Shown: piece after piece, positions 1 through 35,969 of the stretch
How positions within the stretch are numbered: position 1 is the stretch's first letter
Layout of the letters: each line of letters starts with the position of its first letter
DNA from: Candidatus Methanoperedens sp.
GTDB lineage: Archaea; Halobacteriota; Methanosarcinia; Methanosarcinales; Methanoperedenaceae
DNA: 35,969 nt
Assembly (NCBI GenBank): GCA_027460585.1
Contig: JAPZAP010000029.1
Location: 1 to 35,969 of the forward strand
Direction of reading: 5' to 3'
Notes under the pieces: model-generated
Told to the model about the DNA's origin: nothing
The model's input: only the letters and a program-made list of their open reading frames with translations
Databases searched by the model: none
Made by a program: the position numbers and the translations under genes

Positions 1-1
1 A

Positions 2-748
2 ATTGATGCTGTAAGGATCGAGACCGAATCAAACGGTGTATTTATAAAATCAGATACAATCGGGTCTCTTGAAGCTCTTGTGAATGAATTGAAAAAAGAA
101 AATATCGCTATACATAGAGCTGATATCGGAGATATTTCAAAACGAGATGTCGCAGAAGTAAAAACTATCAAAGACCCGCTTTTTTCAGTCATCCTTGGAT
201 TTGAAGTGGATGTACTGCCTGATGCAAAGGAAGAATTAATGGGGTCGGATGTAAAACTGTTCAATAATAATGTCATCTACCGGCTTATAGAAGATTATAA
301 GAATTGGGTGACAGAACAAAAACAGCTCATTGAGAAGAAACGCTTCGAAACAATTATCAAACCGGGAAGATTTATTATCATGCCTGATTGCACTTTCAGG
401 CAGAGCAAGCCTGCGGTCGTGGGTGTGCGTGTCCTTGGCGGAGTGATAAAGACCAATCTTGATGTCATGAAAGAGGACGGTTCTATTGTGGGCATAATTA
501 AAGGAATACAGGAGAACAACGAGAACATAAGTGAAGCAGTGGCTGGTAAAGAAATAGCCATGGCGATAGACGGGCCAATTGTGGGTCGCCAGATAAAGGA
601 AGGCGATACCCTTTACATAGACATACCAGAAAAACATGCCAAGATCGCAGAACAGGAACTTTTTGAATCCATGAAGATCGAAGATAAGGAAACTCTGATG
701 GCATTTATGGTTATCAAGCGCAAAAGCAACCCTTTCTGGGGGAAATAG
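2..748 (+). CDS. infB: translation initiation factor aIF5B (IF-2 family), C-terminal part, cut by window edge
   Basis: The open frame runs in from the left edge and ends at 748. The visible 248 residues begin in the segment with the GVFIKSDTIGSLEAL motif typical of domain III of aIF5B/eIF5B and continue through domain IV (beta-barrel, with VVGVRVLGGVIKTN and AMAIDGPIVGRQIKEGD) to the end. The GTPase domain lies outside the window. In the family this GTPase promotes ribosomal subunit joining and initiator tRNA placement; domain IV binds the initiator tRNA acceptor end. A GTG at 80 could be mistaken for a start, but the coding frame and the family match extend upstream of it, so the gene is partial rather than short. 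Identification is from conserved motifs and is secure. Confidence 0.93.
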   Translation: MDAVRIETESNGVFIKSDTIGSLEALVNELKKENIAIHRADIGDISKRDVAEVKTIKDPLFSVILGFEVDVLPDAKEELMGSDVKLFNNNVIYRLIEDYKNWVTEQKQLIEKKRFETIIKPGRFIIMPDCTFRQSKPAVVGVRVLGGVIKTNLDVMKEDGSIVGIIKGIQENNENISEAVAGKEIAMAIDGPIVGRQIKEGDTLYIDIPEKHAKIAEQELFESMKIEDKETLMAFMVIKRKSNPFWGK

Positions 749-799
749 AGGCCATCCTGCTGCGAAAAGATATTATGGGCATGATTTGCACAATAAGAA

Positions 800-808
800 T
801 TATATAAG
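800..808 (+). promoter_or_regulatory. probable TATA box for the 843 gene
   Basis: The AT-rich word TTATATAAG lies 35 bases before the start codon at 843. With the usual archaeal spacing of about 25 bases from TATA box to transcript start, the mRNA would begin near 830 and include the purine-rich AGAGGG just before the ATG. A second TATA-like run (820-829) makes the exact box uncertain. Confidence 0.45.
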
Positions 809-842
809 TGTATAACGTATATATTATAAAAGAGGGTACAAA

Positions 843-1217
843 ATGTCAATACTGGATGTAACGGAAGACCAGATCTTCCAGACCTTAGGAAAAGGAAAGG
901 ATCCCAATTTCAAGCAAATAGAAAAAGCAAGGCCTGTTACAATAAAACCAAAGAAAACGTATACAATCAATAGCAATGCAAGAAATATCAATTCAAGAAC
1001 CATGCCTGTAGTGAAACCTGTGCCACCTGTAGAGGCTCCGGTCCAGCAAGTTGTCATAACTGCACCGCATGATGACGAATCGGTCAAGAAGCTCAAAGAA
1101 GATGTGACTGAATTAAATAATCGCATTGCAGGTCTCCAGAAAATGGTAAAATGGTATATAGTGCCGCAATTTATTGTTGTTTTGGTTTTAGTACTTGCTA
1201 TTGCATTAAAAAGTTAA
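843..1217 (+). CDS. hypothetical tail-anchored protein with short coiled coil
   Basis: I do not recognise this 124-residue protein as a named family. It has no N-terminal signal. Residues 1-60 are polar and basic, 55-70 are Pro/Val-rich, about 78-100 form a short heptad-like helix (VKKLKEDVTELNNRIAGLQKM), and 104-122 are a strongly hydrophobic segment ending only two residues before the C-terminus. This is the layout of a tail-anchored membrane protein with its bulk in the cytoplasm. It has its own TATA-like sequence and AGAGGG before the ATG. It sits alone between aIF5B and apgM. Function is unknown; a scaffold or membrane-tethered adaptor is only a guess. Confidence 0.75.
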   Translation: MSILDVTEDQIFQTLGKGKDPNFKQIEKARPVTIKPKKTYTINSNARNINSRTMPVVKPVPPVEAPVQQVVITAPHDDESVKKLKEDVTELNNRIAGLQKMVKWYIVPQFIVVLVLVLAIALKS

Positions 1218-1269
1218 TACTAAATTCCCGACCGATATTTTATTGTATTAGGAATTCTTCTTTGGGGAC

Positions 1270-2445
1270 ATGAAATATATTGTCCTCATAGGCGATGGGA
1301 TGGCAGATTATCCTATTCCTGAAATTGGAGGTTTAACTCCGCTTCAGGCAGCAGATACCCCGAATATGGATTTTATCGCAAAGCACGGCAAGTGCGGTAT
1401 TGCAAGAACAGTACCCGATGATAAGCCACCCGGAAGCGATGTTGCAAACCTTTCCATAATGGGATATGACCCCCGGAAATATTATACAGGTCGCGGTCCT
1501 CTTGAAGCTGCAAGCATAGGGATCAAGCTGGAACCTGATGATATTGCCTTCAGGTGCAATCTGATTACGGAGAAGAATGGATCGCTGGCAGATTATAGTT
1601 CAGGTCATATTTCAAGTGAGGAAGCAAGTATACTTATCAAAGCGGTTGATAAGAAATTGGGGAAATCATGCAGATTCTATCCGGGTGTGAGTTACAGGCA
1701 TTTGCTTGTAATGAAAAATGGTGAGAATGCAGAATGTACTCCCCCTCATGATGTGCTTGGCCAATCGATTGAGGATGTATTGCCGCGTGGTGAATATTCA
1801 GATTCCCTCATTTCACTCATTCGGGCATCAAAACCCATCCTTGAAAATCATGAGGTCAATTTGAAAAGAAAAAAAGACGGGAAGAACACAGCTAACCTTA
1901 TCTGGCCGTGGGGACAGGGAAAAGCTCCTGACATGCCTCTTTTTAAGGACATGTATGGAGTTTCAGGCTCGATCATCTCGGCAGTTGATCTATTAAAAGG
2001 GATAGGGAAATATGCAGGTCTTAATGTCATTGATGTTCCTGGCGCCACTGGTTATCTGGATACTAATTTCTCAGGAAAGGCCCAATATGCGCTGGAATCG
2101 CTCAAAGAACATGATTTTGTGCTTGTTCATGTGGAAGCGCCTGATGAAGCAGGGCATATGGGAAATATTGAAGCAAAGATAAAAGCGATATCGGATTTCG
2201 ACGAGAAAGTGGTTGGAGGGATGCTAAATGAACTTGGAGGCTTCGGGGATTATAAGATCATGGTCTTGCCTGACCACCCAACGCCTATTTCAATCAGAAC
2301 GCACACCAGGGAACCAGTTCCATTTGCTGTTTACTCCTCTACCGAGAGTGCGGATTATGTGGACAGGTTTGACGAATTCGCAACAAAGGACGGTATTTTC
2401 GGGCTCGTGGAAGGGCACAGGCTGATGAATTTGCTGATAAAGTAA
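1270..2445 (+). CDS. apgM: 2,3-bisphosphoglycerate-independent phosphoglycerate mutase, archaeal type
   Basis: This 391-residue protein interconverts 3- and 2-phosphoglycerate in glycolysis and gluconeogenesis. The N-terminus [11 protein letters not shown] carries the first metal-binding Asp (D9), and [16 protein letters not shown] holds the Ser (S56 by my alignment to bacterial iPGM) expected to carry the phosphate. [13 protein letters not shown] and LPDHPTP give further metal-binding Asp/His residues of the alkaline phosphatase superfamily. Length and motifs match the archaeal ApgM branch rather than the longer bacterial iPGM. No strong Shine-Dalgarno sequence precedes the ATG, though GGGGA lies at 1264-1268. 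The SemiSWEET gene follows after 15 bases and is probably co-transcribed. Confidence is high. Confidence 0.95.
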
Positions 2446-2460
2446 TAAAAACGAGTAATA

Positions 2461-2730
2461 ATGGATCAAGGAATTTACTGGTATCTGTTAGGGACTGCTG
2501 CTGCCGTGCTAACTACATTTGGTTTCGTGCCCCAGATAATAAAAATGCACAGGACAAAATCGGCCAGGGATATCAGCGCTGTTACATTATTGCAATTCAC
2601 CGCCGGCACTATCCTGTGGGCATTTTATGGTTATCATATCCGGGATATAATCGTTATTTCAGCCAATATTATATCTTTTATAATCATGATCGTCGCAATA
2701 ATCCTGTATAATTTTTATAGTCGAAAATAA
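2461..2730 (+). CDS. SemiSWEET family transporter (PQ-loop, three TM helices)
   Basis: An 89-residue protein with three predicted membrane helices (about 8-26, 41-58 and 64-85). The conserved PQ motif is in GFVPQIIKMHRTKSARDIS (P24-Q25), followed by the small-residue segment typical of MtN3/SWEET repeats. SemiSWEETs work as dimers of three-helix bundles and passively move sugars in characterised bacterial cases; the substrate of archaeal members is not established. It follows apgM closely, which hints at a link with central carbon metabolism, but this is context only. Assignment to the family is strong; the substrate is unknown. Confidence 0.88.
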   Translation: MDQGIYWYLLGTAAAVLTTFGFVPQIIKMHRTKSARDISAVTLLQFTAGTILWAFYGYHIRDIIVISANIISFIIMIVAIILYNFYSRK

Positions 2731-2807
2731 ATTAATTCGTGATAGTGGATTTTGATTAAGGTCGGTATTTCTCCAGGACTTATAAAGGATTTTCACTCAG
2801 TAAACAA

Positions 2808-2829
2808 TATTTCCATTTAAAGGGAAATA
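2808..2829. terminator. small hairpin between SemiSWEET and pyrD
   Basis: TATTTCC and GGAAATA pair perfectly over seven bases around an 8-base loop, and are followed by the A-rich run TAGTAAAAATAAAAAG. It lies about 80 bases after the SemiSWEET stop and 47 before the pyrD start. It may mark the end of the apgM transcript or simply be AT-rich promoter DNA. No other feature is visible in 2731-2875. Confidence 0.3.
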
Positions 2830-2875
2830 GTAAAAATAAAAAGAACTAAGTATTTATCAAGCATGATTCGCGATA

Positions 2876-3766
2876 ATGCTCTCACTCACTTTAACAGGAC
2901 TCAAACTCAAAAACCCCCTCATGCTCGCCGCTGGTATTATGGGCACCACAGGCGGCTCTCTTAAACGAATCGCCGACAGCGGGGCGGGGGCTGTCGTCAC
3001 AAAATCCATCGGCTTGGAGCCAAAATCAGGACACAGCAACCCCAGCATGGTTGACGTTGATTGTGGTTACCTGAATGCCATGGGGCTTCCGAACCCATCA
3101 TATAAAAATTTCCAGCATGAGATAGATACGGCAAAAGAAGGTGGAGTACCCGTCATTGCAAGCATATTCGGGGGATGCTCCCTTGATTTTTCGCAAATTT
3201 CAATCGCAATTCATGCCGATGCATTCGAATTGAACGTTAGCTGCCCGCACGCCCAAGGATACGGCGCCGAGATCGGTACTGACCCAATTCTTGTGGAAGA
3301 GATTACGCATGCGGTAAAAAACACAGTGGATGTACCCGTATGGGTAAAACTCACACCCAATGTCACAAATATAAAAAGCATCGGACTTGCAGCACAGCGC
3401 GGCGGTGCGGATGCGGTCGTTGCAATAAACACTATCAGGGGAATGGCAATTGATATAGAAAGCGGTTATCCCATCCTGGGAAATAAATTCGGGGGCCTAT
3501 CCGGAAGGGCGATAAAACCTGTCGCAGTAAAAAGTGTTTATGACCTTTATGAAGCGCTTGACATCCCGGTAATAGGAGTTGGAGGCATTTCTGACTGGAA
3601 GGATGCAATCGAGTTCATTATGGCCGGGGCGCAAGCGGTAGAGATCGGTTCGGCTGTCGGGAACAACATCAATATTTTCAATGAGATCTCATCGGGTATG
3701 GAAGCATTTCTCTCGGAAAAAGAATGGACGCTGGAAGACATATATGGGATGGCGCATCAAGTATGA
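2876..3766 (+). CDS. pyrD: dihydroorotate dehydrogenase, catalytic subunit (class 1B)
   Basis: This 296-residue FMN enzyme oxidises dihydroorotate to orotate in pyrimidine synthesis. Visible family features are the N-terminal NPLMLAAGIMG strand-turn, GYLNAMGLPNP, the active-site loop ELNVSCPH whose Cys (C123) is the catalytic base of class 1 enzymes, LTPNVTNI, and the FMN phosphate-binding GVGGISDWKDAIEFIMAGAQAVEIGSA. The ATG at 2876 is the only ATG after an in-frame stop at 2864, and the mature sequence starts as expected for the family. The stop overlaps the pyrK start (ATGA), so the two subunits are translationally coupled, as expected for the heterotetrameric class 1B enzyme. Confidence 0.95.
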   Translation: MLSLTLTGLKLKNPLMLAAGIMGTTGGSLKRIADSGAGAVVTKSIGLEPKSGHSNPSMVDVDCGYLNAMGLPNPSYKNFQHEIDTAKEGGVPVIASIFGGCSLDFSQISIAIHADAFELNVSCPHAQGYGAEIGTDPILVEEITHAVKNTVDVPVWVKLTPNVTNIKSIGLAAQRGGADAVVAINTIRGMAIDIESGYPILGNKFGGLSGRAIKPVAVKSVYDLYEALDIPVIGVGGISDWKDAIEFIMAGAQAVEIGSAVGNNINIFNEISSGMEAFLSEKEWTLEDIYGMAHQV

Positions 3767-4509
3767 AACCCATTAATGCAGAAATAATCGAAGTCGTGGA
3801 AGAAACACCGACTATAAGGACTTTTTTCTTTGAAAGATCATTTGATCCTGAACCCGGACAGTTCGTGATGGCCTGGATACGAGGCGTGGACGAGATTCCC
3901 ATGGCTCTCTCTTACGATAATGCAATAACTGTGCAGAAGGTAGGACCAGCAACATCCTCATTATTCGAACTTGGCAGCGGCGATTCTATCGGAATCCGTG
4001 GACCGCTTGGCAAAGGATTTGACCGCAAGCCAGGGCATATTTTGCTGGTCGCCGGCGGCGTCGGGGCGGCTCCCCTTGCGCCTCTTGCTGAAAAAGCAAG
4101 TTCTGAGGGAATGAAGGTCACAACATTAATTGGGGCAAAAACAAAAAAAGAACTTGTTTTCAGGCAGCGTTTTGAAAAAGCAGGGAATGTGCTGATAGCG
4201 ACCGATGATGGTTCAGAAGGAAAATACGGTTATGTTACACAGTTAATTGATAATAATAAAGACTACAGCCAGATATACTGCTGCGGCCCTGAGATCATGA
4301 TGAAAAAAGTCCTGGATAAAGTTCCTCCGTCAAAAGCACAGTTCAGCCTTCATCGTTATATTAAATGCGGAATAGGAATATGCGGGGCATGCTGTTTGGA
4401 TGGGCTTCGCGTGTGCAAGGATGGTCCTGTTTTTTCCGGGGATGTTTTGAAAAAGAGTGAGTTTGGGATTTACAGGAGAAATGAGTGCGGGGAAAGGGTG
4501 AAAGTGTAA
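3763..4509 (+). CDS. pyrK: dihydroorotate dehydrogenase electron-transfer subunit
   Basis: PyrK passes electrons from PyrD via a 2Fe-2S cluster and FAD to NAD+. The 248-residue product has the ferredoxin reductase-like layout: an FAD-binding barrel (about 1-90), a nucleotide-binding domain with LLVAGGVGAAPLAPLA (95-109) and CCGPEIMM (173-180), and a C-terminal iron-sulfur motif C202-x4-C207-x2-C210-x7-C218. I chose the ATG at 3763 because it overlaps the pyrD stop in ATGA and begins the family's first strand; an ATG at 3724 would add 13 residues lying inside pyrD and is less likely. Together with pyrD it forms a two-gene operon. Confidence 0.95.
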   Translation: MKPINAEIIEVVEETPTIRTFFFERSFDPEPGQFVMAWIRGVDEIPMALSYDNAITVQKVGPATSSLFELGSGDSIGIRGPLGKGFDRKPGHILLVAGGVGAAPLAPLAEKASSEGMKVTTLIGAKTKKELVFRQRFEKAGNVLIATDDGSEGKYGYVTQLIDNNKDYSQIYCCGPEIMMKKVLDKVPPSKAQFSLHRYIKCGIGICGACCLDGLRVCKDGPVFSGDVLKKSEFGIYRRNECGERVKV

Positions 4510-4552
4510 AAGAATTTCAAAATCACATGAGATCATCAACATCAAAAAGTTT

Positions 4553-4777
4553 TCAACTACCCTTCTCCGGTTTCCTGATCGCAAAATCCGCTGCTTTATT
4601 CAACACATCATAGTTCTCAGCAACCTTTGGGCAGTAAGCCATTTCATTCCTGCTCAAATCCATCCCTCATTTTATTGCCATTGAAATAACAATTATACGT
4701 GCCCCTGCGCCATCTCCAAATATCTGTCCACCAATTACTTTTCCGGTCTTTGCGCCTGTAATCATCATCATAACTTT
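4553..4777 (-). pseudogene. decayed C-terminal fragment of a pyridine nucleotide-disulfide oxidoreductase
   Basis: On the - strand the frame from 4777 to 4553 reads as the dimerisation domain of a NADH oxidase/CoA-disulfide reductase-like flavoprotein: KVMMMITGAKTGKVIGGQIF, GDGAGARIIVISMAIK, a stop, then GMDLSRNEMAYCPKVAENYD and a short tail to a TGA. The TGA at 4667-4669 is the only break; the reading frame is the same on both sides, so one point mutation (for example CGA to TGA) explains it. The FAD- and NAD-binding domains are absent and there is no start region; the 5' end abuts the promoter of the next gene. It fills most of the 330-base gap between pyrK and the 4840 gene. Confidence 0.7.
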
Positions 4778-4793
4778 TCAAGTCTTGTCAGGA

Positions 4794-4803
4794 TTTATAT
4801 ATA
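4794..4803 (+). promoter_or_regulatory. probable TATA box of the KaiC/GTPase/Roadblock operon
   Basis: TTTATATATA lies 37 bases before the ATG at 4840. Normal archaeal spacing would place the transcript start near 4825-4830, leaving a very short leader with no clear ribosome binding site, so the first gene may be translated from a nearly leaderless mRNA. Confidence 0.5.
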
Positions 4804-4839
4804 CCAATATCTTAATAGAGTATCATAAGCACGATTACT

Positions 4840-5544
4840 ATGAGCGACTATACAACGGGTATTAAGGAATTGGATGATGTTATCGGGGGCATTCGAAAAG
4901 GGTCGAATATTATGCTTATCGGTCCTCCAATGAGTGGAAAAGAAATCATCCTGAACCACATAATGTATCATGGCGCTGCAAATAATGAAAATGCCATAAT
5001 TACAGTTACAACACGCGAATCAGCAACTCATATACTGGAATGGTTCCAGGCGAACAATTTAATTCTTCCTATGTCAAGGATCGGAATAGTAGATTGCGTT
5101 TCGAAAACGCTGGGAGGAACTGCTGTCGAGAATGAGAATATTAAGATCGCCAGTAGTCCTGTTGACCTGACGGGAATTGGAGTTAAAATAAGCCAATTTT
5201 TAGAAGAATTCTTCATAAAAAAGAATAACCAGAAAATCCAGCTCCATATAAATTCACTTTCAACAATATTGATGTATTCGAACATCCAGACCGTTTTCAG
5301 GTTTCTTCATGTTTTTACCGGCCGAATAAAAGCAGCAGGCGCTCTTGGAATTTATGTGATCGAGAGCGGTATGCATGACGAACAGGCAATTGCAACGTTA
5401 AAACAACTATTTGATGGATTGATCGAGATCAAATCTGAAGATGATAAAAATCTCATAAGAATAGTAGGTGTTTCCCCAAAACCAACCCCTTGGTTTGAAT
5501 ATGAAATTGAGGGTAATAATTTAAAGATATCGAGGGGAAATTAG
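4840..5544 (+). CDS. KaiC-like RecA-fold ATPase with atypical nucleotide site
   Basis: This 234-residue protein is a single RecA-fold domain of the KaiC/GvpD-like group. It opens with the family signature TGIKELDDVIGGIRKGSNIMLIG. The P-loop is GPPMSGKE (28-35), which ends in Glu rather than Ser/Thr, and the Walker B region reads LHINSLSTI, with Asn138 where the acidic residue normally sits. Nucleotide hydrolysis is therefore doubtful. It is the first gene of a tight + strand operon; the next gene starts one base after its stop. In archaea such domains are often regulatory or assembly ATPases rather than clock proteins. A role as partner or sensor for the downstream GTPase is inferred from position only. 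Confidence 0.8.
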   Translation: MSDYTTGIKELDDVIGGIRKGSNIMLIGPPMSGKEIILNHIMYHGAANNENAIITVTTRESATHILEWFQANNLILPMSRIGIVDCVSKTLGGTAVENENIKIASSPVDLTGIGVKISQFLEEFFIKKNNQKIQLHINSLSTILMYSNIQTVFRFLHVFTGRIKAAGALGIYVIESGMHDEQAIATLKQLFDGLIEIKSEDDKNLIRIVGVSPKPTPWFEYEIEGNNLKISRGN

Positions 5545-5545
5545 A

Positions 5546-6715
5546 ATGGTCGAGACAGGCATTCCAAAACTTGATGAATTTCTTGGCGGGGGAATACCAA
5601 AAGGGAAGAGTCTTGTTTATTATAGCCAACCGGGAGTTGAAGGTGAGATATTCGGACTGCAAACTGTCTATGGCACGCTAAAAAAGGGCGGGACATGCGT
5701 TTTCGTGGTGTCTAGCACTATGCCTGAGATCATAAAGGATCAAATCAAGGAATTCGGTTGGGATATGAATTCGTATAAAGATAAGTTATTTTTTGTAGAT
5801 TCTTATAATCCCTTGATAGGCGCACATTCAGATGAAAAATATGTTGTTTCAAATCCTGATAATATCGAATATTTTAATAAGACAATAACAGATATTATCA
5901 AAAAATTACCCCCCAGCACAATAGTTTTTGGATCTCTTTCAACTATAATGGATCTATGCGGTGAAAAAGAAACAATAGAGGCTGTCAGGAATTGGAATAA
6001 ATTGGCCATGGTGTATGATCATGTTCTGGTCTATAATTTCACAGCGTGGCCTTATTCGGAGCAAACTTTAGATCTGATAAAGGGCAGCCTGTTCAATTCT
6101 GTTATTACTATCGGAGGAATAGCAGAACGGGTTATTTTCGGGCAGTATTTCGGAATACTTAAATCAGATTGGGCTGAAGTATCCAGAAAATCCATGCTTT
6201 TCAGGGTTTTAAGACCGGGTGGAATAAGGATTTTTATACCCAAAATCCTTGTCACAGGGCCATTTGATGCCGGAAAGAGCACTTTTGTCCATGCCCTTTC
6301 CACACGTGCGATCTCAGTGGACCGGCTAGGCACAACTATTGCGATGGACCATGGCCATGTGGATTATAAAGGTTTTAGTGCGGATATTTTCGGGACTCCG
6401 GGACAGGAACGGTTTGATCCGATCATAAAATTACTGAGCGGTGAGTCCATGGGGGTCTTTCTTATCGTGGATTCAACAAATCCTTCGGATTTTGTTCGTG
6501 CAAAATATATGCTTGATATCACAAAATCATATGGGCTGCCGTATGTTATCATTGCGAATAAGCAGGATCTGCCTGGAGCGTTGAAGCCGGAAGAAATAAG
6601 GGAACAATTCCATTTGCCAGAAGATGTCCCTGTTGTTCCAGTAGTTGCGAAAGATAAAAAAGGTGTTTTTGAAGCATTTGAAGTCTTAATAGACAGGATC
6701 ACAGGAGGAGTTTAA
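5546..6715 (+). CDS. fusion of degenerate KaiC-like domain and small Ras-like GTPase
   Basis: The 389-residue product has two domains. Residues 1-225 are KaiC-like (TGIPKLDEFLGGGIPKGKSLV), but the P-loop position is YSQPGVEGE with no GK[S/T], and the Walker B position is FGSLSTI with Gly129 for Asp. Residues 233-389 are a complete small GTPase: G1 GPFDAGKST (238-246), G2 Thr263/264, G3 DIFGTPGQERF (280-290), G4 NKQD (338-341), G5 around VVAKDK (366-371). The GTPGQERF form of G3 resembles the bacterial/archaeal GTPases found beside Roadblock proteins (COG2229, Streptomyces conservon CvnD) rather than Ras itself. The Roadblock gene follows with a TAATG overlap and a strong AGGAGG. The fusion is real: there is no internal stop and linker residues are continuous. 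Confidence 0.87.
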   Translation: MVETGIPKLDEFLGGGIPKGKSLVYYSQPGVEGEIFGLQTVYGTLKKGGTCVFVVSSTMPEIIKDQIKEFGWDMNSYKDKLFFVDSYNPLIGAHSDEKYVVSNPDNIEYFNKTITDIIKKLPPSTIVFGSLSTIMDLCGEKETIEAVRNWNKLAMVYDHVLVYNFTAWPYSEQTLDLIKGSLFNSVITIGGIAERVIFGQYFGILKSDWAEVSRKSMLFRVLRPGGIRIFIPKILVTGPFDAGKSTFVHALSTRAISVDRLGTTIAMDHGHVDYKGFSADIFGTPGQERFDPIIKLLSGESMGVFLIVDSTNPSDFVRAKYMLDITKSYGLPYVIIANKQDLPGALKPEEIREQFHLPEDVPVVPVVAKDKKGVFEAFEVLIDRITGGV

Positions 6716-7083
6716 TGTCGGATACGTTAGATATGGTAGATAAACTCCTAGCCGATCTGAAAAATGTCGGCGGGGTTATGGCCTGTGCCGCTGCAAGCCG
6801 TGATGGTTTGTTGATCCGGTCTATTATGCAGAACGAAAAATATGTTGAATCCCTGGCGGCAATGTCCGCAACAATGCTTGGGGCTGCGGAGACAGCGACC
6901 ACTCATGTTGATATGGGCATTCCTACAAGGGTAATTGTTGAATCTGATAATGGAAAACTGATCGTTGTAGGAGCAGGACCTAACGCACTGCTGATACTTC
7001 TTGCAAACAAGAACAGTGGGCTGGGTTTAATACTACTTGAACTTGACAAATCCGCACAGAAACTAAAGGAGATATTAACATGA
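6715..7083 (+). CDS. Roadblock/LC7 domain protein
   Basis: A 122-residue single-domain protein matching the Roadblock/LC7 (MglB-like) fold: an N-terminal helix, then GGVMACAAASRDGLLIRS, a central helix with AAMSATMLGAAETATTHVD, and strands PTRVIVESDNGKLIVVGAG and NALLILLANKNSGLGLILLEL. Family members dimerise and regulate small GTPases; MglB is the GAP of MglA in Myxococcus and CvnB accompanies a GTPase in actinobacterial conservons. Here it directly follows a GTPase domain, its ATG overlapping the GTPase stop by one base with AGGAGG at 6703-6708. A regulatory or scaffold role for that GTPase is a well-founded inference. Its stop overlaps the start of the YhbY gene in ATGA. Confidence 0.9.
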   Translation: MSDTLDMVDKLLADLKNVGGVMACAAASRDGLLIRSIMQNEKYVESLAAMSATMLGAAETATTHVDMGIPTRVIVESDNGKLIVVGAGPNALLILLANKNSGLGLILLELDKSAQKLKEILT

Positions 7084-7334
7084 ACAAACATGAAACAAAA
7101 GCAGAAGCCACTTCTATTGAACCAACGCTCCATGTGGGTAAATCAGGTATAGATGTTGTAGTGGAAGAATTAAAAACCCAGCTTAAGAACCAGAAATTGA
7201 TAAAAGTTAAATTCCTCAGATCTGCTTTTGCCGATACAGGAAAAAAAGAACTGGCCGAAAAACTGGCTGACCTTTCCAATTCGCAACTCATTGAAGTCAG
7301 GGGAAATACGGCGGTTTACAGCCGAAAAAGGTAA
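7080..7334 (+). CDS. YhbY family RNA-binding protein (CRM domain)
   Basis: This 84-residue protein matches the single CRM domain family YhbY: HVGKSGIDVVVEELKTQLKN, QKLIKVKFLRSA, then the C-terminal LIEVRGNTAVYSRK that resembles the family's GNxxVLYR ending. YhbY-type proteins bind pre-ribosomal RNA in bacteria and are common next to translation genes in archaea. The start overlaps the Roadblock stop (ATGA), so expression is coupled to the upstream signalling genes; S19e follows 102 bases later. The classic GKxG loop is present (GKSG, 19-22). The identification is confident, the exact RNA target unknown. Confidence 0.88.
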   Translation: MNKHETKAEATSIEPTLHVGKSGIDVVVEELKTQLKNQKLIKVKFLRSAFADTGKKELAEKLADLSNSQLIEVRGNTAVYSRKR

Positions 7335-7358
7335 ATACTATACGATAAATAAGAAAGC

Positions 7359-7387
7359 TCCCTGAATAATTCAGTTAATATCAGGGA
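7359..7387 (+). other. inverted repeat in the leader before S19e
   Basis: TCCCTGA and TCAGGGA pair perfectly across a 15-base spacer, midway between the YhbY stop and the S19e start. It could be a weak terminator, a processing site, or an RNA leader structure for S19e. Nothing else distinguishes these options, and the stem is short. Confidence 0.3.
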
Positions 7388-7436
7388 ATCGATATCATAT
7401 TCATTACTGATAAAGATAATTTTACGGAGGACTAAC

Positions 7437-7886
7437 TTGACAACAATATATGATGTGCCCGCAGAGATGCTCATAAACAATGTGGCGCAGAAATTGAAAA
7501 CAGATGAAAAGGCAAAACCACCCGAATGGGCAGATTTTGTTAAGACAGGCGCTTATAAGGAACTTTCGCCAGATAACGCAGACTGGTGGTATGTTAGATG
7601 CGCATCAATCTTAAGGCGCGTCTATATCGATGGACCGGTCGGTGTATCAAGGCTTCGGAGTTTCTATGGCGGCAGGCACAGGAACGGAAATAAACCCATT
7701 CATTTTGCAAAAGGATCAGGCTCAATTGCACGAGAAGCATTACAGCAGCTTGAAAAAGCAGGCCTTGTGAAAAACCAGAAGACGGGCAGGATAATCTCTG
7801 CAGCAGGTCAGGCATTCATGGATAATTCAGCAAATGAAGTCAAAACCGAGATCGTGAAGACCAACCCGGCAATGGCAAAATATTAA
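7437..7886 (+). CDS. rps19e: 30S ribosomal protein S19e
   Basis: This 149-residue protein is a full-length S19e, an archaeal/eukaryotic small-subunit protein needed for 40S/30S maturation. Diagnostic segments are TIYDVPAEMLI, PPEWADFVKTGAYKEL, DWWYVRCASILRRVYIDGP, VGVSRLRSFYGG and the C-terminal REALQQLEKAGLV. The start is a TTG at 7437 preceded by GGAGG at 7426-7430, which fixes it despite the rare codon. PDCD5 follows 34 bases downstream, the usual archaeal order. Confidence 0.96.
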   Translation: MTTIYDVPAEMLINNVAQKLKTDEKAKPPEWADFVKTGAYKELSPDNADWWYVRCASILRRVYIDGPVGVSRLRSFYGGRHRNGNKPIHFAKGSGSIAREALQQLEKAGLVKNQKTGRIISAAGQAFMDNSANEVKTEIVKTNPAMAKY

Positions 7887-7920
7887 AATATATAGAATAT
7901 AAATACGGAAATCAATCGAT

Positions 7921-8259
7921 ATGGATGAGGATTTAGAAGAAATAAGAAGGCGTAAGCTGGAGCAATTGCAGCAGCAGCAATACAATGCCCAGGGACAGGC
8001 TGCACAGCAGGAGCAGGCTCGCGCTGAGTATGAGGCAAAAAAACAGGCTATCATGCGCCAAATCCTCACACCTGAAGCAAGGGAAAGATTGAACACTCTT
8101 AAGATGACAAAACCTGAGCTTGTGGCAAATGTGGAAGCACAGCTTGTGTCACTTGCACAGAGCGGAAGGCTTGCTTCAAAGATCGATGATGCAAAACTCA
8201 AGGCGCTGCTTCTTCAGCTTCAGCCCAAGAAGCATGAGATGCAGATCAAGCGGATGTGA
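7921..8259 (+). CDS. PDCD5-related DNA-binding protein
   Basis: A 112-residue, highly charged and helical protein of the archaeal PDCD5/TFAR19 family (DNA-binding protein in archaeal annotations). Family hallmarks are the N-terminal basic helix [13 protein letters not shown], a Gln-rich stretch, [38 protein letters not shown] split over two helices, and [11 protein letters not shown]. It is usually found directly after S19e, as here. In vivo role in archaea is unsettled; nucleic-acid binding is reported for family members. Its last 14 bases overlap the 3' end of the convergent cysS gene. Confidence 0.93.
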
Positions 8260-9463
8260 ACAACTGCAATCCAAGTATAGAGTCAAAAATCCTGAATGAT
8301 TCCAGGATTTTTTCAGAGGATCTCTTATCTGGATTTATCTTCTTGACTTCCTCTGCAAACTCCTGCATAATTTTTATTGCTTTTCCTGTATTCAGGTTGT
8401 CATCCATCGCATTTTCAAACTGTTTTCTTGCTTTATTCACTATATTTTCGGCATTGTCTGTTCCATTGGTTATTTTAATACGTTCGATCAAAGCGCAAAT
8501 CCGGTCTATTTTTTCAGAGGCATCCTCAAGACCCAAAAGTGTGAAATTGAGCCTTCGCCTATAGCTCATGGTCAATAAAAGATACTTTATCGCCATCGGT
8601 TTATAGCCTTTTTCGACAAGATCACGGAGCGTGTAGAAATTACCCAATGATTTTGACATCTTCTTCCCGTCTACCATTAGATGCCTGCAGTGAAGCCAGT
8701 ATTTTGAAGGATTTAATCCAAAAACCGCGAAATTCTGGGCTATTACGTTCTCATGATGCGGAAAAATATTATCAACTCCTCCTACGTGTATATCAAAACG
8801 TGGGCCAAGATGCTTAGAACCCATGGCTGAGCATTCTATATGCCAGCCAGGCCTTCCCTTTCCAAGTTCTGTTTCCCAGAAAATATCACCATCCTCTTTT
8901 TCATATGATTTCCAGAGAGCAAAATCCGATATAATTGATGTGTCTTCACCCCATTCATCCCGTTTTATTTTCTTCTTTCCAACCTTGAGCTTTAAATGTG
9001 AGAGTTTTCCAAAATCCTTGAATTTAGATATATCATAATAAACAGAGCCATCTTTTCCCTGGTAAGCATAACCATTTTTCATCATCTTCTTTATTATATC
9101 GATTATCTCAGGTACATGTTCCGTAGCCTTTGGGAAGACATCAGCTGGCACAAGTTCCAGCAAATCCATATCTTCAAAAAAAACTTTTGAGTAATATTGC
9201 GTCAATTCCGATATTGTTTTTCCTTCTTTTCTAGCTATTACTATTGATTTATCCTCAATATCCGTGAGATTCATTACTCTTTTAACAATATATCCTTTGT
9301 ACCTCAAGTACCGCACAAGCACATCTTCAAATACGAAAGTCCTGAAATTCCCAATGTGAGCATACTGATAAACCGATGGGCCGCAGGTGTATATCCCCAC
9401 AACGTCCCCCAAAGGCTGGAATATTTCTTTTTGTCTGGAAAGGGTATTAAAAAGTTTCAGCAT
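8246..9463 (-). CDS. cysS: cysteinyl-tRNA synthetase, short C-terminus
   Basis: This class I aminoacyl-tRNA synthetase attaches Cys to tRNA-Cys. The HIGH-type motif is in [21 protein letters not shown] with the zinc-binding Cys at its start, [13 protein letters not shown] and the following [18 protein letters not shown] carry further zinc and active-site residues, and KMSKSLGNF is the KMSKS loop. I chose the ATG at 9463 ([12 protein letters not shown]), which begins at the family N-terminus and follows AGGCAGGT; a start at 9511 would add 16 unrelated residues. The product is about 405 residues, whereas typical CysRS is about 460-480: it stops after [13 protein letters not shown], lacking the small anticodon-binding end with its RWRRK-like tail. 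The 3' end overlaps PDCD5 by 14 bases. Confidence 0.92.
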
Positions 9464-9591
9464 TATAAACCTGCCTGAAATTTCATGTATTGGTTCAAAC
9501 ACAAACTCCAAAATTTTGACGAGAACAATTTTTCACCTTTATGTAGTATTTATTTTACGGAATAATAAAGCATATCCCCTCAATACATCGA

Positions 9592-9602
9592 AAGCTTAAT
9601 AT
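9592..9602 (+). promoter_or_regulatory. candidate TATA box of hdrED
   Basis: AAGCTTAATAT lies about 55-60 bases before the hdrE start, a distance that fits a transcript with a leader of roughly 30 bases containing GGAGG (9647-9651). The region 9512-9655 also has to hold the divergent cysS promoter, and other AT-rich words are present, so the assignment is tentative. Confidence 0.3.
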
Positions 9603-9655
9603 GACATCGATTCTTAGGGGAATGAAAGCCGTTACAGGCATAATAGGAGGATAAT

Positions 9656-10462
9656 ATGGCGACAGAAGGCCTTACAATATTAGGCAAAACAGTATTTGAT
9701 ACACTATTTATAGACTGGCGAATAATGGCTATTACAGCGATAATATCCATAATTCTGTTCATCGTAGGAATGTATATACAATTAGACAAATGGGGACGAG
9801 GCATCCCCGAAGGCGCAACAAAACCCATCGGCGCCTGGGGTGCACTTTCATTAATTATCAGCAGCATCTTTTCAAAGGGCATTGGGCATGCGCTTGAAGT
9901 ATTGGTTCTGGATGTTGCTTTCCAGAGGAGAACATACAGGCGCAGGAAGCTTGAATGGTTGATGCATATTTTGATATTCTGGGGATGGATCGGGTTATTA
10001 ATATTGACAATCGTTGCGGCAGCTGCCGAGTTTGCCGGGCCTTTCCTTTTCAATAAGGACTATGTTTACTTTGTAGGTGTCTGGAAATCCCTTGAACTGC
10101 CAAATAACATTTTTGGTTATATGCTGGTTCTGGGTATAGTTATAGCAATTTTAAGAAGACTTCTTTCAAAAGGCAAGGATGTTCAGGCAAGAAATGCGGA
10201 CATTGACTGGATATTGATCATCGGTTTACTTATTGTTGTGGTCACCGGGTTTTATGCACAGGACATTCGAATTGGTTCCGGGGTTCAAAGAGAGCTCATT
10301 TCAACGTATGTAGCCACAGCTCCAGGATTCTTTGATAACGCAACCGTAATGTTCCACGAAGTCTTCACACTGCTTTTCTGTGTTGCATATTTGCCTTTCA
10401 GCAAGTATTTCCACATGATAACAGCACCATTGACCATCCTTGTTAATCACGGAGGCGAATAA
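9656..10462 (+). CDS. hdrE: heterodisulfide reductase membrane subunit HdrE (cytochrome b)
   Basis: HdrE is the b-type cytochrome that takes electrons from the methanophenazine pool to HdrD for CoM-S-S-CoB reduction, or accepts them in the reverse direction. The 268-residue protein has five to six hydrophobic helices (about 24-42, 58-72, 103-126, 144-166, 185-203, 230-258) with His residues in helices suitable as heme ligands (H78, H104, H234, H252). The region [20 protein letters not shown] matches the HdrE/NarI-like group. A strong GGAGG precedes the ATG. hdrD follows after one base with its own GGAGG, the standard hdrED operon of Methanosarcinales and ANME-2 archaea. Confidence 0.95.
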
Positions 10463-10463
10463 C

Positions 10464-12005
10464 ATGGCTAAACAAAAACCCTCATTAAATACGGTTAATT
10501 TCAGCGCTACGCAGTTAATGGAATTTGACGCATGTACCCGGTGCGGCGAATGTGTCAAGTACTGCCCAACATATGATGCAAGAGATAAGAACCAGGATAT
10601 TGAACCCAGGGATAAGATCCTGAGATGGCGGGATTTTATGACCAAAAGTTATGGTCTGAAGGCAAGGCTCTTTGGTCCTGAGATTATCCCACCTGAAGAG
10701 ATAAAAAAATTCACGGATGATCTTTATAATTGTACAACATGCGGCATGTGCGGAACGGTATGTCCTGCCGGCATCAACACTATTGAACTCTGGGAATCAA
10801 CCAGAGCGAACCTTGTTAAGTACGGAACAGGTCCATATGGCAAACAGAGCCTTTTCCCCAAACTTATTGAGGAAGGGCACAATCCTTATATGAAGCAGCA
10901 GAAAGACCGCCTTGCCTGGATGACCCCGGATATCAAGATCGCAGAAAAATCTGATATTGCATATTTCATAGGATGCACGGCAGGATACAACCAGCAGGTT
11001 CTTGGAGTTAGCACAGCGAGAATATTGAACAAACTCAATGTTCCTTTCATGGTTCTGGGCGAGGATGAATGGTGTTGCAGTTCAGCACTTATCAGGACTG
11101 GTCAACAGCATATAAATGATACCCCGAAGAAAGCTGCAATCCATAATGTTGAAGCCTTGAAGGCAAAAGGAGCAAAGCGAGTAATATTTGCATGCGCCGG
11201 GTGTTTCAGGGCAGCAAAGATCGATTGGCCCCGTGCGTATGGAAAAGCGCTTCCATTTGAAGCTATCCACATGTCACAGTTCCTTGCAGAACAAGTTGAT
11301 GCGGGAAAGATAAAGTGGGAAAAGAGTCTTAACAAGACGGTTACTTATCATGACCCGTGCCACCTTGGAAGACACGTTGGCGTATTCGAAGAGCCCAGGA
11401 AAGTCATAAAGAGTATGCCGGGCATTAAACTTGTGGAAATGAAACGAAACCGCAAGGAACAGAGATGTTGCGGCGCCGGCGGAGGCGTAAAAGCAGGTAT
11501 ACCTGACCTTGCTCTTGGCGTAGCCAAAGGAAGAATGAATGACGCAAAAGAAACAGGCGCAGAAGCATTGATCAGTACTTGCCCATTCTGCAGGCGTAAC
11601 CTGCTTGACGGAAGGGATGAACTCAAACTGGATATGAGCGTGGACGACCTTGTAGTACTGACCGCTAATCTCATGGGTTTGAGCACAGATGTAAAGGCAC
11701 CTGCACCAGGCGCTCCAAAGGAATCCATAAGCGACATGTTCAGGACGCAGACGATCCCGCCAAAGCCGCCAGCAGAACCAAAGAAAGAAGAGCCAAAGGC
11801 TGCAGCAGCACCAGCAGCGCCAGCACCAAAGGCTGAAGCACCGAAAGCTCCAGCAGCACCGAAGACTGAAGCACCGAAAGTTAAGGCAACACCAGCACCA
11901 AAGACTGAGGCGCCAAAAGCTAAGGCAACACCAGCACCAAAAACTGAAGCGCCAAAAGCGCCAGCCAAAGAGGCTGCAAAGACTCCGGCGGCAAATAAGA
12001 AGTAG
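10464..12005 (+). CDS. hdrD: heterodisulfide reductase catalytic subunit HdrD with Ala/Pro/Lys tail
   Basis: HdrD reduces the CoM-S-S-CoB heterodisulfide. Two 4Fe-4S motifs are C24-x2-C27-x2-C30-x3-C34 and C90-x2-C93-x2-C96-x3-C100. Two CCG domains follow: C171, C204-C205, C244-x2-C247; and C299, C335-C336, C373-x2-C376, the ligands for the unusual catalytic cluster. The core ends near residue 410, the usual HdrD length. Residues 411-513 are an extra low-complexity tail of Ala, Pro, Lys, Thr and Glu with a 13-residue repeat (KTEAPKxKATPAP). The ATG at 10464 after GGAGG (10451-10455) is preferred to an upstream ATG at 10440 inside hdrE. A terminator hairpin overlaps the stop. Confidence 0.96.
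11862..11978 (+). repeat. 39-bp tandem repeat encoding the HdrD tail
   Basis: Three copies of a 39-base unit start at 11862, 11901 and 11940; the last is complete only in its first half. Each encodes KTEAPK followed by a variable residue and KATPAP. Copies differ at a few third positions, so they are not from very recent slippage. The upstream part of the tail (from about 11694) is similar in composition but less regular. Confidence 0.75.
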
Positions 12006-12022
12006 GCATTGCCTACTTTTTT
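12001..12022 (+). terminator. terminator hairpin of hdrED
   Basis: AGTAGGC and GCCTACT form a perfect 7-base stem with a 3-base loop, followed at once by six T residues (12017-12022) and further T-rich DNA. The stem includes the hdrD stop codon. The structure closely resembles an intrinsic terminator and ends the hdrED transcript. Confidence 0.7.
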
Positions 12023-12102
12023 CATTTTTATTAATTTTTTTAATTAACTGTCGCACCTGACGATGGAATTATTGCTATCTAAAGCAATTTCAAGGAGAAG
12101 AT

Positions 12103-12594
12103 TTGGATCTAACACAACTTCTATCTGAACATAAAGAATCTTTCAAACAGAAATTCATTGAAGCCCTGGCACGAAAAAATTCAATGACAGTAGATAAGGC
12201 AAGAAAAGATTTAAAAGATTTTATTGACCAGTTCGTGGATGAGAAATATGTGAAGATTTCGAAGGTCATTGAAAGGATATATGATATTGAAAAACCTGTT
12301 ATCCTGAATATCAGGCGCGACAGGATGCGTGAAGATAAATGCAAGATATGCGAAGGCAATGAACCAAATATACACGCGATCGAAAAAAAATACGGCAGCA
12401 TGATAGAGATATTTGAGGTCATTGAGGACAGGCCTGAAGGTGCGCTTTACCAGATAATCTTCCATGAAGAAGCGGAAGAAAAAAAACTCCCTCTTACGGC
12501 TGTGATCAATAAAGGAGAACTGATAAAGTTCTGGGCAGGAAAAACCGTGGATTCAGCCGTGTATGAGCAATATATTAAGAAATGCCTTCCATAA
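12103..12594 (+). CDS. thioredoxin-fold-like protein with CKIC motif
   Basis: A 163-residue soluble protein. Residues 1-60 are charged and helical. Residues 65-163 look thioredoxin-like: a strand (PVILNIRR), a C80-K-I-C83 pair, a helix (NEPNIHAIEKKYG), strands IEIFEVIED and LYQIIFHE, then KLPLTAVINKGELIKFWAG, where P130 sits like the cis-Pro and the last strand carries the familiar FWAG ending. One more Cys lies near the end (C161). A disulfide or metal-linked redox role is likely but the family is not one I can name. The start is a TTG at 12103 after AAGGAGA (12092-12098). It precedes a zinc-ribbon gene and may share its transcript. Confidence 0.72.
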   Translation: MDLTQLLSEHKESFKQKFIEALARKNSMTVDKARKDLKDFIDQFVDEKYVKISKVIERIYDIEKPVILNIRRDRMREDKCKICEGNEPNIHAIEKKYGSMIEIFEVIEDRPEGALYQIIFHEEAEEKKLPLTAVINKGELIKFWAGKTVDSAVYEQYIKKCLP

Positions 12595-12647
12595 GATTAA
12601 TATAAGAACAGGATTAAACATGAACAATTATTACGGAGGTGAAAAGC

Positions 12648-12809
12648 ATGTGCAGTGTAGGTGATACATTCGGTAGTATCGAGATCCCGCAATTTGAATC
12701 GAAATTATACAAATGCGATGATTGCAAAAATGAGTTTAAGGGCATAGGTAAAAAAGTGGTCTGCCCAGCTTGTATGTCAAAAAAAGTAGCTCTTATTAAC
12801 AACGAATAA
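12648..12809 (+). CDS. 53-residue zinc-ribbon protein
   Basis: A short gene easily missed by length cut-offs. ATG at 12648 follows a strong GGAGGT (12635-12640) at good spacing, and the frame ends at TAA 12807-12809. The product has C23-x2-C26 (YKCDDCKNEF) and C39-x2-C42 (VVCPACMSKK), the four ligands of a zinc ribbon or rubredoxin-like knuckle pair, plus C2. The stop overlaps the next start (TAATG), so it is coupled to the 12809 gene. A role as small metal-binding adaptor or transcription-related zinc ribbon is inference; the coding nature is well supported by RBS, Cys spacing and overlap. Confidence 0.82.
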   Translation: MCSVGDTFGSIEIPQFESKLYKCDDCKNEFKGIGKKVVCPACMSKKVALINNE

Positions 12810-13273
12810 TGATCCAATTAAATAGCGATGAAATGCTCCTTGTCCGGGGAAAAGAAGGTACCCTTGGTATTGTCAAAGTAGGAGAAAATAAGCAATTTTT
12901 TCTTGAAACAGATACCGAGGAAATAATCCTGGCACTTGAGCCTGAAGATTTGCTTGTGGCTTCTGGTTTCGGGATCGACCAGACCATTATAAATGGCTTA
13001 AAATGTGTTTTGTATATGATACGTGTTGTGGGCTCACCCTTCATCGCCCTCCCGAAGAAGCATCCTGCATCAAAACGCCTCAAGATCGTGGTTTCAGCAG
13101 GGGACAGGATACGCCTCAGCTGCACCATTAAGCCTGGAACCCATCCAGAACAGGATATATTATGCGGCGCCGGTGAGTTTGATGGCGTGGAGATATCGGG
13201 GGTTGAAGGTGGAGTTGAGTTTAAGAATCTCAAGATTGATAATTTTGAGACAATTCCTTTTGAGATAAATTAA
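12809..13273 (+). CDS. hypothetical soluble protein
   Basis: A 154-residue protein of mainly beta character without signal peptide, membrane helix or recognisable catalytic motif. Segments include EMLLVRGKEGTLGIVKVGEN, a central RVVGSPFIALPKKHPASKRL, and the acidic, Gly-rich EFDGVEISGVEGGVEFKNL. It begins inside the stop codon of the zinc-ribbon gene, so the two are very likely made together and may form a complex. I do not recognise the family. Its end is followed by a 360-base gene-free stretch. Confidence 0.75.
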   Translation: MIQLNSDEMLLVRGKEGTLGIVKVGENKQFFLETDTEEIILALEPEDLLVASGFGIDQTIINGLKCVLYMIRVVGSPFIALPKKHPASKRLKIVVSAGDRIRLSCTIKPGTHPEQDILCGAGEFDGVEISGVEGGVEFKNLKIDNFETIPFEIN

Positions 13274-13633
13274 CAGCTATAGCATAGTTCATAAATATCT
13301 GTAATTTATGAACAATTAGCCGCAGATGAACGCCAGATGGACTGTAATAGAACACGGATTGCACGGATGACGCAGATGCACACGGATCCGTGAATATCCG
13401 CGCAATCCGCGTCATCCGTGTTCTAAATCGTTGTTGTTGTATTTGTTCGTAAAATGTCGTCCAGATTACTGTTTGCTCTTACGGTCAGTTTCGAACTTCA
13501 CTATAACTCGTACGAACTCTAAACGAACTCACGGTATCGGGGTTTGCTGCAGTTCGCATTAGTTCTTGTTTTTTTTTATGAAAAACAGGTGTCCGATGTC
13601 ACCAGTTCAGATGACCGCAGGCAAAGTCTTGGT
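13274..13633. other. 360-base gene-free stretch with repeat remnants
   Basis: No plausible gene is visible. The left half (13318-13424) holds words such as CCGCAGATGAACGC and GCGTCATCCGTGTTC that belong to the dispersed 'CGGATGAACGCAGAT' type of intergenic repeat, arranged as an imperfect inverted repeat. The right half contains CGAACT three times within 13490-13530 and a T-run at 13569-13577. It is where a + strand operon meets a - strand operon, so transcription from both sides ends here. Confidence 0.6.
13349..13424. repeat. imperfect inverted repeat with perfect 11-base ends
   Basis: AGAACACGGAT at 13349-13359 is the exact reverse complement of ATCCGTGTTCT at 13414-13424. Between them are more inverted words, including the perfect palindrome CACGGATCCGTG (13381-13392). 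The RNA could fold into a long hairpin acting as a bidirectional terminator between the converging operons. Confidence 0.65.
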
Positions 13634-13972
13634 CTACCCTTTCACAGCCTGCCTTAAAGCTTCGATAGATGGCGGCGCTCCCGTGAACGCTTTTTTGCGG
13701 TTGATGAATACCATAGGGACAGCTTTTACCCCATAAAGTGCAGCTTTTGCAAAACCCTGCGGCGTGGCCGTTGATACTTCAAAGACATGTAATCCCGGCA
13801 TCTGGGCGGCGAGTTCCCGCGCCATCGAAAGCGCCATCGGGCAGTGTGGACATGTGGGTGATGTAAAAACCTCGATCACGGTCTTAGGTTTTGGCGTTAA
13901 AATTTCCTGCTGGCGCTTCATCAATTCTTCAAGCTTTTTCTTTTTTATATTTGCAAGTTCATCTTCTACCAT
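13634..13972 (-). CDS. thioredoxin/glutaredoxin-like protein with CPHC active site
   Basis: A 112-residue protein with a 25-residue charged N-terminal helix followed by a compact thioredoxin-like domain: strand VIEVFTSPT, active site C41-P-H-C44, helix MARELAAQMPG, strand LHVFEVS, and the cis-Pro loop KAVPMVFINRK (P86). The CPHC dipeptide is the DsbA/peroxiredoxin-reductase style and suggests a fairly oxidising or protein-disulfide role, but there is no signal peptide so it acts in the cytoplasm. The N-terminal helix resembles that of the PDCD5 protein in this window. Start ATG at 13972 with the membrane protein gene lying 15 bases upstream, so they are probably co-transcribed. Confidence 0.85.
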   Translation of the reverse strand: MVEDELANIKKKKLEELMKRQQEILTPKPKTVIEVFTSPTCPHCPMALSMARELAAQMPGLHVFEVSTATPQGFAKAALYGVKAVPMVFINRKKAFTGAPPSIEALRQAVKG

Positions 13973-13987
13973 ATTATCTCTACATTG

Positions 13988-14398
13988 CTATTTTCTCTTT
14001 ATTAATGTGATCCCCGTTACAATACTTATCAAGCCTGCAGGTAATCCGAATATGAATGAAAGTGTCAGGATCGACCCTCCGATAATAAGACCAATAACAG
14101 AAGAAAAATTCATTATAAATATAAACAGCATTAAAGGAAACACGATAAATTCAGCCCCCAATCCAATAAAAGTCCATCCCAGCACTTTTGTTTCATCGGG
14201 AAGACGATTCATTTTTCCTGACAGCAAAGGTATTGAAAGTAATGAGAGAATAAGAATCAAACCCAGAATGATCTTCTGTACAGGAAAAGAAAAATACGAA
14301 ACCTGGGGCGCGGTCAGAAGGATAAGAAGAATGCTCAAACCAGATGCCAGTACGACCGCGCATCCGGCGCAGAGTATTGTTTTTCTTTTTAGTTCCAT
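13988..14398 (-). CDS. hypothetical membrane protein, four TM helices
   Basis: A 136-residue hydrophobic protein with helices at about 8-28, 40-60, 72-98 and 104-132 and short basic ends (MELKRK at the start, IKRK at the end). The second loop contains PDETKVLGWT. It precedes the CPHC thioredoxin-like gene on the same strand and could be its membrane partner, by analogy with thiol transport systems, although no conserved Cys pair is present beyond C10 and C13 in the first helix. I do not recognise the family. A 36-base copy of its 5' end occurs at 33964-33999. Confidence 0.72.
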   Translation of the reverse strand: MELKRKTILCAGCAVVLASGLSILLILLTAPQVSYFSFPVQKIILGLILILSLLSIPLLSGKMNRLPDETKVLGWTFIGLGAEFIVFPLMLFIFIMNFSSVIGLIIGGSILTLSFIFGLPAGLISIVTGITLIKRK

Positions 14399-14440
14399 GT
14401 CAGTTGTTGAACTAATATTATGTTACACAACTATAAAAGG

Positions 14441-14503
14441 CTCAAGGTAAGCGCTAATAGTCGCTGCTATCCGGGCGAGTTTTTGACAAAAACTTACCTT
14501 GAG
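14441..14503. repeat. 11-base perfect inverted repeat between two - strand genes
   Basis: CTCAAGGTAAG (14441-14451) and CTTACCTTGAG (14493-14503) are perfect reverse complements separated by 41 bases. The right arm covers the stop codon of the coiled-coil gene. A hairpin after the coiled-coil gene could end its transcript; the arms also look like short terminal repeats, but the 41-base interior codes for nothing. Confidence 0.6.
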
Positions 14504-15207
14504 TTCTTGATCATAATCCCGATTGTTTCTTCCTCTTTTGGCCTGATTTTATCAGCAATATCCAATAACCCTAATTCCTTATCCAGATCTAAAATCAACA
14601 TCTCAAGGCGAATAGCATTCTGCTTTTCCGTTTCATATTTTTCACTTGCTTCATGGTACCTGTTGCTGATTTCCTCGAAATTATTCTTTAAAGTTTTTGC
14701 TGACGCCTCAAGCTCTCGGATTAGAGATGTTTTCTTTTCAATTTCTTCCTTGTGTTCTCCAGGAATCCCCTGTCCTTTACTGAGTTCCCTTTCCAGGTTT
14801 GAAACCTTCTCCCGTTCTTTATCAAGTTGAATGGAAACTTCCTGGGCCCTAACTCTTTCTTTCTGGTACATCAGTCTGAGATCCTCAAGCTCGGCATTTA
14901 GTTTATTTGCAGATTCCTCATATGCCCTCACTATCTCCTGATATCTATGGACCTCTTTCTTCAATCCCTCAATAATTTCTTCCTGATGCTTGTCTGGAAT
15001 GTATGTTACTTCGGAATGTTTCTTCTGTTCCTTGATTATCTCCTGTTGCTTTTCAATCAGCTTATGCAATTCCAAAATCGTTTTCTGCTTTTCTTCAAGT
15101 TCCCTTTTAGTTTTATTTACAATGTTTTCGTATGATTGTTTTTCAGAAACCTCTACTGTGGAAGGCTTTTTTTTCAACAAAGAACTAATCCAGGTTCTAA
15201 AAGACAT
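14494..15207 (-). CDS. long coiled-coil protein
   Basis: A 237-residue cytoplasmic protein that is almost entirely coiled coil from about residue 22 to 205, rich in Glu, Lys, Gln and Leu with heptad spacing. Residues 1-15 (MSFRTWISSLLKKKP) form a short amphipathic basic helix that could bind membrane, and the C-terminal 30 residues (DKELGLLDIADKIRPKEEET) look like a small globular cap. No enzymatic motif is present. It lies four bases downstream of the helical-repeat gene ending at 15212, in one three-gene - strand operon, which suggests that the helical repeats and this rod form a structural complex. Function unknown. Confidence 0.75.
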   Translation of the reverse strand: MSFRTWISSLLKKKPSTVEVSEKQSYENIVNKTKRELEEKQKTILELHKLIEKQQEIIKEQKKHSEVTYIPDKHQEEIIEGLKKEVHRYQEIVRAYEESANKLNAELEDLRLMYQKERVRAQEVSIQLDKEREKVSNLERELSKGQGIPGEHKEEIEKKTSLIRELEASAKTLKNNFEEISNRYHEASEKYETEKQNAIRLEMLILDLDKELGLLDIADKIRPKEEETIGIMIKNSR

Positions 15208-15211
15208 TAAT

Positions 15212-15907
15212 TCATATCCTGTATTTGGATTTTATCTTTTTTAGATCTTCTACATATGAGGGGTTTTTGTTAAGAACATCTATAATCCGATTCTGGAGTT
15301 CTTCTCGCCTTTGCACAGGCTCCTCCAATAATTTTTCTTTAATCGGCTGATACACTTTCTGTGGCACTTTCTCTACCTTCTGCTTTCTGCTCTCAACACC
15401 ACCCGGTTCAACTCGCTCTACTTTGGCTTCGTTGGTCAATCCTTTAATTCTCCTTAGAACGTCCAGGGTTAATTGTGCTACTTTATCGTTTTTATGCAAC
15501 AATGCTTTCTGCAGATTCTTATAATCTCCTACAATGCCATAATCAAGAAATGTATCAAGAATTTTTAACGAATCTATTGCAATAAGAGATGAAGATGATG
15601 CCTGAACACAAAAGAATGGATACATGGATTTCCATATATCATTCTTTAATTCAATCCCTTTTACCAGACCAGGCGACATTTCTCTTAGAAAATCTAATGA
15701 GTTACGGGCAATGCCAATATTTTTATGGTACAGGACCTTTTGCAATCCGGGGAAGTATTTCCTTTCTACCCCCATATCTGCAAGAATACTGATATTGCGT
15801 AAAGTTTCGATGACTACCGCATCTTCTTCCGATTGCAGCAAGTTATTAAGAAATGGATATATATTCTCATCTGCTATTGATTGAATTGTTTTTCCAAGAA
15901 ATATCAT
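15212..15907 (-). CDS. helical-repeat (HEAT/armadillo-like) protein, second of pair
   Basis: A 231-residue protein with two copies of a unit of about 80 residues: a helix with YPFLNNLLQ or YPFFCVQ, a second helix ending in LRNI or LKIL, then LYHKNIGIARNSLDFLREM (59-77) and LLHKNDKVAQLTLDVLRRI (136-154). The same unit occurs twice in the gene upstream. After residue 160 a charged linker leads to a C-terminal helix (RREELQNRIIDVLNKNP). Such alpha-solenoids are protein-binding scaffolds. It starts two bases after the stop of the upstream gene in a different frame, and the repeat spacing continues across the boundary. Coupled expression with the upstream repeat gene and the coiled-coil gene is likely. 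Confidence 0.75.
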   Translation of the reverse strand: MIFLGKTIQSIADENIYPFLNNLLQSEEDAVVIETLRNISILADMGVERKYFPGLQKVLYHKNIGIARNSLDFLREMSPGLVKGIELKNDIWKSMYPFFCVQASSSSLIAIDSLKILDTFLDYGIVGDYKNLQKALLHKNDKVAQLTLDVLRRIKGLTNEAKVERVEPGGVESRKQKVEKVPQKVYQPIKEKLLEEPVQRREELQNRIIDVLNKNPSYVEDLKKIKSKYRI

Positions 15908-15909
15908 AC

Positions 15910-16407
15910 TTACTCAAAAACATGAATCTCTTTTCCAATATCCATACCTCTTATTATGTCCAGTGCAAGATAAGCAACCTGCTTATTCTTGTGTAACATC
16001 ATCTTTTCTATAGGATTAAAGAGAATCACCTTGATTTGCGCGTCATCCGATAACACATTCGCTGCATTCATTGCATTGAGCACTATGTCGTCAGAACCGG
16101 ATTTGAAGCAGTTAACAAGAAATGGGATTGCGGCATCCGTTAGAATTTTGTTATATTCACTTGGGTTAAGAGGCTTTGTCTTACCCTCGGTCTCGTGCAT
16201 AAGCCTCAGTACATCCAGGGAGAGATATGCAACATCCCTGTTCTTATGCTGTAACGCGCTGTTAAGATCATTGGTTAACTCAGTCAGGGGACTATAATAA
16301 ACAAGCCCCTTTGCTGCCTTCAGGGAATCAAGGACAAGCTCGCTTTCTGAAGATTTTATACATCGGGAAAAAAGCGGAATCAAATTTTTTTCAACAAAGT
16401 TTTCCAT
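15910..16407 (-). CDS. helical-repeat (HEAT/armadillo-like) protein, first of pair
   Basis: A 165-residue protein made of two 84-residue helical units. The signature parts are LIPLFSRCIKSSESELVLDS (10-29) with LQHKNRDVAYLSLDVLRLM (52-70), and AIPFLVNCFKSGSDDIVLNA (93-112) with MLHKNKQVAYLALDIIRGM (137-155). No catalytic motif, signal or membrane helix. It is the first gene of a three-gene operon with a second repeat protein and a coiled-coil protein. HEAT/armadillo assignment rests on the helix pattern and the D-V-A-x-L-x-L-D style second helix. Function unknown; scaffold role inferred. Confidence 0.75.
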   Translation of the reverse strand: MENFVEKNLIPLFSRCIKSSESELVLDSLKAAKGLVYYSPLTELTNDLNSALQHKNRDVAYLSLDVLRLMHETEGKTKPLNPSEYNKILTDAAIPFLVNCFKSGSDDIVLNAMNAANVLSDDAQIKVILFNPIEKMMLHKNKQVAYLALDIIRGMDIGKEIHVFE

Positions 16408-16516
16408 TAATCACTACCTCCATTCGACATAGTATAATTATTCTCTTAAGATATAAATTTATTGATTATTTATGGGTGTAAAATCTTTTGGTGTTAATTT
16501 TATAAAACGTAAATAC

Positions 16517-16583
16517 GCTATCATAAATCTGCGTTCATCCGCGTTTATCTGCGGTTTTTTATTTTCAAATATTTTATGATAGC
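16517..16583. repeat. dispersed intergenic repeat flanked by 11-base inverted arms
   Basis: GCTATCATAAA (16517-16527) and TTTATGATAGC (16573-16583) are perfect reverse complements. Between them lies the sequence ATCTGCGTTCATCCGCG followed by TTTATCTGCGG and a T-run. The inner words match, in reverse, those seen at 13318-13340. The whole could fold into a 67-base hairpin. It lies between the start of the repeat-protein operon and the end of the giant gene. The rest of 16408-16659 shows AT-rich promoter-like DNA and no gene. Confidence 0.65.
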
Positions 16584-16659
16584 TCCCTAACACCAAACTT
16601 TTTGACTACCCCGATTATTTTTGGTTGTTTCCATCTTTTCAGCGAGTTTTGCGATTCCC

Positions 16660-19600
16660 CTAATCCTTTTTTTCTTTTTCGGATTTATGCATTATATCAA
16701 TTGCCTTATCATAAGCCTTTATAGCCTCATTATATTTCCCTTCTTCATAAAGGTCAAAACCTCTATTATTCCAGGCATCGGCATCCTCCGGCATTACTTC
16801 CATAGGTTTTTCATGCACCGTTACATATTTTCCAGGTACTGTTTTAGATTTTTTGTTTTTCCTTAATATATAAACGACAAAACCAATGATTATGAAACCA
16901 ATTATAATATATACCCATATAAAGGATTTCGATTCTATTATCTTTGGCAGGGGCATATTTATTATTGCCGGGATTTTGCCTGCTTTAACGGTGGCGGCTG
17001 GATAATGAGAACCGGCAACAATTGCAAAAGGTAAGAATGCGTTGGTTTTTGCTACATAATATACGAATTGTTCATCAATGCTCTTTGGCGCGGTTTCCAG
17101 TGTAACCCAACTGCTTCCATCCCATCCAAGAAGACTTACACTTCCCTCATCAAGGTTATTCTCTGCAAGCCAGCTTCTATCGACTTTGAATCCTATGAAC
17201 GCATCTATAATGCCCTCTCCGCTTTCAAGTTGCTTCGCGCCCACCCAGATGTTATAATATTTATAAACAATCCCCAAAGGCGGTGTTACTCCTGCTATTT
17301 TTGATACATCTTTGAGAAGTTCCACTCTTACGCTTGTAATTCCAAAATTATCTGACGGGGTTATTAACACTTCAGAAATTGCAAGGTCTGGCGAAGTAAC
17401 TATAAAAGATGCCGGAACATTTGCCGCTAAATTTTCGTCCATAGTTTCAAAAGACTCTATGTTACTAAATGGTTCCGGGGAAATTACGCCTGCTCCGCCT
17501 CCACCTACTCCTGAAATGGGCAGAAATGGCAGAGGGGATGTGGTGGAAGTTGGGGTTGGCGTGGGAGGCGCAATTTTTGTTCCTATAAGTGCGAAGGTCG
17601 ATAAGCCCTTCATCCTGAAAACAAACGTATAGCTATTGTTCACGGAATCGTAGTTATATTTCTCAGGTGTCTGGATTTGTCCAACGGACCCGTTCGAAAA
17701 AATCTCAACCAAAATCACATTATTAAGTTGGGATGCAGCCATGTTATTATACCACTCCCCACTCACAGTCATGAATACCGGTACTTCGAGGATGTCCTGT
17801 GCAGTTGCGCCATCAAGTTGAGCCGATGTTACAAATGCAATGTGTTTTCCAACATCAGTAATACCAAGAGAAGACTGGAGAGCTGCAAGGATTACATCCT
17901 GCCCAACTAGTCCTGCATCCGTGCCTCCCCTTGCCATCAAATCATCTGCAATATCCGGATGAAGTGACATCGTAAATATCATGCCGCTTAACTTTGACGA
18001 AGCATTTATTCCAACATCTACATCGCTTGATACTTTTCCAATGCCTGTGAAATTAGAGTTGATTTGTGAATTGTTCAACATTATGCTATCTATTGTAAAT
18101 ATAACATGATCTCCCGATACAATCGGATTACTGATAACGAGTTCAATTGTAGAAGTTCCGATGTTATAACCGATGCGTGTACCGTTCACAATACCAATAG
18201 CTGTTGCCGTAGACATGCTAATCTCTCCAACGCCACCATTTATTTCGATACTGCAATTATCTACAACAAAAGTCGGTGAATGTGTTATAAAAAGAGACTT
18301 ATCACCAAATATATCATCGAGAATGGATTTAGTCTTAAACGCTATACCCAATGAAGCTGATACATTATTTGCCAGTGCATTAACGTATGAAGTGCCTGGG
18401 GATGTAGAAGAAACCAATACTACAGTAGCTATACCCTTTAGTGTCTGCGCAGACAGTGTTTGACTATCCGAAACCTTACCGATGTCAGATTCTGTTAGAT
18501 AAAGCAAGCCATCTGAAGTCGTAAATAATACATTTGTACCATCAATCACAGCGGTTCCGTTGACATCTGTAAGATATGCAACGATTTTTGCTTTATCCTG
18601 GCCATCTGCATCCAACGCTGCCGGATTGGAGACTATAGTAATATTGAACGTATTGCCAGGTGCCGTAACCGGTACAGAATAATTAACAGATCGTGTAGTT
18701 GTTGCCGTATTGTGGTTTGTGCTGTTATCTGTAGCAATTACTGTAATTGTATTCCGGCCTGGGTTCAATGAAGTTGATGAATTGAACAAGTTACCATTCA
18801 CTGTTGCTGGAACACCATTAACAGTCACAGAGCCTATCCCAGTGTTATCTGAAACAGTGCCATACACCTCTATGGTATTGTCAACTGCCTTAATTTCGAA
18901 CACGTCGCCCGGCAATCGTGTATCAACGCCAGGGTATTGTACACTGAGAATCGGCGGCTGGGTATCAGGTGCTATTATTCGGGTAACCATTAAAGTTGTG
19001 GTATTTGTATTTAGATTACTGCTTGAGTCTATGGCTTGAACTATAATAATGTTTGATCCGGGATCGAGGTCAATCGATGTTCCAAATCTGCCATCGGATG
19101 TTATAGTGACTGGTACACCGTTCACCGTAGCCGAACGAATCCCGCTATCATCAATTGCTCTCCCGCTCACAACAATAGAACTGGTATTAAGAACCGTGAC
19201 ATTTACAGGCTGATTCACCGCCAATATTGGTGGTGTAGTATCCTGGACAAGCGGGGGTGCGTAGGTAACTGTTCTTGTCACGGTTTCAGTATTCACATTC
19301 GGACTGGCATCCGTAGCAAAAATAGTAATTGTATTTCTGCCATTTACCAGGATTACTGTTGTGCTGAAGCTGCCTGTTGGATCTACTATTACAGCATCCC
19401 CGTTAATCATTACCGAATGTATCCCACTGCTATCGAAAGCCGTGCCACTCACTGTAGTAGAGCTGGTGGTAAAGATCTGGCCGTTAGTTGGCGTATTCAC
19501 GACCATTGTTGGTGGTGTGGTGTCTGGTACAACTGGAGGCGAGTAGGTGATTGTTCTTGTTATTGTTGCTGTATTATCGGCATTATCTGTCGCTACCACT

Positions 19601-22600
19601 GTGATCGTATTTGTCCCCGGAACAAGGAATACGCTCGTACCGAAATGACCTGGACTTAACGGGATTTTCGCACCATTCACGGAAACCGTTTTTACCCCAC
19701 TATCATCCGTTGCAGTTCCGCTCACGGCAATAGAACTTGTAGTAAATATCTGGCCATTTGTTGGCTGATTCACAACCAATTTTGGCGGTACTGTATCAGG
19801 TAGAGACGGGGGCACATAGTTAACTGTTCTTGTTACATTCGCGCTGTTGTGGTTGCTGCTGCTATCTATAGCTTCCACGGTGATTATGTTTGTGCCTGGA
19901 TTTAATGTAAGGGTAGATGTAAACGAATCCCCTGTAATTACTGCGGGCGCGCCGTTCACGGTTACTGAGAGTATGCCGCTGGCATCCGTGGCAAAGCCGT
20001 TCACTGTAATCGAATTAGTAATGAAGACCCGGGCATCTATCGGCTGCATTACGATGAGCACCGGGGGTGTTGTATCCGGCACACCAGGAGGCGTAAACGT
20101 AACTGTTCTTGTCACTATTGCAGTATTCGCATTCGGACTGGCATCCGTAGCAGTGAGCGTGATCGTGTTGCTGCCATTTACCAGGATTATTGTTGTACTG
20201 AAGCTACCTGACGGACTTATTGTAACTGGAATACCATTTACTGTTATGTTAGCAATTCCGGATGGATCTGTCGCAGTACCACTTACGGTAATTGAACTTG
20301 TAATGAAGGACTGGTTGTTTATCGGCTGGGTGACTATCAACAGCGGCGGTGTCGTATCCAGGATTGTGGTTACAGTCACCGTAGCTGTTCCGCTGACACT
20401 ACCATTTGTTGCAGTTATTGTAGTCACGCCTGCTGCTAATGTCGTGAATACACCCGTGATGGTAATGGTACCCACGGTCGAATTGCTGCTGCTCCAGCTC
20501 ACAGTTGCATTTATCGGGTTACCGAACTGATCTTTGGGAGATGCTGTGAAAGTTTGCATATTACCCACAACGACCGACGCAGTCGATGGCGAGACCGTTA
20601 TACTGGTTAACAAGGGTGGTAGTGCAGTCACGGTCACTGTAGCTGTTCCGCTGACACTAGCATTTGTTGCGGTTATTGTAGTCGTGCCGGCAGCTATTGC
20701 CGTGAACAGCCCTGCGCTTGTGATAGTCCCCACGCCTGTATTGCTGCTGTTCCACGTCACAATTGCACTAATCGGGTTATCGAACTGATCTTTAGGAGAT
20801 GCTGTGAAGGTTTGCGTATTACCCACAACAACCGAAGCAGTCGCTGGCGAGACTGTTATACTGGTTAACACTGGTGGTAGTGCGGACACGGTCACTGTAG
20901 CTGTTCCGCTGACACCACCACTTGTTGCGGTTATTGTAGTCGTGCCAGCAGCTATTGCCGTGAATACACCGGTGCTGGTAATGGTACCCACGCCTGTATT
21001 GCTGCTGCTCCAGGTCACAGTTGCATTTATCGGGTTGCCGAACTGATCCCTGGGCGATGCTGTGAAGGTTTGTGTATTACCCACAACGACTGATGCAGAC
21101 GCTGGCGAGACTGTTATACTGGTTAACACAGGTGGTAGTGCGGACACGGTCACTGTAGCTGTTCCGCTGATGCTGCCATTTGTTGCGGTTATTGTCGTCG
21201 TGCCTACGGCTATTGCCGTGAACAGCCCTGCGTTGGTGATAGTTCCCACGCCTGTATTGCTGCTGCTCCAGGTCACAGTTGCATTTATCGGGTTGCCGAA
21301 CTGATCCCTGGGCGATGCTGTGAAGGTTTGCGTATTACCCACAACAACCGATGTAGTCGCTGGCGAGACCGTTATACTGGTTAACACTGGTGGTAATGCG
21401 GTCACGGTCACTGTAGCTGTTCCGCTGACACCACCACTTGTTGCGGTTATTGTAGTCGTGCCTGCAGATATTGCCGTGAATACACCCATGCTGGTGATAG
21501 TTCCCACGCCTGTATTGCTGCTACTCCACGTCACAGTTGCACTAATCGCGTTACCGAACTGATCTCTGGGAGATGCTGTGAAGGTTTGCGTATTACCCAC
21601 AACGACTGATGCAGTCGCTGGCGAGACTATTATACTGGTTAACACAGGTGTTGGTGTGGTCACGGTCACTGTAGCTGTTCCGCTGATGCTGCCATTTGTT
21701 GCGGTTATTGTAGTCGTGCCTGCAGATATTGCAGTGAATACACCGGCGCTGGTGATAGTTCCCACGCCTGTATTGCTGCTGCCCCAGGTCACAGTTGCAC
21801 TAATCGGGTTACCGAACTGATCTTTCGGAGATGCTGTGAAGGTTTGGGTATTACCCACAACAGCCGATGCAGTCGCTGGCGAGACTGTTATACTGGTTAA
21901 CACAGGTGTTGGTGCGGTCACGGTAACCGTGAAATTGGCCGCAGAGATTGAACCATTCCTGTCACTTACAGTGATCTGCCAGGAATGGATGCCTATATCG
22001 CTGCTTGTTGTTGGCAAGAGCAGCGTGCCGTTATTCGTGTAGAATGTTCCGTTGGTGAAATTTCTTGCAAAAACCGGAGTGTCGCCATCCAGATCACTTG
22101 AAGTCGGGTATATCGATAATGGGTCCCCGGCTGTTAACGTGTAACTTCCCGATACATTCCCTATTGCCACAGGATTGTTGGCGACCTGAGTATCATAGGA
22201 TACGGCTGTAGTGTTCAAAGTTCCTGCGCCTGAACTGTTGAACGCATAAACCGAGATGTTGCTCCAGCCGTGCGGAGCCAGACCTGAATTATTGTAATAG
22301 GTGTTTGTGCCGTTGTGCCAGGTGCCGTTGACGCTTACGTTATACGAATTTGTTACGTTCCCGCTCCCGGCCTGCCATGTATGGTTCATGAAGAAATTGC
22401 CAGTGTTGCTGATTATATTTGCAGGTATCGGAGGTATGTAGGCCGGGAATGTGGTCACCGCAGTGCTGGTATTCACGCTTGCAAACTTCGAATTGTCGCC
22501 CTGCGAGATTGCGGTTATGTTCACAAGGAATTTGCCCGGGGAGGTATTGGTTACATTGAGAGAGAAGAATAAGCTCTGGTCCGGACTGAGAGTAGAAGTG

Positions 22601-25600
22601 GGCGAGGAGATATCGAGAGCCGCTATAGAGGCGGTGTTCGCGTTGGTGACTATCAAGGTGTAGGAATCAGGATCGCTGCCGTTATTGGTAAGAGTGAGCA
22701 TGTAGGTGGCATTCACGCCGACACTGGGGCTCTTTGAAGTAGTATCTATGCTTAAACTAACAGCCCGGACAGCACCAACCGCAGTGCTGGTATTCACACT
22801 GGCGAACTTCGAACTGTCACCTTGCGAGATTGCGGTTACGTTCACAAGGAATTGGCCTGAGGAAGTATTGGTGACGTTGAGCGAGAAGAGCAAACTCGCT
22901 CCCGGTGCCAGAGCCGGTGTTGGCGAGGAAGTGTTCAGCAGAGCAGTAGAGGCACTGTTTGCGTTATCGACGACAAGATTATAGGTATCCGGATCGCTGC
23001 CGGTGTTGGTGAGATTGAGAAGGTAGGTTGCACTGGTTCCGGCAGATGTTGACTGTGCGGATGTATTTACGGTCAGGCTAAATTCCGTTACTGCAAGCAC
23101 TGTGGTTGTAGTATTGGCGTAGGCGGATTTTGTTATATCACTTGATGTGGCTATGACATTGACTGGGAACGTGCCTGATGAGGTATTTGTGACATCAAGG
23201 GCGAATACCAGGCTCTGGCCGGCATTCAGTGCCTGGCTCAATGAGGTGTTCAGGAGAGCAGTAGAGGCACTGTTTGCGTTATCAACGACAAAAGTATAGG
23301 TATCTGCATCAGTGCCGGTGTTGGTGAGGTTGAGAACGTAGGTTGCATTGGTTCCTGCAGAGGTTGCCTGTGCGGATGTATTGACGGTCAGGCTAACTGC
23401 CTTTACTGCGGTCACCGTGGTTGTGGTATTGATGTATGTAAATATGTTTGAGTCATTCACCGAAGTTGCTGTGATATTGACGGGGAACGTGCCTGATGAG
23501 GTATTGGTGACGTCAAGGGCGAAAATCAAGCTCTGGCCGGCATTTAGTGTCTGGCTCAATGCGGTATCCAGGAGAGCAGTCGAGGCACCGTTTGCGTTAT
23601 CAACGACAAGAGTATAGGTATCTGCATCAGTGCCGCTGTTGGTGAGGTTAAGAAGATAGGTTGCATTGGTTCTGGCAGATGTTACCTGTGCAGGTGTATT
23701 TACGCTCAGGCTAACTGCCGTTACTGCAAGCACTGTGGTTGTGGTATTGACGTAGGCAGACTTCGTTATATCACTGGATGTGGCTATGACATTGACAGGG
23801 AAAGTGCCTGATGATTCATTTGTGACGTTAAGTGCGAATATCAGGCTCTGGCCGGCATTCAGTGCCTGGCTCAATGAGATGTTCAGTAGAGCAGTAGAGG
23901 CACTATTTGCGTTATCAACGACAATAGTATAGGCATCTGCGTCAGTGCCGGTGTTGGTGAGGTTGAGAAGGTAGGTGGCATTGGTTCCGGCAGATGTTGC
24001 CTGGGCGGGTGTATTGATGCTCATGCTAACTGCCTTTACTGCGGTCACCGTGGTTATGGTGTTGACGTAAGCAGACTTTGTGTAGTCATTGCCAGAGGTT
24101 GCTGTGACATTAACATGGAATGTTCCTGATGCTGTATTGGTTACATTTAAGGCAAAGAATATGCTCTGCCCTGCATGCAGGGTTACCGTAGAAGTGTGGT
24201 TGAGGGATGCTGTTGATGCACTGTCTGCATTGTCTATCGCAAGTGTGTAGGAATCTGTGCCTGTGCCGTTGTTGGTTAAATTAAGAACGTAGATGGCTTT
24301 AATTCCGGTTGTAGTTGACTGCGTTATTTCAGAGATGTTCAGTAAACTTGTTGCATAGGTTGCAGTTACGTTGGTGGTGGTATTGATGTACCCGAACTTC
24401 GACGAGTCGTTGTCCGATGTGGCGGTTATGTTTATCAGGAATAGCTGGAACCTTGTGTTTGTTAAGGTCGCATTGGTGACGTCGAGTGCGATTATTTTGC
24501 TCTCACCCGGATGCAATATTACCGGAGAAGTGATATTGAGGGATGCAGTAGTTGCACTGTTTACATTGTCTATCGCAAGAGTGTAGGAATCAGTACCTGT
24601 GCCGCGGTTGGTCAGGTTAAGCACGTAGGTTGCGTTCACGCTTGCGTTGGTTGAATTTGTTAATGCTGAGATGCTTGCCAGGCTTGTTCCATAGGTTGCA
24701 GTTACGTTGGTGGTGGTGTTCACGTATGCGAAATTATCAGGGTCACTGGTCGAGGCAGCGGTGACATTAACAAGGAATAGCTGGAACCTGGTGTTTGTTA
24801 AGGTTGCATTGGTTACATTCAGTGAGAATATCCTGCTTTCACCTGCGTTTAATATTACCGGGGAAGAAATGTTGAGGGAAGCTGTGGTTGCACTGCTTGT
24901 ATTGTCTATTGTGAACGTGTAGGTATCTGAGGCACTGCCGCTGTTTGTCAGGTTAAGAACGTAGGTTACGTTTACGCCTGCATTGGTTGACTGCGTTAAT
25001 GCAGAGATGCTAGTCAAACTGGTGCCTCTCGTAGGCGTTACATTAGTTGTGGTATTGATGCACGCAAGCTGCGAAGAGTCGTTGTTCGAGGTTGCGGTTA
25101 CATTTACCCGGAATAAGCCAAAGGAACTAGAAAGCGTTGCATTGGTTACTTTTAAGGCAAAGAATATGCTCTGCCCTGCATGCAAGGTTACCAGAGAAGT
25201 GTGGTTGAGAGAGGCCATTGTTGCACTATCTGCATTGTCTATCGCAAGAGTGTAAGAATCTGTGCCCGTGCCGTTGTTGGTCAGGTTGAGCACGTAGGTT
25301 GAATTAATTCCGGTTGTGGTTGTCTGATCAAGCACGGAGATGTTCAGTAAACTTGTTGCATAGGTTGCAGTTACGTTGGTTGTGGTATTGATGTGTCCAA
25401 ACTTCGAAGAGTCGTTGCCCGATGTGGCGGTTATGTTAACCAGGAAAAGCTGGAACCTGGTGTTTGTTAAGGTTGCATTTGTGACGTTGAGGGCGATTAT
25501 CCTGCTTTCGCCGGAATTCAGGGTTACCGGAGAGGAGAGATTGAAATCTGCCGTGGTTGCACTGCCTGCATTGTTTGCGGTAAGCGTGTAGGAATCAGTG

Positions 25601-26499
25601 CCTGTGCCGCTGTTGGTCAGGTTGAGAACGTAGGTTGCATTAATTCCAGTATTGGTTGACTGCGTTATTGCAGAGATGTTGACCAGGCTTGTGGCGTAGG
25701 TTGCAGTTACGTTGGTCGTGGTGTTGATGTACGCTAGCTCCAAAGAGTCGCTGTTTGAGCTTGCAGTTATGTTTACCAGGAAAAGCTGAAATTTAACGTT
25801 TGTAAGCGTGGCATTTGTAACATTCAGCAAGAATATCCTGCTTTCACCTGCGTTTAATATTACCGTCGAAGAAATGTTAAGGGATGCAGTGGTTGCACTG
25901 CTTGCATTGTCTATTGAGAGCGAGTAGGTATCTGACGCAGTGCCGCTGTTTGTCAGGTTAAGAACGTAGGTAACGTTTACGCCTGCATTGTTTGACTGCG
26001 TTAATGCGGGGATGCCTGTCAGGTTAACGCCGCGGTGAACTTTCAATATCTCGAAGTCGTGCTGCTGGCTCCACCCCGTATAATTGAATGTCACCCATCC
26101 CGAAGTGTCTGATAATACTGCCTGGTTGAAACTTCCATCAACCCAGAAACTATAATTTGTCGATGGTAATTGCATTTGGGCTGACACATTGAGATAGCCC
26201 TCCGTGCCATTCCCGGTGTAATTTACGGCATCGTTAACATTGTCATAAGAAATATTCGACAGCGTTTTGTTGGTGTTTGCCGTGAACCTGATAGCAGTGC
26301 CGTTGATGTAAAACTGGAGTGTGGATGCTGGTGAGTCTGTTGGGCTGTATATCGTAATGTTTGTTGAGGTCTGGGGTGCAAGCACTTTGATGAAGGCGCT
26401 GTTGTCGAGGTAAAAATTGACATCGTTTACAATGCTGACCTGAGCTGAAGCTATACCGATTATCAATGCAACGCTTATCAAATAAATAAATAGTTTCAT
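16660..26499 (-). CDS. giant multidomain surface protein with cytoplasmic TPR tail
   Basis: A 3279-residue protein. Order: signal peptide (1-19, ending ASAQ); unique N-terminal domain (20-157); eleven NEW3/CARDB-like beta domains of about 107-112 residues (158-1350); a fibronectin-like and a cadherin-like domain (1352-1530); six bacterial Ig-like group 2 domains of 86 residues (1531-2046); six glucodextranase-B-like domains beginning DTTPP (2047-2613); an invasin-like Ig domain; a unique region; a Pro/Thr linker; a PGF-pre-PGF-like domain ending FLPFAIVAG; a membrane helix (about 3190-3212); and a single cytoplasmic TPR (3238-3270). N-glycosylation sequons are very dense in the first third. 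It is most likely a filamentous adhesin or S-layer-associated protein. The frame is unbroken. RBS is weak; it may be read through from the tail-fibre-like gene 111 bases upstream. Confidence 0.9.
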   Translation of the reverse strand: MKLFIYLISVALIIGIASAQVSIVNDVNFYLDNSAFIKVLAPQTSTNITIYSPTDSPASTLQFYINGTAIRFTANTNKTLSNISYDNVNDAVNYTGNGTEGYLNVSAQMQLPSTNYSFWVDGSFNQAVLSDTSGWVTFNYTGWSQQHDFEILKVHRGVNLTGIPALTQSNNAGVNVTYVLNLTNSGTASDTYSLSIDNASSATTASLNISSTVILNAGESRIFLLNVTNATLTNVKFQLFLVNITASSNSDSLELAYINTTTNVTATYATSLVNISAITQSTNTGINATYVLNLTNSGTGTDSYTLTANNAGSATTADFNLSSPVTLNSGESRIIALNVTNATLTNTRFQLFLVNITATSGNDSSKFGHINTTTNVTATYATSLLNISVLDQTTTTGINSTYVLNLTNNGTGTDSYTLAIDNADSATMASLNHTSLVTLHAGQSIFFALKVTNATLSSSFGLFRVNVTATSNNDSSQLACINTTTNVTPTRGTSLTSISALTQSTNAGVNVTYVLNLTNSGSASDTYTFTIDNTSSATTASLNISSPVILNAGESRIFSLNVTNATLTNTRFQLFLVNVTAASTSDPDNFAYVNTTTNVTATYGTSLASISALTNSTNASVNATYVLNLTNRGTGTDSYTLAIDNVNSATTASLNITSPVILHPGESKIIALDVTNATLTNTRFQLFLINITATSDNDSSKFGYINTTTNVTATYATSLLNISEITQSTTTGIKAIYVLNLTNNGTGTDSYTLAIDNADSASTASLNHTSTVTLHAGQSIFFALNVTNTASGTFHVNVTATSGNDYTKSAYVNTITTVTAVKAVSMSINTPAQATSAGTNATYLLNLTNTGTDADAYTIVVDNANSASTALLNISLSQALNAGQSLIFALNVTNESSGTFPVNVIATSSDITKSAYVNTTTTVLAVTAVSLSVNTPAQVTSARTNATYLLNLTNSGTDADTYTLVVDNANGASTALLDTALSQTLNAGQSLIFALDVTNTSSGTFPVNITATSVNDSNIFTYINTTTTVTAVKAVSLTVNTSAQATSAGTNATYVLNLTNTGTDADTYTFVVDNANSASTALLNTSLSQALNAGQSLVFALDVTNTSSGTFPVNVIATSSDITKSAYANTTTTVLAVTEFSLTVNTSAQSTSAGTSATYLLNLTNTGSDPDTYNLVVDNANSASTALLNTSSPTPALAPGASLLFSLNVTNTSSGQFLVNVTAISQGDSSKFASVNTSTAVGAVRAVSLSIDTTSKSPSVGVNATYMLTLTNNGSDPDSYTLIVTNANTASIAALDISSPTSTLSPDQSLFFSLNVTNTSPGKFLVNITAISQGDNSKFASVNTSTAVTTFPAYIPPIPANIISNTGNFFMNHTWQAGSGNVTNSYNVSVNGTWHNGTNTYYNNSGLAPHGWSNISVYAFNSSGAGTLNTTAVSYDTQVANNPVAIGNVSGSYTLTAGDPLSIYPTSSDLDGDTPVFARNFTNGTFYTNNGTLLLPTTSSDIGIHSWQITVSDRNGSISAANFTVTVTAPTPVLTSITVSPATASAVVGNTQTFTASPKDQFGNPISATVTWGSSNTGVGTITSAGVFTAISAGTTTITATNGSISGTATVTVTTPTPVLTSIIVSPATASVVVGNTQTFTASPRDQFGNAISATVTWSSSNTGVGTITSMGVFTAISAGTTTITATSGGVSGTATVTVTALPPVLTSITVSPATTSVVVGNTQTFTASPRDQFGNPINATVTWSSSNTGVGTITNAGLFTAIAVGTTTITATNGSISGTATVTVSALPPVLTSITVSPASASVVVGNTQTFTASPRDQFGNPINATVTWSSSNTGVGTITSTGVFTAIAAGTTTITATSGGVSGTATVTVSALPPVLTSITVSPATASVVVGNTQTFTASPKDQFDNPISAIVTWNSSNTGVGTITSAGLFTAIAAGTTTITATNASVSGTATVTVTALPPLLTSITVSPSTASVVVGNMQTFTASPKDQFGNPINATVSWSSSNSTVGTITITGVFTTLAAGVTTITATNGSVSGTATVTVTTILDTTPPLLIVTQPINNQSFITSSITVSGTATDPSGIANITVNGIPVTISPSGSFSTTIILVNGSNTITLTATDASPNANTAIVTRTVTFTPPGVPDTTPPVLIVMQPIDARVFITNSITVNGFATDASGILSVTVNGAPAVITGDSFTSTLTLNPGTNIITVEAIDSSSNHNSANVTRTVNYVPPSLPDTVPPKLVVNQPTNGQIFTTSSIAVSGTATDDSGVKTVSVNGAKIPLSPGHFGTSVFLVPGTNTITVVATDNADNTATITRTITYSPPVVPDTTPPTMVVNTPTNGQIFTTSSTTVSGTAFDSSGIHSVMINGDAVIVDPTGSFSTTVILVNGRNTITIFATDASPNVNTETVTRTVTYAPPLVQDTTPPILAVNQPVNVTVLNTSSIVVSGRAIDDSGIRSATVNGVPVTITSDGRFGTSIDLDPGSNIIIVQAIDSSSNLNTNTTTLMVTRIIAPDTQPPILSVQYPGVDTRLPGDVFEIKAVDNTIEVYGTVSDNTGIGSVTVNGVPATVNGNLFNSSTSLNPGRNTITVIATDNSTNHNTATTTRSVNYSVPVTAPGNTFNITIVSNPAALDADGQDKAKIVAYLTDVNGTAVIDGTNVLFTTSDGLLYLTESDIGKVSDSQTLSAQTLKGIATVVLVSSTSPGTSYVNALANNVSASLGIAFKTKSILDDIFGDKSLFITHSPTFVVDNCSIEINGGVGEISMSTATAIGIVNGTRIGYNIGTSTIELVISNPIVSGDHVIFTIDSIMLNNSQINSNFTGIGKVSSDVDVGINASSKLSGMIFTMSLHPDIADDLMARGGTDAGLVGQDVILAALQSSLGITDVGKHIAFVTSAQLDGATAQDILEVPVFMTVSGEWYNNMAASQLNNVILVEIFSNGSVGQIQTPEKYNYDSVNNSYTFVFRMKGLSTFALIGTKIAPPTPTPTSTTSPLPFLPISGVGGGGAGVISPEPFSNIESFETMDENLAANVPASFIVTSPDLAISEVLITPSDNFGITSVRVELLKDVSKIAGVTPPLGIVYKYYNIWVGAKQLESGEGIIDAFIGFKVDRSWLAENNLDEGSVSLLGWDGSSWVTLETAPKSIDEQFVYYVAKTNAFLPFAIVAGSHYPAATVKAGKIPAIINMPLPKIIESKSFIWVYIIIGFIIIGFVVYILRKNKKSKTVPGKYVTVHEKPMEVMPEDADAWNNRGFDLYEEGKYNEAIKAYDKAIDIMHKSEKEKKD
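18660..20362 (-). repeat. six tandem glucodextranase-B-like domains
   Basis: Units of about 91-100 residues each start with DTTPP or a close variant, followed by a GxxxxxSxIxVSGTATDxSGI strand pair, VTVNGxPV, and GxNTITVxATDxSxNxN. This is the bacterial surface stalk type. Units differ more from each other than the 258-base repeats do, so this block is older. Confidence 0.82.
20363..21912 (-). repeat. six 258-bp tandem repeats encoding Ig-like (Big_2) domains
   Basis: Six units of exactly 258 bases encode LTSITVSPATASVVVGNTQT, FTASPKDQFGNPISATVTW, SSSNTGVGTIT, GxFTAIAAGTTTITATNGS and SGTATVTVT. DNA identity between units is visibly very high, with the last copy (nearest 20363) most diverged. 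The fixed length with no indels indicates expansion by recombination. Confidence 0.9.
22450..26030 (-). repeat. eleven tandem NEW3/CARDB-like domain repeats
   Basis: Each unit follows the pattern TNATYVLNLTNxGTxxDxYTL, DNAxSAxTAxLN, LNAGxSxIFALNVTN, and FxVNxTATS. The first five units have an insert (ATLTNTRFQLFLVN) and run about 112 residues; the sixth to eleventh lack it and run about 107. Units 1-5 and 7-10 are closest to each other, which suggests expansion in two blocks. Confidence 0.85.
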
Positions 26500-26610
26500 A
26501 TTATTTTTAATGCGATAAGTTTAATAGATCAAAAACCACACCTTTTCATTTTTTATTCCATGCAGCTAGGTTTTTGAAGAATAGTTCTCCATCTTTCTTT
26601 TCCCCCATAA

Positions 26611-28425
26611 TTATCCAATCCTTAGCGCTATAATATAGCTTGCAGTATTTCCTGCTACTCCAGGAAGATCAGTTACAGCCGCTTTGATAACTGCAGCTTT
26701 ACCAAGAGCAGCACAAGCTACCTGCACGGTGTCTGGTGAACTAAGTGAAATAACTCCTGATAAATGGATTACCGCCAAAGTGTTTGTAGTTTCTTCACCT
26801 GAAGATATTACATGGATGACACCTGACGTATTTTGTGACATATTACACGTTGCTCCAGCATTAGCAACACTTACTGTAACTCCTGAATTAAGAAACCATG
26901 TTCCGGCTGGAAGATTTGTTATGTTAGGCCCGACAACGTATAAGCCGTTGCCTGATGCAGTTTTGTCACCAGATAAATACGATGAAATGTTGGTTATATT
27001 AAGGAATGAACTATCTACTTTGCCGCTTGTTATTTTCGAGCCATTGATATTAGAAATATTAGACCCGTCACCATTCAAAAAGCTGGCGTTTACCGTGCCA
27101 ATGACATCCAATTTATTGCCTGGGCTCGCTGTCCCGATGCCGACGTTGCCTGAAGTTGAACTAACATATAATGCAGTTCCACCGGTTGAAGTATAAATTT
27201 CCGTGGTCCCGTTCACTGATAATTTCTCATCAGGATTTGCTTTTCCAATGCCGACCCTATGATTAACAGCATCAATGAACAATGTATTTGTATCGAAGCT
27301 TTGATTAAAAGAACCAAATGTGTTTATGGAATCGTTATAAGCAATATTGGCTGGCATTACGCTTTTTGCAATACTTCCAGATGTAATATTTGCGCCATTC
27401 ACGTTGTATAGATTTGCAGATTGATTTACTTCTGCAAGCGTGGTCTTTGCATTCCATATGCTTGCCGATGCGATATAAGCATCCGCAATCGCCGTTCCCT
27501 GCCATGTTCCGGTTGTAATTGTTCCGACAGTGGTAATCGCTGCCTGACCGATCCAGTTTGTGGCGATGTCTATGGTATTGCCGCCAGAAACATTAATCCG
27601 GTTTGCGGTTCCCAGCACTGATTTTAGAGAACTGCTGTTCGGGAAGTCGCCACCGTAAGTTCCAATGGTAGAGTTCGGGAAATTGGTACCGTAGGTAGCG
27701 GTGTTTAATTTATTCCCCAAATCCGTAACAAGACCCGTTACCTGGGATTCACCTATCTGTGCTGAGGAATTTACCTGAGCGAGAGTGGTTTTGGCTGAAA
27801 TTGTGCTGTTCGGGAAATCACCACCGTAAGTTCCAATAGTGGAGTTCGGGAAGTTGGTACCGTATGTTAAAATCAAAAGATAATTTGCCAAAGAGGTATT
27901 CGGGAAGTTTGTCGGGATATTCGTCAAATTACTATAGTTCCCGGAATAGAAATTTGCAGTTGCATTGGTTACATATCCTGAATTTTGAAGGGTGGTTATT
28001 GATGTCTGAATTCCTGATACACTGCTGTTCGGGAAGTCTGTCGGCTTATTCGTCAGATTATTATAGTTTCCAGAATAGAAATTTACCGTTTCATTGGTTA
28101 TATATCCAGAATTTTGAAGGTTTGTTATAGATATCTGCAATCCTGATACGCTGCTGTTCGGGAAGTCTGTTGGCACATTCGTCAAATTGCTATAGTTCCC
28201 GGAATAGAAATTGGCAGTTGCATTGGTTACATATCCGGCATTTTGAAGGTTTGTTATATCAGCAGGAATTCCTAATAAATATTCCCAACTTAAATTACCT
28301 ATAAAGTTCTTTGCTGTGACGTTATTCTCAATAGTTATATTATCTCCGATCTGTGTTGTTGCCGAAGCTGATGATATAGTAAACAACAGTAAAATCACAA
28401 TTCCGATTTTATAAATTCCTTTCAT
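26611..28425 (-). CDS. secreted tail-fibre-like repeat protein
   Basis: A 604-residue protein with signal peptide (MKGIYKIGIVILLLFTISSA SA). Residues 40-200 hold three copies of a unit with NLQNxGYVTNATANFYSGNY and SNLTNVPTDFPNSSVSG; then two copies of YGTNFPNSTIGTYGGDFPNS; then segments typical of phage and bacterial trimeric fibres (NAKTTLAEVNQSANLYNV, GSIAKSVMPANIAYNDS, HRVGIGKANPDEKLSVNGT, GNVGIGTASPGNKLDVIGT). The C-terminus is a small beta domain with two Cys; no S74 intramolecular chaperone domain is visible. I chose the ATG at 28425 because GGAGG precedes it and the signal peptide begins there; the frame is open further upstream. Probably exported with, or displayed beside, the giant protein downstream. 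Confidence 0.82.
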   Translation of the reverse strand: MKGIYKIGIVILLLFTISSASATTQIGDNITIENNVTAKNFIGNLSWEYLLGIPADITNLQNAGYVTNATANFYSGNYSNLTNVPTDFPNSSVSGLQISITNLQNSGYITNETVNFYSGNYNNLTNKPTDFPNSSVSGIQTSITTLQNSGYVTNATANFYSGNYSNLTNIPTNFPNTSLANYLLILTYGTNFPNSTIGTYGGDFPNSTISAKTTLAQVNSSAQIGESQVTGLVTDLGNKLNTATYGTNFPNSTIGTYGGDFPNSSSLKSVLGTANRINVSGGNTIDIATNWIGQAAITTVGTITTGTWQGTAIADAYIASASIWNAKTTLAEVNQSANLYNVNGANITSGSIAKSVMPANIAYNDSINTFGSFNQSFDTNTLFIDAVNHRVGIGKANPDEKLSVNGTTEIYTSTGGTALYVSSTSGNVGIGTASPGNKLDVIGTVNASFLNGDGSNISNINGSKITSGKVDSSFLNITNISSYLSGDKTASGNGLYVVGPNITNLPAGTWFLNSGVTVSVANAGATCNMSQNTSGVIHVISSGEETTNTLAVIHLSGVISLSSPDTVQVACAALGKAAVIKAAVTDLPGVAGNTASYIIALRIG

Positions 28426-28570
28426 ATCCTGAACCTCCGCTTTTCTTTCCATATAACCATTCAATCGAGTCATTTTCCATAGAAATCGCCGCAGCCGAGC
28501 TCGCCATCCCTGCTGAAACGATAAATACAATAAACGAAATTAAAAGATATCGTAACTTTCTCGTACTCAT
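28409..28570 (-). CDS. small secreted peptide overlapping the tail-fibre-like gene
   Basis: ATG at 28570 opens a 53-residue frame whose first 28 residues are a textbook signal peptide: MSTRKLRYLL then ISFIVFIVSAGMASSAAA. The remaining 25 residues are polar (SMENDSIEWLYGKKSGGSGY and four more). The stop lies 17 bases inside the next gene in another frame. A purine-rich GTGAGGG precedes the ATG, and the TATA box at 28617-28632 is at a distance that fits this ORF as the first gene of the transcript. It may be a genuine small exported peptide, a leader ORF, or the remnant of an older secreted protein. Confidence 0.5.
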   Translation of the reverse strand: MSTRKLRYLLISFIVFIVSAGMASSAAAISMENDSIEWLYGKKSGGSGYERNL

Positions 28571-28616
28571 ACACAATTTCCCTCACCGGCACTATTAATT
28601 ATGATTATGATTATAA

Positions 28617-28632
28617 ACATATATATAGTTTC
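28617..28632. promoter_or_regulatory. divergent promoter, shared TATA region
   Basis: AACATATATATAGTTT is nearly self-complementary and lies between the - strand surface genes and the + strand winged-helix gene. On the - strand it is about 50 bases before the ATG at 28570; on the + strand about 75 before the ATG at 28702. It may serve as TATA box in both directions. Confidence 0.5.
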
Positions 28633-28659
28633 ACGTCTCATCTTTAGAGTGTAAAGCTT

Positions 28660-28676
28660 AAGGCATAAAAATGCCA
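28660..28676. promoter_or_regulatory. candidate operator palindrome upstream of winged-helix gene
   Basis: GGCAT-AAAA-ATGCC is a perfect palindrome (28662-28675) placed about where the + strand transcript from the divergent promoter would begin, 26 bases before the winged-helix start. Autoregulation by that gene's product is a natural reading but rests on position alone. Confidence 0.35.
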
Positions 28677-28701
28677 TTTAATAAAACGGGGGTTATAAAA
28701 T

Positions 28702-28938
28702 ATGGTCTTAGAGAACCAATATCAAAAGAAATTCACTACCGAGCATGTCTTAACCCTGCTTAATGGTAGTGAAAAATCGTTGCGTGAAATAATCGATACT
28801 CTTGATTGCAGCAGGTCAACGGCAGATAATCTCATAAAACTCCTGCTTGAGATGAATAAAATCAAAAGGCGCAACATAGGCAGTGAAAAGAAGCCGCTTT
28901 GGATGTATGGATCCATTGAAGCAAACGATGAAAAATAA
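28702..28938 (+). CDS. winged-helix DNA-binding regulator
   Basis: A 78-residue protein consisting of one winged helix-turn-helix: helix 1 TTEHVLTLLN, helix 2 SLREIIDTLD, recognition helix SRSTADNLIKLLLEM, and a wing NKIKRRNIGSEKKPLWMY. The fold resembles the small MarR/ArsR-like archaeal regulators. It sits 12 bases before the 882-residue surface protein gene on the same strand and opposite the giant surface gene cluster, a layout typical of a local regulator of surface protein expression. Effector domain is absent, so any signal must come from elsewhere. Confidence 0.82.
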   Translation: MVLENQYQKKFTTEHVLTLLNGSEKSLREIIDTLDCSRSTADNLIKLLLEMNKIKRRNIGSEKKPLWMYGSIEANDEK

Positions 28939-28950
28939 AGGCATTCAAAG

Positions 28951-31599
28951 ATGTTATTAAAAAATATTTTTTCTGACAGCAAGGGAAAAAAAGGCTTGAT
29001 GTTGGGAGTTATAATAGCCGTGATTTTATTTGGGGTTGGCTTACCTCAGACTTTTGACACATCTTTACTGCAATGGACTCCAGGGGTTTCCGGAAAATTA
29101 CTGATTGGCGAGACGCTAACATACAGGGGGTATTCCGTACAAGTCGTGACATTCCCGGCGCAAGTGGAATCCCAGAAATACAAAGCAGAACCCGAAGAGC
29201 CGGTTGATCCGTTTGTTGGTTTTAACATTTCGAAAAATGGCACTTTTATAAGCACCGCTGTACTGCGATTGGGAGAATCATATATTACACCTGATGGTGA
29301 ATTGAAAGTCACCGCAAAAGAATTACCCGGTCCCAATGGCAGGGAATGGCTTTATGAAAGTTATGCCCCGTGGGCTGTAATAGAACTGAATCCAAGAGGC
29401 ACTCCTCAACTTGAGGTATCGGTACAGACAGACAAGGATGCATACGAATCCTCAGATTCTACAGACATAACTGCAACTGTAAAATTAGAAAATACAGGCG
29501 CGGCTGATGCAGTTAATGTTGATTTGATCATTGATACAGGACTTCCGATTATGGAAGGAACTTTAAAATATCATTATGATAAGATTAAACCGGGGGACGC
29601 GATCACTGAGACCATTACATTCGATACGCCCATTCTGGCAGAACATAAGATTTTCAGCATATCCGCAAACGTGAGCGGATATGATGTTAAGGATATCCCA
29701 TATACAGCAAAGTTCTTAAAGAGTATATCGATGGCCGCCGAGATTCCTGTGAAACTCTCAATACAGAAAAGCACTGTCAATAAGATGTATTTAAAAGATT
29801 ACACTATCGTTTCATTATACGTAAAAAACAATGGGCGGTATGATGCTGAAAATGTGAATATTTCAGATTCTCTTCCAGATAGTTTTAAACTCCTTAGCAA
29901 CCAGATGCTGCGCTGGATAGTTGATATTCCTGCAGGCGGGGAGTGGACAGAACACTACCTTGTAAGACCGCAGGAGGCGAACAAAGAAGGCGCCGTAATG
30001 CCTGCGGCTACAGCAGATTTCACATTCAATAATGAATTTTACAGCATACAATCAAACCAGCCGAAAATTATTGTGTACGGACCAAAGATCGTGCTCACGA
30101 AAAAGACAGACGTTTCTGTATTCAACCCGGGCGATATTGTGACCGTGACCGTAATTGCTGAAAATACAGGAAGCACAATTACAAGGGTGGCTATTATGGA
30201 CACACTTCCTGATAAAACGACTCTGGTCAGCGGCAGTACAATTTATGAAGGGTTAGTTGATGCTACAAAGAACGTGAGTCTCAAGTACAATATTAGAATA
30301 GATTCCGGAGAGCCTGTCATATTTCCTGCTGCAACTGCGCAATATTATGAACTCGGCTCCAAAGGCAGAAAAATAAGCACGAAGAGTCAGGAACTTGAAG
30401 TACAGCCTGAATCTGCTCAAAACAAATCAGCAGTACCGACGCCTCAAGTCACAATAGCCACACCAACACCTGAGGAAACGATAACTTCCACAACGCCGAT
30501 GCCTCCTGCGCCACCTGAGTCGCCAGTCATACTTGAACCTCTTAACACGGTGTTGGAACTGCTTGGCAAACCATATAATTATTTGAACTCTATGATCTCT
30601 GGCGAGCCGAAGGCGGGTCTTTCCATAAGCAAAACCACAGTTGACACGATGTATTTGAAAGATTATGCCGACATTTCAATATCCGTAAAAAACACCGGGG
30701 CATACGATCTTAATAATGTGAATATTACAGATTCTCTCCCCATTGGATTTAATCTCCTCATCAACCAATCACTGCAATGGGTGATTGATATTCCTGCCGG
30801 TGGGGAACGCGAATACCGATATTATATAAAACCGCAAGAGCCCAGCAAAGAAGGCATCGTAATTCCTGCGGCTATTGCAGAGTTCACATCCAATAATGAA
30901 TTATACAGCATTCGGTCAAACCAGCCGAAGATTGTGGTGATCGGACCAAAGATTGTTCTAAATAAACAGGCAGATATTTCGCAAGTCGGGAACGGAGATA
31001 CTGTGATTGTAACGGTGGTTGCGCAAAATTCCGGAAACGCTCCTGCGAATGTCGTTATCACGGATAAGCTGCCAGATAAAACATCCCTGGTCGGCGGCAA
31101 CACAATGTATGATGGGATTATAGAAGCGGATACGAAAGTGAGCCTCAATTATACTCTTAGAATGGATTCTAAAGAGCCAATCAAACTCCCTGCTGCAACT
31201 GCGCAATATTATGAATTCGACTCCATAGGTAGAAAGATCAGCGCACAGAGTCAGGAACTTGAAATACAGCTCAACTTTACGCAGAAAAACCCTGTGCCAA
31301 TTTCTCAAACCATAATTGAATCGAAATTCTTTATGTGGACATATATTTTGATTGCTATCATACTCATTGGTCTTGTCATTTATATATCAATGAAATACAA
31401 AAAATCTATAACTGTCAATGAAAAAGCTATACAGGTGCCTGAAAAAACTATGGAGGTAATGCCGAAGGATGCCGATGGCTGGTATAACAGAGGTTTTGAT
31501 CTTTATAAGCAAGGGAAATATAGTGAGGCAATAAAGGCTTATGATAAAGCCAGAGAGATAAGCCATCCGGGCTTTGGGCATGAAAAAGAAGAACTTTAA
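28951..31599 (+). CDS. DUF11-type surface protein with C-terminal TM helix and cytoplasmic TPR
   Basis: An 882-residue membrane protein. A basic N-terminus is followed by a signal-anchor helix (about 15-33). The ectodomain has an N-terminal domain (40-150), CARDB/DUF11-like beta domains (150-260), and two related halves at about 266-470 and 556-760, each starting with the motif MYLKDY and containing DSLP, QLRW/QWVIDIPAGGE and NELYSIRSNQPKI (or its equivalent). A Pro/Thr/Ser linker (480-545) separates them. Near the end a second membrane helix (about 793-815) leads to a single cytoplasmic TPR (about 841-872, DADGWYNRGFDLYKQGKY). That tail is shared with the giant protein. Likely a surface-anchored structural or adhesive protein controlled by the adjacent winged-helix gene. 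Confidence 0.87.
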   Translation: MLLKNIFSDSKGKKGLMLGVIIAVILFGVGLPQTFDTSLLQWTPGVSGKLLIGETLTYRGYSVQVVTFPAQVESQKYKAEPEEPVDPFVGFNISKNGTFISTAVLRLGESYITPDGELKVTAKELPGPNGREWLYESYAPWAVIELNPRGTPQLEVSVQTDKDAYESSDSTDITATVKLENTGAADAVNVDLIIDTGLPIMEGTLKYHYDKIKPGDAITETITFDTPILAEHKIFSISANVSGYDVKDIPYTAKFLKSISMAAEIPVKLSIQKSTVNKMYLKDYTIVSLYVKNNGRYDAENVNISDSLPDSFKLLSNQMLRWIVDIPAGGEWTEHYLVRPQEANKEGAVMPAATADFTFNNEFYSIQSNQPKIIVYGPKIVLTKKTDVSVFNPGDIVTVTVIAENTGSTITRVAIMDTLPDKTTLVSGSTIYEGLVDATKNVSLKYNIRIDSGEPVIFPAATAQYYELGSKGRKISTKSQELEVQPESAQNKSAVPTPQVTIATPTPEETITSTTPMPPAPPESPVILEPLNTVLELLGKPYNYLNSMISGEPKAGLSISKTTVDTMYLKDYADISISVKNTGAYDLNNVNITDSLPIGFNLLINQSLQWVIDIPAGGEREYRYYIKPQEPSKEGIVIPAAIAEFTSNNELYSIRSNQPKIVVIGPKIVLNKQADISQVGNGDTVIVTVVAQNSGNAPANVVITDKLPDKTSLVGGNTMYDGIIEADTKVSLNYTLRMDSKEPIKLPAATAQYYEFDSIGRKISAQSQELEIQLNFTQKNPVPISQTIIESKFFMWTYILIAIILIGLVIYISMKYKKSITVNEKAIQVPEKTMEVMPKDADGWYNRGFDLYKQGKYSEAIKAYDKAREISHPGFGHEKEEL

Positions 31600-31621
31600 A
31601 GATTAAATCCCGGTAATCCGG

Positions 31622-32398
31622 TTAATTGGTCGTATTTACTTCCTCTTCTATCCATTCATCATTTTCATAGACCATTATTTCTTTGACACTCCCATTTATG
31701 TAGAGAAACACCTTTTCCTGGCTCCATGTTTCTTCTCCTATATATCGACCCGGCAGGGAAACTTTCTTGAAAACAGTCTTGCCAGAAGAAACATTCCCTA
31801 TGGGAACAGATTGTTCAGAATATGTAGCACCGTTTGATTCATAAAACTCAAATATGAATTTCACGTTTGACAGGTTCTTGCCTTTGTTTACAAAAGTTAA
31901 TGTTCCCAAATCCCTGCTCCCATCCCTGCCGTAATAATCAATTTTCCATCCATACCGTTTTTGCGGCTGTTCAAGCGAATAAATCTTCTGCTCTATCCCC
32001 TGGTTATCCCTTTCAAAAGTGACCTTATTTTTAGCAATTAAAACAAGTACATCCGAAGTCCAGTATTGGGTTAATACATTCCTGTGCTCAATTATGTATG
32101 TTGCAAGCCTCTCCCCCGCTTCTATGCTTTCGTTGTTCCTGCGCTTCCATTCGATGTACATCTCTGTAGTCGCATCTGATCCTTGCGCATCTGTACGCTG
32201 CTGGATTTCTGCGACCAGGTCTAATTTCCATTCATAATCCCCATACAACCTGTTTAGATTGTCCAGTATTCCCTGGGTTTTGTTCAGGTCTGCCTGTTTA
32301 TCCCGGTTGTTGTTGTCCGCTGATTCAACACAGCCAGCAAATGCGATTATCACGGTTAGGATCAACAAAACATACAACTTTTCCATCATACTGACCAT
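31622..32398 (-). CDS. secreted lipoprotein of unknown function
   Basis: A 258-residue protein with a lipoprotein-type signal: basic start, hydrophobic core LLILTVIIAF and lipobox AFAGC with C23 as the lipid-attached residue (counting from 32398). Residues 30-120 are helical and charged; 150-240 form a beta domain with WKIDYYGRDGS, LGTLTFVNKGKNLSNVKFIF and TYSEQSVPIGNVSSGKTVF, reminiscent of the FxLyD-type domains for extracellular proteins. Starts at 32398, 32389 and 32386 are all possible. It lies 21 bases after the histidine kinase and is likely in that operon, as a possible extracellular sensor partner; this is inference from position. Confidence 0.78.
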   Translation of the reverse strand: MVSMMEKLYVLLILTVIIAFAGCVESADNNNRDKQADLNKTQGILDNLNRLYGDYEWKLDLVAEIQQRTDAQGSDATTEMYIEWKRRNNESIEAGERLATYIIEHRNVLTQYWTSDVLVLIAKNKVTFERDNQGIEQKIYSLEQPQKRYGWKIDYYGRDGSRDLGTLTFVNKGKNLSNVKFIFEFYESNGATYSEQSVPIGNVSSGKTVFKKVSLPGRYIGEETWSQEKVFLYINGSVKEIMVYENDEWIEEEVNTTN

Positions 32399-32419
32399 AA
32401 TTTCAAAGCGAAAGGGATT

Positions 32420-33490
32420 TTATGCCTTCTTTTCGAATTTCAGTGGTATTAAAAAGGTAAAAGTACTGCCTTCACCAAACTCGCTCTGGGCCCGGATATT
32501 ACCCCCACACATCTCAACAAGGTTCTTAGAAATTACAAGCCCAAGCCCCGTTCCATCGGGTTTTCTGTTTAACCCGGATTCTATATGCAGGAATTCTGAA
32601 AATAGTTTAGTCATATCTTCTTCCCTGATTCCTACGCCGGTATCCCGGACAGAAATCTTCGCCATATCGTCCTCCTTTTTTGTCGTTACTGTTACAATTC
32701 CTCCTGTATCCTTGCTGAATTTCACCGCATTATCAAGAAGATTGAAAAAAATCTGGTTGAAAATTTGCTTGTCTGCTTCTATTTGCTCCAGGGCAGGGTC
32801 AAGGTCTTTTTTGAAGAGGACATTTTTCTTTGCTGCCTTTTCTTGTATGAGGTCGATGTTTTCATTTATGGTTTCAGGGACGGATATTTTTTCAACAACG
32901 ATTTCTACCTTTCCCGTTTGTATCTTGGAGAGGTCAAGGAGATCGCTGATGATGGCAAGCAGCATGTTTGCGCTTGAGTAAATATTGTTAACGTATGTGC
33001 TCTGTTTCGAATTCAATTCATCGGTCCTTTTTTCTTTCATAAGTTCTGAAAAACCAATGATTGAATTCAAATGGGTGCGCAGCTCGTGACTCATATTGGC
33101 AATAAACTGGTTCTTGATTTTGTGCGCATACTCGATGCGCTCTTTTTCAATGCGCATATCTTCCGCTTTTTTACGCTGAGCCTCCCGTTCAACCCATGGA
33201 CGGAACAAAAATAAATAAACGACTGGCAGCAGAAAGATGGCAAACAGGGTAGGATTGAATACAACAAAAGATAGTTCGCTTCCCGAGTCTGTAAATGGAG
33301 AGAGAAAAAAAACCAGGAAAATAGGATTGAAGATTAAATTGTCAAGCCACGTAGGGAAGGATGAGCGAAAATAGGTCAGCGCCATAATAAGTATCTCGGC
33401 GCCGAATATCGTAAGAATTATAAGAAGGACAAATCTAACGAAAGCCGTATCCAGAACTAACTGCATGAATGAGCGCTGGGATTTAGTCAT
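32420..33490 (-). CDS. sensor histidine kinase, two TM helices
   Basis: A 356-residue membrane kinase. Helices at about 18-40 and 77-98 enclose a short extracellular loop of about 35 residues. A coiled linker (100-125) leads to the phosphoacceptor helix MSHELRTHLNSIIGF (H135; the usual RTPLN is RTHLN) and the ATPase domain with N box FNLLDNAVKFS (N254), G1 DTGVGI (283-288) and G2 GTGLGL (313-318). There is no PAS or HAMP domain. It starts within the stop codon of the response regulator gene (ATGA overlap), so the pair is co-translated. The ligand is unknown; the short loop suggests it reads membrane state or a partner such as the downstream lipoprotein. Confidence 0.93.
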   Translation of the reverse strand: MTKSQRSFMQLVLDTAFVRFVLLIILTIFGAEILIMALTYFRSSFPTWLDNLIFNPIFLVFFLSPFTDSGSELSFVVFNPTLFAIFLLPVVYLFLFRPWVEREAQRKKAEDMRIEKERIEYAHKIKNQFIANMSHELRTHLNSIIGFSELMKEKRTDELNSKQSTYVNNIYSSANMLLAIISDLLDLSKIQTGKVEIVVEKISVPETINENIDLIQEKAAKKNVLFKKDLDPALEQIEADKQIFNQIFFNLLDNAVKFSKDTGGIVTVTTKKEDDMAKISVRDTGVGIREEDMTKLFSEFLHIESGLNRKPDGTGLGLVISKNLVEMCGGNIRAQSEFGEGSTFTFLIPLKFEKKA

Positions 33491-33855
33491 ACTTTACCCT
33501 TGTATTTTTCTAATATTTTCAAAAAAGCAGGGACATCTAAAGGTTTTGAAGCATATGCATCAAACCCTGCCTTGAGAATTCGTTCCCTATCTCCTGTCAT
33601 GGCATAAGCAGTCAGGGCTATCACGGGAACGATTTTATAGCTTGGCATGCTTTTAATTATTTTAAAAGCCTCAAAGCCATCTATGCCTGGTAATGCTATG
33701 TCCATGATTATTAAATCATAAATTCCCTTCTCCGCTTTCTGTATTGCCTCCTCTCCATCTTTTGCCCCATCAACATCAAAGCCCTGCAACTTGAGTATCT
33801 CAAGCAAAAACTCCATGTTGAGGGGAATATCCTCAACCACCAGTATTTTTGTCAA
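33487..33855 (-). CDS. stand-alone response regulator receiver domain
   Basis: A 122-residue receiver domain with all key residues: acidic pair E8-D9, phosphoacceptor D52 in IIMDIALPG, T82 (LTAYA) and K104 (SKPLD). There is no output domain, so it must act by protein contact, as CheY-like receivers do or as an element of a phosphorelay. The start is a TTG at 33855 after a strong AAGGAGG. It is the first gene of the operon with the kinase (4-base overlap) and the lipoprotein. Confidence 0.93.
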   Translation of the reverse strand: MTKILVVEDIPLNMEFLLEILKLQGFDVDGAKDGEEAIQKAEKGIYDLIIMDIALPGIDGFEAFKIIKSMPSYKIVPVIALTAYAMTGDRERILKAGFDAYASKPLDVPAFLKILEKYKGKV

Positions 33856-33931
33856 GTTTCCTCCTTTTTAATTTCAGCTATTAAGAGTACTTCACGTTTA
33901 AACTCACTCAATTATTATTGTGATTATCATT

Positions 33932-33951
33932 AGTTTATATATATTTATAGG
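33932..33951 (-). promoter_or_regulatory. TATA region of the response regulator operon
   Basis: On the - strand, CCTATAAATATATATAAACT lies about 80-95 bases before the TTG start at 33855. It would give a transcript start near 33910 and a leader of about 50 bases ending in AAGGAGG. Confidence 0.5.
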
Positions 33952-33963
33952 TTTGCCGCCAAT

Positions 33964-33999
33964 TCCGGCGCACAGTATTGTTTTTCTTTTTAATTCAAT
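33964..33999 (-). repeat. 36-base copy of the 5' end of the 14398 membrane protein gene
   Basis: This stretch matches 14363-14398 at 33 of 36 positions by direct comparison, in the same orientation, and in the corresponding frame encodes ELKRKTILCAG as in the membrane protein. It overlaps the last codons and stop of mscS. It appears to be a relic of a duplication, with the rest of the copied gene lost. Confidence 0.65.
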
Positions 34000-35029
34000 T
34001 TAAGTCTTTCTTAATGTGTACATCCATCTGGTTAAAAGGAATCTCGATGCCTTCTTTCTTAAATCGCAAGAATATCTCCCTGAAAACATGGTCAATGACC
34101 GGATGCCTGTCATCATAATGATTTACCCAGACAATGAGTTCAAAGTTTTGTGAGGACGAAGCACATTCAATGAAACGTACAGAAGGTTCTGGTTCTTTAA
34201 GTACGAGTGGCGTTTTATCTGCAATCTCAATAAGTATTTCATCCACTTTTTTTGGATCAGTTCCATATGCTACACCAACGGGGATCTTGACCCTCACAGT
34301 CGTATCCGGCATTGAATAATTAATTATTTGCTCATTGATCACTTTAGCATTTGGTATTGTTACAATTGTATTATTGAGAGTTTTTATTTTTGTGTACCTG
34401 GGCTTTATTTCATATATATCCCCATAAACTCCTCCCATTTCCACTCTTTCACCCACCTTATATAATTGGTCAAGAGTGATCGTAACGCCCCCGAATACAT
34501 TCATTAACAGGTTCTGTGCCGCAAGAGCAAGAGCTAAACCTGCGATCCCCATTCCCGTGATAAAAGGAGTGATCTCATATCCAAGACCTGAAAGGGCGAC
34601 GATAATTCCAATGAACCATATAATATAAGTTACCGACATGTCGGCAAGCGCCACGAGCCTGTCGTCCATATCCCCTTCTGTTCTTGCTGCAATTTCATAG
34701 CCATATTCCTTGATTATGCTTTTTACCAGGGTTGCCACTATCCACGTTACGAAAATAGTGAGAATCAAGTGTCTGTACTTGTAACCATCATCATACGTGT
34801 TTATCAGATCCGCTAGATAGGGGGTCTGGTGAATGGCGTAATAAATGCCTGCAACAATGACCAGGATGTAAAGAGGTTTTCCTATTGCATGAAGAATAAT
34901 ATCATCAATTTTTGTTTTTGTCTTTTCGGCTTTCCTTATGAGGATTTTCAGCACCACATTAATAGCCAGGGCTAATAGCAGGCTTATCCCCAATGTGATT
35001 AAAGGCTTGATCAAAGTCTGGATTTCCAT
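33995..35029 (-). CDS. small-conductance mechanosensitive channel, MscS family
   Basis: A 344-residue channel with membrane helices at about 8-30, 51-70, 86-108, 130-150 and the pore helix 158-182. The pore helix GMGIAGLALALAAQNLLMN matches the Gly/Ala-rich TM3 of MscS, followed by the beta domain (GGVTITLDQLYKVGERVE, PNAKVINEQIINYS) and the C-terminal alpha/beta domain. Channels of this type open under membrane tension and release small solutes during osmotic downshock. It has no close operon partner; its end overlaps a short duplicated segment and precedes the response regulator operon on the same strand. Confidence 0.93.
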   Translation of the reverse strand: MEIQTLIKPLITLGISLLLALAINVVLKILIRKAEKTKTKIDDIILHAIGKPLYILVIVAGIYYAIHQTPYLADLINTYDDGYKYRHLILTIFVTWIVATLVKSIIKEYGYEIAARTEGDMDDRLVALADMSVTYIIWFIGIIVALSGLGYEITPFITGMGIAGLALALAAQNLLMNVFGGVTITLDQLYKVGERVEMGGVYGDIYEIKPRYTKIKTLNNTIVTIPNAKVINEQIINYSMPDTTVRVKIPVGVAYGTDPKKVDEILIEIADKTPLVLKEPEPSVRFIECASSSQNFELIVWVNHYDDRHPVIDHVFREIFLRFKKEGIEIPFNQMDVHIKKDLN

Positions 35030-35158
35030 ATCTTAGTTCTTGATGAATAAATGGTTTAAAATAACTTGCGATGTAAATTTGATGTAAATCCTAACAGGGA
35101 AAATCCTGAAAAACCATAATCGCGGGGATAAAATACACGGGAGAACTAAACCAAAACA

Positions 35159-35165
35159 TTTAAAA
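35159..35165 (+). promoter_or_regulatory. probable TATA box of the cytochrome gene
   Basis: TTTAAAA lies 36 bases before the ATG at 35201, so the transcript would start about 12-15 bases before the gene with almost no leader. The remainder of 35030-35200 shows no other feature. Confidence 0.4.
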
Positions 35166-35200
35166 CGATACAAAACCCTAATAAGCGTGGTGATTATGTA

Positions 35201-35815
35201 ATGAATGATAAGGATTCGAAGGTACCTATTTATATCGCAATCCTGATAGCGGTAATCCTGATTGCAGCCGGTGGTTATTTTGTACTGGGCGGTACATCAA
35301 AGGTGACTCCGGAAAAAACCGATACCGGGATAACTCCCGTCTCGACGGCAAAAGAGACTTTAGCAACCGCAAAAGAGACAACATCAACATCCCCAACTAC
35401 CGGGGCAACTCCGGCAGCTGTTACAGCTGCGCCGCCAAAAGTTGAAACAATAAAATGTGAACTCTGCCATACAAATCCACAGAATCTGGCACCCCACCTG
35501 AATGGAGGAAAGCTGTGTATGACATGTCATGGAAGCCAGGTGCATAATATCCATATAGGACCCGGAACAGTTGGTCTGTCATGCGATACATGCCACGGTT
35601 TCCCGCCAAAGATTCCATCTATTGATACAAACGGAACAGGACCTGGTCATTATTCAGTTTGTGAAAATTGTCATGCAGCTCCGCCAGACTCACTCAAACC
35701 AAGCTTTGGTAACCTTATAGTAGTTCATCTTTCAAGAGGAAAATATTGTACAAATTGCCATGGAACCGACATAGGAGTAATTCATGCGGCAGCACTGGCA
35801 AACGCAACGAAATAA
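35201..35815 (+). CDS. membrane-anchored pentaheme c-type cytochrome
   Basis: A 204-residue protein with a basic N-terminus and an uncleaved-looking membrane anchor (9-30), a Thr/Pro/Ala-rich linker (31-80) and a heme domain with five CxxCH motifs: CELCH (86-90), CMTCH (106-110), CDTCH (128-132), CENCH (154-158) and CTNCH (183-187). Additional His residues (H99, H115, H118, H150, H176, H195) can serve as distal ligands. The heme domain would face the outside of the cell. Multiheme cytochromes of this sort are abundant in ANME-2d and some Methanosarcinales, where they carry electrons across the cell envelope. It stands alone; no cytochrome maturation genes are in the window. Confidence 0.93.
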   Translation: MNDKDSKVPIYIAILIAVILIAAGGYFVLGGTSKVTPEKTDTGITPVSTAKETLATAKETTSTSPTTGATPAAVTAAPPKVETIKCELCHTNPQNLAPHLNGGKLCMTCHGSQVHNIHIGPGTVGLSCDTCHGFPPKIPSIDTNGTGPGHYSVCENCHAAPPDSLKPSFGNLIVVHLSRGKYCTNCHGTDIGVIHAAALANATK

Positions 35816-35839
35816 ATAAAAGGGCCACCACCCTTTTAT
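35816..35839 (+). terminator. hairpin between cytochrome and DNA ligase, covering the ligase start
   Basis: ATAAAAGGG (35816-35824) and CCCTTTTAT (35831-35839) pair perfectly over nine bases with a 6-base loop. The left arm begins right after the cytochrome stop; the right arm includes the first two bases of the ligase ATG and is followed by a T-rich run in the ligase coding sequence. It may end the cytochrome transcript or, if read through, hide the ligase start. Confidence 0.5.
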
Positions 35840-35969
35840 GACTTTTTTTGAAAAATTTGCCAAAGTATGCAGCACCATAGAAAATATTTCCGGTTCTTTA
35901 GAAATTACATCTGTGGTTGCACAACTTCTCAAGGAAGTGAGTGATGAAGAGCTTCCTATTGTTACGCGC
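35838..35969 (+). CDS. lig: ATP-dependent DNA ligase, N-terminal fragment, cut by window edge
   Basis: The first 44 residues, up to the right edge, read MTFFEKFAKVCSTIENISG and then SLEITSVVAQLLKEVSDEEL. This matches the N-terminal DNA-binding domain of archaeal ATP-dependent DNA ligases (FAxxCexIE..SgsLEmT..vaxLL). The catalytic KxDG motif lies beyond the window. The start at 35838 is set by this match; no ribosome binding site is visible, and the ATG is in the arm of a hairpin. Confidence 0.78.
   Translation, partial: MTFFEKFAKVCSTIENISGSLEITSVVAQLLKEVSDEELPIVTR

Follow-up and report, generated by a model that had tools for sequence, protein, structure and literature searches.

GTPase-Roadblock pairs run bacterial cell polarity and are similar to components of Rag and Rab regulation in eukaryotes. 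For the archaeal forms of these pairs, neither an output nor a scaffold is known to us. The survey of Wuichet and Sogaard-Andersen describes MglA groups 2-5 with GTPGQ and a Thr in G2 and MglB partners with an Asp-Gly pair; GTPases longer than 240 aa were omitted, and archaeal group 4 was without conserved neighbours (PMC4316618). In the actinobacterial conservons (CvnA-D) a single operon encodes a sensor together with a Roadblock protein and an MglA-type GTPase, and inactivated KaiC (iKaiC) domains joined to signalling domains are a concept cited in PMC5847659. We analysed a stretch of 35,969 nucleotides (the window; contig JAPZAP010000029.1, assembly GCA_027460585.1) from the methane-oxidising archaeon Candidatus Methanoperedens sp. 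(ANME-2d) which holds a GTPase-Roadblock pair of this kind together with KaiC-like parts.

Three genes on the forward strand make up the cassette at 4840-7083. K1 (4840..5544; 234 aa) encodes a free KaiC-like protein of the DUF7504/KaiC superfamily, KG (5546..6715; 389 aa) an inactive KaiC-like domain fused to a small GTPase, and RB (6715..7083; 122 aa) a Roadblock/LC7 protein. K1 and KG are separated by a one-base gap and KG and RB overlap by one base. The initial annotation had described three genes spaced by at most one base that encode a KaiC-like protein, a KaiC-like/GTPase fusion and a Roadblock protein, and the open reading frames and Pfam matches agree with this. A gene for a YhbY/CRM-domain protein, identified by ORF and Pfam match, follows on the same strand (7080..7334) and overlaps RB by 4 bases (7080-7083). 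The sequence TTTATATATA on the forward strand (4794..4803), approximately 40 bases 5' of K1, reads as a possible archaeal TATA box. A scan for sigma-70 promoters and terminators gave matches at chance level only, sigma-70 not being the archaeal promoter type. The dN/dS ratio against Methanoperedens relatives was 0.04-0.10 for each of K1, KG and RB, and strong purifying selection is indicated on both KG domains. The KG fusion was also present in named Methanoperedens contigs with an identity of up to 91%, and its presence in many genomes rules out an assembly artefact or a one-genome oddity. Elsewhere in the window, a 3279-aa ORF on the reverse strand (16660-26499) carries Big_2 and Glucodextranase-B Ig-like repeats with a C-terminal TPR and probably encodes a giant surface protein; ORFs opposite to it recur every 258 bases around 20534-21820.

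The C-terminal half of KG (aa 226-389; 6221..6712, +) was assigned as a small GTPase from Pfam (Arf/Ras match, aa 233-385), motifs and profiles. G1 (GPFDAGKST, 6257-6283), G2 (TT, 6332-6337), G3 (DIFGTPGQERF, 6383-6415) and G4 (NKQD, 6557-6568) are all present on the forward strand. Across 72 aligned KG proteins drawn from many families, G2 had TT in 72/72 (a Thr in place of the group-1 Arg beside the G2 Thr), G3 had GTPGQ in 66/72, the window included, and G4 had NKxD in 71/72. By these motifs the GTPase residues of KG (GxxxxGK[ST], TT, GTPGQ, NKxD) are intact. The GTPGQ motif and the G2 Thr in place of Arg are shared with MglA groups 2-5, as is an adjacent Roadblock gene, and G4 differs from the altered group-2 form of the conservons. 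PDB profile scores for the domain were slightly higher for Arf and Rab than for MglA. At 389 aa, KG exceeds the 240-aa single-domain size of the surveyed MglA groups 2-5, and its architecture thus lies outside that survey, which omitted larger GTPases.

RB carries a Robl_LC7 domain (48.3 bits against a Pfam cut-off of 23), and its profile matches solved Roadblock proteins including MglB and CvnB5 (3leq) of the conservons. The Asp-Gly pair known from MglB lies at 6802-6807 (+), and in the RB alignment the Asp was kept in 29 of 31 proteins and the Gly in all 31. The genome of the window encodes six Roadblock proteins, so the pairing of RB with KG rests on adjacency. At another locus (L172:476-4802) a stand-alone 165-aa GTPase sits between two Roadblock genes in an MglA/MglB-like operon without KaiC, near a third Roadblock gene and a gene for a 662-aa protein without a Pfam match.

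The N-terminal half of KG (aa 1-225; 5546..6220, +, assigned by alignment to 2dr3) is where the locus departs from MglA-MglB, in which the GTPase neither stands behind a dead KaiC domain nor has a second KaiC-like gene beside it. Pfam KaiC matched aa 2-138 (1e-19). AlphaFold2 modelled KG as two confident domains (mean pLDDT 88, pTM 0.83; 31-sequence alignment), and a Foldseek search against PDB matched the N-terminal half to PH0284 (2dr3), a KaiC-family ATPase of the RecA superfamily, with a TM of 0.86 of the target, and also returned KaiC. The P-loop remnant YSQPGVEGEIF (5621-5653, +) has no lysine, the Walker A lysine was missing from all 72 aligned KG proteins, and the Walker B Asp position was Gly in most of them. 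The KaiC half of KG therefore has a KaiC-like fold and is not a working ATPase, and since it is well conserved and under purifying selection it is a maintained pseudo-ATPase. Solo copies of the pseudo-KaiC domain without a GTPase, 57-65% identical to that of KG, occur in Methanoperedenaceae (L088, L089, L090, L092, L093), where the dead KaiC domain of KG type evidently also serves alone. In a further case (L087:5045-6697) a KG-type pseudo-KaiC domain is joined to another kind of C-terminal region, which matches a carbon-nitrogen hydrolase weakly.

K1 matched DUF7504 and KaiC in Pfam, and its AlphaFold2 model has a RecA/KaiC fold with a less tight Foldseek match than KG (TM up to 0.75). The K1 protein of the window has neither a complete Walker A (GK[ST]) nor the Walker B Asp; its P-loop reads GPPMSGKE (4921-4944, +) and the Asp is replaced by Asn. 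On sequence, K1 of the window lineage is without the usual Mg ligands and retains the P-loop lysine alone. Degenerate P-loops were also found in four of four K1 proteins examined from Methanomicrobiales-like genomes. Walker A GK[ST] and the Walker B Asp are intact in K1', the K1 of a second, paralogous ANME-2 cassette (KG2), and both Walker motifs are intact in three complete K1 proteins of family f10 (L138, L139, L141). Since K1 of the window keeps only the P-loop lysine and the KaiC domain of KG is dead, a KaiC ring driven by ATP is improbable in this lineage, and a scaffold of purely structural function would be more likely.

KG was found in 73 of the 238 genomes of its class and in full length in 38 of the 394 genomes of its phylum, and is thus not confined to the window. 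K1 was adjacent to KG for 83 of 85 distinct KG proteins, and RB was adjacent, near or fused at about 74 of 84 KG loci; one KG locus ends at a contig edge. The order with K1 upstream and RB downstream of KG was seen for 66 of the 85, with four reversed, two RB-K1-KG and one fused to RB among the other orders. Against the sequence-based objections named in the initial annotation, the fusion is not limited to one genome and relatives keep the three genes together; gene order kept across families places the K1-KG-RB arrangement far beyond chance. A trio kept together across many archaeal families looks like a real signalling device. In one Methanocella-like genome (L145), the sole case, KaiC, GTPase and Roadblock form a single 546-aa chain, which is Rosetta-stone evidence of GTPase and Roadblock working together; its G3 reads GTPGH and not GTPGQ, so this chain may be catalytically altered. 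No RB lies beside KG in six Methanomicrobiales-like loci (L146-L149, L168, L169), which keep K1-KG, so a neighbouring RB is not a requirement at every locus. RB is likewise missing beside three second KG copies in Methanoperedens (L031, L034, L084) with altered G3 motifs (GTPDQ, GTSGQ). These three compare with three altered G3 motifs among about 74 loci with RB, small numbers that lie in the direction expected if RB and the GTPase function together.

Colinear K1-KG-RB sets were found in the fetched loci of Methanoperedenaceae, ANME-2a/b/c and ANME-3, with accession-identified examples in ANME-2a HMMV-459A3 (L035), ANME-2c E20 (L043) and ANME-3 HMMV2 (L032) (PMC9012536). Beyond these, further families of the Halobacteriota carry the set (f10, f15, f16, f18, f22, f29, f33, f36, f38). 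Of these, f15 is presumably Methanocellaceae and f10 Archaeoglobaceae. An ANME-only distribution is ruled out by these Methanocella-like, Archaeoglobi-like and other families. A viral origin was rejected: no relatives were found among viral contigs, and the viral structure matches were general RecA, helicase and Rab folds. A defence-system reading was likewise rejected, the only match being a weak one to mad8 around the P-loop. Within the Methanosarcinaceae (f5, about 112 genomes) KG was present in six genomes only, five of seven in genus g27 (ANME-3) and one of two in g18. MtaB (methanol methyltransferase) was missing from all six and present in 15 of 18 KG-negative members tested; the KG-positive, MtaB-negative members fall mostly in one clade, so this contrast reflects one or two evolutionary events and is not an independent statistical test. 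In a quick tree, which had three stand-alone archaeal GTPases as its only outside members and no reference MglA/Rup set, the ANME-3/g18 KG sequences formed their own clade among Methanosarcinales (99% SH-aLRT). The tree fits vertical inheritance with loss in the methanogenic Methanosarcinaceae. A recent transfer from ANME-2 to ANME-3 is unsupported since the ANME-3/g18 clade is separate and not nested in ANME-2, while an older transfer to ANME-3 is compatible with it. A correlation with multiheme cytochromes via PF13435 was uninformative, as methanogens match too.

The common core is K1-KG, nearly always with RB, and the possible sensors vary. The second ANME-2 cassette has the order RB2-KG2-K1' (L082, L083), and PAS-domain proteins lie beside KG2 in L081 and L083, the two loci whose scanned neighbours had matches; at L080 the one neighbour of KG2 that was scanned gave no Pfam match. 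Adjacent PAS proteins are a likeness to the conservons which the window cassette does not share, and no histidine-kinase-like CvnA and no CvnC were recognised beside it among ORFs and Pfam matches. The KaiC-like parts are in turn absent from the conservons. In f10 loci the neighbours are TatC and a V4R protein of approximately 200 aa directly after RB, and V4R proteins also lie beside RB in f33 loci. FeoB and a DtxR-FeoA protein precede K1-KG in f17-like loci, and AMMECR1 lies near the cassettes in f15, f18 and f22 loci. The scanned Methanomicrobiales-like locus (L146) likewise has feoB and a DtxR-FeoA gene before K1-KG, and a link of K1-KG to iron is possible in these genomes.

We interpret K1-KG-RB as an MglA/MglB-type switch on a KaiC-like scaffold, fed by sensors (probability approximately 0.6). 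The MglA-type GTPase domain of KG would cycle between GTP and GDP, and a Roadblock dimer would bind this domain and tune its cycling; GAP action, as of MglB on MglA, is the likeliest mode. For the pseudo-KaiC domain of KG we propose a docking role: it would pair with K1, a contact suggested by gene pairing, to give a heteromeric RecA-type scaffold. This scaffold would place the GTPase next to RB and the sensors (PAS at the paralogous cassette, ligand-binding V4R proteins in Archaeoglobi-like genomes). Where K1 has an intact P-loop, as in the KG2 cassettes and the Archaeoglobi-like genomes, ATP binding could be a second input, one that was probably lost from K1 in the window lineage. What the sequences show directly is the domain make-up, the joint conservation, the natural GTPase-Roadblock fusion, the lost ATPase residues of KG and its intact GTPase residues; assembly of the complex, GAP activity, sensor coupling and output are steps that we infer. 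The initial annotation had proposed a KaiC-like scaffold or oligomer that positions a GTPase tuned by Roadblock; the conserved set, the L145 fusion and the MglA/MglB motifs favour its GTPase and Roadblock part, while the fused KaiC domain has turned out to be a pseudo-ATPase.

The neighbouring genes would also allow a role in translation or ribosome assembly; KG would then be a GTPase with a link to the ribosome, expressed together with YhbY, S19e and PDCD5. Beyond the overlap of yhbY with RB, S19e and PDCD5 follow downstream in Methanoperedenaceae and several ANME-2a/b loci, and in ANME-3 and at several ANME-2c loci RB likewise has a YhbY gene after it. This link is confined to Methanosarcinales, with TatC, V4R, FeoB, DtxR-FeoA and AMMECR1 found elsewhere, so YhbY is probably an operon neighbour and not part of the module; the GTPase motifs of KG are moreover MglA-type and not those of a ribosome-assembly GTPase family, and we consider a translation role highly unlikely. 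Another reading is regulation of a surface or motility machine, such as a type IV pilus or archaellum, by analogy with the KaiC-like ArlH, which acts in this way, and with Roadblock proteins, which may do so in archaea. Archaeal T4P loci are reported to include KaiC-family ATPases and Roadblock proteins (arCOG02603) (PMC4858521), motility polarity in Myxococcus is under MglA control (PMC9481161), and the K1 and KG models both match FlaH (4yds). Such a role is nonetheless unlikely, as the scanned part of the neighbours of the inspected cassettes contained no recognisable pilus or archaellum gene.

A Ragulator/TRAPP-like assembly, in which Roadblock and V4R (Bet3-like) would form a GEF-type platform and not a GAP, has in its favour that V4R proteins accompany the cassette at f10 and f33 loci. 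In eukaryotes, Roadblock and TRAPPC3/V4R proteins are members of complexes that regulate GTPases, and they have archaeal homologues (PMC10933270). The combination of a small GTPase and Roadblock, with relatives of V4R/Bet3 in a subset of cassettes, is a likeness to Ragulator-Rag and TRAPP; unlike these, the cassettes have no recognised longin proteins and carry KaiC-type parts instead. We regard this assembly as improbable, since V4R is missing from most cassettes and the KG G3 is the GTPGQ of MglA, where eukaryotic members of the Ras superfamily have DxxGQ. It is also conceivable, though distinctly unlikely, that K1-KG-RB forms a separate class of archaeal GTPase switches built around a heteromeric pseudo-KaiC scaffold and governs some process peculiar to methane oxidation, for example extracellular electron transfer or contact with a partner. 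On this reading, anaerobic methane oxidisers would have kept it for that reason, and the related methylotrophic methanogens would have lost it. The set is also present in Methanocella-like methanogens and Archaeoglobi-like genomes and is hence not specific to methane oxidation.

The switch on a KaiC-like scaffold, our preferred reading, shares with archaeal KaiC-like and iKaiC proteins a KaiC/RecA fold and an inactivated copy joined to a signalling domain, and differs from iKaiC proteins as described in the literature consulted in that the fused partner is a complete small GTPase. We found no description of a KaiC-GTPase fusion or of the K1-KG-RB set in the literature searched; the archaeal KaiC survey of Makarova (2017) lies outside that search and may list the fusion, and KaiC, GTPase and Roadblock are absent from the main text of Chadwick et al. 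(2022). K1-KG-RB is provisionally a new form of GTPase-Roadblock switch. A GTPase tied covalently to a pseudo-KaiC domain, almost always with a second KaiC-like protein at its side, would unite in one complex two protein families that are prominent in the signalling of archaea. Since Methanocella-like and Archaeoglobi-like genomes carry the set, cultivated archaea may be open to its study, and its presence in ANME, against its absence from those methylotrophic Methanosarcinaceae that were sampled, offers a lead on the biology of methane oxidisers.
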